Source: Flavobacteriales bacterium BRH_c54 (GTDB lineage Bacteria; Bacteroidota; Bacteroidia; Flavobacteriales_E; Vicingaceae). Taken from it: 59,774 bases of DNA. The position numbers were made by a program, and so were the translations under genes. The stretch covers positions 1-59,774 of the forward strand of contig LADZ01000014.1 in assembly GCA_000961845.1 (NCBI GenBank). The letters run 5' to 3'. Positions within the stretch are counted from its first letter, which is position 1; each line of letters starts with the position of its first letter. Shown here in pieces: positions 1 to 59,774 of this stretch. The notes under the pieces are model-generated. The model was not told the origin of the DNA. It ran no database searches and saw only the letters and a program-made list of their open reading frames with translations.

Positions 1-1041
1 GACAGTGGCTTTGCTTTTTGTGGAGAAACTTACAATAATACCAATGGAGAATCGGATGTGTATATTGTTAAAACAAATAGTTTAGGGGATACCCTTTGGA
101 CTAAAACCATTGGAGGAAACTTGGTTGACAGGGGAAACAGCATTATGGAAACGACTGATAGTAGTATTGTAGTGGCAGGAATGACAACTACCTTAACAGA
201 CTCTGTTCAAATGTATATGATAAAACTGACTGCTACAGGTAGTTTAATTTGGGACATTGCTTTTGGTCCTTCAGGTTATGAAGAAGCCAATGCAGTTATA
301 GAAACAGCTAATGGAAATTATGTTTTAGGAGGAGTAACCACTAGTTTTACCCCAAATAATGATAAAGATTTTTACATGATTAGAACCGACAGTAGCGGTA
401 ATGCTATTTGGGGAAATTATTTTGGAAATATTGGTGAAGAAGTTATTTATGACTTGGTGGAATTGGCTAATGGTAATTTTTTTAATACCGGACATACAGC
501 CGCTGCCGGAAATGGTGGAAAAGATGCCTTAGTATTTTTAATTACACCGGGAGGCTTTTGGGGAGGTAGTTCTTCTACTTTTGGAGGTACTAAAGAGGAA
601 GAAAGTAAAAGTATTTTGTTAGAACCTAATGAAGCCTTAAAAATTGCAGGGTTTACAAAAAGTTATGGGAATGGTCTTGAAGATGTAATGCTTATTGAAA
701 TTGATACTGTTGTTACTAATCATCAATTTACTTTAGATACTATAAATGATTTTATGCCTTTAAAAATAGATGACTTAACCTCTTGGAAACCTGATTCTGA
801 AAAAAAGGTGCTTATTTTCCCCAATCCCTCTACTTCTTTTGCCAACTTTGATATATCTAAAATTGAAGTTGAAAAAATATTAATTACAACTATTTATGGA
901 CAAACTGTGTACGAAGCAAATGTCTTAAATAAAGAATTATTGCAAATTAATTTTGAAAAATTTTCATCAGGAATTTATAGTGTGCAATTTTATAATAAAA
1001 ACAAGCTTATTGAAGCACATAAATTAATTATTAGCAATTAA
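1..1041 (+). CDS. T9SS type A sorting domain-containing protein, 3' part
   Basis: The reading frame is open to the left edge of the window, so only the last 346 residues are present and the start is missing. The body is built of repeated beta-rich units with a recurring 'W..xxGG..D/E' and 'NG.y.l.G.T' pattern, like the repeats of secreted Bacteroidota beta-propeller proteins. The last ~75 residues begin with the IFPNPS signature and end in a 'GIYSVQF...K.I' pattern, which is the type A C-terminal sorting domain recognised by the type IX secretion system. The protein is therefore probably exported across the outer membrane and attached to the surface or released. Its substrate or ligand cannot be read from this fragment. 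The next gene starts 16 bases downstream on the same strand. Confidence 0.85.
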   Translation, partial: DSGFAFCGETYNNTNGESDVYIVKTNSLGDTLWTKTIGGNLVDRGNSIMETTDSSIVVAGMTTTLTDSVQMYMIKLTATGSLIWDIAFGPSGYEEANAVIETANGNYVLGGVTTSFTPNNDKDFYMIRTDSSGNAIWGNYFGNIGEEVIYDLVELANGNFFNTGHTAAAGNGGKDALVFLITPGGFWGGSSSTFGGTKEEESKSILLEPNEALKIAGFTKSYGNGLEDVMLIEIDTVVTNHQFTLDTINDFMPLKIDDLTSWKPDSEKKVLIFPNPSTSFANFDISKIEVEKILITTIYGQTVYEANVLNKELLQINFEKFSSGIYSVQFYNKNKLIEAHKLIISN

Positions 1042-1057
1042 CTTATTATTGTAATAA

Positions 1058-2755
1058 ATGCCTTTCCACCGACATTTAATTAAATACAGCTATCTATTTT
1101 TATTGTATCCAATATTTGTATTGTCTTATGTCGTTTCAGAAAAAACAGGAAAATCCTTTATACCTGAAAGAATCATTTTTTTGCACCTGCTTTTGTATTT
1201 TGTTGCTTATTTTATTTCTAATAAAAAACTAAGCTCTATTTATGTGCGTTTTATATATCTTAGCACATTAGTAATTACTTTTTTTGAAGTTGCTTATGTT
1301 TCTATTTATAAAGAACGAATTACACCTTCAACCGCATTTATATTAATAGAAACAAATTCTTCTGAAACTTCTGAATATTTAAAAGAATATTTCAATACAG
1401 AAATTTTTATTTGGTTACTAATATTGCTAATACCATCTGTTTTTATATTAATTGGAGTTAATAAGGCGATTCAGCAATATACACTAAAAAGTTCATTTAA
1501 GGCCATTTTTAATGACTTTCGTAAGTTGGTTTTATTTATAGAGTCTCTTTGGGTAAGAACACAAAATACCGTATGGAAAAAAGTAGTTTTAGGGTTAGTT
1601 TTATTTGTTATTGGGATAAGTCTTTATTTTAATGCTAATCACCATAAATATCATGCTGTTTTTCAAATTTTTAATGGATATGAAAGGTATAAAATTGAAG
1701 TTGAAAAATATAAAAATTTCTTTGCTGCATCTAAAAAAAGTAAGCAATTAAAAACAGTTGTAAAAAAAGAAGATGATTTAAAAGAAACAATTATTATTGT
1801 TATTGGCGAATCCACTACTAAGCATCATTTAGGAATTTACGGTTATCATAGAAATACCACACCAAATCTGGCAAAACTGAGAAACGAACTGTTAGTTTTC
1901 AACGATGTTATAAGTCCGCATACGCACACTATTCCCTCATTAGAAAAAGTACTTACCTTTGCAACTACTGCCAACCCTGAAGCCAAAGAATATGGAAGTT
2001 TGATTCAATTAGTAAAAACAGCAGGTTACAAAACCTATTGGATATCTAATCAAATTCCGGTTGGGATAAATGAAACTATGGTTTCTATTGTGGCAAAAGC
2101 AGCAGACTATTCCTACTTTACGAATTTAGGTGGAGAACAAGAATTGCGTTCATTAGATGAGCGTGTACTGCCAATTGTAGCAAAAAGCTTAAAGACAAAA
2201 GATACTAAAAAAGTACTTTTTGTTCATCTTTTAGGAACACATACACAATATAAAAATCGTTATCCGGAAAATTTTAATCAGTTTAAAGATACTCCTTCAA
2301 CTCCATTTGGAACACAACAAGCTTTTGATGCTATTAATCAATACGATAATGCTGTTTTATATAACGATTTTGTAATTAGTGAGATTATTTCGTTGTTAAA
2401 AGCGAACGCTACCCCAAATGAAAAACAACAAATGATTTATTTGTCCGACCATGGTGAAGATGTTTATCAAACTGTTGATTTTAATGGACATAGTGAAGCC
2501 ATAGGTAGTTATCCTATGTTTGAAATTCCTTTTGTATTTTGGAGCAATCAAAAATCCGAATTGGAAAAATACAGAAGCTTTACAGATAGAAAATATATGG
2601 TAGACGATTTTATTTATAGTGTGGCTGATATTTTAAGTATTACGTTTGAAGGAATGCAAAGCGAGAACAGTATTTTCAGTCCGAACTTTCAGTCTAAACA
2701 AAGAATTGTAAAACAGCACATTGATTTTGATGTTGAAATAAAACCTGTTCAATAA
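1058..2755 (+). CDS. phosphoethanolamine transferase (EptA-like, sulfatase fold)
   Basis: This is an inner-membrane enzyme that moves phosphoethanolamine from phosphatidylethanolamine to a lipid or glycan acceptor on the periplasmic face. Residues 1-200 contain about five hydrophobic segments. Residues 245-550 form the alkaline phosphatase/sulfatase-like catalytic domain. Metal-site landmarks are GEST (Glu251), a putative nucleophile Thr291 in HTHTIPSL, His395 in HLLGTH, Asp464-His465 in LSDHGED and His478 in NGHSE. The Glu251-Thr291 and His395-Asp464 spacings match those I recall for meningococcal EptA (Glu240/Thr280, His383/Asp452). The length of 565 aa is normal. The stop codon directly abuts the ATG of the next gene, so the two are probably co-translated. 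The acceptor (lipid A, a glycan or another lipid) is unknown. Confidence 0.87.
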   Translation: MPFHRHLIKYSYLFLLYPIFVLSYVVSEKTGKSFIPERIIFLHLLLYFVAYFISNKKLSSIYVRFIYLSTLVITFFEVAYVSIYKERITPSTAFILIETNSSETSEYLKEYFNTEIFIWLLILLIPSVFILIGVNKAIQQYTLKSSFKAIFNDFRKLVLFIESLWVRTQNTVWKKVVLGLVLFVIGISLYFNANHHKYHAVFQIFNGYERYKIEVEKYKNFFAASKKSKQLKTVVKKEDDLKETIIIVIGESTTKHHLGIYGYHRNTTPNLAKLRNELLVFNDVISPHTHTIPSLEKVLTFATTANPEAKEYGSLIQLVKTAGYKTYWISNQIPVGINETMVSIVAKAADYSYFTNLGGEQELRSLDERVLPIVAKSLKTKDTKKVLFVHLLGTHTQYKNRYPENFNQFKDTPSTPFGTQQAFDAINQYDNAVLYNDFVISEIISLLKANATPNEKQQMIYLSDHGEDVYQTVDFNGHSEAIGSYPMFEIPFVFWSNQKSELEKYRSFTDRKYMVDDFIYSVADILSITFEGMQSENSIFSPNFQSKQRIVKQHIDFDVEIKPVQ

Positions 2756-3517
2756 ATGCAACTTCCCATTAAGAAAATAGTGATTTTCGGTATTGTTTTA
2801 ACAACGTTATTAATAATTACTTATCAAGGGCTTACTTCCGATTTTCTTTTAAAGCAATTACATGCTGATAAAATTTGGGTGCACAGAGTAAATAGCATTG
2901 AAAAACTACAAGAAGTTAACTCCACATTTTCCGGAGTAGAATTAGATGTAGTTTTTAATTCAGGGCTCAATATTTTTGATGTTAATCATCCTCCAGCTGA
3001 ATCTATAGGGTTAAATTTATTGGAATATTTAAAATCAAATAAACAAAGTGAACTAAACTTTTGGCTCGATTTTAAAAATTTATCTCCGGAGAATGCTTTA
3101 CAAGCATTAAAAAGGCTAGAGTTTTTATGTGTTGAATTAGCTATTTCAAAAGAACAATTTATTGTAGAAGCAACACAACCTGAGTTACTGAAATTATTTG
3201 CCAAAAGCGGTTTCCAAACAAGTTATTATTTGCACTGGCCCGGGTTATACCAATTAAGCGAAGAAAATTTAAATGAAACCATCATTCAAATAAAAGCTAA
3301 TATTTTCCCTGAATTGTCTTATATTTCTTCTTCTTATCATGATTTTGAATTATTAAATCAACATTTTCCCAATCAAGAAAAATTATTGTGGTTAACAGAA
3401 AATGAAACTAAATTTTCATCAACAATTAAAGAACATTGTCATAGAATGAAAATAGCTAACCACCCTAAAATTAAAGTGTTGTTAGTACAAATTAACACCA
3501 AAGCAAGCAATCGTTGA
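2756..3517 (+). CDS. menorin/FAM151-like (GDPD-superfamily) membrane-anchored protein
   Basis: The 253-residue protein has an N-terminal hydrophobic anchor (about residues 7-24) and then a domain that looks like the menorin/FAM151 group of phospholipase C-like TIM barrels. The cues are WVHRVNS near the start of the domain, GVELDVVF, the NHPPAES motif and WLDFKNL. These correspond to the H..NS, E.DV, HPP and LDFKN landmarks of that family. Glu/Asp in ELDVVF and Asp in LDFKN would be the equivalents of active-site acids. The start codon directly follows the stop of the phosphoethanolamine transferase with no spacer, so a shared role in envelope lipid or headgroup metabolism is likely but inferred. 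Catalytic activity is uncertain, because no family member's substrate is firmly known to me. A plain divergent GDPD is the alternative. Confidence 0.6.
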   Translation: MQLPIKKIVIFGIVLTTLLIITYQGLTSDFLLKQLHADKIWVHRVNSIEKLQEVNSTFSGVELDVVFNSGLNIFDVNHPPAESIGLNLLEYLKSNKQSELNFWLDFKNLSPENALQALKRLEFLCVELAISKEQFIVEATQPELLKLFAKSGFQTSYYLHWPGLYQLSEENLNETIIQIKANIFPELSYISSSYHDFELLNQHFPNQEKLLWLTENETKFSSTIKEHCHRMKIANHPKIKVLLVQINTKASNR

Positions 3518-3527
3518 AAAAGAGCTA

Positions 3528-3555
3528 TTTGTTTATGCAATTTAGCTTATATTTG
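3528..3555 (+). promoter_or_regulatory. probable promoter for the FkbM methyltransferase gene
   Basis: A TTTG at 3528-3531 is followed after 16 bases by TATATTTG at 3548-3555, matching the Bacteroidota -33 TTTG / -7 TAnnTTTG consensus. Transcription would start about 25 bases before the ATG at 3587. The spacer is slightly short. Confidence 0.45.
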
Positions 3556-3586
3556 TCCGTTTTTTGAATAAATTTTTACGCTTTTC

Positions 3587-4309
3587 ATGGTCAAAAACAT
3601 ACTGCGCAACTTACTCAACTTTTTACACTTGGATGTTACCAAAAACTTGCATTACGACCGCCTGACCAAAAAAATCATTAAAAAAGTAATTTTGCCCAAT
3701 TCAAACACCATTGATATTGGTTGCCACAAAGGTGAAATATTGTCTGAATTAATAAAACATGCTCCAAAAGGAAAACATTTTGCTTTTGAACCTATTCCTG
3801 ATTTTTATAAGGTGTTGAATGAAAAGTATGCTGAAAATGCTTTTATATATCCTTATGCCTTATCTACCGAAAACGGAACAACCACTTTTCATTATGTAAA
3901 AAATGCTCCGGCATATAGTGGAATAAATAAACGGAAATATGCTATTGACAATCCCGACATTGAAAAAATTGAGGTAGAAGTAAAACGCTTAGATGATGTT
4001 ATTCCAACAGATCTTCCTATCCATTTTATTAAAATTGATGTAGAAGGCGGTGAGTTTGATGTAATGCAAGGAGCTAAGGAATTACTTCTTAAAAATCAAC
4101 CTACCATATTGTTTGAATGTGGACTGGGAGCTACAGAATATTATAACACCAAAGCAAAAGACATTCATTCCTTCTTGACTGGTGAGATAGGCTTACAAGT
4201 GTTTACCTTAAGCGATTGGATAGCACAAAAACCTTCCTTAACCAATGAGCAGTTTTGTAAGTTATTTAATGATAATACAGAGTATTATTTTATTGCTGAT
4301 AAGGGTTGA
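3587..4309 (+). CDS. FkbM family methyltransferase
   Basis: A SAM-dependent methyltransferase of 240 residues. The SAM-binding motif I is IDIGCHKGE (residues ~42-50). An acidic motif II lies in AFEPIPDFY, and the FkbM-typical IKIDVEGGEFDVMQGA is near residues 148-163. The family methylates hydroxyls of sugars or polyketides. In Bacteroidota it is usually found with glycan-modifying genes, so an O-methylation of a surface glycan is plausible here. A separate promoter precedes it, so it need not be co-transcribed with the upstream genes. The protein is complete and of normal length. The exact acceptor is unknown. Confidence 0.85.
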   Translation: MVKNILRNLLNFLHLDVTKNLHYDRLTKKIIKKVILPNSNTIDIGCHKGEILSELIKHAPKGKHFAFEPIPDFYKVLNEKYAENAFIYPYALSTENGTTTFHYVKNAPAYSGINKRKYAIDNPDIEKIEVEVKRLDDVIPTDLPIHFIKIDVEGGEFDVMQGAKELLLKNQPTILFECGLGATEYYNTKAKDIHSFLTGEIGLQVFTLSDWIAQKPSLTNEQFCKLFNDNTEYYFIADKG

Positions 4310-4592
4310 TGATTTTACCGCAAAGGTACAATGACATAAAGAATTTATATGTGTTCTTTTTAATGAAACACGAATAACACTAATGAAGCGGATATTTACC
4401 GATATTGTTGCAAAAGTCTAAAAATGAGTTTTTTGATGCGTTGTGGGTTATTTTTTATATTTTTGGAGGGGATATATGTAAACAAAACCTACACATATAC
4501 ACCCAGAATAGGTTAGGGAAATGTTAACTACATATATAAACAAGTTAGCAGTAAGGCTACCACGACACACCAATATAACAAAAATAGACAAA
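4310..4592. other. intergenic leader upstream of the caspase gene
   Basis: About 280 bases without a convincing gene. The last ~70 bases are C/A-rich with 'gttagcag...ccacgacacacc...aacaaaaatagacaaaatgac', which differs from the flanking AT-rich spacers. It resembles leaders that I associate with accessory genes in Bacteroidota. A possible 24-codon in-frame extension of the caspase (ATG at 4521) lies here but has no domain character. Confidence 0.4.
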
Positions 4593-6080
4593 ATGACAGA
4601 AACAAGATATGCAATTCTCATAGGTATGGATAACTACAGTTCTGACCCATTACCATATTGTGTTAAGGATGTAAATGACTTAGAACAAACACTTGTTTCT
4701 CATTGTAGGTTTTCGACAGACAAAATTTATAAAGTAATTGATAGTAATAAACCTGTTAAAGAACAAATTGACGAAGCTTTTTCTGCAATAGAAAAGGAAT
4801 TTAAACCCAATCAAGATTTGTTGTTTTTCTATTTTTCAGGGCACGGTGAATACGACAAGGACGAAGGAAAATCAAAAGTCCTATTTCAAGACGAAACAGA
4901 ACTGACAGTTGAGGATATTTTATTAAGATACTTTTTGAAATTAACTCCTAAAAATCAATACTTACTTATTGATGCTTGCCATTCCGGTTCAAACATTTTT
5001 TTTAAAGGAACCAACAATCCCGAAAAGGAGATTAGAAGACTTAACTATCATTCGTCTGAATTATGTCTAATGTTTGCAACTGAAAGCAAGAAAAAAGCCG
5101 TTCAAGGAAATGATATTCAAAATAGTTATTTTACATACTATCTATTAGAGGCAATTAAAAAGCAAAATCTATATGATGAAGACGGTTTTCTATCAATCCA
5201 AGCGATTGATAATTACATTAAGAAAAAGGTTGTTGAAAAAAGTGCCTTCTTACAAATTCCTGTTAGTGAGATTAGAAGTTCGGGCTACAAAGTATTTTCC
5301 TTTGACGAAAAAGTTATCCAAGCTAAGACAGTTATGAAACCAACTATTGTGAAAAAAAAATCTATCACAAAAAAAGAAACCGAAAATTCTCCTGATGAAG
5401 AAATTTCATTTGAAGACGGTATACTTCCAATAAATAGGAAAAAGGTTCAAGAAAAATATTCTGCTTTTATTCAGAACTCATTTGATATTCTAATTGGAAA
5501 GTTAAACAATACAGAATTAGAAGTGGTCAATTCTAATCCGTTCAACGATTTGGAATATTCCGACCAACAAAAAATTTTCAAAAAGGTTATAGAGACCTCT
5601 AGGAAAGATGGAATTGAAGCAGTGAGCGGGCTTTTTGAAGTTGAACTAAGAGAAGAACGGAAATTGAAATTTGGAGGTTTGGGGTCAATACTTGACCATC
5701 TTTATGAAAAATCTAAACCAGAATTTGATTATAGAATTGAAACTTATTCAGATGATATGTTTACCGTTGGCTTATCTGTAAAGGCTAAAAATATTTATCA
5801 AGTAGGTGGCGGACTTTTTGCTTTATTTTTTCAAGCTAAATATGGATTTGCTATTTGCATTGTGAAATACAATCATTCTTGGACAGGGACTTCTGACAAG
5901 GAACTTAAATTTATAAATGTTATTATTAAACCATTTTTGCTGAACGAGAATAATGAAGATATTATCTTACAATATCTAAAATCCAATGTTGACAATTTTG
6001 ACGAAACATTAAAATCTTGGAATGAACAACGACAAAAGGAGATAAATGACTTTAAATCCAAAGCACAAGTAAAAAAATGA
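4593..6080 (+). CDS. caspase family (C14) protease with unknown C-terminal domain
   Basis: The 495-residue protein starts best at MTETRYAILIG (4593), where the caspase fold begins; an upstream ATG at 4521 would add 24 residues of no recognisable type. Residues ~3-235 form a caspase/metacaspase p20-like domain with the catalytic His84 in YFSGHGEYD and Cys129 in LIDACHSGS. Both are intact, so it is predicted to be an active cysteine protease. Residues ~260-495 are a lysine- and glutamate-rich linker followed by an alpha/beta domain that I do not recognise. There is no signal peptide, so it acts in the cytoplasm. Such proteins are often effectors of regulated cell death or phage defence, but no sensor gene is adjacent, so that role is inference. 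Composition and codon choice differ from the flanking genes. Confidence 0.83.
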   Translation: MTETRYAILIGMDNYSSDPLPYCVKDVNDLEQTLVSHCRFSTDKIYKVIDSNKPVKEQIDEAFSAIEKEFKPNQDLLFFYFSGHGEYDKDEGKSKVLFQDETELTVEDILLRYFLKLTPKNQYLLIDACHSGSNIFFKGTNNPEKEIRRLNYHSSELCLMFATESKKKAVQGNDIQNSYFTYYLLEAIKKQNLYDEDGFLSIQAIDNYIKKKVVEKSAFLQIPVSEIRSSGYKVFSFDEKVIQAKTVMKPTIVKKKSITKKETENSPDEEISFEDGILPINRKKVQEKYSAFIQNSFDILIGKLNNTELEVVNSNPFNDLEYSDQQKIFKKVIETSRKDGIEAVSGLFEVELREERKLKFGGLGSILDHLYEKSKPEFDYRIETYSDDMFTVGLSVKAKNIYQVGGGLFALFFQAKYGFAICIVKYNHSWTGTSDKELKFINVIIKPFLLNENNEDIILQYLKSNVDNFDETLKSWNEQRQKEINDFKSKAQVKK

Positions 6081-6135
6081 ATCTTGACAATAACCACAGA
6101 CGAGAAAGTCCAGCTGCAAATCGTTTCACATCACA

Positions 6136-7110
6136 ATGAAAGAACAAATAGAAAAAATATTGCAAACTAATGACAAGAAACGAAAATGGCTAGCAGTCGG
6201 ACTGATTGTTTTTATTTCAGGATTGTTGACACTTTGGGGTATCTATGGAATTGGACAATATGGAATTGCCTTGTTTATTTTCACACCTTTATTCATTGGT
6301 GCAGGTTCGACAATTTTATATGGGCTGAAAAATAAAATTACTTACAAACAGGCTAGACAAATTGGCTTTTTGACACTTGGAGTTTATACTGCCGGTCTTT
6401 TAATTTTTGCAATTGAAGGGGTAATTTGTATTGCAATGGCTGCACCAATAGGAGTTCTTTTGACTTGGCTTGGTAGTTTAATTGGTTACGTAATTAATAA
6501 TAAAATACCGAACAATGCACCAACAACAATGTTATTTTTAATTGGGATTATTCCGACAATAGCATTTATAGAAAAGGATAGTGAGCCAATTTTGGTTTCG
6601 GTTGTGACTTCTATTGAAATTAATGCAGCCCCACAAACAGTTTGGAAAAATGTTATTGAATTTCCTCAACTAGATGAGCCAACCGAATTTATTTTTAAGA
6701 CAGGAATTGCATATCCGATAGATGCAACAATTGAAGGAACAGGAGTTGGTGCAATTAGACATTGCAATTTTACAACAGGAAGTTTTGTAGAGCCAATAAC
6801 AGTTTGGGACGAACCACGACTTTTAAAATTTGACGTTATAGAACAACCCGAACCAATGAAGGAATTAAGTTTTTGGGATATTGACGCACCACACCTGCAC
6901 GACTATTTTGTTTCTAAACAAGGACAATTTAAATTGACTGAACTTCCAAATGGGAATACACTTTTAGAAGGAACTACTTGGTATTATCATAACATACAAC
7001 CAGCATTTTATTGGCAACTTTGGAGTGACCATATCATTCACAAAATTCACGAAAGAGTATTGATACACATAAAGAAAAATGCTGAAAATGAGAAGAAAGC
7101 AGTAGTTTAA
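6136..7110 (+). CDS. membrane protein with C-terminal SRPBCC (START-like) domain
   Basis: The 324-residue protein has about four to five hydrophobic segments in residues 18-145. A soluble domain follows at ~155-315, beginning with VVTSIEINAAPQTVWKNVI, the typical opening of a polyketide cyclase/SRPBCC ligand-binding domain. Later landmarks include FTTGSFVEPITVWDEPRLL and the closing helix around YWQLWSDHIIHKIHERVL. It probably binds a hydrophobic ligand at the membrane surface. The ligand and role are unknown. It follows the caspase gene after 55 bases on the same strand and shares its 'gaca/caa'-rich base usage, so the two may have arrived together. Fusion of this domain to several membrane helices is known in annotated genomes but is not functionally defined. 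Confidence 0.75.
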   Translation: MKEQIEKILQTNDKKRKWLAVGLIVFISGLLTLWGIYGIGQYGIALFIFTPLFIGAGSTILYGLKNKITYKQARQIGFLTLGVYTAGLLIFAIEGVICIAMAAPIGVLLTWLGSLIGYVINNKIPNNAPTTMLFLIGIIPTIAFIEKDSEPILVSVVTSIEINAAPQTVWKNVIEFPQLDEPTEFIFKTGIAYPIDATIEGTGVGAIRHCNFTTGSFVEPITVWDEPRLLKFDVIEQPEPMKELSFWDIDAPHLHDYFVSKQGQFKLTELPNGNTLLEGTTWYYHNIQPAFYWQLWSDHIIHKIHERVLIHIKKNAENEKKAVV

Positions 7111-7130
7111 AGTCAAAATCCAACTCTTCA

Positions 7131-9785
7131 CTAAAACTCTTTATCTTCTTCCAACTCATCCTCATTAGGGTTGGCAATTTTATCTAAAAACTTACGCAAG
7201 CCTGTTTTTTCTTTCTTTTTCTCACTCTCTTTTTTCTTTTTAATATCTTCTTTGGTATTGTTGTCTTCGGCTTCTTCCCATTCAATTTTTAACCCATCTT
7301 TTTTCTTGGGTTCTTCTTTGTTAAGGGTGGTATCTTTTTTAAACCATCCAAATTCTTTGTTTAAAATGCTTTTTAAGGTTCTTTTTTCTTCTTGTATGTT
7401 TTCTTTCATGTTGCTTTTTAACCCTTCGGTATCGTAGCTTACTTTGTAATTTTTTACATTACCCGTAATTTTTAAAAATACCGTTCCTTTTCCTAAGCCA
7501 TCATCTTCTACATAACCAAATTCTTCATTTTGTTGTTTGCGTTTTTTGGCTTTATCCCATAGGATTTCGCTTAAATCTATCTTTACACGGTAATCTATAT
7601 CGTTATTAAAATGGTGGCTTCCCGAAAGGGTTAAATTAATAGCCGAAGATTGTATTTCGGTTTTTGCAATAGTGATTACTTGCTTATTAATTTCTATAGC
7701 TGTTTTTAATTGGTTAAACTTAATGCGTTTCAGTTCCTCTATTTCTATAAATTTACTCAATGCCATAACAGGCTCGTAATCTAACAATTCTCCATTTTTA
7801 ATAATAATGGTAGAGGAAACATAAATTTTATCCTTATTTACGTTTAGGTGTCTATCCCAAACGGAAGCAAAATCCACCGCAATGGCTGCTTTACCTTTCA
7901 GGTTTTCGGCATCTAACGCTTTTTGTCCAAAATTCTCAAACTGATAAAACAGTTGGGTAATATCAATATCGAACATTTTAGCATTGCTGGTAATAAGCAA
8001 CTCGTTGGGGTTTTCGTTATCTAAGGCTATACTTCCTTTAATATGTCCGCCCATGGCGTTAAAAGAAACATCGGTAGCCGAAAGTAAGTTGTCTTCCAAT
8101 TGGATAACGCCTCTAAAATTTTGTGCTTTAAATCGCCTGAACAGAAAGGTATCTATTTGTGTTGTAAAGGTAAAAGTGATGTTGTTGGGCAAGCTCACTT
8201 CTTGCTCCGATTGGTTGGAAGAGGAAGATTGTAATAAAAAATCTTCTAACATAAATTTAGGAGATGTAAAAGAAGCGGTTACCTCCAGTTTTTCATTTTC
8301 TACAAATAAATACGCCAGTAAATTTTTAAAAACTCCCGAAATATATACCGGAGAATGATTTACCGTGGTGGTTAATGAATCTATTTTTATAAGGTTGTTG
8401 TTAAATTCAAAATAAGCATTGGCATTAATTAATTGGTAAGGTTTCGATTGCCATTTTAAATGCGTGTTGACGAGTTGAGCATTACCTTTAGCATTAAGCT
8501 GCTGCAATTCCGAAGCTTTAATTTTTTGCAAATTGCTGATGTAGCCTTTGTATTCCACATTTAAAATAAGCTCTCCTGTGGCGGTCTCCAACGAATCTAA
8601 TTTAAAAAATTCTTTTGCCATGGCAATATCTATATTAGCCTCGGAAGTGAGTTGAATATAAGGGTTTTGGAAGTTGGCAATTTCATAATTTCCTGAAATA
8701 TGTCCCGCACCGAAATCGGCATTAAAATCGTTGATGTTTAACTTGGTAGTTTGTGCGTGGTTTTTAGTTCCATTGTTGTAAATTCCCGAAAAATGGATAT
8801 TAGAAAGTTCGTATCCTGATTTTTTTTCTTTTAAAATTCCTGATTTTACCTGAAAATCGGCTTCTACATGAGGTGTTTTAGTAGCCGAAAATACGCCAGA
8901 AACTTGAGCTTGATAATTAAAAACGCCTTTTGCATCGTAAGCAGCTAATGATGCTTGCATTTGTGCCGGAAGTAGGGAAAAAAGCGTAGCAAAATCTACA
9001 TCCGTTCCTTTAGAGCTAAGCTGTAAATCTAGCGCTTCGTTTTTATCTAAAACAATGCCTTCTAATTTAAAAATAAGTTCTTCTATGCTTATTTCTCCCG
9101 ATTGTATTTTGTAACTTAATTGTTGTTTGTTCACCTCAATTTTACCTTCAATAGTAATGTCTTTATCCTTTAGGAAAGCCTCATTTTTACTGTTTAGTTG
9201 GTTAATGTGTAAAGCAATGTTGGTCTCTAAATGATAGTTATTTTCATTAAAATTTCCCGAGAAGTTCATTTTGGTTACCACCAAGCCCATGTCTTGCTGT
9301 TTGTAGTTGTTGAGGTAATTAAGATCCATATTTTTAAATTGCACATCCGACAATTCAAAAGCAATTGGTTGGTTGCTACTTTCTGGGTTGGTTTTCCAAA
9401 AATGAAAATTATCTTTTCCTTGTTGATCTATAAAAATAAGGGTGCTGCCATTTTCTATGCTTATTTTTTTCAGCACATATTTTTTGTTGAGTAAATCGAT
9501 AATATTAAACTGAAAGTAAACCGATTTTGCTTTTAATAACGCTGATTTGTGGTTGGTAGAAGCAATTTCCACCTCTTTAAATTCTACCGAAGCGTAGGGA
9601 AATTTTTTAAGTACAGAAAAGTCAAGGTCTTTAACATTTATAGGCACATTTACCTGTTCGTTTATGGCTTCTACAATGTATTTTTTAATTTCTTTTTCAT
9701 AAAAAGAAGACATTACAATGCTAAAAGTGGTAATTAACACCAACAGCACTATTAATGAATATCCAATGATTTTAAGCCAACGCAT
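7131..9785 (-). CDS. AsmA family envelope protein
   Basis: The 884-residue protein has one N-terminal membrane helix (residues ~5-27) and then a very long beta-rich periplasmic region. The start (FEYEK..., VNVPINVKDLDFSVLKKFPYASVEF) and repeated 'L...Y.G....' strands match AsmA-type proteins of Bacteroidota. AsmA-like proteins form periplasmic beta-groove bridges now linked to phospholipid transport to the outer membrane. The last ~110 residues are very rich in Lys and Glu (low complexity) and would form a charged tail. It is monocistronic here and converges on the SRPBCC gene with only 20 bases between the stops. The assignment to the superfamily is firm. The precise substrate is not known. 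Confidence 0.85.
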   Translation of the reverse strand: MRWLKIIGYSLIVLLVLITTFSIVMSSFYEKEIKKYIVEAINEQVNVPINVKDLDFSVLKKFPYASVEFKEVEIASTNHKSALLKAKSVYFQFNIIDLLNKKYVLKKISIENGSTLIFIDQQGKDNFHFWKTNPESSNQPIAFELSDVQFKNMDLNYLNNYKQQDMGLVVTKMNFSGNFNENNYHLETNIALHINQLNSKNEAFLKDKDITIEGKIEVNKQQLSYKIQSGEISIEELIFKLEGIVLDKNEALDLQLSSKGTDVDFATLFSLLPAQMQASLAAYDAKGVFNYQAQVSGVFSATKTPHVEADFQVKSGILKEKKSGYELSNIHFSGIYNNGTKNHAQTTKLNINDFNADFGAGHISGNYEIANFQNPYIQLTSEANIDIAMAKEFFKLDSLETATGELILNVEYKGYISNLQKIKASELQQLNAKGNAQLVNTHLKWQSKPYQLINANAYFEFNNNLIKIDSLTTTVNHSPVYISGVFKNLLAYLFVENEKLEVTASFTSPKFMLEDFLLQSSSSNQSEQEVSLPNNITFTFTTQIDTFLFRRFKAQNFRGVIQLEDNLLSATDVSFNAMGGHIKGSIALDNENPNELLITSNAKMFDIDITQLFYQFENFGQKALDAENLKGKAAIAVDFASVWDRHLNVNKDKIYVSSTIIIKNGELLDYEPVMALSKFIEIEELKRIKFNQLKTAIEINKQVITIAKTEIQSSAINLTLSGSHHFNNDIDYRVKIDLSEILWDKAKKRKQQNEEFGYVEDDGLGKGTVFLKITGNVKNYKVSYDTEGLKSNMKENIQEEKRTLKSILNKEFGWFKKDTTLNKEEPKKKDGLKIEWEEAEDNNTKEDIKKKKESEKKKEKTGLRKFLDKIANPNEDELEEDKEF

Positions 9786-9999
9786 AAGCTATGAAACGGA
9801 AATATTGATTTTCTATTTTATCTGTATGATGGAACTTCCAATTAATCATCTTACTATTTGTTGAATGTATTAAAAGTTCGTTTCAAAATTAATTGTGTTT
9901 AGTGCTTAAAAATTTGCTTTAATAAGTTTTAATTAACAATGGGTTGTGAAGGTGGATAGTTTAGTTTATGAGTTTATGAGGTAGAAAAGTATCATACCA

Positions 10000-10168
10000 T
10001 GTCAATCAGGAGGAATCCTGTTGAGTGGCGGTAAGGAAGTCCCAAATTATTTATTGAAGGAAACTTGAAAGGAATACTCAACGCACATTAATTATGGAAT
10101 AATTCTATTAAACATCAACGCTAAACTAACTTTGTCTCTTATTCTAACAAGGTTCCTCCTGAATGACA
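10000..10168. repeat. REP-like element with 23-bp inverted termini
   Basis: The left arm at 10000-10022 (tgtcaatcaggaggaatcct and tt... ending gtt) and the right arm at 10146-10168 are inverted copies matching at 20 of 23 positions, separated by 123 bases. The left arm also holds an internal hairpin, CAGGA-GGAA-TCCTG. The GTCATTCaGGAGGAA core resembles dispersed intergenic repeats common in Bacteroidota. No ORF lies between the arms, so it would be non-autonomous. Confidence 0.6.
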
Positions 10169-10209
10169 AATAGGGAAACCTCAAACCTCAAACTTTCAAC
10201 ACTTTTTTA

Positions 10210-10217
10210 TACCTTTG
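10210..10217 (+). promoter_or_regulatory. -7-like promoter element for the TPR/secG unit
   Basis: TACCTTTG matches TAnnTTTG and ends only 4 bases before the ATG at 10222. If used, the transcript would be almost leaderless. I see no clear -33 box. Confidence 0.35.
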
Positions 10218-10221
10218 CTCT

Positions 10222-11106
10222 ATGCAGCAATCGCAATTTATAGAAAGTATTAAAAATCCCACCATGCTGAGCCAAAATACCAATGAACTCAAGTTTGTGG
10301 TAGATGAATTTCCTTATTGCCAAACTGCTCATTTAATGTATGCCGGATTACTCAAAAAAAATGACGATATTTTATTTGAAGAATACCTTAAGAAAGCGGC
10401 TGTTTATTGTACCGACAGACAACATTTGTTTTATCAATTGCATGCTGTTGTTGAGAAAAAAGTTGAAGATAAAATAGTAGAAAAATCAACGATTAAAGAA
10501 GAGAAGATTGAAGAAAAAGTGGAGTTGGTTGATGAGGTTGTTGAAGAAAAAGCAACAACAAAGCAAGTTGAAGAAGAAAAACCAAAAGAACCTACAAAAA
10601 TTGATGCTTTAGAACAACAATTAAGAGCTGCAGCAATTAATAGTTATATTTTACTGGAAACGGAAGAAGACAAACAAAAATCGAGTACTCCACAACAACC
10701 AATAACTGAAAAAGAGGAGGCTAAAAGCAATCAACCCACTTTTGATGTTGATTCACCACATTCTTTTGCTGAATGGTTGTCGCATTTTAAAGGCGATGTT
10801 CCACTTACTAATGATGCTAAAACCAACACTTCTAACATCGATAAATTTGATTTAATTAATAAGTTTATTCAAGAAGATCCTAAAATTCAACCTAAAAAGA
10901 CCGAATTTTACTCTCCAATAAACATGGCAAGGCTAAGTGTGGTAGATAATTCTGACATGGTAAGCGAGACGCTAGCCCTTATCCACGTTGATCAGGGACA
11001 TTATCAGAAAGCGATAGAAATGTATGAAAAATTAAGTTTGAAATATCCAAAAAAAAGCAGTTATTTTGCAACCCAAATTAAAAATTTAAAACAAAAACAA
11101 AAATAA
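10222..11106 (+). CDS. TPR-containing protein encoded upstream of secG
   Basis: A 294-residue protein without signal peptide. The first ~85 residues are helical with a 'FPYCQTAHLMYAGLLKK' segment found in Bacteroidota-specific proteins. Residues ~85-170 are a Glu/Lys-rich, repetitive low-complexity linker. The C-terminal ~60 residues include a TPR-like helix pair (SETLALIHVDQGHYQKAIEM followed by YEKLSLKYP). It probably mediates protein-protein contacts. It shares TAATG with secG (1-base overlap), so the two are translationally coupled. A link to protein export is suggested by this coupling only. I know this gene order from other Bacteroidota, but no function has been assigned to my knowledge. 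Confidence 0.7.
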   Translation: MQQSQFIESIKNPTMLSQNTNELKFVVDEFPYCQTAHLMYAGLLKKNDDILFEEYLKKAAVYCTDRQHLFYQLHAVVEKKVEDKIVEKSTIKEEKIEEKVELVDEVVEEKATTKQVEEEKPKEPTKIDALEQQLRAAAINSYILLETEEDKQKSSTPQQPITEKEEAKSNQPTFDVDSPHSFAEWLSHFKGDVPLTNDAKTNTSNIDKFDLINKFIQEDPKIQPKKTEFYSPINMARLSVVDNSDMVSETLALIHVDQGHYQKAIEMYEKLSLKYPKKSSYFATQIKNLKQKQK

Positions 11107-11453
11107 TGTTTACACTTATCACAGTTTTAGTTATCATCATCTGCTTCTTGCTTTTGTTGATCGTATTAATTCAAAACCCAAAAGGTGGTTTAGATTCAGC
11201 TTTTTCTGCCAATAACCAAATTATGGGTGTTAGAAAAACAACTAACTTTTTAGAAAAAGCAACTTGGACCTTAGGGATTGCTTTGGTAGTATTGAGCATT
11301 GCTTCATCTGCTGTTAACCCAACAAAAACGGTTACTGATGATGAGGCAGGTGATTCAAAAATTCAAGAATTAATTGATGAGAAAGCTGCTCCTACAATGC
11401 CAAACATGAATAACGCACCTGTTCCGGCTCAAGAGAATCAAGAGGAAAAATAA
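11106..11453 (+). CDS. secG: preprotein translocase subunit SecG
   Basis: A 115-residue protein with the SecG pattern. Membrane helix 1 (residues ~3-21) is followed by the conserved LIQNPKGGLDSAFSANNQIMG loop, which is rich in Gly, Ser and Asn. Helix 2 lies at ~53-72 (TLGIALVVLSIASSAV), followed by a Pro/Asn-rich C-terminal tail. It is the accessory subunit of the SecYEG channel in the inner membrane. The ATG overlaps the upstream stop (TAATG), and an intrinsic terminator follows the stop codon, so the TPR-secG pair forms a complete transcription unit. Confidence 0.92.
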   Translation: MFTLITVLVIIICFLLLLIVLIQNPKGGLDSAFSANNQIMGVRKTTNFLEKATWTLGIALVVLSIASSAVNPTKTVTDDEAGDSKIQELIDEKAAPTMPNMNNAPVPAQENQEEK

Positions 11454-11472
11454 TACATAATTAACTTTCAAT

Positions 11473-11505
11473 AAAAGCAAGGGTTTAATTATCCTTGCTT
11501 TTTTT
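11473..11505 (+). terminator. intrinsic terminator after secG
   Basis: Stem aaaagcaagg (11473-11482) pairs with ccttgctttt (11493-11502) around a 10-base loop and runs into a T tract. It lies 20 bases after the secG stop. Confidence 0.85.
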
Positions 11506-11517
11506 ATGCCTTAAAAA

Positions 11518-12426
11518 ATGTTTGAAAAATATAAATATCATTTTTGGCTGCACATAGTGGTGCTTATTTTCGGGTTAACCGGAATTTTAGGTAAATTGAT
11601 TTCTGCCAACTCGTATTTATTGGTTTGGTATAGAGTTTTAATTGGTGTGGCTGCTATTGCTATTTATTTTTTAATAAGTAAACACTCTTTTAAAATCAAT
11701 AAAAAAATATTGAAACAAACTTTTATGGTAGGGTGTTTAATTGCCATACATTGGGTAGCTTTTTTTGAGGCGATAAAACAATCTACTGTTTCTATAGCAT
11801 TAGTTTGCTTATCGAGCAGTACTTTATTTACCGCATTGATTGAACCACTTTATTTTAAGCGAAAAATTAAAGGGTATGAGTTGTTTTTGGGTTTGCTAAT
11901 TATTGTAGGATTAGTATTAATTTTCAATTTTGAATTTAGCTATTTAACAGGAATTGTATTGGGTATTTTAGCGGCAGTATTTAGTTCTTGGTTTACGGTA
12001 ATTAATGGTGTTTTAGTGAAAGAAACTAATTCCAAAACACTTTCTTTTTATGAATTATTAGGGGCATTAGTCATTTTATCGAGCTACTTAATTTTTATGA
12101 ATTTAGGCAATATGGAGGCTTTTCTTATTCCTGTTTCAGATATAAAATGGTTATTAATTTTAGGAATAATCTGTACTGCTTTTGCTTTTATTATGTCGGT
12201 AGAAGTAATGAAAAAAATTTCTCCGTTTACGGTAGTAATTTCTATTAATTTAGAACCTATTTATTCTATTATTATAGCTGTTTTGTTGTGGCCCGAAAGT
12301 GAAATAATGTCAACGGGTTTTTATGTAGGGATGGCCATTGTCTTATCGGCTATCTTTTTAAATGCTTTCTTTAAATTTAAAGCGGATAAAAAAGCTAAAA
12401 GCGTTATTGGGAAAGTAATTGAATAA
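11518..12426 (+). CDS. EamA/DMT-family transporter
   Basis: A 302-residue inner-membrane protein with ten predicted membrane helices arranged as two EamA halves (roughly residues 8-135 and 145-285). Landmarks are the 'WYRVLIGV' helix 2 region and 'CLSSSTLFTALIEPLYFKRKIKGYELFLGLLIIVGL' split over helices 3-5, with a similar pattern 'VVISINLEPIYSIIIAVLLWPE' in the second half. The family exports small metabolites such as amino acids or nucleobases; the substrate is not predictable. Its 3' end overlaps the convergent LytTR regulator gene by 23 bases. Confidence 0.85.
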   Translation: MFEKYKYHFWLHIVVLIFGLTGILGKLISANSYLLVWYRVLIGVAAIAIYFLISKHSFKINKKILKQTFMVGCLIAIHWVAFFEAIKQSTVSIALVCLSSSTLFTALIEPLYFKRKIKGYELFLGLLIIVGLVLIFNFEFSYLTGIVLGILAAVFSSWFTVINGVLVKETNSKTLSFYELLGALVILSSYLIFMNLGNMEAFLIPVSDIKWLLILGIICTAFAFIMSVEVMKKISPFTVVISINLEPIYSIIIAVLLWPESEIMSTGFYVGMAIVLSAIFLNAFFKFKADKKAKSVIGKVIE

Positions 12427-13156
12427 ATTCTGCTTTTTTTCTTCGGGATACCTCAAGCTTAGAGCCATCACTCATTATAACATAACCACCATCTCCTCTA
12501 ACATACTTTTTTACATGGCGTAAATTAATGTAATAAGAACGATGAATTCTGTAAAATTGTTCATTAAGCAACATTTCTTCATACTCGCCAATTTGTTTTG
12601 AAGTAACAAAATGTTTGTCTTGACCAACCACATGGACATCAGTATAACTTCCTTCAGAATGAAACCTGATAATGTCTTTTATTTTAATAAAATTCAAGCC
12701 TTCACCATCATGGATAACAATTTTTTGTTCTTGACCATTGCTACCAGAAGATAAATTGTTGAGTAGTGTTTTTAGTTTGTTATTGGTTAATTCTTGGTTT
12801 CTAATTTTTGATTTAAACCTGTTTATGGCAGCTTCTAGCTCATCCGCATCAATGGGTTTTAACAAGTAATCTAACGCACTATATTTAATGGCTTTTATAG
12901 CATAATGATCATAAGCAGTGGTAAAAATCACATCGAAATTGATATTTTCTAATTTTTCTAATAAATCAAAACCATTTTCTCCTGGCATTTCAATATCTAA
13001 AAATAACAAATCGGGTTGATGTTCTTCAATAGCGGTAATAGCTTCTTTTGCATTGGCAGCATGAGCTTTAATTTCTATATCGAAAAACTCTTTTAAGATG
13101 GTGGCCAAATGTTCTCTTCCACCTTTTTCGTCATCTACTATAATTGCTCTATACAT
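12404..13156 (-). CDS. LytTR-family response regulator
   Basis: A 250-residue DNA-binding response regulator. The receiver domain spans residues 1-120, with Asp-Asp at 8-9, the phosphoacceptor Asp54 in LLFLDIEMPG, Thr in FTTAYD and Lys in LLKPI. A LytTR DNA-binding domain occupies ~145-248 (IKIKDIIRFHSEGSYTDV, then FYRIHRSYYINLRHV and DGSKLEVSRRKK). It lies 11 bases after the sensor kinase gene in the same direction and is surely its partner. Target genes are unknown; LytTR sites are often two short direct repeats. The extreme 3' end overlaps the convergent transporter gene. Confidence 0.93.
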   Translation of the reverse strand: MYRAIIVDDEKGGREHLATILKEFFDIEIKAHAANAKEAITAIEEHQPDLLFLDIEMPGENGFDLLEKLENINFDVIFTTAYDHYAIKAIKYSALDYLLKPIDADELEAAINRFKSKIRNQELTNNKLKTLLNNLSSGSNGQEQKIVIHDGEGLNFIKIKDIIRFHSEGSYTDVHVVGQDKHFVTSKQIGEYEEMLLNEQFYRIHRSYYINLRHVKKYVRGDGGYVIMSDGSKLEVSRRKKAEFIQLLSQ

Positions 13157-13167
13157 AATACACTATT

Positions 13168-15387
13168 TTAAATTGGTACATATAGTTCTACCCGTGTTCC
13201 TGCGGGTTGGTTGTTTATTTTAAGGTCGTTTATTTTTACCGAAAGCTGATTGCCATTAAGTGAGTTTAACAGTTCTACTCGTTCTTTGGTAATGTTCATC
13301 CCAAAAGAAGGAGAAGTAGTGTTTTGCTTAAGTTTAATAGCGTTTTCACGTCCAATTCCGTTATCTTCCACTACGCATTTTAATAAATGTTCACTTTCCG
13401 GTAAAAACTGTATTCTTATTATTCCATTTCCCTCTTTATGCGATATTCCGTGCCAAATGGCATTTTCAACGTAAGGCTGTATAAGCATTGACGGTATTTG
13501 TTCGTATTGTGTATCTATGGTTTCATCTACTAAAATTTCGTAAGAAAATTTGTTGTTTAATCGTAACTGTTCCAACTCTAAATATAAGGTAAGTGTTTCT
13601 ATTTCATCTTTTAAAGAGATTCGCTGACGCTTAGTATTGGCTAATGTGGCTCGCATTAGTTTAGCAAATTTACTCAGGTAAATGGAAGCATCTTTGCTTT
13701 CGTTTTTAGAAATAAAATTTTGAATAGAGTTAAGGGTATTAAAGATAAAATGTGGATTCATTTGCGAACGAAGAGCTTGTAATTCTGATGCTAATGCTCT
13801 TTGTTTTTGCTCTTCAATTTGTTTGTTTTTTAATTGATTTTGCTTTTGGATTAAAAAGTAAATTAAGAACCCTATAATAATTACACCAAAAACAAGCGTT
13901 AATAAAAACCATGCTGACATGTAAAATGGAGGTTGAATGGTAAATGAAATAACTGAAGGTACGGTACTCCAAATTCCTGAATCGTTCATGGCAAAAACTT
14001 TAAAAGTATAGCTGCCGGGAGCTAACGAGGTATAATAGATAGAGGTATTTACGGTATAAATCCATTCTTTATCAAATCCTTCTAACATGTATTTATATTG
14101 AATTCCGGATGGACTATTGCTTATTCCGCTAATATTAAATTCAATAGCGTTGTTTTCATGGCTCAATTCATAATGACTTAATGTGGTGGTGTCTTTACCG
14201 TTAATTTTCACACTGTTTATAAAAACCGATGGAGGCAAAGAATCTTGTCTAACTCTATCTGTTCTAATGGTTTTGGAGTTGATTGGCTTTTCTGTTTGCT
14301 GGTCAACAGGTAAATTTTTTAAAATAAACTTGCTTTGTACTTTTTCGTTTTCAATTTCTGTAGATGAAAAGATAGCCGGAGAACTATAGGTTATAGTTGA
14401 GTTAGCATCAATATGCTCAAACTCATTTTCTAGTTTAAAAACACCATTCCCGGAAGTGCCAAACCATAAGTTGCCTTTAGCATCTTCAGCCACAGAAATA
14501 ACGGTTTGATTTCCTAAATATCGGGTAATATTGGCTTCTTTTAAACTTCCATCAGCATAAGAAATGATACCGCCACTATTTAGTGCAAACCAAATTTTTC
14601 CTTGTGAATCTTGAAAAATAAACTCCACATTTTTTTCCACAAAAATTCTATTCAAGAAAGTAGTATTGTTAAACCTTATCACTTCGTGTTGTTTAGAGAA
14701 TAAGTAGGTTTTATCTTGTAGTTGAACAACATTTGTTCGGGAGTTTCCTGCTGCTTCTGCTAATGGAATAGTAAAGCTATTGGAATTTGTATTTACAAAA
14801 AGTTCGTTTTTAGAAGTGTTTTGGTTGTTTCCGGAAATTAATTTGCCGTTAAACTTTACAACAAAATAGGGGTAAGGATTTAGTTTTAGGTTGGAAATGG
14901 TTTCGGTTTTTAAGTCAATTTGAATTAAAGTACTTCCAACTATTGTACTTATATAAAAAGTAGAATCAGCAAAAATAACGGAGTTAATGATTTTGTTTTC
15001 TACTCGTTTTTGTACCAATTTATTAAAAGGAAAAGGAACGAGTTGATTGTTTTTTATTTCAAAAATTTCTCCATAAATACTCCAAACGTAAAGGTTGTTA
15101 GGTGTTTTTATAAATTTAGAAAGGTTTTCTTCGGTTATAATTTTGGATAAGTTATTGTTTTTTATTTCAAAAACACCTTCGCTGCTAATAAATAGCATTT
15201 TATTTTTATGTTCTACAATATCGTTAAATTGCAAGTAAGGAGAAGTGGAAGATTTGTAATTACTGAAAGAAGGGTTTTGAGCGAATAAGATTTCACTAAA
15301 AATAATTAGTTGTATGATGATAATTAATCTTAACAAACCTCCAAATTTTTGATGAAAAGTAGTGATTTTTTGTTTTACAATCAACAA
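13168..15387 (-). CDS. LytS-type sensor histidine kinase with periplasmic propeller
   Basis: A 739-residue membrane sensor. An N-terminal signal/anchor segment (about 18-36) precedes a beta-propeller sensor region (~40-330, with repeats such as KIWFALNSGGIISY and NLWFGTSGNGVFKL). A Y_Y_Y domain follows near 400-480 (YKYMLEGFDKEWIYT, LAPGSYTFKVFAMN). One membrane helix lies at ~488-512, then a short coiled coil, then a LytS-type kinase with the phospho-accepting His in MNPHFIFNTLNSIQNF (about residue 545) and an ATPase N-box (YVENAIWHGI) and G-box. No ATG is available at the 5' end: an in-frame TAG immediately precedes TTG TTG, so TTG at 15387 or 15384 is the likely start. It probably senses a periplasmic ligand and phosphorylates the downstream LytTR regulator. 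Confidence 0.9.
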   Translation of the reverse strand: MLIVKQKITTFHQKFGGLLRLIIIIQLIIFSEILFAQNPSFSNYKSSTSPYLQFNDIVEHKNKMLFISSEGVFEIKNNNLSKIITEENLSKFIKTPNNLYVWSIYGEIFEIKNNQLVPFPFNKLVQKRVENKIINSVIFADSTFYISTIVGSTLIQIDLKTETISNLKLNPYPYFVVKFNGKLISGNNQNTSKNELFVNTNSNSFTIPLAEAAGNSRTNVVQLQDKTYLFSKQHEVIRFNNTTFLNRIFVEKNVEFIFQDSQGKIWFALNSGGIISYADGSLKEANITRYLGNQTVISVAEDAKGNLWFGTSGNGVFKLENEFEHIDANSTITYSSPAIFSSTEIENEKVQSKFILKNLPVDQQTEKPINSKTIRTDRVRQDSLPPSVFINSVKINGKDTTTLSHYELSHENNAIEFNISGISNSPSGIQYKYMLEGFDKEWIYTVNTSIYYTSLAPGSYTFKVFAMNDSGIWSTVPSVISFTIQPPFYMSAWFLLTLVFGVIIIGFLIYFLIQKQNQLKNKQIEEQKQRALASELQALRSQMNPHFIFNTLNSIQNFISKNESKDASIYLSKFAKLMRATLANTKRQRISLKDEIETLTLYLELEQLRLNNKFSYEILVDETIDTQYEQIPSMLIQPYVENAIWHGISHKEGNGIIRIQFLPESEHLLKCVVEDNGIGRENAIKLKQNTTSPSFGMNITKERVELLNSLNGNQLSVKINDLKINNQPAGTRVELYVPI

Positions 15388-15444
15388 CTAATATAGTTTT
15401 GGTCGATTTTAATATACAAATGGTAGGGTTTAGTATATAAAAGG

Positions 15445-16737
15445 TTATTTGTTAAATAGAAAAACCAAGTCTAATACCGGTGAAGTATGGGTATAAGAAA
15501 ACAGTACGCTTTTAGATGAAAAATCATAGGCTGTAATTGTATTTCCGTCAATTACGTAAAGCTCGTTAGAGAAAGCATCATATTTTATTTTATTAGCGTT
15601 TATTCCGTTTAAATAAGGTAAAGTAGAGTGTGTATTAGCATTAACTAGCACTAAATTTCCGTTTTGAGCAATTAAATAAACTCCTGTGCTAATTTCTTCT
15701 GTATCAATAATTGTTCCTGCTGATAACCCAAAAGGAGTCGATTTTGAATTAAACTGAGCATCATAAATTTGTATTTTACCATCATTGGTAGTATAGTCAT
15801 TAGCTAATAAAACTGCTTTATTTGGAGTGAAAGCAAAAATATCAACTACATCTTCTGTTAGTTGCAACTGATGAATTATTGTTCCTGAGTTAGTCCAATA
15901 TGCTGTAATAAATCTGGTATTATTTCCTATGGCTTTTTCTTCAGAAATGAAAACATTATCATGAACTAAACCATTTTCGGGATAATAGTTTGTTTGAACA
16001 TTTGAAAAATAAGTAGGACTTCCATTAGAGTTGTAGGCTCTGATTTCACTGTTTCTTATTCCTACATAAAGTTCTTTATCATGAAAAAACACATTGGTAT
16101 AATAAGGAACAGATGAGTTTGGATAAGCTGTATTCCAAGCCAGGTTTCCTGTGGCTATATCATAAGCCATAATTTTAGCTGTATATTTTCCAACAGTTAT
16201 TAATTGTTGACCATAAGAGTTGGCAGCTCCACCTAAAAAATCTGAGTTTACCGTTTTAAATAAGTTGGCACTATTCCCATTTAACTGATAAATAGAGGTT
16301 GAATTTCCTGAGTTATCGTAAAAAAAGACACCTGTTCTCGTTTTTGGGATTTCGCCATAAGAAATATTAATGTATTTACTGGTTGTATTATTGCCATCAC
16401 TTGCTTGAATACTAAAATAATATTGCCCTGAAGGCATGTGCAAATCATCAAAAAAATAGGGATCGTTAAATGAAAAAGATTTTTCATTTGGAGAATAAGT
16501 AATAGTGGGTAAAACAGGTATGTCATTATTATTTCTTAATGAAATAGAAATGCTCCTTATAACTTTATTATCACTAGCTGTTCCGGTAATAAAAATGGTA
16601 TCATTACCATTTATTTGCTGATTATTATAAGGCGATGAGATTGAAATTACAGGAATTTGTTCGTCAGTAATTTTTTCGCAAGAATTCAAAAAAATTAGAA
16701 AACTCAATAAAAGCAATATGGATAACGTATTTTTCAT
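15445..16737 (-). CDS. lipoprotein with Ig-like and beta-propeller-like regions
   Basis: The 430-residue protein starts at the ATG giving MKNTLSILLLLSFLIFLNSC. The lipobox LNSC marks it as a lipoprotein. A longer TTG-initiated form would begin inside the upstream terminator and is unlikely. Residues ~25-120 look like a bacterial Ig-like domain (VISISSPYNNQQINGNDTI). Residues ~135-430 have repeated strands of PQQ/WD-type propellers (YDIATGNLAWNTAYP, IRAYNSNGSP, VYLIAQNGNLVLVNANTH). It is likely exposed at the outer membrane or in the periplasm and may bind a polymer or protein. Function is unknown. A strong terminator separates it from the upstream gene cluster, so it is probably an independent unit. 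Confidence 0.65.
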   Translation of the reverse strand: MKNTLSILLLLSFLIFLNSCEKITDEQIPVISISSPYNNQQINGNDTIFITGTASDNKVIRSISISLRNNNDIPVLPTITYSPNEKSFSFNDPYFFDDLHMPSGQYYFSIQASDGNNTTSKYINISYGEIPKTRTGVFFYDNSGNSTSIYQLNGNSANLFKTVNSDFLGGAANSYGQQLITVGKYTAKIMAYDIATGNLAWNTAYPNSSVPYYTNVFFHDKELYVGIRNSEIRAYNSNGSPTYFSNVQTNYYPENGLVHDNVFISEEKAIGNNTRFITAYWTNSGTIIHQLQLTEDVVDIFAFTPNKAVLLANDYTTNDGKIQIYDAQFNSKSTPFGLSAGTIIDTEEISTGVYLIAQNGNLVLVNANTHSTLPYLNGINANKIKYDAFSNELYVIDGNTITAYDFSSKSVLFSYTHTSPVLDLVFLFNK

Positions 16738-16771
16738 AATTAGAGTAAAATTAATGCTTTTTTTAGAAACC

Positions 16772-16806
16772 AAAAAAAGCAAGTGCTAAAAACACTTGCT
16801 TTTTGG
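16772..16806 (-). terminator. intrinsic terminator of the exported-protein cluster
   Basis: Arms 16774-16785 (aaaaagcaagtg) and 16793-16804 (cacttgcttttt) form a 12-bp perfect stem with a 7-base loop. On the minus strand it ends in a T tract about 25 bases after the stop at 16831. It closes the 22426-16831 transcription unit. Confidence 0.88.
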
Positions 16807-16830
16807 TTTGTTGTGAAAGGAAGTAAGATT

Positions 16831-17475
16831 TTATTTACTACTGCCTATTCTAATCCCAATTTTCAATGCTAGTCTTAAATCTACCGGAATCTCATTTCCG
16901 ATATAAGGAGTATAATCACTTTCATTAAATTGTTCGTCAGATAAATCTTCAGCAAAGGAATCACTATATTTAACATTGTTAACTATAAACTTCCCTATGC
17001 CGAAGGTAGCTTCTAAAAATAAAGCACCTTTAGATTGCCATTTATAGCCTGCTAATGCGCCCAAGCCAAAAGCTGAGGTAGATACGTCTGTTTTTCCAAT
17101 AATTATATTATTGGCATCGTTTGGATCTTGAACAGCATAAGCATTATCTTTTGCATTGGAACTTCTATATTTTCCGTAAACGCCAATATAGACTCCATCA
17201 TTTCCTTTGTTAGGAGTTGCATAAAATTTATACTCAGGAATAATATTCATTTCAGAATATTTTTCAACATCTCCATAAAGTGATTTGCCATCTGCAAACA
17301 TATTGTCTGACGCGAAATTAATATTTACTCCTATAGAATTGGAACTATTCATTAGGTAATCGTAGCCAATTCCATATTTAGAAAAAGCAAAACCTAAAAC
17401 ATCTGTACTTATGTCGTGTTGTGCTTTTAGTCCTAACCCTGAGAACAATAAAGCGGCAATTATTAATTTTTTCAT
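16831..17475 (-). CDS. outer-membrane beta-barrel-like exported protein
   Basis: A 214-residue protein with a Sec signal peptide (MKKLIIAALLFSGLGLKAQ). It has alternating hydrophobic strands such as DYLMNSSNSIGVNINFA, YIGVYGKYRSS, FGLGALAGYKWQ and FLEATFGIGKFIVNN. The last strand is LRLALKIGIRIG, consistent with a small outer-membrane barrel of about eight strands. It is the last gene of the 22426-16831 unit, 27 bases after its neighbour. No specific family is recognised. A barrel gene ending a run of periplasmic and lipoprotein genes suggests that the cluster acts at or across the outer membrane, but this is inference. Confidence 0.65.
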   Translation of the reverse strand: MKKLIIAALLFSGLGLKAQHDISTDVLGFAFSKYGIGYDYLMNSSNSIGVNINFASDNMFADGKSLYGDVEKYSEMNIIPEYKFYATPNKGNDGVYIGVYGKYRSSNAKDNAYAVQDPNDANNIIIGKTDVSTSAFGLGALAGYKWQSKGALFLEATFGIGKFIVNNVKYSDSFAEDLSDEQFNESDYTPYIGNEIPVDLRLALKIGIRIGSSK

Positions 17476-17502
17476 CTTAATTTAGTTTAAATTAAACAAA
17501 AG

Positions 17503-18459
17503 TTACCAAAGAGATTTGTAGATAACAGTATCTGGTTGACCATTTCCATAAGCTACACCTATGTCTCTAACAGCTTGAATCATTTCACTTTTTTGTTCTT
17601 GGTCTTTTAAGATATATTTCCATTCTCTTGCATCAATTTCTTTAACTCTGGCTTCAATTTTACTCATTAATGCTTTTACTTGAGTAAAGCATGATGTTTG
17701 AGGCTCAATAGTTGAAAGAATTGCTCCTGCTTTTTCAGCTGCTTCAATATCTTGAGCTGCATTCCAAATAGTTTGAGCTTCTTGTAATTTCAATTTACAA
17801 TCTCTTTCAATTTTCTTTAAATAAATAGGTTCAACAGCTTTCATGCTTTTCTCAAAACATTCGTCACAAGCATCTGGCACACTACTTAATAAGAAAATAG
17901 CTTCTTCAAATTGGTTCTGAGCTTCTAAGTTTTTAGCTTTTTTAATGATTAAATCACAGTTGTTGTTATAATAATCAATTATTTTAGCTTTACCTTCTTT
18001 AATAAATGCTTGTACTTCTGGATGAGCAGGTTTAATCATTTTAATTCCTGCCATATATGCTTTGTTTTCATTTACACCTACTCCTTTAACTGTAATGGTT
18101 TTACTTGCAAAAGAAGTTCCTTCAAAACCATCACCAATATAAAGTGTTACATCTAACGTGTAAGCATGCATTGTTGGAGGCCCGGGAAGTATATCTTTTG
18201 AAGCAACAGTGATGTTGGCAGAAATAACAAATCTGGAGTTAAAAGGACTAGCTGAAATTCCATTTTTAGTAATTACTTCTTTTAATTTATTTGTAAGCAT
18301 GTTTTTTGCACTACTTGGCATTCCTTCAATTTGTTCAGGAACCCAAGCAGTAAGCATTAATCTGCTCATTTCTGAATCTGATGCTTTTGATTGAGCAAAA
18401 GCATTACTACTGATGAATAACATGGTTATTGACATCAATAAAAAGTTTAATTTTTTCAT
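17503..18459 (-). CDS. exported protein of unknown function, CsgG/LPP20-like N-terminus
   Basis: A 318-residue protein with a signal peptide cleaved near SNAFAQ (residue ~23). Residues ~30-150 combine an amphipathic helix pair (SSAKNMLTNKLKEVITKNGI), strands (RFVISANITVASKDI, HAYTLDVTLYIGDG) and a 'VKGVGVNENKAYMAGIKMI' segment. This order is reminiscent of the alpha/beta fold of CsgG/LPP20-type envelope proteins. Residues ~160-290 are helical with Cys-rich TPR-like repeats (FEEAIFLLSSVPDACDECF, IWNAAQDIEAAEKAGAIL). A short conserved-looking tail ends in AYGNGQPDTVIYKSLW. No family name can be given with certainty. It sits 23 bases after the DUF6175-like gene in the same unit, so they likely work together. 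Confidence 0.6.
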   Translation of the reverse strand: MKKLNFLLMSITMLFISSNAFAQSKASDSEMSRLMLTAWVPEQIEGMPSSAKNMLTNKLKEVITKNGISASPFNSRFVISANITVASKDILPGPPTMHAYTLDVTLYIGDGFEGTSFASKTITVKGVGVNENKAYMAGIKMIKPAHPEVQAFIKEGKAKIIDYYNNNCDLIIKKAKNLEAQNQFEEAIFLLSSVPDACDECFEKSMKAVEPIYLKKIERDCKLKLQEAQTIWNAAQDIEAAEKAGAILSTIEPQTSCFTQVKALMSKIEARVKEIDAREWKYILKDQEQKSEMIQAVRDIGVAYGNGQPDTVIYKSLW

Positions 18460-18482
18460 AGTAAATTGGTTTTATAATGTTA

Positions 18483-19427
18483 TTATTTTCCTCCTAATAT
18501 AATGGTTGCTCTACCTAAGCCTTTAACAACTACTTTATTTGGAACACCAAGACCAGCTAGATATTTACTTAACTCTCTAGCAAAACCTCTTGTGTCTAAT
18601 GCTCTTCCTTGTGCATTATAAAGTGGCATTCTAACTTGTTCAAAAGTCATCATGTTCTCTGTTACATCAAGTACGCTAAAGCGGTTTTTAACAGTATTAG
18701 CAGCCATCCAATCTTCAATTACATATGATAATTCATCACCATTTACTTCGGATTCTAAATCAAATTCTGAATCACTCCATTTTTGGATTTTAACAATAAC
18801 TTCTCTTCCATTCTCAAACATGTCTTCAAAATGAGTTTGAAGAGAAGCGTTAAAGTTATCAATATGTGCAGTTACTGCTTCTTGTAATAAAACAGGGGTT
18901 TCTGCTGTAAATGATGGTGCTCCTGTTCCTTGAGCTCCTGCAATTTGCTTATCAGTATAAGCATCTAACCCTTGAAGGATAAATGTTACTGATTTTTTTG
19001 GGCCTGTAGTATTTACTGTCCAGGTTAGTTGCATAATAATATCTGCCTTAGCCACTTTTTTAAGTTTGTCCATTGGTGTTTCCTCAATATCACTTCCTGA
19101 ATCTTTTGATGTCATCATATTGTCTTCAGCAGCATCTGATTCTAATGTTTTTAACACAGATTCTAAGTTTTTTAATGGGAAGCCTCTTTCTGTCATCATG
19201 TTATTGATGGCACTAATTACTAAAAGCACATCAGAATCTTCTTGTAATGCTTTTTTATAATCAGGTATTTTAATTGTTGTTCCTTGGTTATCAAATTCCA
19301 TGAAATAACCATTTTTAATACACCAATTATCACTTGGCACCACCATAATGGTAGGTTTTTTTGCTTGTCCGAATGTAGTTGAAATTGCTGTTAATGCAAT
19401 ACTGCAAACTAGTAATATTTTTTTCAT
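18483..19427 (-). CDS. DUF6175-like exported protein
   Basis: A 314-residue exported protein (signal peptide MKKILLVCSIALTAISTTFG). The mature N-terminus KKPTIMVVPSDNWCIKNGY matches my recollection of the Bacteroidota family DUF6175. Next comes a helix-rich 'RGFPLKNLESVLKTLE' segment. A strand pair follows, ADIIMQLTWTVNTTGPKKS and FILQGLDAYTDKQIAG, which recalls the nucleotide-binding-free alpha/beta fold of CsgG/TolB-N-like proteins ('component of an envelope complex' rather than an enzyme). The C-terminus has a domain with a 'GRATIILGG' end. The real activity is unknown. It is in the middle of a co-directional cluster with 23-32 base spacings. Confidence 0.6.
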   Translation of the reverse strand: MKKILLVCSIALTAISTTFGQAKKPTIMVVPSDNWCIKNGYFMEFDNQGTTIKIPDYKKALQEDSDVLLVISAINNMMTERGFPLKNLESVLKTLESDAAEDNMMTSKDSGSDIEETPMDKLKKVAKADIIMQLTWTVNTTGPKKSVTFILQGLDAYTDKQIAGAQGTGAPSFTAETPVLLQEAVTAHIDNFNASLQTHFEDMFENGREVIVKIQKWSDSEFDLESEVNGDELSYVIEDWMAANTVKNRFSVLDVTENMMTFEQVRMPLYNAQGRALDTRGFARELSKYLAGLGVPNKVVVKGLGRATIILGGK

Positions 19428-19459
19428 AATGTTTTAAATTAATTTTTTAGAGGGTTATA

Positions 19460-19966
19460 TTATTTAATTATTTTATCTGCTATCATTCTGTCTTTTAATT
19501 TAGCTCTTTGAACTCTAATGATAACGCCATAGGTTACTTGATCTTCATATTTTTTTCTACCTTGAACTACAGAAAAATGCATATCTGAGCCATCTTCTCC
19601 CGTAATAAATTCTTTGTAAGCTCCTTGATCAGCAAAGAAAGCATTAAAATAGTCTTCATATTTTTCTTGGGCATTAACTTCAAAAATTACCGGTTTCGTG
19701 TTACAATCTTGTTTTCCGTTATTAATACCTTTAAAAAGCACATCTCTAACACCATTCTTTTTAGCTTGTTCAACAGCGTCTTCTCTGTTTCTACCCATAC
19801 CCCAAGCTTTTACTGTTTGAGAACCATCCATTTCAACTCCCATACACTCGGTTTCGTAGGTATAGTTTCCAGACATATTTCTTTGTGGGTCTCCACAAGA
19901 CTCCATAACGGAAGTGATTACAAAAATTGCTAACGCACTTCCTAATATAATTCTTAGTTTTTTCAT
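19460..19966 (-). CDS. LPP20-like lipoprotein, paralogue 1
   Basis: A 168-residue protein with a lipoprotein-type signal (MKKLRIILGSALAIFVITSV then ...MESCGD). The mature part shares a clear pattern with its upstream neighbour: YE.EC.G, VK.W, a QAKKN helix (NREDAVEQAKKNGVRDVLF), F.G, a later Cys before Pro, and 'YEDYFNAFFADQGAYKEF'. The two genes therefore are tandem paralogues. The strand-helix 'A..QAK.N.....' motif resembles LPP20/FlgT-N-type envelope domains. This one is predicted to be lipidated, and the other is not. Function is unknown. It is 32 bases upstream of the DUF6175-like gene and is probably co-transcribed with it. Confidence 0.6.
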   Translation of the reverse strand: MKKLRIILGSALAIFVITSVMESCGDPQRNMSGNYTYETECMGVEMDGSQTVKAWGMGRNREDAVEQAKKNGVRDVLFKGINNGKQDCNTKPVIFEVNAQEKYEDYFNAFFADQGAYKEFITGEDGSDMHFSVVQGRKKYEDQVTYGVIIRVQRAKLKDRMIADKIIK

Positions 19967-19996
19967 TTGTTAATCTATATTATTGTTAATACTAAA

Positions 19997-20518
19997 TTAG
20001 AAGCCTGATGATAATCCTTTAATAATTCCTGCGTCCTCTAAATCCTTTCTTAAAAGATCCACCATTACGGTTACTACCACGCCAATTTTGTACTCTTTAC
20101 CAACTTTCATTGTAGTTGGAGTACCATCTCCTGATGTTGAAACAAATTTCATGTATTTGCCTTCATTTTTAAAAAAGTCTTCAAAAAATTCTGCTTTTTG
20201 TTGTTCTAAAGCAGGATCGTTAGTTAAAGGTTTTTGGTTAGTACAACCTTGAGCTCCACCTGCATATCCTTGAAAAATAATTCCGTGAACTGCATTTTTC
20301 TTAGCTTGATTAATAGCAATTGTAGCTTTTTTAGAATAAGACCAAACTTTAATTACTTTGGTTCCAGGCTTTCCAATACCAACACATTCGATTTCATACC
20401 TCCAGTTTTCGGTATCTTTATCTGCTTTTTTTTGTTTATTAATTTGTGCAGTTGATGTGAACACAAAAAATAACATAAGAGTTGAAAATAAGCTTATTTG
20501 TTTCATCATTGTTTTCAT
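19997..20518 (-). CDS. LPP20-like exported protein, paralogue 2
   Basis: A 173-residue protein with a signal peptide ending near TSTAQ (residue ~25) and no lipobox. It shares with the next gene the motifs YEIECVGIG, VIKVWSY, AINQAKKNAVHGIIFQG, a Cys (QGCTNQKP) and 'EFFEDFFKNEGKYMKFV', in the same order. It then has GDGTPTTMKVGKEYKIGVVVTV and a C-terminal 'LRKDLEDAGIIKGL' helix. The two are a tandem duplication whose partners diverged in membrane anchoring, which suggests a hetero-oligomer (inference). No enzyme motif is visible. Spacing to neighbours is 27 and 30 bases, with no terminator between. Confidence 0.6.
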   Translation of the reverse strand: MKTMMKQISLFSTLMLFFVFTSTAQINKQKKADKDTENWRYEIECVGIGKPGTKVIKVWSYSKKATIAINQAKKNAVHGIIFQGYAGGAQGCTNQKPLTNDPALEQQKAEFFEDFFKNEGKYMKFVSTSGDGTPTTMKVGKEYKIGVVVTVMVDLLRKDLEDAGIIKGLSSGF

Positions 20519-20545
20519 GGGTTTTTAGATTTTATATATATTAAG

Positions 20546-21901
20546 TTAATTAATTTGTCTGATTAACATTCCTGGGTAATAACCTTTACCACCTTTAAAA
20601 TGGGTAAATTCTATATTATTTTCGATTTCTATTGGGTTGCCTTCTTCATCTAAAGGTTCTTCTCCTATATTGTATTTATTATTCCAAATATTTTTTTTAT
20701 CTACCTTTATAATTCCTTTTCTTTTATAAGTAATTCTTCCTTCTGAATCAAACTGTTGTTCTAAAACTTCATATTTATCTCCTCCTTCTAGACCTTCTTT
20801 CAAACCAATTTTAGCTCCTAATGGATCAATGCTAACCAATGGTGTTTTTGTTCTAAAAGGTTCAAATTTTCTTTGAAGTTTGTTATAAACTGAATTGATA
20901 GATTTTAAAGTAGCATTTTCAATTATCATTTCTTCACTTTCTGCATTTGAACCTAATCCTGAAATTAATGCTCTTGTTTTTTCGTACCCTAAAAGTTTTA
21001 GTTGAAATAAATCTGAATTATCGAACATAGTTTTTTTAGCTGGATCTACAGAAGTGGAATCCATCCACATGTCCATGTAAAAAACAGCTTCAATAGAGTC
21101 GTTCCATTCCATTTGATATAGGTAGGCGGTTGTCCATATTGAATATCCTTGTCTTGCTTTTTCATAAGCTTTTTTTGCTATTTCAAGAGCTGATTCTTGC
21201 AATGCTGCAGGAAGTTTAGCAGCAGCATCCTTAGCTATATCATAAGTAATTTTTGCGGTTTCTTCATTACTTACAAATTTTGAATAATTTACCACCACAA
21301 AAGTGTTGTTAATTAATTCAATTCCAGCATCTTTTAACATATCCAACCCTCTTTCTGTACTTAATGCCATATCAGCCGCTTGAGCAGAAGCATCATAAGC
21401 TCCTCTTTCTTGAATTAATGACATATCAAAAGCACCGTCTTCACTCCTGTTAAACCACTTAGCAATCATTTTATTAGCTAGTTTAGTGTCTTTAAAATAT
21501 TGCTCAATAGCAGCACTAAAATCTTTGTCTTTGGCTTTTTTGCCTTCTTTAATTTCGTTAATTTTATCCTGATAGTTCTTTATATTAAAAGATTTAGCAC
21601 CTACTGTATGATTATTGTATTTATCAGGAAACTCTGCATTTTTAAACGTGCTAAGAATTAAGTCTTTTTTAGGAAGATTGTCATCTTCAATAATCATTGT
21701 ATGTAAGGAACCTCTTCTGTACCTTACAATCTCAGTATGCTTATCTGTTTTTTGAATTTTAGTTATATTATCATCCTTCTCTTTTTTTGCTTCACCTTCT
21801 TCAACCTTTTCTATGGTTTGTTCTTGAGCGTTTATTAAGGATGTTTGAGTACTAAAAAATAGAGTTAAAAATAACCCTAACCAAGAAATATATTTTTTCA
21901 T
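20546..21901 (-). CDS. exported protein of unknown function in the DUF6175-like cluster
   Basis: A 451-residue exported protein (signal peptide MKKYISWLGLFLTLFFSTQT...INAQ). After a charged low-complexity stretch (residues 26-55) it is mostly helical. A segment 'ERGAYDASAQAADMALSTER' followed by 'GLDMLKDAGIELINNTFVVV' is, by my recollection, shared by proteins in Bacteroidales. The C-terminal ~110 residues are a beta-rich domain (TKTPLVSIDPLGAKIGLKEG, ITYKRKGIIKV, FTHFKGGKGYYPGMLIRQ) that recalls a bacterial SH3-like or outer-surface domain. No enzymatic motifs are seen. It begins the multi-gene part of the unit, downstream of an intrinsic terminator, so its level is likely set by read-through. 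Confidence 0.6.
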   Translation of the reverse strand: MKKYISWLGLFLTLFFSTQTSLINAQEQTIEKVEEGEAKKEKDDNITKIQKTDKHTEIVRYRRGSLHTMIIEDDNLPKKDLILSTFKNAEFPDKYNNHTVGAKSFNIKNYQDKINEIKEGKKAKDKDFSAAIEQYFKDTKLANKMIAKWFNRSEDGAFDMSLIQERGAYDASAQAADMALSTERGLDMLKDAGIELINNTFVVVNYSKFVSNEETAKITYDIAKDAAAKLPAALQESALEIAKKAYEKARQGYSIWTTAYLYQMEWNDSIEAVFYMDMWMDSTSVDPAKKTMFDNSDLFQLKLLGYEKTRALISGLGSNAESEEMIIENATLKSINSVYNKLQRKFEPFRTKTPLVSIDPLGAKIGLKEGLEGGDKYEVLEQQFDSEGRITYKRKGIIKVDKKNIWNNKYNIGEEPLDEEGNPIEIENNIEFTHFKGGKGYYPGMLIRQIN

Positions 21902-21925
21902 TTATGTATTATATATAATTGTAAT

Positions 21926-21965
21926 AAAAAAAGAGAATTGATTAACTAATCAATTCTCTTTTTTT
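21926..21965 (-). terminator. internal terminator after the first cluster gene
   Basis: A long stem, aaaagagaattgatta pairing with taatcaattctctttt around a 3-4 base loop, is followed by T residues on the minus strand. It lies directly after the stop at 21968 and before the 451-residue protein's gene. No TAnnTTTG box is visible between it and the ATG at 21901, so partial read-through probably drives the downstream genes. Confidence 0.85.
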
Positions 21966-21967
21966 AA

Positions 21968-22426
21968 TTATTTAGATTCTTGGTTTTTAATTTGTTCTAA
22001 TTGTCCCGGAATTGCTTTTTGTGTCTCATTAAGAGCCTTAGTAGCTTCATTCACAGCTTTCACAGCTTTTAGTGAATTTGTTTTAGGGGTAATTGATTTT
22101 GCTTCGGTTAAAACATCCGAAGATTTTCCTAATAATTGAGCAGCTTCTTTTGATTGTGCTTCTAAATCAGATTTAACACTTCCTAAATCATCAACATTAT
22201 CTGTTGGATTAGCTAATGTTTTAGTGATCTCTTGATTTTTTTCATACAATTTAAAAGATGAATTCACATAATCATCTGTTGCAGCATGACCAACTGCATC
22301 AGGCTTTACTAGTGTTTTAGCTTCTTTTTCCTTTTTTTCTTTCTTTTCTTTCTTTTGAGCATACGCTTGAGTTGAAACTCCCGTTATAAATAACGCAATA
22401 AATAAAATTCTTGTAATTTTTTTCAT
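21968..22426 (-). CDS. small exported helical protein, first gene of the cluster
   Basis: A 152-residue protein with a Sec signal peptide ending at AYAQ (residue 23). A very Lys/Glu-rich low-complexity stretch follows (residues 24-40). The rest is almost wholly helical and rich in Ala, Lys, Asn and Thr (DDLGSVKSDLEAQSKEAAQL, SLKAVKAVNEATKALNETQK), probably a coiled coil or extended periplasmic spacer. No family is recognised. It is the promoter-proximal gene, with a -7 box and a palindrome upstream and a strong terminator after it. It is therefore likely to be made in excess over the other products of the unit. Confidence 0.6.
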   Translation of the reverse strand: MKKITRILFIALFITGVSTQAYAQKKEKKEKKEKEAKTLVKPDAVGHAATDDYVNSSFKLYEKNQEITKTLANPTDNVDDLGSVKSDLEAQSKEAAQLLGKSSDVLTEAKSITPKTNSLKAVKAVNEATKALNETQKAIPGQLEQIKNQESK

Positions 22427-22452
22427 GTTTTTTTTTATTAATTAATATTAAA

Positions 22453-22472
22453 TTTTGAACGTTCCAAATGTA
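22453..22472 (-). promoter_or_regulatory. promoter -7 box with overlapping palindrome
   Basis: On the minus strand TACATTTG (22465-22472) matches TAnnTTTG, 38 bases before the ATG at 22426. The 16-base near-perfect palindrome ttttgaacgttccaaa (22453-22468) overlaps it and would cover the transcription start. This fits an operator for a dimeric regulator, which I cannot identify. Confidence 0.45.
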
Positions 22473-22582
22473 CAAATAAATATTAATATATCTAATTAAT
22501 AAGTCTTTATATCATTTTTAAAAATAGGAACAGTTTGGCAAATATTATACCACAAATTTTAAGAAAAATTAAGAAATAGATT

Positions 22583-23740
22583 CTACACCTCTAGATAGTA
22601 AGCTTTTACTATGGTTCTAAGGTTGTAAGCCGATGCCATTACTTCTCCGTAAGCTCCGGCAGAATGTATCGCTATTAAATCTCCTCTTTTGGTTTCGGGT
22701 AAATCTAAGGCTTTGGCAAAACAATCAGACGATTCGCAGATGGGACCAACTACATCATATCGCTCTGTTTGCTCACTTTGTGAAGTAATGTTAGATATTT
22801 TATGTGTTGCTTGGTATAAAGCCGGACGAATAAGCTCTGTCATACCGGCATCTACAATAGCAAAATTAGTTTTAATGCCTTTTTTTACATACAATACTTT
22901 GGTAATTAAATTTCCGCATTGAGCTACAACAGCTCTGCCCAACTCAAAATGTAATTGTTGGTTCGGGCGAAGTTGCAATACATCATTAAAAAGTTTAAAG
23001 AAAGTTTTAAAATCAGGAATTTTATTGATTTCCGGATTTTCATAATCTATTCCTAAACCTCCACCAACATTTATATGCTCAACAATAATATGATGACTAT
23101 AAAACCATTCTTGAATTTCGTTTACTCGTAAACACAGACCTTTAAAAACAGACAAATCAGTTATTTGTGAACCTATGTGAAAATGTAATCCTATTAATTT
23201 AATATTAGTGAGTTGTTCTAATGATTTCAACACATCTTCCAACTCCCATAAATTAATTCCAAATTTATTTTCTTCCAATCCGGTAGTAATATAATGATGC
23301 GTTTTAGCATTTACATTCGGATTAATTCTCAGTGCAATAGAAGCGATTTTGTTTTTCTTTTTTGCCAATTCATTAATCACTTCCATTTCCGGGATGGATT
23401 CACAATTCAAGCAAAAAATATTGTTGTCTAAAGCAATATTTATTTCTTCATCAGATTTTCCTACACCGGCAAAAACAATTCTATCTGATGAAAAATTACA
23501 TTCTTTAGCTTTTAAAATTTCATTGCCGCTAACACAATCAGCTCCTAAACTATAAGCATTAATTTTTGCTAAAATGTTGTTGTTAGCATTGGCTTTTAAA
23601 GCATAATGTACATGATAGTTATATTTTTTGGCTTCAGAAGTAAGCAATTGCAGGGTTTCTTCCAGCAAGGGAAGTTGGTAGTAATAAAAAGGTGTTTTTA
23701 ACTCCTCAAATCTTTTTATTTCTGATGGTGTAAAGTTCAT
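22583..23740 (-). CDS. lysA: diaminopimelate decarboxylase
   Basis: A PLP-dependent fold III decarboxylase that converts meso-diaminopimelate to L-lysine, the last step of lysine synthesis in the cytoplasm. The PLP lysine is Lys49 in HYALKAN. GLHFHIGSQ, the glycine-rich NVGGGLGIDY segment and the C-terminal CESSDCFAKAL motif (catalytic Cys of the partner subunit) are all present. AYGEVMASAYN is near the end. The length of 385 aa is slightly short because the N-terminus begins close to the fold (MNFTPSEIKRFEEL). Its ATG overlaps the stop of the aspartate kinase gene (TAATG), so the two are translationally coupled. Confidence 0.94.
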   Translation of the reverse strand: MNFTPSEIKRFEELKTPFYYYQLPLLEETLQLLTSEAKKYNYHVHYALKANANNNILAKINAYSLGADCVSGNEILKAKECNFSSDRIVFAGVGKSDEEINIALDNNIFCLNCESIPEMEVINELAKKKNKIASIALRINPNVNAKTHHYITTGLEENKFGINLWELEDVLKSLEQLTNIKLIGLHFHIGSQITDLSVFKGLCLRVNEIQEWFYSHHIIVEHINVGGGLGIDYENPEINKIPDFKTFFKLFNDVLQLRPNQQLHFELGRAVVAQCGNLITKVLYVKKGIKTNFAIVDAGMTELIRPALYQATHKISNITSQSEQTERYDVVGPICESSDCFAKALDLPETKRGDLIAIHSAGAYGEVMASAYNLRTIVKAYYLEV

Positions 23741-25050
23741 TAGAAAAGAGTGTTGTGTAGTGATTGTAATGCTTCTTTTTTATCTGCAGTATTCACCAAA
23801 ACCGAGACATTATGAAAGCTTCCTCCATAGGAAATCATTCTTAATGGGATGTTTTTTAGTGCTCCAAAAATTTGTAACGCATATCCTTTACTTTCGGCAA
23901 TAAAATCTCCTACAATACAAATAATGCTTAGGTCTTTATCTACCTCTACTGTTCCAAATTTTTTTAAATCTTGTACAATTTCATTCAAGAATTTGGTGTC
24001 GTCAATGGTTACCGAAACAGCTACTTCTGAAGTAGTAATCATATCAATAGAAGTTTTGTAGGTCTCAAAAATTTCAAATACTTTTCTTAAAAAACCGTGA
24101 GCCAATAACATTCTTCCAGATTTAATTTTAATGGCAGTAATCCCATCTTTGGCAGCAATAGCTTTTATGCCTTGTTTTTGAGTTTCGTTACAAATAATAG
24201 TTCCGGGAGCTTCGGGCTGCATGGTGTTTTTTAGCCTTACAGGAATGTTAGCCAATTTTGCAGGCAATACACTTGATGGGTGTAAAATTTTTGCTCCGAA
24301 ATAAGCTAGCTCAGCTGCCTCATCAAAAGAAAGTCCTGACAAAGGTTTAGTCTTTTCAACTACACGAGGGTCGTTGTTGTGAAAACCATCAATATCTGTC
24401 CATATTTGAATTTCTTCGGCATTGGTAGCTGCACCAATTAATGAAGCTGAATAATCGCTTCCACCTCTTTTTAAATTATCAATTTCTCCGTAAGTATTTC
24501 TGCAAATAAATCCTTGAGTGATAAATATATTAGTAGAAGGCTGTTCTGTAAGTTCTTTTTGGATATGTTCTTTTATGTAAGCAGTATTAGGTTCTCCTTC
24601 TTCATCAATTCGCATAAAGTTTAGTGCAGAAATTAAGCTAGATGAAATTTGTTGTTCCTCTAAATAATAGTGAAACAAGGCGGTTGAAAGCATTTCGCCC
24701 TGAGCCAATATGGCTTTTTCTTCAAAAAGTGTGAACATATCTTGCGTAAAAGTCCTCACATAAGAAAAATGAGATTTAATTAATTCTAAACCTTTTTCCT
24801 TGTAAGTGGATGAAGCATAAAGCTCTTTAACCACTTGCTCGTAGTTCTTTTCTAATACGTTAATTTGCTCGTTTGCTGCTTCAATATTTTTTTTATACAG
24901 ATATCCGGCAATTTCTACCAAGCTATTGGTTGTTCCTGCCATAGCAGAAAGTACCACTATTTTTTTTTCGGGAGTATTAATAAGGTTCGCTACTTCTTTC
25001 ATTCTGGTAGCTGAACCTACAGATGTTCCTCCAAATTTTAAGACTAACAT
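23740..25050 (-). CDS. lysC: aspartate kinase
   Basis: A 436-residue enzyme that phosphorylates L-aspartate, the first step to lysine, diaminopimelate, threonine and methionine. The N-terminal kinase domain starts with VLKFGGTSVGSATRM and has NLKRGGSDYSASLIGAATNA and TDIDGFHNNDPRVV, which bind aspartate and ATP. Residues ~300-436 contain two ACT regulatory domains (SVTIDDTKFLNEI, ISYGGSFHNVSVLV), so feedback inhibition by lysine or threonine is expected. It is a monofunctional form with no fused homoserine dehydrogenase. Coupling to lysA suggests a lysine-sensitive isoenzyme. The specific inhibitor is inferred, and the gene symbol is by analogy. Confidence 0.92.
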   Translation of the reverse strand: MLVLKFGGTSVGSATRMKEVANLINTPEKKIVVLSAMAGTTNSLVEIAGYLYKKNIEAANEQINVLEKNYEQVVKELYASSTYKEKGLELIKSHFSYVRTFTQDMFTLFEEKAILAQGEMLSTALFHYYLEEQQISSSLISALNFMRIDEEGEPNTAYIKEHIQKELTEQPSTNIFITQGFICRNTYGEIDNLKRGGSDYSASLIGAATNAEEIQIWTDIDGFHNNDPRVVEKTKPLSGLSFDEAAELAYFGAKILHPSSVLPAKLANIPVRLKNTMQPEAPGTIICNETQKQGIKAIAAKDGITAIKIKSGRMLLAHGFLRKVFEIFETYKTSIDMITTSEVAVSVTIDDTKFLNEIVQDLKKFGTVEVDKDLSIICIVGDFIAESKGYALQIFGALKNIPLRMISYGGSFHNVSVLVNTADKKEALQSLHNTLF

Positions 25051-25154
25051 ATAAAGTACTTTAATTTGGTGGCAATATTACAAAATTTAATTTGTTGAAT
25101 TTTTAAAAATTTGTTGAAAATTTAACTTTTTTAAAAAATAAAATACCTATTTAT

Positions 25155-27311
25155 CTAATAATAACCTTCCTCTATTAATTCAAAATCGAGTTGTTTTTTA
25201 ATTAAATCGGCACGTTTTACTTTAATTTTTACTTCATCACCCATTCGGTATTCTTTTCCGGTTTTTCTGCCTTTAGCACAATAATTATCTTTATCAAAGT
25301 AATAATAGTCGCTAGCAATATCTTGCATTCTCACCATTCCTTCACACATGTTTTCTATGATTTCTACATAAATTCCCCATTCACTCACTCCAGAAATAAT
25401 ACCCATAAATTCTTCTCCGATTTTATCTTGTAAGAATTCTACCTGTTTGTATTTAATAGATTTTCTTTCTGCTTCAGAAGCTAACATTTCCATATCAGAG
25501 GAGTGTTTACATTGCTCTTCCAGTTTAGCAGGGTTTACATCACCACCGCCATCTAAATAATGTTGTAACAAGCGGTGGGCCATTACATCAGGATATCTTC
25601 GTATAGGAGAAGTAAAATGCGAATAGTGTGAAAAATTTAATCCGTAATGTCCTACATTTTTGGTAGAATAAACTGCCTTTGCCATTGTTCTAATGGTAAG
25701 TTGCTCTATCATATTCTCCTCAGCTTTTCCTTTTACTTCTTCTAATAAATGGTTGATGGAGCTAGCAACTTCTTTCCCTTCTGTAGCCAAACTATAGCCA
25801 AACTTTTTTACAAATTCCGATAAAGTTTGCAGTTTTTCCTGATTAGGTTCATCGTGTATTCTGTAAACAAATGTTTTAGGTTTTTTATTTTTTCCGGAAG
25901 GTTTCCCAACAAACTCTGCTACTTTTTTATTGGCAAGTAACATAAATTCTTCAATTAACTTATTGGCGTCTTTACTTTCTTTAAAATATACACCTAATGG
26001 TTTTCCATCTTCATCAATATGAAACTTAACTTCTAATCTATCAAAAGCAATAGATCCGGTTTGGAAGCGTTTTTTACGTAATTTTTTTGCTAGTGTATCT
26101 AATATTAAAATTTCTTCAGCAAAATCTCCTTCACCTTTTTCAATGCGTTCTTGTGCTTCTTCATAAGCAAATCTTCTATCCGAAAAAATTACCGTTCTTC
26201 CAAACCATTCGTTTAATACGTTGGCATCATCATCCAATTCAAAAACAGCTGAAAAACAAAGTTTAGTTTCTTGTGGGCGAAGTGAACAAACACCATTGGA
26301 GAGCATTTCGGGCAACATAGGTACTACTCTGTCTACTAAATAAATAGAAGTAGCTCTTTTGTAAGCTTCTTTATCTAAAATACTATCAGGTTGAATGTAG
26401 TGTGAAACATCAGCAATGTGAACGCCAATTTCCCAGTTTCCGTTTTCCAATTTTTGAATAGATAAAGCATCATCAAAATCTTTGGCATCTGCCGGATCGA
26501 TAGTAAAAGTAGTTACGGCTCTAAAATCTCTTCGTTTTTTAATTTCCTGAGCTGTAATTTCTACAGGTAATTTTTCAGCTTCTCGTTCTACATTTGGTGG
26601 AAATTCGTAAGGTAAACCATACTCTGCTAAAATAGCGTGCATTTCGGTATCGTTTTCACCAGGTCTTCCCAACACATCTATTATCATTCCATAAGGATTT
26701 TTTTTGTTTTCAGGCCATTCAGTAATTTTCGCTACCGCTTTATCGCCATCTTTTGCTCCTTTAAGGTTTTCGTTGGCAATAAAAATATCCATAGGCATTC
26801 TGGGGTCGTCAATGGCTAAAAAAGCAAATTTTTTAGATTTTTGAACAACGCCAATAAACTGAGTTTTGGCTCTTTGAACAATTTCAACAATTTCTCCTTC
26901 TAACTTACTGCTGTTCTTTTTACTTGGATAAACATTTACCTTAACAATATCACCATTAAGGGCATTTTTAGTGTTTTTTGAATGAATATAAATATCGGTA
27001 TCAGCATCTTCTATAACTACATAAGCAGAACCACTTTGAGTCATATCTACTTTACCTTCTACAAAACTGGATGATGCTTTTAGTTTAAATGAACCTCTTT
27101 GTGGTTCAAATAACCTACCTTGTTCTACCAATTCGTCTAAAATAATACTGATTAGTTTTTTGTTAGAAATATCTTTTATTCCTAAGGCTTTACTAATTCT
27201 TTTATAATTAAGTGCAGTAGTCGGATTTTGGTTAAAAATGGAAATAATTTGTTGTTCCAGCGTTTGTTTAAAGTTTCCTGACTTTTCTTTTTTGTTATGT
27301 TTTGGTGTCAT
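25155..27311 (-). CDS. rnr: ribonuclease R
   Basis: A 718-residue 3'-to-5' exoribonuclease of the RNB family that degrades structured RNA and helps in RNA quality control. Domains in order are an N-terminal helix-turn-helix-like region (~15-80), cold-shock domains (~80-230), the RNB catalytic domain (~240-580) with the metal-site TIDPADAKDFDDALS, and an S1 RNA-binding domain (~625-710, EEFMGIISGVSEWGIYVEI). SPIRRYPDVMAHRLL is the conserved C-terminal RNB motif. There is a lysine-rich N-terminal tail (MTPKHNKKEKSGNF). The length is normal for Bacteroidota RNase R. It is monocistronic, 103 bases after aspartate kinase's start region. Confidence 0.94.
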   Translation of the reverse strand: MTPKHNKKEKSGNFKQTLEQQIISIFNQNPTTALNYKRISKALGIKDISNKKLISIILDELVEQGRLFEPQRGSFKLKASSSFVEGKVDMTQSGSAYVVIEDADTDIYIHSKNTKNALNGDIVKVNVYPSKKNSSKLEGEIVEIVQRAKTQFIGVVQKSKKFAFLAIDDPRMPMDIFIANENLKGAKDGDKAVAKITEWPENKKNPYGMIIDVLGRPGENDTEMHAILAEYGLPYEFPPNVEREAEKLPVEITAQEIKKRRDFRAVTTFTIDPADAKDFDDALSIQKLENGNWEIGVHIADVSHYIQPDSILDKEAYKRATSIYLVDRVVPMLPEMLSNGVCSLRPQETKLCFSAVFELDDDANVLNEWFGRTVIFSDRRFAYEEAQERIEKGEGDFAEEILILDTLAKKLRKKRFQTGSIAFDRLEVKFHIDEDGKPLGVYFKESKDANKLIEEFMLLANKKVAEFVGKPSGKNKKPKTFVYRIHDEPNQEKLQTLSEFVKKFGYSLATEGKEVASSINHLLEEVKGKAEENMIEQLTIRTMAKAVYSTKNVGHYGLNFSHYSHFTSPIRRYPDVMAHRLLQHYLDGGGDVNPAKLEEQCKHSSDMEMLASEAERKSIKYKQVEFLQDKIGEEFMGIISGVSEWGIYVEIIENMCEGMVRMQDIASDYYYFDKDNYCAKGRKTGKEYRMGDEVKIKVKRADLIKKQLDFELIEEGYY

Positions 27312-27471
27312 ATTACAAAGTAAATACTAAAAAAGTAATATTCCTCATTTTAAAACTCAAAATCATGTTTTAGGTGATTAATTGATAGAGTGGTAATTCA
27401 AATTTAACTTTGTTTTAGTAAGTTGAAAATTTATTTACTCATTTTACTTTATAATAATTAAACTTTTTATT

Positions 27472-27479
27472 TACTTTCG
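27472..27479 (+). promoter_or_regulatory. -7-like element for the TlpA-like gene
   Basis: TACTTTCG (TAnnTTNG) ends 5 bases before the ATG at 27485, giving an almost leaderless transcript if used. Confidence 0.3.
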
Positions 27480-27484
27480 TTTGT

Positions 27485-28732
27485 ATGAAATGGAAATTAA
27501 ATTTGATTCTACTTACCCTTATAAGTTCGTGTGTTGAAAACGAGCAAAAAATAAATACAGTTATGGATTTAGAGCAATTGCAAGAAGGAAGATGGTTGAT
27601 GAATTTTCAATTAACACCTGAACAACAATTGCCCGTATTTTTTGATTTACAGAAAAAAAGTAACCAAATAGATGTGGTTTTTATTAATGGAGATGAAAAA
27701 GTTTCGGTAAAGAATTTTGTTTTTAAAGATAATAAATTTATTGCCGAAGATCCTGTTTTTAACTCGTGGTACGAAATAGAATTTATTGATAATAATCACA
27801 TTAAAGGTAATTGGTTTAAGGATAAAGTGGATTATAAAGTTTCTTTTACGGCTGTTTTTGCAGATAAAAACCGTTTCCCAAAAACAAATAATCCCACCAA
27901 ACAAGTTGATGTTAACGGAAAATGGAAAATTGATTTTAGTGCTGAAAATCCTGATCAACATTATCCGGCAATTGGTTTATTCGAGCAAAATGGAGATAAG
28001 GTTACAGGCACATTTATTACAGAAACAGGCGATTACCGATTTTTAGAAGGTAATGTTTATGGAAATGAATTACTATTGTCTTGTTTTGATGGTTCGCATG
28101 CATTTTTATTTAAAGCTACCTTAGAAAAAGATTCTTTAAAAGGACAGTTTTGGTCGGGGTTACATTGGGAAGAACCTTGGGTAGGCGTTAGAGATAATGA
28201 TTACGAACTTACTCATCCCGATTCACTTACTTTTTTAAATGATGGTTATGATAAGGTTGAATTTTCTTTTGAAAATATTGAAGGAAAAACCATTAGCTTA
28301 AATGATGAAAGGTATAAAGGAAAAGTAGTTTTGGTTAACATTATGGGACCTTGGTGTCCGAATTGTAAGGATGAAACGGCTTTTTTAACAGAATTATATG
28401 AAAGAAAAAAAGAGGAAGGACTGGAAATTATAGCACTTTCGTTTGATAGAACGGAAGATAAAGAAGTCGCAAAGAGAAATATAGGAAAAATTAAAACTCA
28501 TTTTAATACTCAATATGAGTTTCTTTTAGCAGGAAAGGCTAGTAAAATTGAAGCTGCTAAAGCGTTGCCTATGCTCAACCATATTATGTCTTATCCAACT
28601 ACTATTTTTATTGACAAACAAGGCAAAGTAAGAAAAATACGCACCGGCTTTTATGGACCAAGTACCGGAAATTACCACATTAGGTACATTGAAGCTACCA
28701 ATGATTTTATAGATAAGTTGTTGGAGGAGTAG
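27485..28732 (+). CDS. TlpA-family thiol-disulfide oxidoreductase lipoprotein
   Basis: A 415-residue lipoprotein (signal MKWKLNLILLTLISSC). Residues ~33-115 and ~145-225 are two related beta-rich modules, each opening with G.W...F and closing with '..KG.F/W', which suggests an internal duplication. The C-terminal ~160 residues form a thioredoxin-like TlpA/AhpC-TSA domain with the redox motif WCPNC (Cys291, Cys294) after VVLVNIMGP, and cis-Pro in MSYPTTIFID. It probably reduces or exchanges disulfides of periplasmic proteins, as in cytochrome c maturation partners. The natural target is unknown. It is convergent with lipB. Confidence 0.85.
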   Translation: MKWKLNLILLTLISSCVENEQKINTVMDLEQLQEGRWLMNFQLTPEQQLPVFFDLQKKSNQIDVVFINGDEKVSVKNFVFKDNKFIAEDPVFNSWYEIEFIDNNHIKGNWFKDKVDYKVSFTAVFADKNRFPKTNNPTKQVDVNGKWKIDFSAENPDQHYPAIGLFEQNGDKVTGTFITETGDYRFLEGNVYGNELLLSCFDGSHAFLFKATLEKDSLKGQFWSGLHWEEPWVGVRDNDYELTHPDSLTFLNDGYDKVEFSFENIEGKTISLNDERYKGKVVLVNIMGPWCPNCKDETAFLTELYERKKEEGLEIIALSFDRTEDKEVAKRNIGKIKTHFNTQYEFLLAGKASKIEAAKALPMLNHIMSYPTTIFIDKQGKVRKIRTGFYGPSTGNYHIRYIEATNDFIDKLLEE

Positions 28733-28764
28733 AAAACTGAGTATTTAGGAGTAAGGATTAGTAT

Positions 28765-29460
28765 TTAACATATTTCAGCTTCAAATAGTATTGCGAAGTG
28801 TTTTTTTAGTTTTTCTTTTACTTCTTCCATATCTACTGCTCTGCCTAACTCTTGATACATGGAGGTAACTTGTTTGTCATCAATTCCACAAGGAATAATA
28901 TTCCCGAAATATGATAAATCGGGATGGACATTAAAAGCAAAACCATGCATGGTTACCCATCTGCTACAACGAACGCCCATAGCACAAATTTTTCTTGCTT
29001 TTCTTGGGTTGTCAGCATCTAACCAAACACCAGTGTAGCCTTCATACCTTCCTGCTTCAATGCCGTATTCTGCTAATGTTTTGATAATCATTTCTTCTAA
29101 AAAGCGTAAGTATTTGTGAATGTCTGTAAAAAACAGGTCTAAATCTAAAATGGGGTAGCCAACTATTTGTCCCGGACCATGATAGGTAATATCGCCACCA
29201 CGATTTATTTTGTAATAGGTTGCTCCTTTTTGTTTTAGCATGGCTTCTGAAAGTAACAAATGTGCTTCATCACCACTTTTCCCAAGTGTATAAACGTGCG
29301 GATGTTCGCAAAAAAGCAAATGGTGTTGAGTTGGGATGTTAGTATTGTCTTTTCTATTTTGAATTTTAATATCTATGGTCTCTTTAAAAAGTTGCTCTTG
29401 AAAATCCCAAGCTTCTTTGTAATCTATTAATCCTAAATCGTTAAATAAAACTTTTTGCAT
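28765..29460 (-). CDS. lipB: lipoyl(octanoyl) transferase
   Basis: An acyltransferase that moves octanoate from acyl carrier protein to the lipoyl domains of 2-oxo-acid dehydrogenases and the glycine cleavage H protein. The family signature RGGDITYHGPGQIVGYPILD is present. The catalytic Lys lies in KICAMGVRCSRWVTMHGFA, and the catalytic Cys in NIIPCGIDDKQVTS. I choose the ATG at 29460 (MQKVLFNDLG, 231 aa). The longer form would need a TTG start inside the upstream gene. Standard length. It is separated from the upstream serine hydrolase gene by 19 bases and may be co-transcribed with it. Confidence 0.94.
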   Translation of the reverse strand: MQKVLFNDLGLIDYKEAWDFQEQLFKETIDIKIQNRKDNTNIPTQHHLLFCEHPHVYTLGKSGDEAHLLLSEAMLKQKGATYYKINRGGDITYHGPGQIVGYPILDLDLFFTDIHKYLRFLEEMIIKTLAEYGIEAGRYEGYTGVWLDADNPRKARKICAMGVRCSRWVTMHGFAFNVHPDLSYFGNIIPCGIDDKQVTSMYQELGRAVDMEEVKEKLKKHFAILFEAEIC

Positions 29461-29479
29461 GCTTAAAGGTGTTGAATTT

Positions 29480-30628
29480 TTATTGCTGAAGAGCAAAATC
29501 TAAATAATGATACAAATCTACCGGATGGTAATTAGGTAAATTTTCTCCTCTTTTGTTTCCTAGTCTAACAATAACTAAGCGTTTTTCTGGAACGGTAATA
29601 ATATATTGACCCTGAATACCTCTAGCATAGAAAAACCTCATATTTTTATGTTCACCTATCCAAAGTTGAAAACCATAAAAATCAACCATTTTACCATTAG
29701 CATCTTTTAATCCCTGACGATAATTCATAGCTTGTTTTAGGTAATCTTCGCTAATTATGGTTTGTCCGTTCCATTTACCTTTGTTAATAATTAGCTGACC
29801 AATACGAGCAAAATCTCTAGCATTAGAATAGAAACAACAATAGGCTTTTTCTCTTCCATTTTCGTTATCTAAATTCCAAAGAGCTGCATTTTTTGCACCT
29901 AAAGGTTGCCAAATTTTTTCGCTCATGTATTCAGCAATAGTTTGTCCGGTAGCTTTTTCTAAAATAAATGAAAGAATAAGCGTGTTTCCGCCCAAATAAC
30001 GCCAGGTTTTTCCGGGAGTTTCTGTTACTTCGTAATCTTTATTTAGTTCGTATAAATCTGTGCCATAATATGCTTTCGCCATATGTCCGAAGGGGCTTTT
30101 ATAATCTTCATCAAAATTAATTCCTGAGCTCATGTTAAGCAGGTGTTTAATTCTAAGTTCAGGATGATTTTTATATTCCGGTAAGTAATCCGAAACAGGA
30201 TCATTAATACTTTTAATTTTTCCTTCGTCTATGGCAATTCCTACTAATAAAGCAATAAATGTTTTGGCGACAGAAAAAGAATTGGTTAGTGAATTTTGGT
30301 CATATCCTTTCCAATATTTTTCATAAACCAATTCACTGTCTTTTACCACTAAAAATGCAACGGGATCGTATTTTTCTATTTCTTTGAGGAGATTTTCATC
30401 TGTTTTTTTATTAAAATCTTTACTGATTAGCCAAGGGTTGTAAGTTCCTGCCTCTACTTTTCTATTTTCAAAAATATGGTGTTCATCAATGCTTGGTCCG
30501 GTTTTTCCAACTAAATAGGTAGTAGCGACAGCCTTAAATAAATGTTGATGTCCGGTAATAACCGCTAATAAAGAAGCAAGTGTAATGAGCACTATTAATC
30601 CACCTAAAATTCTTTTTAACCAACGCAT
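29480..30628 (-). CDS. NylB-like serine hydrolase (beta-lactamase family)
   Basis: A 382-residue protein with an N-terminal hydrophobic segment (MRWLKRILGGLIVLITLASL), so it is exported or membrane anchored. The catalytic Ser-x-x-Lys is SVAK in TNSFSVAKTFIALLVGIA. The second motif is Tyr-Leu-Gly in WRYLGGNTLIL, rather than the Tyr-x-Asn of class C beta-lactamases. The C-terminal strand is ARGIQGQYIITVPEKRLVIV. The pattern fits the 6-aminohexanoate-dimer hydrolase (NylB)/EstB-type group of esterases and amidases rather than a true beta-lactamase. The natural substrate is unknown; peptidoglycan-derived or other amides are possible. A -7-like box precedes it at 30645-30652. Confidence 0.82.
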   Translation of the reverse strand: MRWLKRILGGLIVLITLASLLAVITGHQHLFKAVATTYLVGKTGPSIDEHHIFENRKVEAGTYNPWLISKDFNKKTDENLLKEIEKYDPVAFLVVKDSELVYEKYWKGYDQNSLTNSFSVAKTFIALLVGIAIDEGKIKSINDPVSDYLPEYKNHPELRIKHLLNMSSGINFDEDYKSPFGHMAKAYYGTDLYELNKDYEVTETPGKTWRYLGGNTLILSFILEKATGQTIAEYMSEKIWQPLGAKNAALWNLDNENGREKAYCCFYSNARDFARIGQLIINKGKWNGQTIISEDYLKQAMNYRQGLKDANGKMVDFYGFQLWIGEHKNMRFFYARGIQGQYIITVPEKRLVIVRLGNKRGENLPNYHPVDLYHYLDFALQQ

Positions 30629-30644
30629 AAGGTAATTTTTAGTG

Positions 30645-30652
30645 CAAAACTA
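30645..30652 (-). promoter_or_regulatory. -7-like element for the serine hydrolase gene
   Basis: On the minus strand TAGTTTTG matches TAnnTTTG, 16 bases before the ATG at 30628. No clear -33 TTTG is visible. Confidence 0.35.
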
Positions 30653-30727
30653 AGGCAATTTCTTTGTTTAACCGTAAAGAAATTAAAAGTTCGACTTAAT
30701 AATTTATAAAAAGGCGGTTAGAATAAA

Positions 30728-32317
30728 TTAAAGCCTAATATTCCAAATAATTTCATTATCCCAATTTGGACGAATTTTTATGGCTTTTTGGTAATGAATT
30801 ACAGTTTCGGGTTGCTGGGTTTTTAAATAATCTCCAGTGTCCCATTTTTTATTGTTGTTTTTATCTATAATTAAATGTAGGGCATAATCTCCAGGAGTTA
30901 AATAAGAGTAGTTTAAGGTTTTACTGTTGCTAATGTATTTTTCGTCAATAACTTTATTGTTTCGTAACAACTGTAAAATATAAGGGGTTTCAAAATTCAC
31001 ATCCATTTTCAATATAATATTGCCGTAATCCGATTCTTTTTTGGTTTTAAAACCAGTAATAATGCTATCATTTTTTAACCCTAAAATATCCTGAAAAGTT
31101 TCCGGAAGGATTTGTAAAACATAATCTGTATTTTCTTTAAAAGAATAACTTATTTCATAGTTTCGGGTATTGTTATGTTGGTTAATTTCAAATTTAACAG
31201 GAACAGAATCTTCTAATAAGGTAATGTTTTCTTGATTAAAAGTATTTATCGGACGAGGAGTAGATAGGAGGATATTTTTATTCAAATCGAAAATAGGAGT
31301 TATATTAGAATTTAGTGATAAGGTAGTATCTTTAAATTTTGATTGTTCAATAAAAGTTACAGCGGAAGTATCTAATATTTTTTTACCTTCTCTAACATAA
31401 TAATCCACTTCTTTAAAATTACCTACACCTAATAACCAGTGTATTATAGTGTCGTTGGTATTATTTTTTTCTTCAATATACCATCTAATTTTTTCTTTTA
31501 TATTGGTGCTTATTACTACATTCTCTGAAGGCTGATTAAGGTAAAAAATAACCTTGCCATATTCCTTATGCTCTACTTTTTTTACATACTGATTATCTTG
31601 TTTTTCTTCAAAAAGAAACAGTTGTTGTTTTGATAAGTTAGTATCTAAGTTGATGGTGTTTTCAAAAAAAGCAATTTGTTCGTTGGGCAAATCGTAAATA
31701 TAATTGCTATTAATGTCTTCTAAAGCAAATACTTTGTATGTTCCTTTTGCAATGTTAGAAACGGAAAAATTGCCTTCTTTATCGGTAATAGCCACATATT
31801 TAGGTTTCTTTAAATAAGGAACAGAATCATCTAAATTTTGATAAAGCATTACATATACTTTTTCTTTTGGTTTTAGGTCTTGAGCAAAAAGTACATTACC
31901 GGAAAAAGACAATGAATCTAAATAATCGCCTGTGGAAAAAACATATTTGTAGTTCGGTATGGGGTTATTTTCGGTAATATCAATAATAGCATTTCCAAAA
32001 TTGATGCTATAAGTAGTATTGGGAGTAAGTTCTTCTTTTAGTTGAATAACTAGTTTTTTACCTTTTACGTTGATTTCCGGCTGTTTTTCCATTACAGGAG
32101 AAACTATTAGCTGTTGCTGAAGGTTTTGAAGCCTGATAAATTCATTAAACTCAATGGTAATGGTTTTTGCAGCAAAGTTGATACTTTTATTTTCGGGAGT
32201 ACTTTTTAGTTCTTTTGGAGGAGTTTCATCTTTATCACCACCGGTAAGTGGAACTACCTGAGCACAGCCATAAATTAATAAGGCAATAATAAGATATATG
32301 AACCCTTTTAACTTCAT
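30728..32317 (-). CDS. Ig-like domain lipoprotein
   Basis: A 529-residue lipoprotein (MKLKGFIYLIIALLIYGC). The mature start CAQVVPLTGGDKDETPP is the hallmark of a large Bacteroidota family with an N-terminal bacterial Ig-like domain (Big_5, residues ~35-135, with ITIEFNEFIRL and TTYSINFGNAI). Further beta-sandwich units include a carboxypeptidase-regulatory-like one (AITDKEGNFSVSNIAKGTYKVFALEDINSN, split around residue 180-205) and a final similar one near residue 480. It is probably an outer-membrane surface lipoprotein. Function is unknown. Its ATG overlaps the stop of the Met-sulfoxide reductase gene (ATGA), so they are co-translated. Confidence 0.8.
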   Translation of the reverse strand: MKLKGFIYLIIALLIYGCAQVVPLTGGDKDETPPKELKSTPENKSINFAAKTITIEFNEFIRLQNLQQQLIVSPVMEKQPEINVKGKKLVIQLKEELTPNTTYSINFGNAIIDITENNPIPNYKYVFSTGDYLDSLSFSGNVLFAQDLKPKEKVYVMLYQNLDDSVPYLKKPKYVAITDKEGNFSVSNIAKGTYKVFALEDINSNYIYDLPNEQIAFFENTINLDTNLSKQQLFLFEEKQDNQYVKKVEHKEYGKVIFYLNQPSENVVISTNIKEKIRWYIEEKNNTNDTIIHWLLGVGNFKEVDYYVREGKKILDTSAVTFIEQSKFKDTTLSLNSNITPIFDLNKNILLSTPRPINTFNQENITLLEDSVPVKFEINQHNNTRNYEISYSFKENTDYVLQILPETFQDILGLKNDSIITGFKTKKESDYGNIILKMDVNFETPYILQLLRNNKVIDEKYISNSKTLNYSYLTPGDYALHLIIDKNNNKKWDTGDYLKTQQPETVIHYQKAIKIRPNWDNEIIWNIRL

Positions 32318-32799
32318 ACAAAATCGGAAATTAAATTAGCTATTTTGTTGAGATAAATTTCATCTATTTGGTCGAAGTCTGCTAATTTTTCGCTGTCTAC
32401 ATCAATTACCATTATTACTTCCTTATTTTTATTGAAAATCGGTATCACAATTTCCGATTTAGATAAGGAACTACAAGCAATATGTCCGGGAAATTGGTCA
32501 ACATCGGGAACTATAATAGTTTTGGCTTCTTGCCAAGCAGTGCCACAAACACCTTTGCCTTTTTTTATACGTGTACAAGCTATTGGCCCTTGAAAAGGAC
32601 CTAATACTAATTCATCATTTTTTGCAACATACACGCCTACCCACCAAAAATTAAAGGTTTGTTTTAGAGCAGCCATCAGGTTAGCTAAATTAGCAATAGG
32701 GTCATTTTCTCCGCTAACTAAAGCAGAAAGTTGAGGAATAAGTTCTTGGTACTTTTCCTCTTTGCTAACTTGCTGATTGATGTGTAATTCTTCTGCCAT
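32314..32799 (-). CDS. msrC: free methionine-(R)-sulfoxide reductase (GAF domain)
   Basis: A 161-residue GAF-domain protein matching the fRMsr family, which reduces free L-methionine-(R)-sulfoxide using thioredoxin. Conserved Cys residues are in GPIACTRIKKGKGVCGTAWQ and FPGHIACSSLSKSEIVIP, matching the three Cys positions of MsrC. FNFWWVGVYV is the usual ligand-pocket start. I use the ATG at 32799. A TTG three codons upstream lies within a -7-like box and is less likely. Cytoplasmic. It overlaps by 4 bases (ATGA) with the next gene, an unrelated Ig-like lipoprotein. Confidence 0.88.
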   Translation of the reverse strand: MAEELHINQQVSKEEKYQELIPQLSALVSGENDPIANLANLMAALKQTFNFWWVGVYVAKNDELVLGPFQGPIACTRIKKGKGVCGTAWQEAKTIIVPDVDQFPGHIACSSLSKSEIVIPIFNKNKEVIMVIDVDSEKLADFDQIDEIYLNKIANLISDFV

Positions 32800-32805
32800 A
32801 GAAAG

Positions 32806-32813
32806 CAAAAGTA
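32806..32813 (-). promoter_or_regulatory. -7-like element for msrC
   Basis: On the minus strand TACTTTTG matches TAnnTTTG and ends 6 bases before the ATG at 32799. The transcript would be nearly leaderless. Confidence 0.35.
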
Positions 32814-32894
32814 GGAATAATTAGGTTTTGATGCTACGAATAATATATGAACTTACTTTAACTAATAACTATTCCCTTTAATGCTAACATTTAG

Positions 32895-32902
32895 TAATTT
32901 CG
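32895..32902 (+). promoter_or_regulatory. -7-like element for the MscS channel gene
   Basis: TAATTTCG fits TAnnTTNG, 15 bases before the ATG at 32918. Confidence 0.3.
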
Positions 32903-32917
32903 CAAAAAAATGGAATT

Positions 32918-34189
32918 ATGGAAACAAAAACTTTAACCAGATTTTTTTATAGATTATTAAAAGACCAAACAGCTATTTCTGAAACCATGGCAATTTATGC
33001 TAATGCTATTATAAATTTTATATTACTTTTAATTTTAGGATATATAATTTATAAAGTTTTAAGAGGGTTTTCAGAAAAAATCGTTCATAATTTAGCTGCA
33101 AAATCAAAAACTAAGTTCGATGATTTTTTAGTGGAAAATAACACTTTTTTACACCTTGCTAATTTAATTACACTCTATATTATTTCGGCTTTTATTCCTG
33201 ATATTTTAATTGACTTTCCGCATTTAGAAAAATATGCTGAAATGTTGGTTAGTGTGTTGGTTGTAGTGATGAGCATTTGGTTGATAAGAAGTGTTTTAAC
33301 AACATTTAAAGACTTCCTTAAAACCATTACTGCATTTAAAGATAAACCTATTGAAAGTTATATCCAAGTGTTTATGATTATCACTTGGTTGTTTGGGTTT
33401 ATTATTATTTTTTCCATTATTACCGGTAAACCTTTTTTACATTTTCTAACTGCTTTAGGAGCTTTATCAGCAGTGTTGTTGTTAATTTTTAAAGACACTA
33501 TTTTAGGTTTTGTAGCCAGTATTCAGGTGAGTGTAAACGATACGGTAAGAATTGGAGATTGGATTTCTATGGAAAAATATGGAGCTGATGGAGATGTGTA
33601 TGAAATTAATCTCTCTACTGTAAAAGTGAGGAATTTTGATAATACTATTACTACTATTCCTACTTATTATTTGATTTCTGATTCTTTTAAAAACTGGAGA
33701 GGAATGAGCATTTCTGGTGGAAGAAGAATTAAAAGAGCAGTTATTATTAAATCTACTAGTATAAAATTCTTAACGAATGAAGAAATAACCAAGTTTAAAG
33801 AAATTCAGTTAGTCACAGATTATATAGACCACCGACAGGCTGATATTAATAAACATAACGAACAGAATAATATTGATAAATCTGTATTAATTAATGGTAG
33901 AAATATGACCAATTTTGGTTTATTTAGAAAATACGTAGATGCTTATTTACATGAACATCCTGCAATTAATAAGGAAATGATGATAATGACACGCCAATTG
34001 GAACCAACTCCAACAGGAATTCCTTTAGAAGTTTATGCTTTTAGTAAAGATAAGGCTTGGGCAAATTATGAGCATATTATGGCAGATATCTTCGATCATA
34101 TTTTGGCGGCAGTTCCTTATTTTCAATTAGAAGTTTTTGAATATCCTACAGGTAAGGATTTTTCATCACTCATCACCAATGAACCTTAA
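32918..34189 (+). CDS. MscS-family mechanosensitive ion channel
   Basis: A 423-residue inner-membrane channel. It has several N-terminal helices (about 27-47, 72-92, 105-125, 145-165) and a pore helix region in LHFLTALGALSAVLLLIFKD. The cytosolic beta domain is marked by VNDTVRIGDWISM and VRNFDNTITTIPTYYLISDSF, as in YbdG/YnaI-type MscS members. The C-terminal alpha/beta region contains the long 'IKRAVIIKSTSIKFL' strand and an unusual, charged insert (~residues 290-340) between the beta domain and the end. It releases ions under osmotic downshock. Gating properties cannot be told. It converges on xerD, 9 bases apart. Confidence 0.88.
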   Translation: METKTLTRFFYRLLKDQTAISETMAIYANAIINFILLLILGYIIYKVLRGFSEKIVHNLAAKSKTKFDDFLVENNTFLHLANLITLYIISAFIPDILIDFPHLEKYAEMLVSVLVVVMSIWLIRSVLTTFKDFLKTITAFKDKPIESYIQVFMIITWLFGFIIIFSIITGKPFLHFLTALGALSAVLLLIFKDTILGFVASIQVSVNDTVRIGDWISMEKYGADGDVYEINLSTVKVRNFDNTITTIPTYYLISDSFKNWRGMSISGGRRIKRAVIIKSTSIKFLTNEEITKFKEIQLVTDYIDHRQADINKHNEQNNIDKSVLINGRNMTNFGLFRKYVDAYLHEHPAINKEMMIMTRQLEPTPTGIPLEVYAFSKDKAWANYEHIMADIFDHILAAVPYFQLEVFEYPTGKDFSSLITNEP

Positions 34190-34198
34190 TCTCTTCAC

Positions 34199-35107
34199 TT
34201 AAGACTTTCCTCTAGGGTGAAAATCTAAAATAGATTGACGCAAATAATCACTATCAAGATGAGTATAAATTTCTGTTGTAGTAATAGATTCGTGTCCTAG
34301 CATTTCTTGTACAGCACGCAAATCAGCTCCACCGTCAACCAAGTGAGTGGCAAAAGAATGTCGGAAAGTATGTGGACTAACGGTTTTGTTGATTCCTGCT
34401 TGTTGAGTTAACTTTTTTATGATGGTAAAAATCATTACTCGGGTAAGTTGTTTCCCTCTTCGGTTTAAAAACAAAATGTCCTCACTGGCCTTGTCAATTT
34501 TTGGTAGATGATTTCTTACATGTTCTATGTAAATAGTAATGTGTTTGATAGCAGCTCCGCCAATAGGAGTAATTCGTTCTTTATCACCTTTACCAACAAC
34601 ACGAACAAACCCCTCATCTAATAATAAGTGAGAAATTTGTAATCCGATTAGCTCAGAAACTCGTAAGCCACAGCTGTAGAGTGTTTCTAAAATGGCTTTG
34701 TTTCTTAATCCTTCAGGTGTGCTGAGGTCAATTACTGCAATAATTTTATCAATTTCTTCAATGGTAAGCACTTCGGGGAGTTTCCTGCCAATTTTTGGGG
34801 TTTCTATCAATTCTACAGGAGAAACAGTAATAATTTCTTCCAGCAATAAATAATTGTAAAAGGCTTTAATTCCTGAAATTATTCTAGATTGACTTCTAGC
34901 ATTTAAACCAATTTCACTTACCCATTTTAAAAAAGATTCGACATGTTTTTGTGTAACTTTTTCGGGAGCAAGATGAATTTCACTCATATCTAAATACTGA
35001 AAAAGCTTTTCAACATCAGCAATATAAGCCTCTACAGAGTTTTTTGCCAACGATTTTTCCAGCTGGAGGTATGCTTTAAATCCTTTTATAGTGGGACTCC
35101 AGTTCAT
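34199..35107 (-). CDS. xerD: tyrosine recombinase XerD
   Basis: A 302-residue site-specific recombinase. The N-terminal SAM-like core-binding domain is at ~1-90 (LAKNSVEAYIADVEKL). The catalytic domain has all six conserved residues: Arg149 (GLRVSEL), Lys173 (GKGDKERI), His246 and Arg249 (HTFRHSFATHL), His272 (LGHESI) and Tyr281 (EIYTHL). Length and the LGHESITTTEIYTH motif fit chromosomal XerD, which resolves chromosome dimers at dif, rather than a phage integrase. No dif-like site was sought by calculation in this window. It is the last gene of a cysC-TM2-xerD unit, 6 bases after the TM2 gene. Confidence 0.9.
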   Translation of the reverse strand: MNWSPTIKGFKAYLQLEKSLAKNSVEAYIADVEKLFQYLDMSEIHLAPEKVTQKHVESFLKWVSEIGLNARSQSRIISGIKAFYNYLLLEEIITVSPVELIETPKIGRKLPEVLTIEEIDKIIAVIDLSTPEGLRNKAILETLYSCGLRVSELIGLQISHLLLDEGFVRVVGKGDKERITPIGGAAIKHITIYIEHVRNHLPKIDKASEDILFLNRRGKQLTRVMIFTIIKKLTQQAGINKTVSPHTFRHSFATHLVDGGADLRAVQEMLGHESITTTEIYTHLDSDYLRQSILDFHPRGKS

Positions 35108-35113
35108 GGTTGG

Positions 35114-35485
35114 TTAATTATTCCTCCACATAATTATTTGTGTTTTATTTTCGTAAACGGAAATATCTTTTTTAAAGATGAGATGAACCAAATCTATAAG
35201 AGGTAAAATGCCAAATCCTCCAAAAGTAACGGAGTAAATTATAGGGGTCCTTTGGTGTGTCCCCATATAAATTCGATGTCCACCCAAAATACCGGTAAAA
35301 ATGGTAAAAAGAATGGCCTTCCCTCTTTTAAACTTTACTTCTCCATTATCCAGAACTTCCATTTCCAGTTCAGTAGTAGTAAATATTTCACCATCAAGTG
35401 TACTCAAAGAGTCTTTTTTAATGGTAGAAGAAAATAAACTACCTACAAGTAATAAAAAACAAATTATGGTTAAGAAATACTTCAT
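35114..35485 (-). CDS. TM2-domain protein
   Basis: A 123-residue membrane protein. The N-terminal signal-like segment (MKYFLTIICFLLLVGSLFSS) is followed by a short soluble stretch. Two close hydrophobic segments carry the TM2 signature, LGGHRIYMGTHQRT..., ending in 'GFGILPLIDLVHLIF'. TM2 proteins are of unknown role, generally found in the inner membrane. The ATG overlaps the cysC stop (TAATG), so it is co-translated with the APS kinase gene. It is small but complete, and the domain assignment is firm. Confidence 0.8.
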   Translation of the reverse strand: MKYFLTIICFLLLVGSLFSSTIKKDSLSTLDGEIFTTTELEMEVLDNGEVKFKRGKAILFTIFTGILGGHRIYMGTHQRTPIIYSVTFGGFGILPLIDLVHLIFKKDISVYENKTQIIMWRNN

Positions 35486-36090
35486 TATTTTTTGGTGATT
35501 AAAGGTAAAATTTCTTTTAAAATAGTATTAACTGATTCTTCAACGGTTTTATTGGCAGTTTTTACAATAATAGCTGCATTTTCGGGAACTTCAAATGGAG
35601 CATTAATACCTGTAAAATCTTTAATTTCTCCTGCTCGAGCTTTTTTATAAAGTCCTTTTACATCACGTTGTTCGCAAATTTCTAGAGGTGTATCAATAAA
35701 AACTTCCACAAAATTTTCGGCTCCAATAATTTCTTTTGCTGCATTTCTTATGGCATTGGTAGGACTAACAAAACAGTTAATGGTAATCACACCACAATTC
35801 ACAAATAACCTAGAAACTTCTGCAATTCTTCTTATGTTTTCTGTTCTATCGGCATCAGAAAACCCTAAGTTATTGTTGATGCCAGTTCTTATATTGTCAC
35901 CATCCAAGATTTGAGTTAAGAATCCTTTCTGTGCTAATTCTTTTTCTAAAGCAATAGCAATGGTACTTTTTCCAGAACCGGAAAGTCCGGTCATCCAAAT
36001 TACTTTAGCTGTTTGGTTGAGTAACTGTTCTTTTTTTTTTCTTCCGACTATTTGATCGAAAATTGGAAATATATTTTTTTGGTTATCCAT
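35485..36090 (-). CDS. cysC: adenylyl-sulfate (APS) kinase
   Basis: A 201-residue kinase that converts APS and ATP to PAPS, the sulfate donor for sulfation (or the substrate of PAPS reductase). The P-loop is GLSGSGKST (residues ~34-42). Further motifs are DGDNIRTGINNNLGFSDADR and FVSPTNAIRNAAKE, with the C-terminal FTGINAPFEVPE. It is a stand-alone form, with no fused sulfurylase. There are no cysD, cysN or cysH genes nearby, and it leads a unit with a TM2 gene and xerD, so its role (sulfation of lipids or glycans versus assimilation) is open. A promoter-like pair lies just upstream at 36114-36140. Confidence 0.92.
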   Translation of the reverse strand: MDNQKNIFPIFDQIVGRKKKEQLLNQTAKVIWMTGLSGSGKSTIAIALEKELAQKGFLTQILDGDNIRTGINNNLGFSDADRTENIRRIAEVSRLFVNCGVITINCFVSPTNAIRNAAKEIIGAENFVEVFIDTPLEICEQRDVKGLYKKARAGEIKDFTGINAPFEVPENAAIIVKTANKTVEESVNTILKEILPLITKK

Positions 36091-36113
36091 GAAAAAATGA
36101 TTGTGAAGAAGTA

Positions 36114-36140
36114 CAAAAATAGCTTTTTATAAAACACCAA
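36114..36140 (-). promoter_or_regulatory. probable cysC promoter
   Basis: On the minus strand TTG (36138-36140) is followed by 16 bases and TATTTTTG (36114-36121), fitting the TTG/TAnnTTTG promoter of Bacteroidota. It lies 23 bases before the cysC ATG, back to back with the deoC promoter. Confidence 0.45.
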
Positions 36141-36161
36141 TAAAACTTCGGGGCTTTTACT

Positions 36162-36169
36162 TATCTTTG
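36162..36169 (+). promoter_or_regulatory. -7-like element for deoC
   Basis: TATCTTTG matches TAnnTTTG and ends 18 bases before the ATG at 36188. No clear -33 box is visible. Confidence 0.4.
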
Positions 36170-36187
36170 GAGTTCAATTTTTTAACT

Positions 36188-37099
36188 ATGAGTAATAAAA
36201 AAGTGATTTTAGATTATAATGCAACGCCTGTTATTGACCAGGTTGGGGTGTTAGATAGAATAGATAGAATAACTTCGAGAAGTTTAAAAAAAGATGCCAA
36301 AATGCATGGGTTGAAATTAGCATTGAGCATGATAGATTTAACAACACTTGAGGGGGCTGATACGACTAAAAAAGTTGTACAACTTTGTAATAAAGCCATG
36401 CATTTACATGATGCTATGCCCGGATTACCTACAGTTGCTGCAGTATGTGTTTATCCCAATTTTGTGGAAACAGCTAAGAAAACACTTAAAGGAACAAAAA
36501 TAAAAGTAGCATCGGTAGCTACAGCTTTCCCTGCCGGACAATCTAGTAGAGAAGTGAAATTGTTAGATACAAAACTTGCTGTTGATGGTGGTGCGGATGA
36601 GGTAGATATGGTAATTAGTAGAGGAAAATTTCATGAAGGTGAATACAATTTTGTTTTTGATGAAATTGCTGCTATTAAAGAAGCTTGTGGAAAAGCACGT
36701 TTAAAAGTAATTTTAGAAACAGGTGAGTTGGGAACTTTTGATAAAGTAAGGAGAGCAAGTGATATAGCTATTTATGCCGGAGCAGATTTTATTAAAACAT
36801 CAACAGGAAAAATTAGTCCCGCAGCAACATTGCCAGTTACATCAGTAATGTTGGAGGCAATTAAAGACTACTATTACAAAACAGGAATACAAGTAGGAAT
36901 GAAGCCTGCAGGAGGTATTTCTAATGCTAAATTGGCATTACAGTATTTACTATTGGTAAAAGAAACATTGGGCGATGCTTGGTTAACTAATGAGTGGTTT
37001 AGGTTTGGTGCAAGCAGTTTGGCTAATGATGTATTAATGCAAATTGTTAAACAAACAACAGGAATATACCAATCTAAAGATTATTTTTCTAAGGACTAA
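36188..37099 (+). CDS. deoC: deoxyribose-phosphate aldolase
   Basis: A 303-residue class I aldolase cleaving 2-deoxyribose 5-phosphate to glyceraldehyde 3-phosphate and acetaldehyde. The Schiff-base Lys is in ADFIKTSTGK. VCVYPNFV, VASVATAFPAGQS and GGADEVDMVI are typical of DeoC, and MKPAGGISNAK ends the barrel. I use the ATG at 36188 (MSNKKVILDYN); a TTG 21 bases upstream lies in the -7 element. The enzyme is longer than the E. coli protein (259 aa) because of an N-terminal helical extension, as in many Bacteroidota and actinobacteria. It is followed after 58 bases by an aldehyde dehydrogenase, forming a likely operon. Confidence 0.92.
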   Translation: MSNKKVILDYNATPVIDQVGVLDRIDRITSRSLKKDAKMHGLKLALSMIDLTTLEGADTTKKVVQLCNKAMHLHDAMPGLPTVAAVCVYPNFVETAKKTLKGTKIKVASVATAFPAGQSSREVKLLDTKLAVDGGADEVDMVISRGKFHEGEYNFVFDEIAAIKEACGKARLKVILETGELGTFDKVRRASDIAIYAGADFIKTSTGKISPAATLPVTSVMLEAIKDYYYKTGIQVGMKPAGGISNAKLALQYLLLVKETLGDAWLTNEWFRFGASSLANDVLMQIVKQTTGIYQSKDYFSKD

Positions 37100-37157
37100 C
37101 TTTAGATTTTAACCTTAAAGCATATAAAGAATAAATTTATAGAAACAATAACATACC

Positions 37158-38621
37158 ATGACTAAAATAAATTTGAATTCAACTTGGGAGTTTGCTCCTT
37201 CATTAGAGAGCACCGACCATATTAACTTGAAGAAACAATACGAGTTGTTTATTGGAGGGAAATGGGTAAAACCAAGTTCAGGAAAATATTTTGATACGGT
37301 AAATCCTGCTACGGAAGAAAAATTAGCTTCTATTGCAGAGGCTAATGATAAAGATGTAGATAAAGCAGTAAAAGCTGCTCGAAAAGCTTATAATGAAGTG
37401 TGGAGTAAAATGCCGGCAAGTGAAAGGGGAAAATATATTTATCGTATTGCCAGATTAATTCAAGAAAGAGCGAGAGAGTTTGCTGTAATAGAAACGCTGG
37501 ATGGAGGTAAACCTATTAGAGAAGCCAGAGATATTGATGTGCCTTTAGCTGCTGCACATTTTTTCTATTATGCAGGTTGGGCAGATAAGTTAGACTATGC
37601 TTTTCCTAATAGAAATCCGATGCCTTTGGGTGTTGCAGGACAGATAGTACCTTGGAATTTTCCATTATTGATGGTAGCTTGGAAAATAGCTCCGGCTTTG
37701 GCTACAGGAAATACTGTGGTTTTAAAACCAGCTGAAACCACACCGCTTACAGCTTTAAAGTTAGCAGAAATTATTCAGGAAGCAGGTTTGCCTGATGGAG
37801 TAGTGAATATTATTACCGGAGCAGGCGCTACGGGAGCTGCTATTGTTAATCATGAGGATGTAGATAAAATTGCGTTTACAGGCTCTACCGGTGTGGGGAA
37901 AATTATTCAAAATGCTATTGCCGGAACAAACAAAAAAGCTACGTTGGAATTGGGAGGAAAAGCGGCTAACATTATTTTTGAAGATGCAGCTTTAGATCAA
38001 GCGGTAGAAGGGATTATTAATGGTATTTACTTTAATCAAGGACATGTTTGTTGTGCTGGTTCGCGTTTGTTTGTACAAGAATCTGTTTACGATGTGGTTA
38101 TGCGTAAATTAAAAGACCGTATGGCTTCTTTGGTAGTTGGAAATCCGTTGGATAAAAATACGGATATTGGAGCGATTAACTCAAAAGAACAATTAAACAC
38201 TATAAATAAGTATTTAAAAATAGGAAAAGCCGAAGGAGCAGAAATGTACCAAACGGATTGTTCGTTACCCAAAAAAGGGTATTGGTGTAAACCTACTTTA
38301 TTTACAGGCGTTTCGCAATCAAACCGAATAGTTCAGGAAGAAATCTTTGGACCAGTGTTGGCTGTACAAACATTTAGAACGGTAGCAGAGGTAATAGAAA
38401 AAGCGAATAACACTCCTTATGGACTTTCTGCCGGAGTATGGACAGATAAAGGTTCCAAATTATTTAACATGACCTCACAATTAAAAGCAGGCGTAATTTG
38501 GGGGAATACTTTCAATAAATTTGATCCATCATCACCATTTGGTGGTTTTAAAGAAAGTGGCTTTGGCAGAGAGGGTGGTTTACACGGATTAAAAGCGTAT
38601 TTGAAGGTTAAGGGTAGTTAG
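37158..38621 (+). CDS. aldehyde dehydrogenase
   Basis: A 487-residue NAD(P)-dependent aldehyde dehydrogenase. The NAD-binding region is VPWNFPLLMVAWKIAPALATG. The Gly-rich TGSTGVGKII is followed by the general base Glu in LELGGKAAN, and the catalytic Cys is in NQGHVCCAGSR. The C-terminal substrate-pocket EEIFGPVLAV and GFKESGFGREGG are also conserved. The deoC gene lies immediately upstream, so the physiological substrate may be the acetaldehyde (or another small aldehyde) released from deoxyribose phosphate. That is inference from position. Its stop is directly back to back with the stop of the convergent GH16-like gene. Confidence 0.9.
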   Translation: MTKINLNSTWEFAPSLESTDHINLKKQYELFIGGKWVKPSSGKYFDTVNPATEEKLASIAEANDKDVDKAVKAARKAYNEVWSKMPASERGKYIYRIARLIQERAREFAVIETLDGGKPIREARDIDVPLAAAHFFYYAGWADKLDYAFPNRNPMPLGVAGQIVPWNFPLLMVAWKIAPALATGNTVVLKPAETTPLTALKLAEIIQEAGLPDGVVNIITGAGATGAAIVNHEDVDKIAFTGSTGVGKIIQNAIAGTNKKATLELGGKAANIIFEDAALDQAVEGIINGIYFNQGHVCCAGSRLFVQESVYDVVMRKLKDRMASLVVGNPLDKNTDIGAINSKEQLNTINKYLKIGKAEGAEMYQTDCSLPKKGYWCKPTLFTGVSQSNRIVQEEIFGPVLAVQTFRTVAEVIEKANNTPYGLSAGVWTDKGSKLFNMTSQLKAGVIWGNTFNKFDPSSPFGGFKESGFGREGGLHGLKAYLKVKGS

Positions 38622-40622
38622 TTATTCAACAAATACTTCTAATACTTCACCTTTTATATCTTCGGCAGGAAAAGGGATATAGTTTTGATTGAATGGAGCT
38701 TCTGGCCACCAATTTTTTAGGTGCCATTCTTGGGTTACAACCAACAGCATTTGGTTGTTTGGAATAGAAGAATAATCAGAATTTACATAACCAATTGTTG
38801 TTAATTGATTTTTTTCAGGTCCAATTCTCCAAATAATTTCTTCGGGCTTCCATTCAATTTGAAACCAATAATAATCATTTTCAAATAACTCATCATTTAA
38901 TGCTCCATATTTACCTGTTACAGCCTGATACCAAGTATCCCAACGGTGTAATTCAAAAGAGTTATTTTGATAAGGTACTTTAAAAACGCCATGACTTAAC
39001 TTTTGGGCATCATCGCAAGCTAAATCCCAATTTGTAAAAGTTACCATTACTTTATTTGAATCTGACAATGGTTCATTAGGTTTTTTTGAAGCATCGCCAC
39101 CATAAGAAGAAACAGGCCAATATCTAGCTGATTTAACGATTTCAATATCAATTTCTGAATAATTAGTTTCTCTTTGATAGTTAATGGCTCCATTTCCATC
39201 ATAAGTTTTTGGTACAAATCCATTTTTAGTTGAACAAGGTCTTCTTTGATTCCATTCCCCATTTTGATAGATTAACCAAATAGCATTAGTTAAGCCATTC
39301 CATAATAAATCTTTGTTTAATAACTGCGGTAATTTTGCTTTAACACTATATTTTCCGTAAGTTAATCCATGACGAGTAATAATTCCTACATTTTCTTTTT
39401 TGTAATTAGTATCTTTTACTGCTGGATTTAATAAAGTAACTTTATTATTTGCACTATCAGGAATTACGGTTTTACAAGGGCAATGACTAACTTCAATTGG
39501 TGTTTTAATTTGTTTTTGTTCTTTTTTTAAAGAATTGTAATAATCATTTCTAGTATATTTATTTCCAGTAACATCAGCAGTTACAGGAATATTATTAAAA
39601 GTAAAATGAGGATTAAATGAGCTTATAAATTGTTCAAAATGGGCATTTTTTAACAACAATTGATTTTCGTTACATTTGGTTGAATAATGGGTAGTGTCAT
39701 ACTTAGGTTCAAAAAAAGATTCTTTATTAATAAAAACTCCATTTTTAAATGAAGGTTGGGCTTTTAATTTCAATGAATTTTTACTTAATATGGTTGAATA
39801 TTCCGCACCAATGTCTTTACTAAAAAAAGAAAATGGATTAGTATAATTACTTTCCTTATTTTTTAATGAAATATTTTGAATGTAATTTGGAACAACTTTA
39901 TTCAATTCATTTTCATCAGCAAAAACCACTAGCAAAAATTCGTAATTTCCAACTCTCACATTTCTCTTCCACCTATTATTTATATCTCCACCGAAGTTTC
40001 TATCTTGTTTTGCTGTATAAACAGCATCTTTATATATTTGTGTTTCTAATTCAATATTGTTTGCAAGTGCTTTTTCAGTAACCGCACTTAGCCAATCAGG
40101 ATTGTTTTTGATGGCATTTATCTTATTTTTAATTTCTTTATCACTTACGGGACCAATTTTTTTAGAACCATAAAATTGTTGCTCATTTCTTGGATTACCT
40201 ACAATTCTGAAGCTATCTTGAATCAAATACGAAGAGCCATTTGATGGTATTAGCTCTGTTTCTTTAAAAGTAATTGATGGGTCTTCCCAACTACCATAAA
40301 AATTTTCATGAGAAAAGGGGTGAGATTCATCAAACTTATATGAACTATTTTGGTAATATATTTTATAATAGAATTTTTTAGGCATTTTGGAGTTATTAGT
40401 AATTTCAAATTGAAAATGAAATTTTCCATCATTACTTTGATTAATAGAGGGAACAACAAAGCCATTTTCATAAGCATCGCTGAAATCAAGAGATAACGTT
40501 AAAGGTGATTTTTGAGAATCAAAATTAGAAATAGGGTTAAACCCTGAGATATTAAAAGAGTCCTCAAATATGCTACACGAAAAATTTAGAAATAATAAAG
40601 AGGCAATTAAAAGCTTACGCAT
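38622..40622 (-). CDS. GH16-like lipoprotein with large N-terminal domain
   Basis: A 666-residue lipoprotein starting at MRKLLIASLLFLNFSCS (lipobox FSC); the ATG at 40673 would overlap the divergent gene. Residues ~20-350 are beta-rich and of unknown fold. Residues ~390-666 look like a GH16/laminarinase-type jelly roll: GLTYGKYSVKAKLPQ, then the catalytic-type motif SEIDIEI (Glu-x-Asp-x-Glu, around residue 490), then WYWFQIEWKPEEIIWRIG-like strands (near residue 600; partial quote). If the motif is active it cleaves beta-1,3/1,4 glycans. The EIDIE motif supports retention of activity. It is divergent from the glycoconjugate operon with only 36 bases between starts. Confidence 0.7.
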   Translation of the reverse strand: MRKLLIASLLFLNFSCSIFEDSFNISGFNPISNFDSQKSPLTLSLDFSDAYENGFVVPSINQSNDGKFHFQFEITNNSKMPKKFYYKIYYQNSSYKFDESHPFSHENFYGSWEDPSITFKETELIPSNGSSYLIQDSFRIVGNPRNEQQFYGSKKIGPVSDKEIKNKINAIKNNPDWLSAVTEKALANNIELETQIYKDAVYTAKQDRNFGGDINNRWKRNVRVGNYEFLLVVFADENELNKVVPNYIQNISLKNKESNYTNPFSFFSKDIGAEYSTILSKNSLKLKAQPSFKNGVFINKESFFEPKYDTTHYSTKCNENQLLLKNAHFEQFISSFNPHFTFNNIPVTADVTGNKYTRNDYYNSLKKEQKQIKTPIEVSHCPCKTVIPDSANNKVTLLNPAVKDTNYKKENVGIITRHGLTYGKYSVKAKLPQLLNKDLLWNGLTNAIWLIYQNGEWNQRRPCSTKNGFVPKTYDGNGAINYQRETNYSEIDIEIVKSARYWPVSSYGGDASKKPNEPLSDSNKVMVTFTNWDLACDDAQKLSHGVFKVPYQNNSFELHRWDTWYQAVTGKYGALNDELFENDYYWFQIEWKPEEIIWRIGPEKNQLTTIGYVNSDYSSIPNNQMLLVVTQEWHLKNWWPEAPFNQNYIPFPAEDIKGEVLEVFVE

Positions 40623-40658
40623 TAGAATTAGGTTGAAAATTTTTATTTTCTTTGTTTT

Positions 40659-42416
40659 ATGAAATACAAACATAATTATAAACTATATTTAAACGGATTA
40701 TTCTTAATTGTTTTTTTAATTGCATCGATTAAGTTAATTAAAAAAACAGCTATTTATCCTTATGGAGATGGTTTAGAATATGTTTTAATGACAGAGTCTT
40801 TTAATAATCACTTTACACCTGAGCTTAAACATAGCGATATTGATAATTATATTCAATATTTAGAAAAAAACCAGATTGAAATTCATAAAAAAGATATTTT
40901 AACCTCTATAAAAGACCTCTATACTAAAGATGTTAAATTATTGGATGATAGGCATGGATTTTTTGTAGATAAAAATCAACAAGTCTATTCCTATCATTTC
41001 TGGGTTTATTCTCTTCTAAACACTCCTGTAAGGAAAATATTGGGGTGGTTTAACTTAAACATTTCGTACACATTTGTTATCACAAACTACCTGTTTTTAC
41101 TTTTGACACTGTTATTAATATTTACAAGGGATTCGTTTAATTATAGAGATAGAATAGTACTTTCATTATTTATTATTTTTTCTCCAATATTTTGGTATTT
41201 AGGTTGGACACATCCGGAGGCTTTTGCAGGGTTAATGGTATTTTCTTCATTAGTATTGTTTTATGACCAAAAACATTATTGGGCTATATTTCTAATGGCG
41301 ATAACTTCAACACATTTCCCACCGTTATTTATTCCAGTTCTAATCATGTTAATTTATAAATTGAGAAAAGATGGATTTACTTTTAAAAATCTGTTTTATG
41401 GAGGAATAACATCGTTTTGGGTGATTTTACCATCATTATTTTATTTATACCATTACTCTATTCCAAATTTAATTATAGCAAAGAATTTTATTAGTACGGA
41501 TTATGTTTCATTGAATAGATTACATAGTTTTTTGTTTGATTGGAACCAAGGGATGATTTTAGGGCTGCCTTTAGTCTTATTTACGGCAATCTTTCTTTTT
41601 GTATATAGAATTATTAAACGAAAGTTTAAAGTTATTGATATGATATTTGCATCAGTATTTTTAATGGGTTATTTTTATTTACAAATGGGAAATTGGAGTC
41701 ATGGAATGTCTGTAGTTAATAGATATGTTGTTTGGAATGCTTCAATTTTTCTTTTTTACACGATATATTTACTATTTAAGATTGAAAATACAAAAGTAAA
41801 ATATTTATTGTTTACGATACTTTTTATCCCTCAAGTATTAAGTGTGTATTATTTTTCTGATATTAAACATACTCATTGGAAGTCTAGCGAACATAACAAA
41901 ATAGCGTTATGGTTTTTTGATAATTACCCTCATTGGTATAATCCGGATCCTCATATATTTCAAGTAAGAACAAGTAAGGCTAATTTGTCTTATACCGATT
42001 CGGTTATTGTGTATAACAAACCCGATAGTACCATAAATAAAATGATGGTTTACAAAGGACAATCGATTTATCAATTAGAATACAGAGGAGTGAACAAACA
42101 AAAAATAGATTCCTTTTTAATAAATAAAAAGTATTATAATGATTGGATTTATATTAATAAAAAAGAGTTGGATGAGTTAGGTTATATACAAGAAAATGAT
42201 ACGCTTATTAGTTATATTGAAAATAAAAATAACCTAATAATAAGAGAAAAAATTAAAAATCATATTTTGTCTTCTCCTTCGTACATCGAATTAATTGAAC
42301 AAAAAGCCAAAGATTGGGATTTGCCTTTTGAAGAAGTGTTAGAAATGGACATAGAATACCTCATAAAAGTAGAAAAAGAGAAAATATTTTTAAACAAAAA
42401 GGATGATGTCAATTAG
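40659..42416 (+). CDS. multi-pass membrane protein, GT-C glycosyltransferase-like
   Basis: A 585-residue protein with about ten hydrophobic segments in the first ~410 residues. After helix 1 (residues ~10-27) a loop carries YGDGLEYVLM, with acidic residues at a place where GT-C enzymes keep their catalytic Asp/Glu. The C-terminal ~150 residues are soluble and charged. This overall plan fits polyprenyl-phosphate-sugar-dependent GT-C transferases, but no named family is recognised. It is the first gene of an operon: its last 14 bases overlap the methyltransferase gene. A substrate made by the UbiA/HAD genes two and three genes downstream would be logical. Confidence 0.6.
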   Translation: MKYKHNYKLYLNGLFLIVFLIASIKLIKKTAIYPYGDGLEYVLMTESFNNHFTPELKHSDIDNYIQYLEKNQIEIHKKDILTSIKDLYTKDVKLLDDRHGFFVDKNQQVYSYHFWVYSLLNTPVRKILGWFNLNISYTFVITNYLFLLLTLLLIFTRDSFNYRDRIVLSLFIIFSPIFWYLGWTHPEAFAGLMVFSSLVLFYDQKHYWAIFLMAITSTHFPPLFIPVLIMLIYKLRKDGFTFKNLFYGGITSFWVILPSLFYLYHYSIPNLIIAKNFISTDYVSLNRLHSFLFDWNQGMILGLPLVLFTAIFLFVYRIIKRKFKVIDMIFASVFLMGYFYLQMGNWSHGMSVVNRYVVWNASIFLFYTIYLLFKIENTKVKYLLFTILFIPQVLSVYYFSDIKHTHWKSSEHNKIALWFFDNYPHWYNPDPHIFQVRTSKANLSYTDSVIVYNKPDSTINKMMVYKGQSIYQLEYRGVNKQKIDSFLINKKYYNDWIYINKKELDELGYIQENDTLISYIENKNNLIIREKIKNHILSSPSYIELIEQKAKDWDLPFEEVLEMDIEYLIKVEKEKIFLNKKDDVN

Positions 42417-43050
42417 CAAGCAAGAACTGATTAAAACACTTCAAAAGTACCAACCTAAAAAAATTGGATTTATAGATAAACTCAAAATAAGTTATCGACC
42501 AATGGTTTGTCCTTTTGATGATTTATTAGATATAATTCCTGAACATGAAAGTATTTTTGATATTGGTTGTGGATCAGGCATGTTTTTATCTTTGGTTGCT
42601 ACTTATAAAAATCCTGAAAAAGTTTACGGGATTGAAATTGATGATAAATTGATTGAGAATGCCAAAAAAATATTTAAAAATATAAATGTTCCTTCTGAGT
42701 TTAAAAAATATAATGGTAATATTCTCCCCCAAGAAATTAATTCATTTAAATACATTACTTTAATTGATGTGCTACACCATATACCTAAGTATAATCAAAT
42801 TATATTTCTTAAAAATATTTTCGATATGATGAATGAAGAGTCCATTCTTATTATTAAAGATATAGACAGAAAGAATCCATTACATTATTGGAATAAAATT
42901 CATGATATGGTATTTTCAGGAGAAATTGGAAGCGAACCAAATTCGGTAGAGCTGCAAAACGAATTGACTAATATGGGGTTTAAAGAAATTACAAAAAGTT
43001 ACAGAACTATGCTGTTATATCCGCATTTTACATTAATTTGCCAAAAATAA
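42403..43050 (+). CDS. class I SAM-dependent methyltransferase
   Basis: A 215-residue methyltransferase. The SAM motif I is SIFDIGCGSGMFLSL (residues ~49-63). The acidic motif is VYGIEIDDKLIENAK and motif IV is YITLIDVLHHIPKYNQ. It is a stand-alone domain with no extra region, so the substrate is not predictable. It overlaps the upstream GT-C-like gene by 14 bases and ends two bases before the UbiA-like ATG, so it is translationally coupled. Probably modifies a sugar, lipid or intermediate of the operon's product. Confidence 0.8.
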   Translation: MMSISKQELIKTLQKYQPKKIGFIDKLKISYRPMVCPFDDLLDIIPEHESIFDIGCGSGMFLSLVATYKNPEKVYGIEIDDKLIENAKKIFKNINVPSEFKKYNGNILPQEINSFKYITLIDVLHHIPKYNQIIFLKNIFDMMNEESILIIKDIDRKNPLHYWNKIHDMVFSGEIGSEPNSVELQNELTNMGFKEITKSYRTMLLYPHFTLICQK

Positions 43051-43052
43051 TT

Positions 43053-43919
43053 ATGATGCAAACAGTAATTTCTCTTATAAGAATAAAACATTGGGTTAAA
43101 AATCTTTTTATTTTTTTACCTGCATTTTTTGGTGGAGTTTTATTTAAATACAACAATTTACAAGATTTACTAATTGGGTTTTTTATGTTTTCATTGGTTG
43201 CAAGCTCTATTTATATTATAAATGACATTAGAGACTTAGAACAAGATAAAAATCATCCTGAAAAATCTAAAAGAGCATTAGCAGCAGGCAAAATAACAGT
43301 AAGAAAAGCAATTTATGTTTTTGTTGCACTTTTATTCTTTGCATGTCTTTTATCTTTATCGCTTCCTATAGAAGCAATAGCTGTAATTTCCATTTACTTT
43401 TTATTAAATCTATTTTATTCTTTAGGAGGAAAGAATGTAGCCATTCTAGATATTACAATCGTTTCATTAGGCTTTGTATTAAGAGTAATTGTAGGTGGTG
43501 TAATAGTAGGTGTTCTAATCTCCAAATGGTTGTTTTTACTAACATTTTTACTTTCATTGTTTTTAGTAATTGCAAAAAGAAGAGATGATTATTTAATTGT
43601 TTCAAATAATGAAGCAGTTAGAAAAGTATCCAAAAAATACAACTTAGAGTTCATTAATTATTCCTTAATAATTGTATCTGCTTTAATAATGGTAAGTTAT
43701 ATTATGTACACTTTTTCTACGCCTTATACAGGTATAAAAGAGTATATTATTTTTTCATCATCGCTATTGGTAATTATGGGGATATTAAGATATTACCAAA
43801 TAATTTTTGTGGAAAATAATTCAGGTTCACCTACCGATATCTTCTTTAAAGACAATTTTATAAGAATACTTATATCATTATGGGTTTTACTATATGCTTT
43901 TGTGATTTATATGAAGTGA
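43053..43919 (+). CDS. UbiA-family prenyltransferase, decaprenyl-phosphate phosphoribosyltransferase-like
   Basis: A 288-residue membrane enzyme with about eight helices. The first Asp-rich motif is YIINDIRDLEQDKNHPEKSK, i.e. NDxxDxxxDxxHP, followed by RALAAGK. The second is AKRRDDYL. This matches the UbiA subgroup that transfers 5-phosphoribose from PRPP to polyprenyl phosphate (Rv3806c type) rather than quinone prenyltransferases. I choose ATG 43053 (MMQTVISLIRIKHWVKN); the TTG at 43038 lies within the upstream gene. The following HAD phosphatase would remove the 5-phosphate. No DprE1/DprE2-like epimerase is in this window, so the final sugar could be polyprenyl-phosphoribose or, with genes elsewhere, arabinose. 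Confidence 0.75.
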   Translation: MMQTVISLIRIKHWVKNLFIFLPAFFGGVLFKYNNLQDLLIGFFMFSLVASSIYIINDIRDLEQDKNHPEKSKRALAAGKITVRKAIYVFVALLFFACLLSLSLPIEAIAVISIYFLLNLFYSLGGKNVAILDITIVSLGFVLRVIVGGVIVGVLISKWLFLLTFLLSLFLVIAKRRDDYLIVSNNEAVRKVSKKYNLEFINYSLIIVSALIMVSYIMYTFSTPYTGIKEYIIFSSSLLVIMGILRYYQIIFVENNSGSPTDIFFKDNFIRILISLWVLLYAFVIYMK

Positions 43920-43920
43920 A

Positions 43921-44520
43921 ATGGGGGAAAAACCAACATTAGTTTTATGTGATTTTGATGGAACCATTACATCAAAGGATAGTTTTGGTGAATTTATAAA
44001 ATTCTATCACGGAACTCTAACATATTGGTTTGGGTTGCTTTTACACTTTCCGATATTAGTTCTTTACATGTTAGGTTTTTACAACAATAGCAAAGCAAAA
44101 GAAAAGTTAATTACATTTTATTTTAAAGGAGTGGATGATAAACAGTTTAATGAAAAATCACAACAATTTGCTCAATATATTATTCCTAAAATATTATTAG
44201 AAGATGCTTTTACTAAACTTTTAGAATATAAAGCATTAGGCTATGAAATAGCTATTGTTTCTGCATCTTTTGCAAATTATTTAGAGCCTTGGTGTAATGA
44301 AAATGGATTTGCCCTAATAGCTACTCAATTAGAAGTTGTTGATGGAGATGTTTCTGGAAAGATTAAAGGCAATAACTGCCATGGAGAAGAAAAAGTAATT
44401 AGAATAAAAGAAAGATACCAACTTTCTAACTATTACATCATTGCTTATGGCGATACTAAAGGGGATTTGCCCATGTTAAAACTTGCAAAAGAAGCTTATT
44501 ATAAAGAATTTAAAAAATGA
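43921..44520 (+). CDS. HAD-IB family phosphatase
   Basis: A 199-residue cytosolic phosphatase of the HAD superfamily, subfamily IB. Motif I is LCDFDGTIT (nucleophile Asp11), motif II is VSASFANYL (Ser), motif III is a Lys near EEKVIRIKE and motif IV is AYGDTKGDLPML. A hydrophobic helical cap lies at ~30-60 (TYWFGLLLHFPILVLYMLG), unusual for a purely soluble enzyme, suggesting membrane-bound substrate. Position directly after the UbiA-like gene fits removal of the 5-phosphate of polyprenyl-phospho-ribose 5-phosphate. Such UbiA and HAD domains are even fused in some bacteria. Its stop overlaps the next start (ATGA). Confidence 0.85.
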   Translation: MGEKPTLVLCDFDGTITSKDSFGEFIKFYHGTLTYWFGLLLHFPILVLYMLGFYNNSKAKEKLITFYFKGVDDKQFNEKSQQFAQYIIPKILLEDAFTKLLEYKALGYEIAIVSASFANYLEPWCNENGFALIATQLEVVDGDVSGKIKGNNCHGEEKVIRIKERYQLSNYYIIAYGDTKGDLPMLKLAKEAYYKEFKK

Positions 44521-46361
44521 AAGAAAACTTTGTAAAAGTTTGGTTTGGAATAATATCAGGGTTGATAATATTGCCATTTTTGTTTGTTGCTTTTTTTAAT
44601 TATCCATCGGCAGATGATTTTGTGTTTGCTTACAAAGTAAAATCTATGGGGTTTTTCCAAGCACAATATGATTGGTATGTTCACTGGACTGGTCGTTTTT
44701 TTTCTACATTTATACTCAGTCTGCACCCTTTGGTTTTTAATTCGAATTTATTGTATAAACTCTATGCAATAACTCTAATATTACTGACGCTTCATGCTAT
44801 TTATAGGTTTGTTAAACTAATATTTAATAATAAACCTACTTATGTTGTTTTGTTTTTTACTTGCTTATTAACAGGAGTTTATCTTAATAATATGCCAATA
44901 TTAGTTCAAGGTATTTATTGGATGCCCGGAGCTATAACTTATCAATTAGCTAATATTTTATTGTTACATTTTTTTGTGAATATTATTAACGATAATAAGA
45001 ACATAAACAGATGGAAATATTATATACTTAACGCCATTTTTATTATAGCAATATGTGGGTCGAACGAAACTTCTATGGTGGTTGTTTTTGTTGGGCTAAT
45101 TCTCTTTTTATTCTATAAGTTTATTATAAATAAAATAATTAGCAAGAAACTTATGTTTTTCATTTCAATTGTAATTGTTTGTAGTACAATTGTTTTAGTA
45201 GCTCCAGGGAATTTCATTAGAAACAACTCTTTTAATGAGGTTGATTTGATGTTATTGGTAAATATAATTTTACAAAGCTTTTATGAAGGAATACAGTTAT
45301 TTATTTCGTGGTGGTTATCATGGGAAATATTTATACTATCGTTTTTATTTATAGTTATTAAGAATCAATCCATCATAAAAATCCCACAAATAAGAAAAAC
45401 AAGGTGGTTAGTAGTTGTTTTTGTGATTATTTCTCTTTTTTTAATGATTGCAGCAAGTGTTTCGCTAAGTTTATGGTACGGAGGAGAACTATTGCCTAGA
45501 GCTTTAAATGTAAGTTATTGGATATTTTTGATAGGGTGGATTTTTTTGTTAAGTAACTTAAATGAATTTATATCAATCAACTTAAAAGCTAATATTAGTA
45601 GAAATGTAATAACAGCTACTTCGTTTATTATTTTATCTGTTTTTATTATCTCAAAAAATAATTATAATTTAACAATTTCAGACATTTTATCTTCAAAAGT
45701 ATTTACCTATCGGAAGGAAATGAATAATCGACAAAGTATAATCGAAAAATCAAGTAAATCTCGAATTTCAACACCTTCTCTCTCAGCTTATCCAAATTCC
45801 GTATTTTATTTAGAACCATCTTATAATGGAGAGGATTATTTTAACAAAAAAATGGCAGTTTTTTATAAGAAACACACTATTAAACTCAATTTTATCCCAT
45901 CAAAGCTAGACGCAACCTATAATGTAAATATGGATGATGAATATTCTTACTCATTACAAAACAATCATACCATAACTAACGAAGCTGCATTAAGCAAACC
46001 AAATAGCTGCCTCCTTTCTCCACAACAACAATATAGTGTTATATTTCAGGAAAAAATATACAAAATAAATACAGAAAACTTTAAAACAGCTTACATAAGT
46101 GCCAACATATACTCAAGTAGTGATACAGTTGATTTGGCAGTTGTCTTTATAGTAGAAAATCGAAAAAATGAACTAATAAAATGGCAGGGGAAAGACATTG
46201 TTTCAACTAAATACAAAGCAAATAAGTGGAATAAAGAAGAGGTGTTTTTTTATTTAGATGATAGAAAACTATTAAATAAATACAATATTATTAAAGCTTA
46301 CATCTGGAATAGGGGACAAAACGAGGTTTATATAGATGATTTGGTAATTAGCTTTTTTTAG
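44517..46361 (+). CDS. DUF6056-like multi-pass membrane protein (possible GT-C)
   Basis: A 614-residue protein with about eleven helices in the first ~385 residues. FNYPSADDFVFAYKV follows helix 1; its Asp-Asp is where GT-C enzymes keep the catalytic acids, and the motif with WTGRFFSTFIL is typical of DUF6056. The C-terminal ~200 residues are soluble, with a beta-sandwich-like end (DTVDLAVVFIVENRKNEL...NKWNKEEVFFYLDD, two pieces) that may bind carbohydrate. It overlaps the HAD gene by 4 bases, so the two are co-translated. As the last gene of the operon it could be a second polyprenyl-phosphate-dependent transferase. Enzyme activity is inferred from fold and context. Confidence 0.65.
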   Translation: MKENFVKVWFGIISGLIILPFLFVAFFNYPSADDFVFAYKVKSMGFFQAQYDWYVHWTGRFFSTFILSLHPLVFNSNLLYKLYAITLILLTLHAIYRFVKLIFNNKPTYVVLFFTCLLTGVYLNNMPILVQGIYWMPGAITYQLANILLLHFFVNIINDNKNINRWKYYILNAIFIIAICGSNETSMVVVFVGLILFLFYKFIINKIISKKLMFFISIVIVCSTIVLVAPGNFIRNNSFNEVDLMLLVNIILQSFYEGIQLFISWWLSWEIFILSFLFIVIKNQSIIKIPQIRKTRWLVVVFVIISLFLMIAASVSLSLWYGGELLPRALNVSYWIFLIGWIFLLSNLNEFISINLKANISRNVITATSFIILSVFIISKNNYNLTISDILSSKVFTYRKEMNNRQSIIEKSSKSRISTPSLSAYPNSVFYLEPSYNGEDYFNKKMAVFYKKHTIKLNFIPSKLDATYNVNMDDEYSYSLQNNHTITNEAALSKPNSCLLSPQQQYSVIFQEKIYKINTENFKTAYISANIYSSSDTVDLAVVFIVENRKNELIKWQGKDIVSTKYKANKWNKEEVFFYLDDRKLLNKYNIIKAYIWNRGQNEVYIDDLVISFF

Positions 46362-46385
46362 AGCTAATAGCATAAACTTTTTTTG

Positions 46386-46393
46386 TAATTTAG
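46386..46393 (+). promoter_or_regulatory. -7-like element for the lipoprotein gene at 46398
   Basis: TAATTTAG (TAnnTTNG with one further mismatch tolerated) ends 4 bases before the GTG start. This again suggests an almost leaderless message. Confidence 0.25.
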
Positions 46394-46397
46394 GGGA

Positions 46398-47144
46398 GTG
46401 AAACTGCTCAGAAATATATTGACTCTATTCTCTATTATCATTCTACTATTTACTTTAGGATGTAAGAAGGAATATATTGAAGAAATACAAAAAACCTCCA
46501 TAGTGGTTGGGAATAATAATGATGCTAAAGTGACTCCAATTGGAGATACACTTATAGGGACTTTAATTACGCCAAAGATTTATAAAATTGACCTTAATAA
46601 AGATGGTACAGATGATATAGAGTTTGAGGCCATTATTTTACAAGGACCAAGTACTGTTCAAAAACCTCAATCTAAAGTAAAATCACTTCATTCCGATATA
46701 CAAATCTTAGGTTATATAAATTCTGATACTATTTTTATACATCAAGATACATTAATCTCTGGAAACTCACCTGTAAATGTCTATTATAGAACATTTCACT
46801 CCTGTTATAGAAACTTTTCATTAGATAGTATTTATAATGTAAACAACGTATTTAAAATTATCCACCTATCGAATGGAGGTGTAATTGAAACTAAAGATCA
46901 ATTTTTTTCAAATAGTAGTATTTTGGAAGCAACAGAAAGTACTACTGGACAGGTTGTTGGTCAAAATAATGACACAACTTTTTTTAGTGCTTTTATCAAT
47001 AAAAATGACTGCTTTTCTTTTCCTTTAAACCAAGAAAAATACATTGGGATTAAATTTAGAAATACCAATAAATTAGGCTGGATAAAACTTAATCTTTTAG
47101 AGAAACATAAAGTGTATCTAATAGAAAGTGCTTTACAAAAATAA
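46398..47144 (+). CDS. lipoprotein of unknown function
   Basis: A 248-residue lipoprotein starting at GTG. The signal is MKLLRNILTLFSIIILLFTL with the lipobox TLGC. Residues ~65-75 hold a Ca-binding-like DLNKDGTDDIEF motif. The mature protein is beta-rich and ends in KLGWIKLNLLEKHKVYLIESALQ, a pattern typical of Bacteroidota hypothetical lipoproteins. No enzyme motif is visible. It is 36 bases after the glycoconjugate operon but probably has its own promoter. It converges with the GT2 gene, with 10 bases between stops. Confidence 0.6.
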   Translation: MKLLRNILTLFSIIILLFTLGCKKEYIEEIQKTSIVVGNNNDAKVTPIGDTLIGTLITPKIYKIDLNKDGTDDIEFEAIILQGPSTVQKPQSKVKSLHSDIQILGYINSDTIFIHQDTLISGNSPVNVYYRTFHSCYRNFSLDSIYNVNNVFKIIHLSNGGVIETKDQFFSNSSILEATESTTGQVVGQNNDTTFFSAFINKNDCFSFPLNQEKYIGIKFRNTNKLGWIKLNLLEKHKVYLIESALQK

Positions 47145-47154
47145 AACCAGCAGA

Positions 47155-47895
47155 TTAATGTTGATTCTTTTTAGAAGTAACCTTTATCTTAAACAATTCC
47201 AATGGAATTTTTATTCCATCCTTCCAAGTAATTTTTGAGCCTTCTACTTCGCTCCAATTATTTATGGGATATTCATAAAGCAGTGAAGTTACCTCTTTTC
47301 CTAAAAATTGTTTTAGTCGTAAAATAATTTCAACATCAAATAACCAACGAGACACAAATGGGGTTGAACTAATGGTTGGAATAACATCATTACTAAAAAC
47401 TTTGGCACCACATTGGGTATCGTAAAATGGAATTTTGATAGTCCAACCAATTAAGGTAGCAAAAAACCTCCCTACCAAATGTCTTATTGGTGAACGTTCA
47501 ATAGTAGCTCCAACACGCTTTAATCGAGAACCAAATACTGCTTTTTTATTGTGTTGAGTAAGAATATCGGTTAAAACTACGAACTCCGTTAAAGGAGTTG
47601 ATAAATCAGCATCTAAAAAACCTATTTGAGTAAATTTTTGGGTGTTGTAAGCTGCTATCATTCCTTTTCTAACGCTTTCGCCTTTTCCTAGGTTTTTATT
47701 GTTTTTTAGAATGTTAACTTGAGTTGGATTTTGGGCTTGAAGTTCGGTCAGCACTTTAAATGTGTTGTCTGTACTACCATCATCTACAAAAAATAGCTGA
47801 TACGCTTTGTTAGCGGTTAAAAAAGACAAAAAAGCTTCTTTGTTTAGCCTTTTGCCTTCGTTGTAGCAGGGTATTATGACGGCTGTTGTTGACAT
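47155..47895 (-). CDS. family 2 glycosyltransferase (dolichyl-phosphate glucosyltransferase-like)
   Basis: A 246-residue GT-A fold transferase. Landmarks are VIIPCYNEGKRL, FVDDGSTDNTFKVL, FLDADLSTP (the DxD-like acid pair) and FGSRLKRVGA, with the TQCGAKVFS and SRWLFDVEIILRL motifs that mark the Dol-P-Glc synthase (Alg5-like) group. It has no long C-terminal membrane helices. It would make a polyprenyl-phosphate-hexose donor at the inner membrane for GT-C enzymes. I choose ATG 47895 (MSTTAVIIPC). It overlaps the upstream methyltransferase gene by 22 bases. Confidence 0.82.
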   Translation of the reverse strand: MSTTAVIIPCYNEGKRLNKEAFLSFLTANKAYQLFFVDDGSTDNTFKVLTELQAQNPTQVNILKNNKNLGKGESVRKGMIAAYNTQKFTQIGFLDADLSTPLTEFVVLTDILTQHNKKAVFGSRLKRVGATIERSPIRHLVGRFFATLIGWTIKIPFYDTQCGAKVFSNDVIPTISSTPFVSRWLFDVEIILRLKQFLGKEVTSLLYEYPINNWSEVEGSKITWKDGIKIPLELFKIKVTSKKNQH

Positions 47896-48659
47896 ATTGA
47901 AAAACAAGACAATCCGGGCAGTTTAATTCCCAAAGCTCTAAAAAAATTACCGATTAAAAAATCCAAATACAAGGTTTTTACAAAAATGGTGTCCGCCCAA
48001 CCTTTTGATTGGTACGATCCAATGCCTTTTTCAACATCAACAGTTTTTTTGCCTTGAAACAATTTTTGAAACACCCTCACTAACAACAGCGAAATAAAAA
48101 AATAACCTGTTTGTTGGCTTTTAAAACCTGCTTGTTGGAGGTGGTCATTTAATAAGGCAATGTTATATCTTCTGAAATGTTTTAAATAAACATCATGGTT
48201 GCTAAATAGTTGTTGATATGCCGGAACAGTAATAATAATTTTGGTGTTATTGTCAATTAACCCTGATTGGTTAAGTTCTTTTAAAAAAGTGATTTCATCC
48301 TCAATATGTTCAATTACATCTAACAATAAAACCACATCTACTTTATTTGAAATAGAGTTGTTAAGCTCTTGAGTAGAGGAATAAAGTGAAATAGGCAAGT
48401 TTTTTATAGGTTCGGAAATAGTAGCAATTATTTTAGACGTAAAAGCAATATCCACACAGTGAAAAGTAGCTTTTGGGTATTGGTAAGCTAATTGCTGAGC
48501 AACAAACACATCTCCACAACCTAAATCGAGAATAGTAGCATTTGGTTTTTTGGCAATAATAGGGGTTAAGAAATTTTTTACTACCTCAATTCGTGCTAAT
48601 TCCCAAGGATGTCGGTTAACTTTTTCTCTTTCTAAGGAAGTTGCTTCACAAATATCCAT
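47874..48659 (-). CDS. class I SAM-dependent methyltransferase
   Basis: A 261-residue methyltransferase. Motif I is ATILDLGCGDVFVAQQ (residues ~40-55), then FHCVDIAFTS, and motif IV VDVVLLLDVIEHIEDE with the later FRRYN. The C-terminal ~60 residues are Lys/Gly-rich with a hydrophobic pair. The pattern fits a sugar- or lipid-modifying methyltransferase of polysaccharide clusters. Its stop overlaps the GT2 start, and its ATG directly abuts the amidohydrolase stop (TAA then ATG), so these three genes form a minus-strand unit. Confidence 0.82.
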   Translation of the reverse strand: MDICEATSLEREKVNRHPWELARIEVVKNFLTPIIAKKPNATILDLGCGDVFVAQQLAYQYPKATFHCVDIAFTSKIIATISEPIKNLPISLYSSTQELNNSISNKVDVVLLLDVIEHIEDEITFLKELNQSGLIDNNTKIIITVPAYQQLFSNHDVYLKHFRRYNIALLNDHLQQAGFKSQQTGYFFISLLLVRVFQKLFQGKKTVDVEKGIGSYQSKGWADTIFVKTLYLDFLIGNFFRALGIKLPGLSCFSICQQQPS

Positions 48660-49958
48660 TTATTGTTGTTGTTTGTATTTTTTACTATACTTTTCGTAAA
48701 GATTTTTTTGGCGGCTACTTAAGTCAATTTTTCTTCCTTGAATAAAAGCTAATTCTACATTGTTAGTTTTCATGTCTAAGGCATCTCCTGTAGAAATAAA
48801 AAGTGTAGCATCTTTACCAATTTCTAAACTGCCACAAGTTTGGTCTATACCTAAAATTTTAGCAGTGTTGAGGGTAATGCTTTGTAAAGCTTGCTCTTTG
48901 GTTAATCCGTAAGCAGCAGCAGTTCCTGCATAAAACGGTAGGTTTCTGGTATTCATGGCTTCCATATCTCCTGCATTTTCTAAACAAAATAAAATACCTG
49001 CATCAAACAATATTTTAGGCATTTTATAGGGTAAATAAACATCTTCTTCTTGTCTTTCCGGTAAAGAATGTACTCTTTTAAGAATTACAGAGATATTGTT
49101 TTCTTTTAACAATTCCGCTATCATCCATGCATCATAAGCACCTACAAGAACAACATTTTTAAGATCAAATTTTTTTACAAAGGTGATGGCTTCAGTAATT
49201 TCTTTAATATAATCGGTATGGATAAAGAGTTTTTTACTACTATCAAATAGCCCTCTAACACTTTCAAATCGAATGTTTATTTCGGCATGATTTGCAACTT
49301 TACAGTAAACTTTAGCATTTTCAAAAAAATCATTAAGCTCTTTCTTGGTGTTGTCATATTCTTTATTTTCTTTTCCTCCCCAACGTTGATACATATTTGG
49401 CCAATTAATATGAATACCATCATCCTCTTTGTAAATGGCATCTTCCCAATTCCAAGCATCAAACTGAACGATAGATGAAGTGCCTGAAATTAATCCTCCT
49501 CTTGGTGTTATTTGCCCCATTAAAACTCCATTAAAGCGAACAGTTGTAGTAATATTTGATTCTGTATTATAAGCAATAATAGAACGGACATGAGGATTTA
49601 AAATTCCTGTTTCATCATTATCTTGTGTCGCCCTAACAGCATCAATTTCGGTTAAACCTAAAGTAGAATTGGGAGCAATAATTCCCGGATATACATGCTT
49701 CCCTTCAATGTTAATGATAGTATCGTAAGAAGAAGGGTCTATTTTTACCACTCTGGCATCAGCAACAAGCGTAATTTTTCCATTTTCAAAACCAATTACA
49801 GCATTTTCTATAATTTCTCCATTGCCTAGGTGAGCAATTCCGTTTTGTAATAAAACAGCTCCTTTTTGCTGAGGTGCCGGACTAGGAACTTGAGCTAATA
49901 AATTAAAAGCACAAAGTTGAAAGTATATTGTTAATAGGATGATGATTTTTGTTTTCAT
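48660..49958 (-). CDS. amidohydrolase-fold protein lacking the HxH metal motif
   Basis: A 432-residue exported protein (signal peptide ending at LLAQ). It has the amidohydrolase pattern, with the N-terminal beta sandwich, then 'GKHVYPGIIAPNSTLGL', where the usual PGLIDxHxH would be. Both histidines are absent. The C-terminal end YGLTKEQALQSITLNTAKIL...GSLEIGKDATLFIS is intact. A His in FIHTDYIKEI and Asp in ENAGDMEAM remain. It is probably a catalytically inactive or altered member; a pairing with the next, larger protein is likely. It is 77 bases downstream of that gene in the same direction. Confidence 0.75.
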   Translation of the reverse strand: MKTKIIILLTIYFQLCAFNLLAQVPSPAPQQKGAVLLQNGIAHLGNGEIIENAVIGFENGKITLVADARVVKIDPSSYDTIINIEGKHVYPGIIAPNSTLGLTEIDAVRATQDNDETGILNPHVRSIIAYNTESNITTTVRFNGVLMGQITPRGGLISGTSSIVQFDAWNWEDAIYKEDDGIHINWPNMYQRWGGKENKEYDNTKKELNDFFENAKVYCKVANHAEINIRFESVRGLFDSSKKLFIHTDYIKEITEAITFVKKFDLKNVVLVGAYDAWMIAELLKENNISVILKRVHSLPERQEEDVYLPYKMPKILFDAGILFCLENAGDMEAMNTRNLPFYAGTAAAYGLTKEQALQSITLNTAKILGIDQTCGSLEIGKDATLFISTGDALDMKTNNVELAFIQGRKIDLSSRQKNLYEKYSKKYKQQQ

Positions 49959-50035
49959 GTTTTTATTAGTTTGTCAGTTCACAGTTATACAGTTATCAGG
50001 AAACGGTTTATTGTTACTAAACCCTCTTTTTTTAA

Positions 50036-53000
50036 TTATTCTCCAACAGTATCACAATGATAAAGCGTTGGTTTTTTACTTTTAGCAGGTTGCGTTTTTT
50101 TACCCTCTTTCTTTTCGGCAATCATTTTATTGATGATGGCTGCTTTTTCTTCTTTATTTTTTTTGGCTAACAATTTATCCCATTCACTATCAAAGTAGAT
50201 TGCACCATCAATAATGGTTTTACTAACAGTAGCATAAACTGATAGCGGATGGTCGTTCCACAGCACTATACAGGCATCTTTACCAATTTTTATACTTCCC
50301 ATTCTATCATCTAAGTGAAGCATTTTTGCAGGGTTTAAGGTTACAAATTTAAGGGCTTCTTCTTCAGAAACTCCACCATATTTAATTGCTTTAGCAGCTT
50401 CTTGGTTTAATCTTCTTCCCATTTCGGCATCATCAGAGTTGAAGGCAGTTAAAACGCCCTCATGATGCATAATTGCTCCGTTGTAAGGAATAGCATCATT
50501 TACTTCGTATTTGTAAGCCCACCAATCTGAGAAAGTAGATCCTGCTGCTCCATGGTTTTTCATTTTATCAGCTACCTTATAACCTTCTAAAATATGAGTA
50601 AAGGTGTTTACAGTAAAACCCATAGAATCTCCTACATGCATTAACATATTAATTTCGGACTGAACATATGAGTGGCATGAAATAAAACGTTCTTTATTAA
50701 GAATTTCGTTTAGTGTTTCTAATTCTAAATCTATTCTTGGAGCTTCGGATTTGTCTTTTTCTTTTGGATTAAGTTTAGCAAAAGCATCCCATTTTGCTTG
50801 ATATTCTTTAGCTCTGGTAAAAGCATCATAATATACTTGCTCAACACCCATTCGTGTCTGGGGAAAACGAACAGTATTAAATGGTCCCCAATTAGATTGT
50901 TTTACATTTTCACCTAAAGCAAATTTGATAAATCCATCTTTGGTGTCTATTTTCATTTCTTCCGGAGAATGTCCCCACTTTAATTTAATGAGTGCCGATT
51001 GTCCACCAATAGGGTTGCAAGAACCATGGAGTAACTGTGCAGCAACAACTCCTCCAGCTAACTGACGGTAAATGTTGATGTCGTCTGAATTTACTACATC
51101 TGCAATACTTACTTCAGCAGTTACCGCTTGTGTACATTCGTTTACTCCTCTACTAATGGCGATATGAGAATGTTCATCAATAATTCCTGCTGTTAAATGT
51201 TTATTAGTTCCGTCTATCACTTCAACACCTTCTTCGGCAACCAAATCTTTCCCGATAGCTGCAATTTTACCATCTTGAATTAACACATCGGTATTTTTTA
51301 AAATCCCATCAGTTTCATTAGTCCAAACAGTTGTGTTTTTTATAAGCATTGTTTTGGCTGTTGGCAAAGAATCTTGTCCGTAAGCCATCAAAGGATATTT
51401 AATTATTGGAACAGTTAAACTATCATTGTTTTCTATATCTTTTTTGTCATCTTTTTTGTCATTTTCTTTTCTGATAGCCGACCATTTTACCCAATCTCCG
51501 TTAGGTAATTGTCCGTTTCCATCCCAAATTACATTGTTGTAGTTGATAACTCCCGATAATCTTAAATAAGCAGGTTCAGCAGCAGAATCAGCAACGTTGA
51601 AACTTAAGTTAATTAAATTCCCTTTAACAGTAATTGTTGTTTTTTGCTTTATTGTATCTTTTCCATTAACAATGTAAATGGTGCCTTGTGGTTTATCTTC
51701 AGAACCGTTTACTTTTAGTTCATATAATTTACCGTTAACATTAACATCATATTTTCCTCTAATATCAAAAGCATTATAGTCTTTAATAATATGTTGTTTG
51801 CCTTTTACCCAATTTTCGTGAATAATGGCTTTTTCTTCAAAAATATTTTCTGAAGTGATTATGAAATTCGCCAATTTGTTTTTTTCTAAACTTCCTACAT
51901 TGTCATATTCGCTAATAAATTGAGCAGGATTAAAGGTAAGTGCTTTTAGTGCATTTTCTTCTGTTAGTCCGTATTTTACTGCTTGTCTTAGGTTGGGTAA
52001 AAAATCTTTTTTATCTTTTAATCCGTCTGAGGTAATTGTAAAATCGATGGCACTATCAGCTAATAGTTTTAAATTATAAGGAGCCAATTCCCAATGTTTT
52101 ACAGATGAATAAGCTACTTTCAATGCTTCATAAGGATCTTCAACGTCAAATGGTTCAGGAAAATTGATAGGTACAATTATTTTTCCTTCAGTAGCTTTTA
52201 TTTCTTTCAGACGTTGGTATTCATCTCCATTCCCAACGAAAATGTATTGCGTATTAAATTCATCGCCTATTTTATCAGCTCTAAGAATGTCTAATTTATC
52301 TTTCACTTCAAAAATTTGAGGTAATTCCCAATTATCTAAAATAGCTTTTAATGAAAGGTTGTTTTCTTTAAAATGATTGTTGTTATACATCCAATCTACA
52401 TCATAATAGGTTTGACGAATTAAAGCGATAGCCCCCATTAATGAACCCGGATAATCTTGTGTGGACGAGCCCTTATCAAAAGAAAGATGTCCGGCAACTT
52501 TTTCATTAATGAGCATTAGTTGAGCTTTCTCATCACCAAGAGTAACCAAAGCAGAAACCCCTCTAATAATACCATCTTGTTGATGCGTTAAAACACTTCC
52601 AAAACCAATTTTTCTGTATTCTTCAGCTTGTTTTTGTACAGGAGTAAATAATTTACTTGCTTCTACTTCTGGTTTTATAGCTTGATTCCAATTGAATGCC
52701 CCTTGGTTATTGGTTTCCATTTGAGGGCTATAGTTTGGTTTGCTGTCTTTTTTTATTTCTGGCATTCCATAATTGCTGGATAAATCGATAAATGAAGGGT
52801 AGATAAATTTTCCTTTTAAATCATAAATCACTGTATTTTTAGGAAGTTTAACTTTTTTGCCTTCACCAATTTCAACAACTTTTCCATCATAAATTAATAA
52901 AGTACCATTTTCTATTATGGTTTTATAATCTTGATAAATAGTAGCATTAGTAAATGCATAATAATTATTGATGTTGTGGTGTGTTCCGTTTACAATAAAG

Positions 53001-53062
53001 GTTTCTTGAGCAAAAGCTATGCTTTGAAAAGCTACTAATAAAAGGGTTAAAATTTTTTTCAT
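50036..53062 (-). CDS. two-domain amidohydrolase, exported
   Basis: A 1008-residue exported protein (signal peptide to FAQ, residue ~19). The first half (residues ~30-420) is an amidohydrolase fold whose metal motif is replaced by FIYPSFIDLSSNYG, so it is probably non-catalytic. A beta-rich linker domain (~430-530) follows. The second half (~560-990) is a full amidohydrolase with HSH at 631-633 (GIIDEHSHIA), the later His in CHSYVQSEINMLMHVG and FTHILEG, and Asp in NSDDAEMGRRLN. It would hydrolyse an amide, imide or lactone bond in the periplasm or at the surface, possibly a cyclic peptide or amino acid derivative. A -7 box lies 35 bases before the ATG. Confidence 0.82.
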   Translation of the reverse strand: MKKILTLLLVAFQSIAFAQETFIVNGTHHNINNYYAFTNATIYQDYKTIIENGTLLIYDGKVVEIGEGKKVKLPKNTVIYDLKGKFIYPSFIDLSSNYGMPEIKKDSKPNYSPQMETNNQGAFNWNQAIKPEVEASKLFTPVQKQAEEYRKIGFGSVLTHQQDGIIRGVSALVTLGDEKAQLMLINEKVAGHLSFDKGSSTQDYPGSLMGAIALIRQTYYDVDWMYNNNHFKENNLSLKAILDNWELPQIFEVKDKLDILRADKIGDEFNTQYIFVGNGDEYQRLKEIKATEGKIIVPINFPEPFDVEDPYEALKVAYSSVKHWELAPYNLKLLADSAIDFTITSDGLKDKKDFLPNLRQAVKYGLTEENALKALTFNPAQFISEYDNVGSLEKNKLANFIITSENIFEEKAIIHENWVKGKQHIIKDYNAFDIRGKYDVNVNGKLYELKVNGSEDKPQGTIYIVNGKDTIKQKTTITVKGNLINLSFNVADSAAEPAYLRLSGVINYNNVIWDGNGQLPNGDWVKWSAIRKENDKKDDKKDIENNDSLTVPIIKYPLMAYGQDSLPTAKTMLIKNTTVWTNETDGILKNTDVLIQDGKIAAIGKDLVAEEGVEVIDGTNKHLTAGIIDEHSHIAISRGVNECTQAVTAEVSIADVVNSDDINIYRQLAGGVVAAQLLHGSCNPIGGQSALIKLKWGHSPEEMKIDTKDGFIKFALGENVKQSNWGPFNTVRFPQTRMGVEQVYYDAFTRAKEYQAKWDAFAKLNPKEKDKSEAPRIDLELETLNEILNKERFISCHSYVQSEINMLMHVGDSMGFTVNTFTHILEGYKVADKMKNHGAAGSTFSDWWAYKYEVNDAIPYNGAIMHHEGVLTAFNSDDAEMGRRLNQEAAKAIKYGGVSEEEALKFVTLNPAKMLHLDDRMGSIKIGKDACIVLWNDHPLSVYATVSKTIIDGAIYFDSEWDKLLAKKNKEEKAAIINKMIAEKKEGKKTQPAKSKKPTLYHCDTVGE

Positions 53063-53097
53063 AGTGATGAGTAAGACAAGTTAAGATATAAAAAATT

Positions 53098-53105
53098 CAA
53101 AAATA
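53098..53105 (-). promoter_or_regulatory. -7-like element for the two-domain amidohydrolase gene
   Basis: On the minus strand TATTTTTG matches TAnnTTTG, 35 bases before the ATG at 53062. Confidence 0.35.
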
Positions 53106-53127
53106 ATGGATTTTGGGATATAAAACT

Positions 53128-53166
53128 AAAAGAGGTTGAACCTAAATTGGAACAACCTCTTTTTAT
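53128..53166 (-). terminator. intrinsic terminator after gdhA
   Basis: Arms aaaagaggttg (53128-53138) and caacctctttt (53153-53163) pair around a 14-base loop. On the minus strand the stem is followed by T residues, about 20 bases after the gdhA stop. Confidence 0.85.
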
Positions 53167-53185
53167 TTTGTTATAAGGTGTAAAA

Positions 53186-54541
53186 TTAAACTACACCTTG
53201 GTCAATCATTGCATCAGCAACTTTTACAAAACCGGCAATATTAGCACCTTTAAAGTAATCCACGTAATCGCCTTCTTTTCCGTATTTCATACATTCTTTG
53301 TGAATACACTCCATAATGCTTTTTAAACGTTGGTCAACTTTTTTGGCAGACCAATAAGAGTGAGTAGCGTTTTGGTTCATTTCTAAGCCTGAAGTTGCTA
53401 CACCTCCCGCATTTGAAGCTTTTCCCGGTGAGAATAAAATTTTGCTTTTTTGAATGATTTTAAATGCCTCAGGAGTAGTTGGCATATTAGCTACTTCAAC
53501 AATACAAATCACTCCATTTTTAATAAGTGCTTCTGCTCCATCTGCTTTTAATTCATTTTGTGTAGCACAAGGCATTGCAATATCTACTTTTTGTTCCCAT
53601 GGATGTTTGTTTGGGAAAAATTTAACGCCATATTTTTTAGCATAAGGTTCAATAACATCATTGTTACTGGCTCTTAATTCCAACATGTATTCTATTTTTT
53701 CACCGGAAACGCCATCTGGGTCATAAATATAGCCATCAGGACCAGAAAGAGTGACTACTTTGGCACCTAACTCAGCAGCTTTTTTGGTAACTCCCCAAGC
53801 AACATTACCAAAACCGGAAACAGCAATAGTTTTACCTTTTATATCCATTCCTTTAGAAGCTAACATAGATTGTAAGAAATATACTGCCCCAAAACCGGTA
53901 GCTTCAGGACGAAGTAATGAGCCTCCCCAGTTAAAGCTTTTTCCTGTTATAACTCCTGTAAATTCATTTTTTAATCTTTTATACTGACCAAACAGATAAC
54001 CAATTTCCCTAGCTCCAACACCTATATCTCCGGCAGGCACATCTGTGTTTGGACCAATATGACGAAATAATTCTGACATAAATGATTGGCAAAAACGCAT
54101 TACTTCATTATCTGATTTTCCTCTTGGGTCGAAATCAGAACCACCTTTACCACCTCCCATAGGAAGAGTAGTTAATGCATTTTTAAAAGTTTGTTCAAAA
54201 CCTAAAAATTTAAGAATAGAAAGGTTTACTGATGGATGAAAACGTAACCCACCTTTATATGGACCTATAGCAGAGTTGTATTCTACTCTGTATCCGGTAT
54301 TAATTTGTACTTCTCCTTTATCATCAATCCATGGAACTCTGAAAATGATAGTTCTTTCAGGCTCCACCATTCTGTCTAAGATTTTTGCCTTAACATATTT
54401 TGGGTGATTGGCAATGAAAGGAATAATTGTTTCTGCAATTTCCTCAACTGCCTGAATGAATTCTGTTTCATGGGCATATTTACTTCTAATGCGATCCATG
54501 AAAGCCTTAACTTCAGCCTCGTGTTTTGACATGTTTGACAT
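53186..54541 (-). CDS. gdhA: NADP-type glutamate dehydrogenase
   Basis: A 451-residue hexameric-type glutamate dehydrogenase interconverting 2-oxoglutarate plus ammonia and glutamate. The substrate-binding region is GPYKGGLRFHPSVN, then PMGGGKGGSDFDPRG with the catalytic lysine near residue 132. The dinucleotide domain begins at GKTIAVSGFGNVAWG; the residue pattern fits NADP(H) use. The end ATHSYWSAKKVDQRLKSIM is conserved. Length is normal. It has its own -7 box with a palindrome upstream, and an intrinsic terminator, so it is a single-gene unit. Nitrogen control at the palindrome is possible but inferred. Confidence 0.94.
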   Translation of the reverse strand: MSNMSKHEAEVKAFMDRIRSKYAHETEFIQAVEEIAETIIPFIANHPKYVKAKILDRMVEPERTIIFRVPWIDDKGEVQINTGYRVEYNSAIGPYKGGLRFHPSVNLSILKFLGFEQTFKNALTTLPMGGGKGGSDFDPRGKSDNEVMRFCQSFMSELFRHIGPNTDVPAGDIGVGAREIGYLFGQYKRLKNEFTGVITGKSFNWGGSLLRPEATGFGAVYFLQSMLASKGMDIKGKTIAVSGFGNVAWGVTKKAAELGAKVVTLSGPDGYIYDPDGVSGEKIEYMLELRASNNDVIEPYAKKYGVKFFPNKHPWEQKVDIAMPCATQNELKADGAEALIKNGVICIVEVANMPTTPEAFKIIQKSKILFSPGKASNAGGVATSGLEMNQNATHSYWSAKKVDQRLKSIMECIHKECMKYGKEGDYVDYFKGANIAGFVKVADAMIDQGVV

Positions 54542-54587
54542 GATAAAAAAGTTTTTAATTTATAATTATTTAATAAAAAATTAAAAG

Positions 54588-54612
54588 CAAATGTACCTAA
54601 TTTTAATAGGTA
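54588..54612 (-). promoter_or_regulatory. gdhA promoter -7 box with palindromic site
   Basis: On the minus strand TACATTTG (54588-54595) matches TAnnTTTG, 46 bases before the ATG. The 19-base inverted repeat TACCTA-n7-TAGGTA (54594-54612) touches the box from upstream, where an activator or repressor could bind. Confidence 0.4.
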
Positions 54613-54724
54613 GGACATTTATTTGATATAAATTTTAACAGAAATAAGTTTGATTTTATAATATTTTAAAGATTGAAAATATAAGATGTTTTAAATCAGC
54701 AAAATATATGACTTAAGAAAGTGG

Positions 54725-55450
54725 CTAATATTTTCTAAACCAGCTATTAATTTTCATTTGAATAACTCCTAAAATGGCTTCCTTAAAAATGCCTTTACTC
54801 ATTTTAGAAGTACCTTCTAATCTGTCAGTAAAAATTATGGGAACTTCTACTATTTTAAAGCCTAGCTTATAAGTGGTAAATTTCATTTCTATTTGGAAGG
54901 CATAACCTTTAAATTTAATTTTATCTAACTTAATTCTTTCTAATACTCTTCTTTTATAACACTTAAAACCGGAAGTGGTATCTCTAATTTTCATACCTGT
55001 AATTAAACGTACATAAGCAGAAGCATAATATGACATCAGTACCCTTCCCATAGGCCAATTTACTACATTTACACCTGTTACATATCTTGAACCAATAGCT
55101 AAATCGGCACCTTCTTTTGCACAACTATTGTATAGTTTTATTAAGTCATTCGGATTATGAGAAAAATCGCAATCCATCTCAAAAATATATTCGTAGTTAT
55201 TTTTTAATGCCCATTTAAACCCATGAATATAGGCTGTTCCTAAGCCTAGTTTGCCTTTTCGTTCTTCTAAATGTAGTTTGCCGGGAAATTCTTTTTGTAA
55301 GTCTTTTACAATTCCCGCTGTTCCATCAGGAGAATTATCGTCTACAATTAAAAGATGAAACTCTTTTTTTAAAGAAAAGACCTTTCTAACCATTTTTTCA
55401 AGGTTTTCTCTTTCGTTGTAGGTAGGGATGATAATTATGCTGTCCGACAT
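54725..55450 (-). CDS. polyprenol monophosphomannose synthase-like GT2
   Basis: A 241-residue GT-A transferase, close to Dpm1-type enzymes that transfer mannose (or another hexose) from a nucleotide sugar to polyprenyl phosphate. Motifs are IIPTYNERENLEKM, VDDNSPDGTAGIV, the DxD-like EMDCDFSHNPNDL and IGSRYVTG, then RDTTSGFKCYKRRVLE. There is no C-terminal membrane domain, as in the soluble, membrane-associated bacterial forms. It would supply polyprenyl-phosphate-mannose to GT-C enzymes such as those encoded at 40659 and 44517. A -7 box at 55470-55477 precedes it by 19 bases. The sugar specificity is not proven. Confidence 0.85.
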   Translation of the reverse strand: MSDSIIIIPTYNERENLEKMVRKVFSLKKEFHLLIVDDNSPDGTAGIVKDLQKEFPGKLHLEERKGKLGLGTAYIHGFKWALKNNYEYIFEMDCDFSHNPNDLIKLYNSCAKEGADLAIGSRYVTGVNVVNWPMGRVLMSYYASAYVRLITGMKIRDTTSGFKCYKRRVLERIKLDKIKFKGYAFQIEMKFTTYKLGFKIVEVPIIFTDRLEGTSKMSKGIFKEAILGVIQMKINSWFRKY

Positions 55451-55469
55451 TTAGTTAAATTTCAGTATT

Positions 55470-55477
55470 CAAAAATA
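55470..55477 (-). promoter_or_regulatory. -7-like element for the Dpm1-like gene
   Basis: On the minus strand TATTTTTG matches TAnnTTTG, 19 bases before the ATG at 55450. Confidence 0.35.
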
Positions 55478-55509
55478 ATATTTATTAATTTAACATGATT
55501 TACTTTGTA

Positions 55510-56382
55510 TTAATCGTTTAATATTTCTTGAATATTAGCTTTAATTTTTTCACAAAGTTCATCGGTAGGCAAGTCATTATCATCAATTCCGAAAGGATCT
55601 TCAATTTCTTCTGCTAAAATTTCCATACTCACCAAAACATAAAAAACTAAGGTGGTAATTAATACAGACCAGTATCCGAAAGAAGCTACAAATGCTAACG
55701 GCATGGTGGTTACATAAATAAAAACGAATTTTTTTAAGAACAAACTGTAAGAGTAGGGAATGGGAGTATTTTTTATTCTTTCGCAGGCTCCGTTTATATC
55801 GGCAAAGGCATTTAAATTAGTATCTAACGATAGGTATTCTATTTCGGATAACTCGTTTCTTGATTTGACTTCGTGTAGTTTATCATAAATAAGTTTGGCA
55901 ATATAATTTACTTTATGCTCTTTATTTTCCAATACTTGTTTTTCGCTTTCTGTAAGAGAAAGTTCATCCATCTTAACACCTTCACGTAAATGTTCTTTCA
56001 TGGCATAAGCGTAATTAGGAATCATGCGGGTAAAGAAATCTTTATCATGTTGGTTAAATACCGAAGAACTTGATATCTTTATTGCCAAATTTCTGGTGTT
56101 ATTTACCAATTCACCCCATTTTTTTCTACCTTCCCACCAACGGTCGTAACCGGTATTGGTTCTAAATACTAACAGTAACGACAAAACAAAGCCTACTAAT
56201 GAATAAACTGCCATTAATTCTCGATGCCATGATGCTTTAGCTATAAATTCAATTTCTAAGTAGGAAATAGCAGTGGTAAGTAAAGCCATTAAAATTAGCT
56301 CTTTCCATAAAATACGAATGGTATCGCTTTTTTGAAAAGATAAGATATGTACGAACCAATTTTTAGGGTTATACTTAATCAT
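55510..56382 (-). CDS. bestrophin family ion channel
   Basis: A 290-residue membrane protein of the bacterial bestrophin (YneE/UPF0187) family. Family motifs are NTGYDRWWEGRKKWGELVNNTRNLA and, in the last third, the DPFGIDDNDLPTDELC acidic end, which in relatives forms the Ca/ligand-sensing region. It has about four membrane helices (~32-48, 62-80, 230-250, 253-272). The channel is a pentamer conducting anions or, in some bacteria, cations; selectivity cannot be told. It starts 3 bases after the M42 peptidase stop in the same direction. Confidence 0.88.
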   Translation of the reverse strand: MIKYNPKNWFVHILSFQKSDTIRILWKELILMALLTTAISYLEIEFIAKASWHRELMAVYSLVGFVLSLLLVFRTNTGYDRWWEGRKKWGELVNNTRNLAIKISSSSVFNQHDKDFFTRMIPNYAYAMKEHLREGVKMDELSLTESEKQVLENKEHKVNYIAKLIYDKLHEVKSRNELSEIEYLSLDTNLNAFADINGACERIKNTPIPYSYSLFLKKFVFIYVTTMPLAFVASFGYWSVLITTLVFYVLVSMEILAEEIEDPFGIDDNDLPTDELCEKIKANIQEILND

Positions 56383-56385
56383 TTT

Positions 56386-57396
56386 TTAGTTGTATTGATT
56401 GATGTAAGCCAAACATAAATCTATGGTAGCTTCAATACCTTTTTTGTGTGTTCTTTCTGTTCCATGCGATGCAGCTACTCCCATTCCGATAAGGGCTACT
56501 CTAAAATCATTTCCGGCACGTAAGGCAGCAGAACCATCAGAACCATAATGCGGATAAACATCTATTTTATAAGGGATATTGTTTTTCTTGGCTATATCCA
56601 CTAATTTTTTTCTAAAAGTATAATCATAAGGACCGGAAGAATCTTTAGCACAAATAGAACAACTTACTTCGTTGCCTTGGCAGTCATCTCCTAAAACACC
56701 CATATCTAATACCAATAATTCTTTTATGTTTTCGGAGTAGCCTACTGTTCCTCCGTGGCCAACTTCTTCGTAGTTAGAGAAAAATAATTCTACCGGCACT
56801 TCTTTGTTTTGATTTTTTAGTCTTCTAGCCAATTCAAATAATACAAAACATCCTGCCTTGTTATCTAAAAATCTGGATTTTATAAAACCATTTTCTAGTT
56901 CTTGATATTTTACATCTACACAAATAATATCACCAACTTCAATGCCTAATTTTTCTACATCTTCTTTATCGTAAACCTCTTCATCAATTCTAATGTGCAT
57001 GCTTTTAATAGAGCGTTCGGTTTTTTCTTTTTCATTATTAGCATGTACCGATGGGTTGTTTAATAAAATGGTTCCGGTATAAGTTTTTCCTTCGTGGGTA
57101 ATGATTTTTACATACTCGCCTTCAGCACCGGTTAAAGATAAGCCACCTAACAAAGAAAAAGAAAGTGTTCCGTTAGATTTGATGCCCGAAACAATAGCTC
57201 CCAATGTATCAACATGAGCAGCAAGAGCCAACGTTGGATTTTTTCCCAAAGCACATTTTACCGCTCCCTTGTTGGTATATTCCGGTTGATAGCCATAGCT
57301 TTTTAGTAAATTAAAAATATATTGACAAGCATTTTCTGTATAGCCCGATGGTGAATCTATGGCTATTAGTTCTTTAAGTGTATTGTAGTTGTTCAT
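56386..57396 (-). CDS. M42 family metallopeptidase (glutamyl aminopeptidase-like)
   Basis: A 336-residue dinuclear zinc aminopeptidase. Metal and catalytic landmarks are LAAHVDTLG (His, Asp), SRFLDNKAG (bridging Asp), FSNYEEVGHGG (Glu pair, general base and ligand), LVLDMGVLG (Asp) and a late His in GTERTHKKG. The N-terminal IDSPSGYTENA is a common M42 start. Residues ~80-150 form the PDZ-like insert. It digests peptides as a large tetrahedral complex in the cytoplasm. Complete and of normal length. It sits between asd and the bestrophin gene in one direction. Confidence 0.9.
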   Translation of the reverse strand: MNNYNTLKELIAIDSPSGYTENACQYIFNLLKSYGYQPEYTNKGAVKCALGKNPTLALAAHVDTLGAIVSGIKSNGTLSFSLLGGLSLTGAEGEYVKIITHEGKTYTGTILLNNPSVHANNEKEKTERSIKSMHIRIDEEVYDKEDVEKLGIEVGDIICVDVKYQELENGFIKSRFLDNKAGCFVLFELARRLKNQNKEVPVELFFSNYEEVGHGGTVGYSENIKELLVLDMGVLGDDCQGNEVSCSICAKDSSGPYDYTFRKKLVDIAKKNNIPYKIDVYPHYGSDGSAALRAGNDFRVALIGMGVAASHGTERTHKKGIEATIDLCLAYINQYN

Positions 57397-57418
57397 TTAG
57401 ATATTTTTTCTATTTTTA

Positions 57419-58408
57419 TTAAACTAATCCGTTTTTTACCAAATATTCGCCAATTTGTATTGCATTGGTAGCTGCTCCTTTTCTTAAATTATCGGCTACT
57501 ATCCATAAATTTATGGTGTTGGGCTGCGATTCATCTTTACGTATTCTTCCAACAAAAACCTCATCTTTATCAGCCGCATAAATAGGCATAGGATAAGTAT
57601 TAGTATCTGTATTATCTTGTAATACTACTCCTGAAGTTTCGTGTAAAATTTTTCTGATTTCATTAACATCAACATTGGTCTTAAACTCAATGTTTACACT
57701 TTCTGAATGTCCTCCAACAACAGGTACACGAACAGCGGTAGCGGTAAGGCTAAAACTATCATCTTGCATAATTTTTTTTGGTTCTGTCATTAGTTTTATC
57801 TCTTCTTTGGTGTAGCCATTTTCGGTAAATACATCGCAATGTGGCAAACAATTTTTATCTATAGGATAAGGATAAGCCATTTCTCCTTTAATGCCTTGTT
57901 GTTCATTGTTAAGTTGCTCTACTGCTTTAACTCCTGTACCGGTAATAGATTGATAAGTAGAAATAATTACTCTTTTAATCCCATATTTTTGATGTAAGGG
58001 ATTTAATACCATTACTAGCTGAATAGTAGAACAATTAGGATTAGCTATAATTTTATCGGTTTTGGTTAATATCTTAGCATTAATTTCCGGGACAACCAAT
58101 TTATTGTTGGGGTTCATTCTCCAAGCAGAAGAATTGTCTATTACTGTTGTTCCTACTTCAGCAAATTTTGGAGCCCATTCTAAGGAAGTTGCTCCTCCGG
58201 CAGAAAATATAGCAATATCTGGTTTTGCAGCAACTGCAGCTTCTAAACTAATAATGGTATATTCCTTATTTTTATAGGTAATACTTTTTCCAACAGATTT
58301 TTCTGAAGCAACGGGAAGAAGCTCCGTAATAGGGAAATTACGCTCTGCCAATACTTTTAACATTATATTACCAACCATTCCGGTGGCACCAACTACTGCT
58401 ACTTTCAT
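57419..58408 (-). CDS. asd: aspartate-semialdehyde dehydrogenase
   Basis: A 329-residue NADPH-dependent enzyme that reduces aspartyl phosphate to aspartate semialdehyde, the branch point to diaminopimelate, lysine, threonine and methionine. The coenzyme motif is VVGATGMVGNIML. The catalytic Cys126 is in ANPNCSTIQ. The substrate Arg/His lie in VRVPVVGGHSESVN. The AYPYPIDKN and SQPNTINLWIVADNLRKGAA regions fit the Gram-positive/Bacteroidota type. It follows the aspartate kinase step encoded at 23740, so both lie within this window but are unlinked. Confidence 0.94.
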   Translation of the reverse strand: MKVAVVGATGMVGNIMLKVLAERNFPITELLPVASEKSVGKSITYKNKEYTIISLEAAVAAKPDIAIFSAGGATSLEWAPKFAEVGTTVIDNSSAWRMNPNNKLVVPEINAKILTKTDKIIANPNCSTIQLVMVLNPLHQKYGIKRVIISTYQSITGTGVKAVEQLNNEQQGIKGEMAYPYPIDKNCLPHCDVFTENGYTKEEIKLMTEPKKIMQDDSFSLTATAVRVPVVGGHSESVNIEFKTNVDVNEIRKILHETSGVVLQDNTDTNTYPMPIYAADKDEVFVGRIRKDESQPNTINLWIVADNLRKGAATNAIQIGEYLVKNGLV

Positions 58409-58440
58409 TGTAAATAGGGTATAAGTTTTAAATTTTCAGA

Positions 58441-58448
58441 CAAAAGTA
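58441..58448 (-). promoter_or_regulatory. -7-like element for asd
   Basis: On the minus strand TACTTTTG matches TAnnTTTG, 32 bases before the asd ATG. It is back to back with the promoter region of the lamin-tail gene. Confidence 0.35.
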
Positions 58449-58563
58449 TCAATTAAATTTTCGAGGCACTATTTTGAAAGCTCAATTATTACTAAATTTT
58501 AAAAAAATTAACCATCTTTCATTTTGTTAGTGGTTAATTAACAAAAAATAAAAGAGATTTGGT

Positions 58564-58571
58564 TACTTTTG
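58564..58571 (+). promoter_or_regulatory. -7-like element for the lamin-tail protein gene
   Basis: TACTTTTG matches TAnnTTTG and ends 5 bases before the ATG at 58577. Confidence 0.3.
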
Positions 58572-58576
58572 ATGTC

Positions 58577-59774
58577 ATGACACGATTTATTTTTCTCATA
58601 TTGTTTGCTTTAGCATCAACTGTTAGCTATGCTCAATTTACTGATGATTTTTCTGATGGTGATTTTTCTATAAACCCAACTTGGTCGGGAGATACCAATA
58701 ATTTTGATGTAAATGGAGCTTTTCAGTTTCAGTTGAATGCGCCTGCTGTAAACGATATAATGTATGCTGCCACACCTTCTCAATCTATCAATAATGCCGT
58801 TTGGGAGTTTTATGTAGAATTCGGCTTTAATCCTTCTTCTACCAATTTTGCTAAAGTGTATGTGGTAGCCGACCAATTCGATTTAAAAAATCCGTTAAAT
58901 GGTTATTTTGTAAAAATAGGCAATACTGCTGATGAGGTAAGTTTATATCGTCAAGATGGAACAACCGAAAGCATGATTATTGACGGAACAAACGGAAGAT
59001 TAAATACTTCATCTGTAACGTTAAGTGTTAGAGTTACTCGCGACCAATTGGGCAACTGGCAATTGTTTTCGGATACCTTGGGAGGAACCAATTATTTTTT
59101 AGAAGGCAGTATTACTGACAACAACCACATTTCATCTGCTTATTTTGGCGTGTTGTGTAATTATACTTCCACTCGTTCTTCTTTGTTTTTTTATGATGAT
59201 TTTAATGTAACGGGAGGTGCTTTTATTGATAATATTCCTCCGGCAATTGATTCAGTTGTGGTAGTCAATTCCACTAATTTAGATGTATATTTTAATGAGC
59301 CTGTTGATTTAACTACTTCACAAACGCTAACTAATTATAGTGTAGATAACGGTATAGGAAACCCTAATAATGCCGTACGAGATGTAACGGATAGCTCCTT
59401 AGTACACTTAACTTTTGCTACCGCTTTTGCTACTGGGCAAAATTATATATTGAGTGTTATTAATGTTGAAGATACGGCTTCCAACCCTATTAATATTTTA
59501 ACTGAACCTTTTACCTACTTTGTGTTGGTAACACCTAATTCGGGAGATATTATTTTTAATGAAATTTTTGCTGATCCAACTCCACAAGTTGGGTTACCTG
59601 AAGAGGAATTTGTGGAACTTTATAATGCTTCAACTAATACGTTTGATTTAGGTTCGTGGCAATTTATCAATTCTACCACATTAAAACAATTACCTAACTT
59701 TTTATTAACTCCTAATAGTTACGTTATTTTATGTGATGTAAATGATACTGCTTTATATTCTCCTTATGGAGATG
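58577..59774 (+). CDS. lamin tail domain-containing surface protein, 5' part
   Basis: The reading frame starts at ATG 58577 (MTRFIFLILFALASTVSYAQ, a Sec signal peptide) and stays open for 399 codons to the right edge, so the 3' part is missing. Residues ~20-215 form a LamG/concanavalin-like beta region (FTDDFSDGDFSINPTWSGD, YFGVLCNYT, FYDDFNVTGG). Residues ~220-320 look like an Ig-like SbsA/Big_5 unit (LDVYFNEPVDLTTSQTLTNY). From ~330 a lamin-tail domain begins: DIIFNEIFADPTPQVGLPEE then EFVELYNAS and LGSWQF. Such proteins usually end in a T9SS sorting domain, which would lie beyond the window. Probably cell-surface exposed. Confidence 0.85.
   Translation, partial: MTRFIFLILFALASTVSYAQFTDDFSDGDFSINPTWSGDTNNFDVNGAFQFQLNAPAVNDIMYAATPSQSINNAVWEFYVEFGFNPSSTNFAKVYVVADQFDLKNPLNGYFVKIGNTADEVSLYRQDGTTESMIIDGTNGRLNTSSVTLSVRVTRDQLGNWQLFSDTLGGTNYFLEGSITDNNHISSAYFGVLCNYTSTRSSLFFYDDFNVTGGAFIDNIPPAIDSVVVVNSTNLDVYFNEPVDLTTSQTLTNYSVDNGIGNPNNAVRDVTDSSLVHLTFATAFATGQNYILSVINVEDTASNPINILTEPFTYFVLVTPNSGDIIFNEIFADPTPQVGLPEEEFVELYNASTNTFDLGSWQFINSTTLKQLPNFLLTPNSYVILCDVNDTALYSPYGD

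Follow-up and report, generated by a model that had tools for sequence, protein, structure and literature searches.

A conserved gene cassette around DUF6175 in Bacteroidota and the periplasmic complex it may encode

Seven closely spaced genes in Flavobacteriales bacterium BRH_c54 (GCA_000961845.1, contig LADZ01000014.1) raise the question of whether a set of small exported proteins forms one envelope complex, and of what kind. The window analyzed is a 59,774-nucleotide stretch of this contig, in which the block runs from 22426 to 16831 on the minus strand. Its ORFs, here g1 to g7, encode 152, 451, 173, 168, 314, 318 and 214 aa and are separated, in order, by 66, 27, 30, 32, 23 and 27 bases, in agreement with an earlier sequence-only reading that had described a single-strand run with spacings of 23-32 bases (66 after the first gene). 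That reading had also assigned export signals to all seven products, and a hydrophobic N-terminal segment, scored by a simple count with ORFs at contig ends left out, was present in nearly all complete homologues (g1, 10/10; g2, 78/81; g3, 78/79; g4, 36/37; g5, 80/80; g6, 78/78; g7, 14/14).

Layout and conservation of the cassette

Transcription signals were examined around the block. A TAnnTTTG box (TACATTTG; 22465..22472, minus strand), read directly from the sequence, begins to the 5' side of g1 at a distance of 38 bases and resembles the Bacteroidota -7 element; a by-eye search for a -33 TTG accompanying it found none. Sigma-70-type promoter sites were no more frequent than in shuffled sequence (44 vs 39.2, sd 5.3), and the single promoter proposed earlier was not borne out. 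The proposed single strong terminator is matched by a terminator-like hairpin 3' of g7 (16774..16804, minus strand, z -4.8), but a second strong structure, a perfect hairpin with A/T tails and the shape of a terminator or attenuator, lies between g1 and g2 (21925..21966, no strand assigned; -20.1 kcal/mol, z -6.4). This hairpin is also found in loci L040, L041 and L045 and is absent from L043.

Gene neighborhoods were compared across 80 related loci, which are the best matches from a set of at least 554 relatives of DUF6175 (62-98% identity) and not a random draw. In these, g3 or g4 immediately precedes g5 in 80/80, g6 follows in 79/80, and g2 is contiguous with the core in 76/80, with all core genes on the same strand. 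Flanking genes change from locus to locus; the cluster seen most often among them, of ABC-type ATPases that occupy many positions, occurs in 18/80. The order g2-g3-(g4)-g5-g6 is thus a conserved module amid changing flanks, g4 being unrecognized in 42 of the 80 loci. There is also a second copy of g2, which extends past the end of contig C23. The two ends behave differently: g1 (P0001; 21968..22426, minus strand), a lineage-specific, exported helical protein of 152 aa, has 10 complete homologues across the 80 loci, and g7 (P0007; 16831..17475, minus strand), also lineage-specific, has 14. Of the proposed seven-gene unit, g2-g6 are kept, and g1 and g7, which some of the related loci have and others lack, are not part of the conserved core.

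DUF6175 was detected in 19 of 395 genomes of the phylum Bacteroidota. Among the 376 genomes without it, g2-type and g3/g4-type matches occurred in one genome each (G280 in both cases) and a g6-type match in one (G011, E 5.8e-4). Fisher tests of co-occurrence with DUF6175 gave 9e-7 for g2, 8e-21 for g6 and 6e-29 for g3/g4, in statistics that ignore kinship and in a survey where some positives arise by construction. The cassette occurs in scattered lineages of Bacteroidota, and g2-g6 stay together both across the 80 loci and in this phylum sample. A phage or plasmid origin was rejected, with 0 of 107 candidate stretches for g5 confirmed in viral contigs and 0 in plasmids; the sole match in the phage set (g2; MT836698.1) resembles a bacterial contig.

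Families and predicted folds

The central gene g5 (P0005; 18483..19427, minus strand; 314 aa), earlier called DUF6175-like, is a full-length member of DUF6175 (PF19672; E 2.4e-126, 421 bits against a cut-off of 23, model positions 1-293), a Pfam entry that assigns no function and of which no mention was found in open-licence papers. Its AlphaFold2 model (pLDDT 83, pTM 0.73) is predicted to comprise a CsgG/PelC/FlgT-M-type domain (residues 22-207) and a second alpha/beta domain (208-314). At the level of single domains the model agreed best with CsgG (Z 10.0, 127 residues at 3.5 A) and PelC (Z 9.4, 114 residues at 2.6 A). TolB N-domains matched at Z about 7; TM-scores against the top matches, normalized by g5 length, were low (0.11-0.31). 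For the C-terminal domain, the 50 entries listed gave ribosomal chains only (Z about 7), which was treated as a common arrangement.

For g2 (P0002; 20546..21901, minus strand; 451 aa), to which no known fold had been given, a FlgT-type two-domain fold is now predicted, with an FlgT-M/CsgG-type domain at about 61-351 and a small FlgT-C-type beta domain at about 352-451 (AlphaFold2, pLDDT 78, pTM 0.72; residues 23-60 under 50). Foldseek against the PDB returned two significant matches only, 8z5n_0 (1.5e-5), which belongs to the "LPHT ring" of Vibrio, and 3w1e (3.5e-5), which is FlgT; VIA superposition gave Z 9.4 against the former and Z 8.3 against the latter (over 59-451). The predicted model thus matches the fold of the middle and C-terminal FlgT domains in one chain, with low TM-scores (0.17-0.24), a both-domain rmsd of 10.4 A, that is, above 10 A, and a best single-domain Z of about 7, a level that VIA rates as common. 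The FlgT-like part starts at about residue 59, and the chain has no N-terminal SHS2/LPP20-type domain. Pfam and NCBIfam scans of g2 and g5 gave no FlgT family match, nor did Pfam scans of 37 g2 homologues, and the CsgG profile (PF03783) matched neither g2 nor g5. The g2-position protein of locus L034 exceeds the Pfam cut-offs for both CsgG (1.9e-8) and LpoB (2.9e-9), and that of L032 is barely over the CsgG cut-off; against a profile of these two, g2 scored 33.8 (shuffled maximum 19.0).

Between g2 and g5 lie g3 (P0003; 19997..20518, minus strand; 173 aa), a small exported protein, and g4 (P0004; 19460..19966, minus strand; 168 aa), which had been read as tandem LPP20-like paralogues, one of them lipidated. 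They are paralogues (phmmer 7e-22), and g4 is probably a lipoprotein, judging by a permissive lipobox pattern in 20 of its 37 homologues. Membership of LPP20 (PF02169) was unsupported: none of 49 g3/g4 homologues matched at E up to 0.1, and profile-profile comparison (hhalign) with 24 LPP20 domains from genomes of the phylum, repeated with the fused domains added, gave probabilities of 0-3% (3.3% in the first run). HTH_CodY recurred at the g3 C-terminus below cut-off (11/49) and was dropped as unlikely in exported proteins.

In g6 (P0006; 17503..18459, minus strand; 318 aa), an N-terminal part accompanies a part that appears helical by eye and weakly TPR-like. For the TPR-like repeats proposed in it, the matches were weak and all below cut-off (TPR_19, 14.9 bits against 25; some of 30 homologues likewise). 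Residues 186-298 also scored just over the cut-off for MYG1_exonuc (PF03690; 22.7 vs 22.1 bits, E 8.7e-5), covering only model positions 159-259 of 318, in the helical region, and recurring at E up to 0.1 in 5/30 homologues. It is read as a chance match of the helical region and, like HTH_CodY, was put aside because such a domain is improbable in an exported protein. With this hit present, the earlier statement that no enzyme motif occurs is not fully confirmed; apart from it, profile searches gave no convincing unrelated function for any member. The 214 aa product of g7, described earlier as barrel-like, resembles outer-membrane barrels and scores over the cut-off for DUF3575 (PF12099; 6.3e-9, 35.8 bits against 21.1), with PF13505 below cut-off (0.016). 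Searches of PDB sequences with g5, g3/g4, g2 and g6 profiles gave nothing convincing (best E 0.05-0.84), and profile-profile comparisons of g5-g6, g6-g3/g4 and g2-g5 gave no relation beyond signal peptide or chance.

Natural fusions and the nature of the complex

In other members of the phylum this gene order reappears as three fused proteins, a g2-type protein with an outer-membrane barrel, g3/g4 with DUF6175, and LPP20 with a g6-type domain. LPP20, over cut-off, is joined to a relative of the N-terminal part of g6 in the remote genomes of L036, L046, L168 and L169, and L126 carries a two-domain fusion of g4-type with g3-type. One fused barrel alone exceeds the Pfam cut-off (PF13505, 3.2e-7, in L168); the others were identified by full-length matches to an L168/L169/L170 profile (L171, 1e-67; L037, 6e-128; L035, 2e-41). 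Window g2 matched a profile of four remote g2-type sequences at 94.8% (score 68.2, or 48.4 without the signal peptide; highest among 30 shuffles, 25.9; reversed sequence, 17.4) and one of three at 75.9% (score 48.1; shuffled maximum 24.4), the link lying mainly in the small C-terminal domain (57 columns). In L037 the g2-type gene is several genes away from the fused pair, and L036, L038, L046 and L047 have the two fused genes with no g2-type gene in the stretches examined. Barrel-like genes, below cut-off, accompany the cassette in L031 and L128; g7-type barrels are not universal among cassette loci.

An undescribed envelope complex had been proposed for all seven products. It is well supported for g2-g6, because of their conserved order, co-occurrence and natural fusions, and does not extend to g1 and g7 as core members. 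The co-conservation and the fusions are directly established; the folds are predictions, from structure models that cover two of the five core proteins (g2 and g5), as single chains. We favor, with moderate confidence, the explanation that g2-g6 are subunits of one outer-membrane-associated periplasmic complex in which FlgT/CsgG-type modules are paired with a beta-barrel, and their products probably assemble physically. In such a complex, g2 would contribute an FlgT-M/CsgG-type domain and a small FlgT-C-type beta domain, DUF6175 a second CsgG/PelC/FlgT-M-type domain, g3 and g4 small exported subunits, the latter anchored by lipid, and g6 a further small domain with a helical arm. Its most likely working mode, as with FlgT, PelC and CsgG, would be a ring on the periplasmic side of the outer membrane that encircles a barrel or sits beneath it. 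That barrel is probably g7 in the window and elsewhere another small barrel-like gene or one fused to the g2-type protein; the chances of a ring shape appear even. As to function, a scaffold or an export collar is tentatively preferred to a flagellar part.

That the CsgG/PelC-type subunits serve an outer-membrane pore as its periplasmic ring or gate, with a polymer or protein exported as in PelBC or CsgG, is possible though unlikely. The best domain matches of g5 and the barrels fused to g2-type proteins or encoded beside the cassette agree with it, as do the PelC rings seated on the PelB barrel (PMC12141448), but the cassette has no energy-providing subunit, and the 22 commonest flanking clusters included no recognizable gene for polymer synthesis, a substrate or an amyloid. 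A role in envelope maintenance, through LpoB- or TolB-like control of peptidoglycan synthesis or anchoring of the outer membrane, would accommodate the LpoB match in L034 and the TolB matches of g5; the TolB likeness is only at common-fold level, no peptidoglycan-synthesis gene was recognized among the same clusters, and this role seems improbable. So does an accessory role in type IX secretion (T9SS) or gliding: GldM (PF12081) is encoded by 13 of 26 DUF6175-carrying genomes, including the window's and 13/14 of its class, but the cassette occurs without it in G351 and all 12 carriers outside that class, no T9SS gene was recognized among those clusters, and DUF6175 is rare in the phylum. A shared operon without a complex, for example of unrelated envelope-stress products, has little to recommend it: one-operon genes can stay conserved without contact, and g1 and g7 come and go, but the same order persists, fused and unfused, across classes, and fusions join g3/g4 to g5 and g4 to g3. 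A flagellar function as an H-ring-type accessory, which FlgT has in Vibrio, was rejected as highly improbable, although FlgT is the top and nearly sole structural match of g2, because flagellin (Flagellin_N) is absent from 24/26 carriers, including the window's genome (95% complete), the two positives (G109, G243) lying outside its class. A link to the unassigned secretin-like complex described from F. johnsoniae was considered but dropped, since the authors of that work (eLife 73099) favor a GspD-like secretin.

Comparison with known envelope systems

In the sodium-driven flagellum of Vibrio, FlgT is the H-ring protein (PDB 3w1e; LPHT ring 8z5n). The predicted g2 model has counterparts of the middle and C-terminal FlgT domains in the same sequence, but lacks the N-terminal SHS2/LPP20 domain and has helical insertions in the middle domain; moreover, the modules of the cassette are spread over several genes, most carriers have no flagellin and FlgT family matches are absent. 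FlgT forms an outer-membrane-associated ring, as described in PMC7693769 and PMC12222027. The open-licence paper found for FlgT together with Bacteroidetes concerns 5:2 rotary motors.

The PelC and CsgG outer-membrane ring lipoproteins share the predicted fold of the first g5 domain and form barrel-associated rings. The cassette differs in that neither g5 nor g2 matches CsgG in Pfam, g5 carries a further domain at its C-terminus, and curli or Pel genes went unrecognized among the 22 commonest flanking clusters. With the FlgP/LPP20 (SHS2-like) disc proteins the cassette shares the LPP20 domain fused to g6-type domains in four remote loci, whereas the g3/g4 sequences themselves match no LPP20; no open-licence literature was found on LPP20 with CsgG in Bacteroidetes.

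DUF6175 and several families without a Pfam match here thus gain a structural reading and are joined as one conserved module, which offers a concrete and testable complex in a phylum with envelope machinery that is incompletely described. A ring, if real, would bear on the origin of flagellar H-ring parts. A bolder and doubtful reading is of an ancient outer-membrane machine of flagellar H-ring modules (FlgT-M/C, CsgG-type, LPP20) that surround a beta-barrel of their own, scattered across the phylum and tied neither to flagella nor to curli or T9SS; flagellar outer-membrane rings and the cassette complex would then represent two uses of a single, older set of ring parts for the envelope.

Gene order and transcription signals

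The minus strand of the window carries seven ORFs for exported proteins, g1 to g7 (22426 to 16831), spaced in order by 66, 27, 30, 32, 23 and 27 bases, which bears out the seven-gene run described in an earlier sequence-only reading. The single promoter and single terminator proposed there were not confirmed: a sigma-70-type scan performed no better than chance, and a perfect 19-pair hairpin of terminator shape, found by folding at 21925-21966, divides g1 from g2. A candidate promoter element, a TAnnTTTG box read directly from the sequence 5' of g1, resembles the Bacteroidota -7 consensus. The hairpin was present in four of the five genomes folded (the window, L040, L041 and L045, with L043 lacking it), and the g1-g2 gap of L050 (same contig as L042) leaves no room for it. 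Given this hairpin, g1 may be a separate transcript or attenuate the remaining genes; 21925-21966 could act as an attenuator that splits g1 off from g2-g7. Downstream of the operon, at 12404-15387, lies a two-component pair of LytS/LytTR kind (by eye).

Conservation and distribution of the core

The g2-g6 core is conserved as one unit. In 80 related loci, the best of at least 554 relatives of g5 (DUF6175), a g3/g4-type gene directly precedes g5 in every case and g6 lies behind g5 in 79, the exception being L123, where the contig ends. g2 is contiguous with the core in 76 loci; of the other four, L059, L074 and L122 are truncated by contig ends, and in L126 g2 is just upstream of the core, beyond a spurious-looking antisense ORF. 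The cassette is fragmented in L108, and across the 80 loci its genes share one strand, with gaps mostly of 5-35 bases. g4 was unrecognised in 42/80 loci. Complete homologues of g1 and g7 number 10 and 14, respectively, and are confined to some of the loci; the proposed seven-member complex is supported for g2-g6 and over-includes these two. Flanks are variable (names by eye): the commonest cluster, a generic ABC ATPase, occurs in 18/80 loci at many positions, followed by a LytTR-type regulator (10/80, scattered) and a peptidase-like family (10/80, at -1 in six).

Two of the 80 records, L087 (titled Chlorobiota) and L099 (titled Cellvibrionales), are metagenome bins whose cassettes may reflect mis-binning or transfer. 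Nothing pointed to a mobile carrier: no cassette was found in the plasmids searched, and none was confirmed in viral contigs. L128 (MT836698.1), from human faeces and labelled 'UNVERIFIED: Bacteriophage sp.', contains the complete cassette together with a WG-repeat protein and an AAA-type ATPase-like ORF (ATPase by eye), and looks like a bacterial contig deposited as phage.

Among 395 genomes sampled from the phylum, DUF6175 occurs in 19, g3/g4 in 19 (18 shared with DUF6175), g6 in 15, of which 14 also have DUF6175, and g2 in 6, of which 5 do; the last count is a lower bound because the narrow g2 profile misses remote forms. In the 376 genomes without DUF6175, g3/g4, g6 and g2 were matched once each, G280 accounting for two of the three matches; this near-absence is the trustworthy part, since Fisher values for co-occurrence take no account of kinship and some positives arise by construction or as domains within one fused ORF.

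Remote and fused forms

In four sampled genomes (L032-L035) homologues of DUF6175, g3/g4 and g6 remain together, with the g2 position held by a CsgG/LpoB-family protein in L034, a borderline one in L032, a g2-type/barrel protein in L035 (2e-41) and a gene without a family-scan match in L033. Five f30 genomes were inspected (L036, L037, L038, L046 and L047), and in each the g3/g4 domain and DUF6175 form a single protein. The adjoining gene matches the g6 profile in L036, L037, L046 and L047, matches LPP20 above cut-off in L036 and L046, and is reached by a genome-wide LPP20 search in G133 (L037) and G137 (L038). The intervening part is weakly Ig-like (under cut-off).

In L168, L169 and L170 (class of G318), these two genes are preceded by a third with a g2-like first part (E 2.4e-6, 1.4e-7 and 1e-4, respectively, among 29 ORFs), giving the order g2, g3/g4+g5, g6; the last part of this gene in L168 is an outer-membrane barrel (PF13505, 3.2e-7, above cut-off). 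In L171 the first gene matches the entire L168-L170 profile (1e-67), and LPP20 is found in the third gene; g3/g4 and g6 parts were undetected there in profile searches. Barrel matches fall under cut-off in L169, L170, L171 and L126, and family scans gave none in L104 and L037. L037 matches this three-sequence (L168-L170) g2-type/barrel profile over its full length; in L126 and L104 that match stops at the barrel, and a four-sequence profile extends it into the barrel. g2 scored 68.2 against the four-sequence profile (48.4 without its signal peptide; shuffled maximum 25.9, n=30; reversed 17.4) and 48.1 over 57 C-terminal-region columns of the three-sequence profile (shuffled maximum 24.4). Homology between g2 and the barrel-fused proteins thus holds against these nulls.

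A g4-type domain is fused to a g3-type domain in L126, and the cassettes of L031 and human-gut contig L128 include a small barrel-like gene (matches under cut-off). L031 (G351) is rearranged: g2 C-terminal fragment, g5, g6, WG-like protein (by eye), g2, small barrel-like protein, g3/g4. Some g2 homologues (L029:10314-12671 and L044:12199-13872) are much extended at the N-terminus, the added part containing UVR-like helical repeats (by eye). The window genome holds a second, truncated g2 paralogue running off the end of contig C23 (L129:9985-10647) and adjoining an HtrA-like protease (by eye).

Predicted structures and the proposed assembly

Pfam gave clear names to two products, g5 (DUF6175, 2.4e-126) and g7 (DUF3575, 6.3e-9); family scans of g1-g4 gave no match above any cut-off. 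g3 and g4 are paralogues of each other, g4 probably a lipoprotein, and their earlier LPP20 label is unproven. g6 matched MYG1_exonuc barely above cut-off (22.7 bits, cut-off 22.1) and TPR-type families under cut-off; none of these matches was trusted.

Residues 22-207 of the predicted g5 model (pLDDT 83) aligned with CsgG (Z 10.0, 3.5 Å, 127 residues), PelC (Z 9.4, 2.6 Å, 114 residues) and the flagellar protein FlgT (Z 8.5, 3.6 Å, 134 residues), and Foldseek matched the model to GNA1162 (4.5e-5), 8z5n_0 (8.2e-5), FlgT (1.0e-4) and CsgG (1.2e-4). For the g2 model (pLDDT 78), two of 412 Foldseek matches reached E <=0.001, 8z5n_0 (1.5e-5) and FlgT 3w1e (3.5e-5), the third-best being already at 0.12. 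We infer that 8z5n chain 0 is FlgT from its length and from the region it matches in each of the two models, which is also the one matched by 3w1e. VIA-align of g2 residues 59-451 to 8z5n_0 and 3w1e gave Z 9.4 and 8.3 with rmsd >10 Å; domain order therefore agrees and relative pose does not. Taken by itself, the C-terminal part of g2 is also similar to the small barrel at the N-terminus of F1-ATPase beta (Z about 7); this fold is a common one.

CsgG forms rings. PMC7693769 and PMC12222027 describe FlgT as a component of the H ring, and PMC12141448 places PelC on the PelB barrel. Since proteins with CsgG/FlgT/PelC domains assemble into rings beneath the outer membrane, on its inner face, we propose one such assembly here, which g2, g5, g3/g4, g6 and a barrel partner would make up together. 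The leading candidates for its role are scaffold or collar on the one hand and export gate on the other. Neither flagella nor T9SS accounts for the distribution: 24 of 26 DUF6175-carrying genomes lack flagellin, and GldM, the T9SS/gliding marker, is found in 13 of the 26 and missing from G351 and the 12 carriers outside the class of the window.

The open-licence literature searched contained no paper naming DUF6175, in keeping with the sequence-only view of an undescribed envelope module. The module lacks three defining features of FlgT and falls outside that family; it is predicted from the models to be composed of FlgT/CsgG-type modules, and the gene block to encode a variant form of outer-membrane ring complex built from known kinds of parts.
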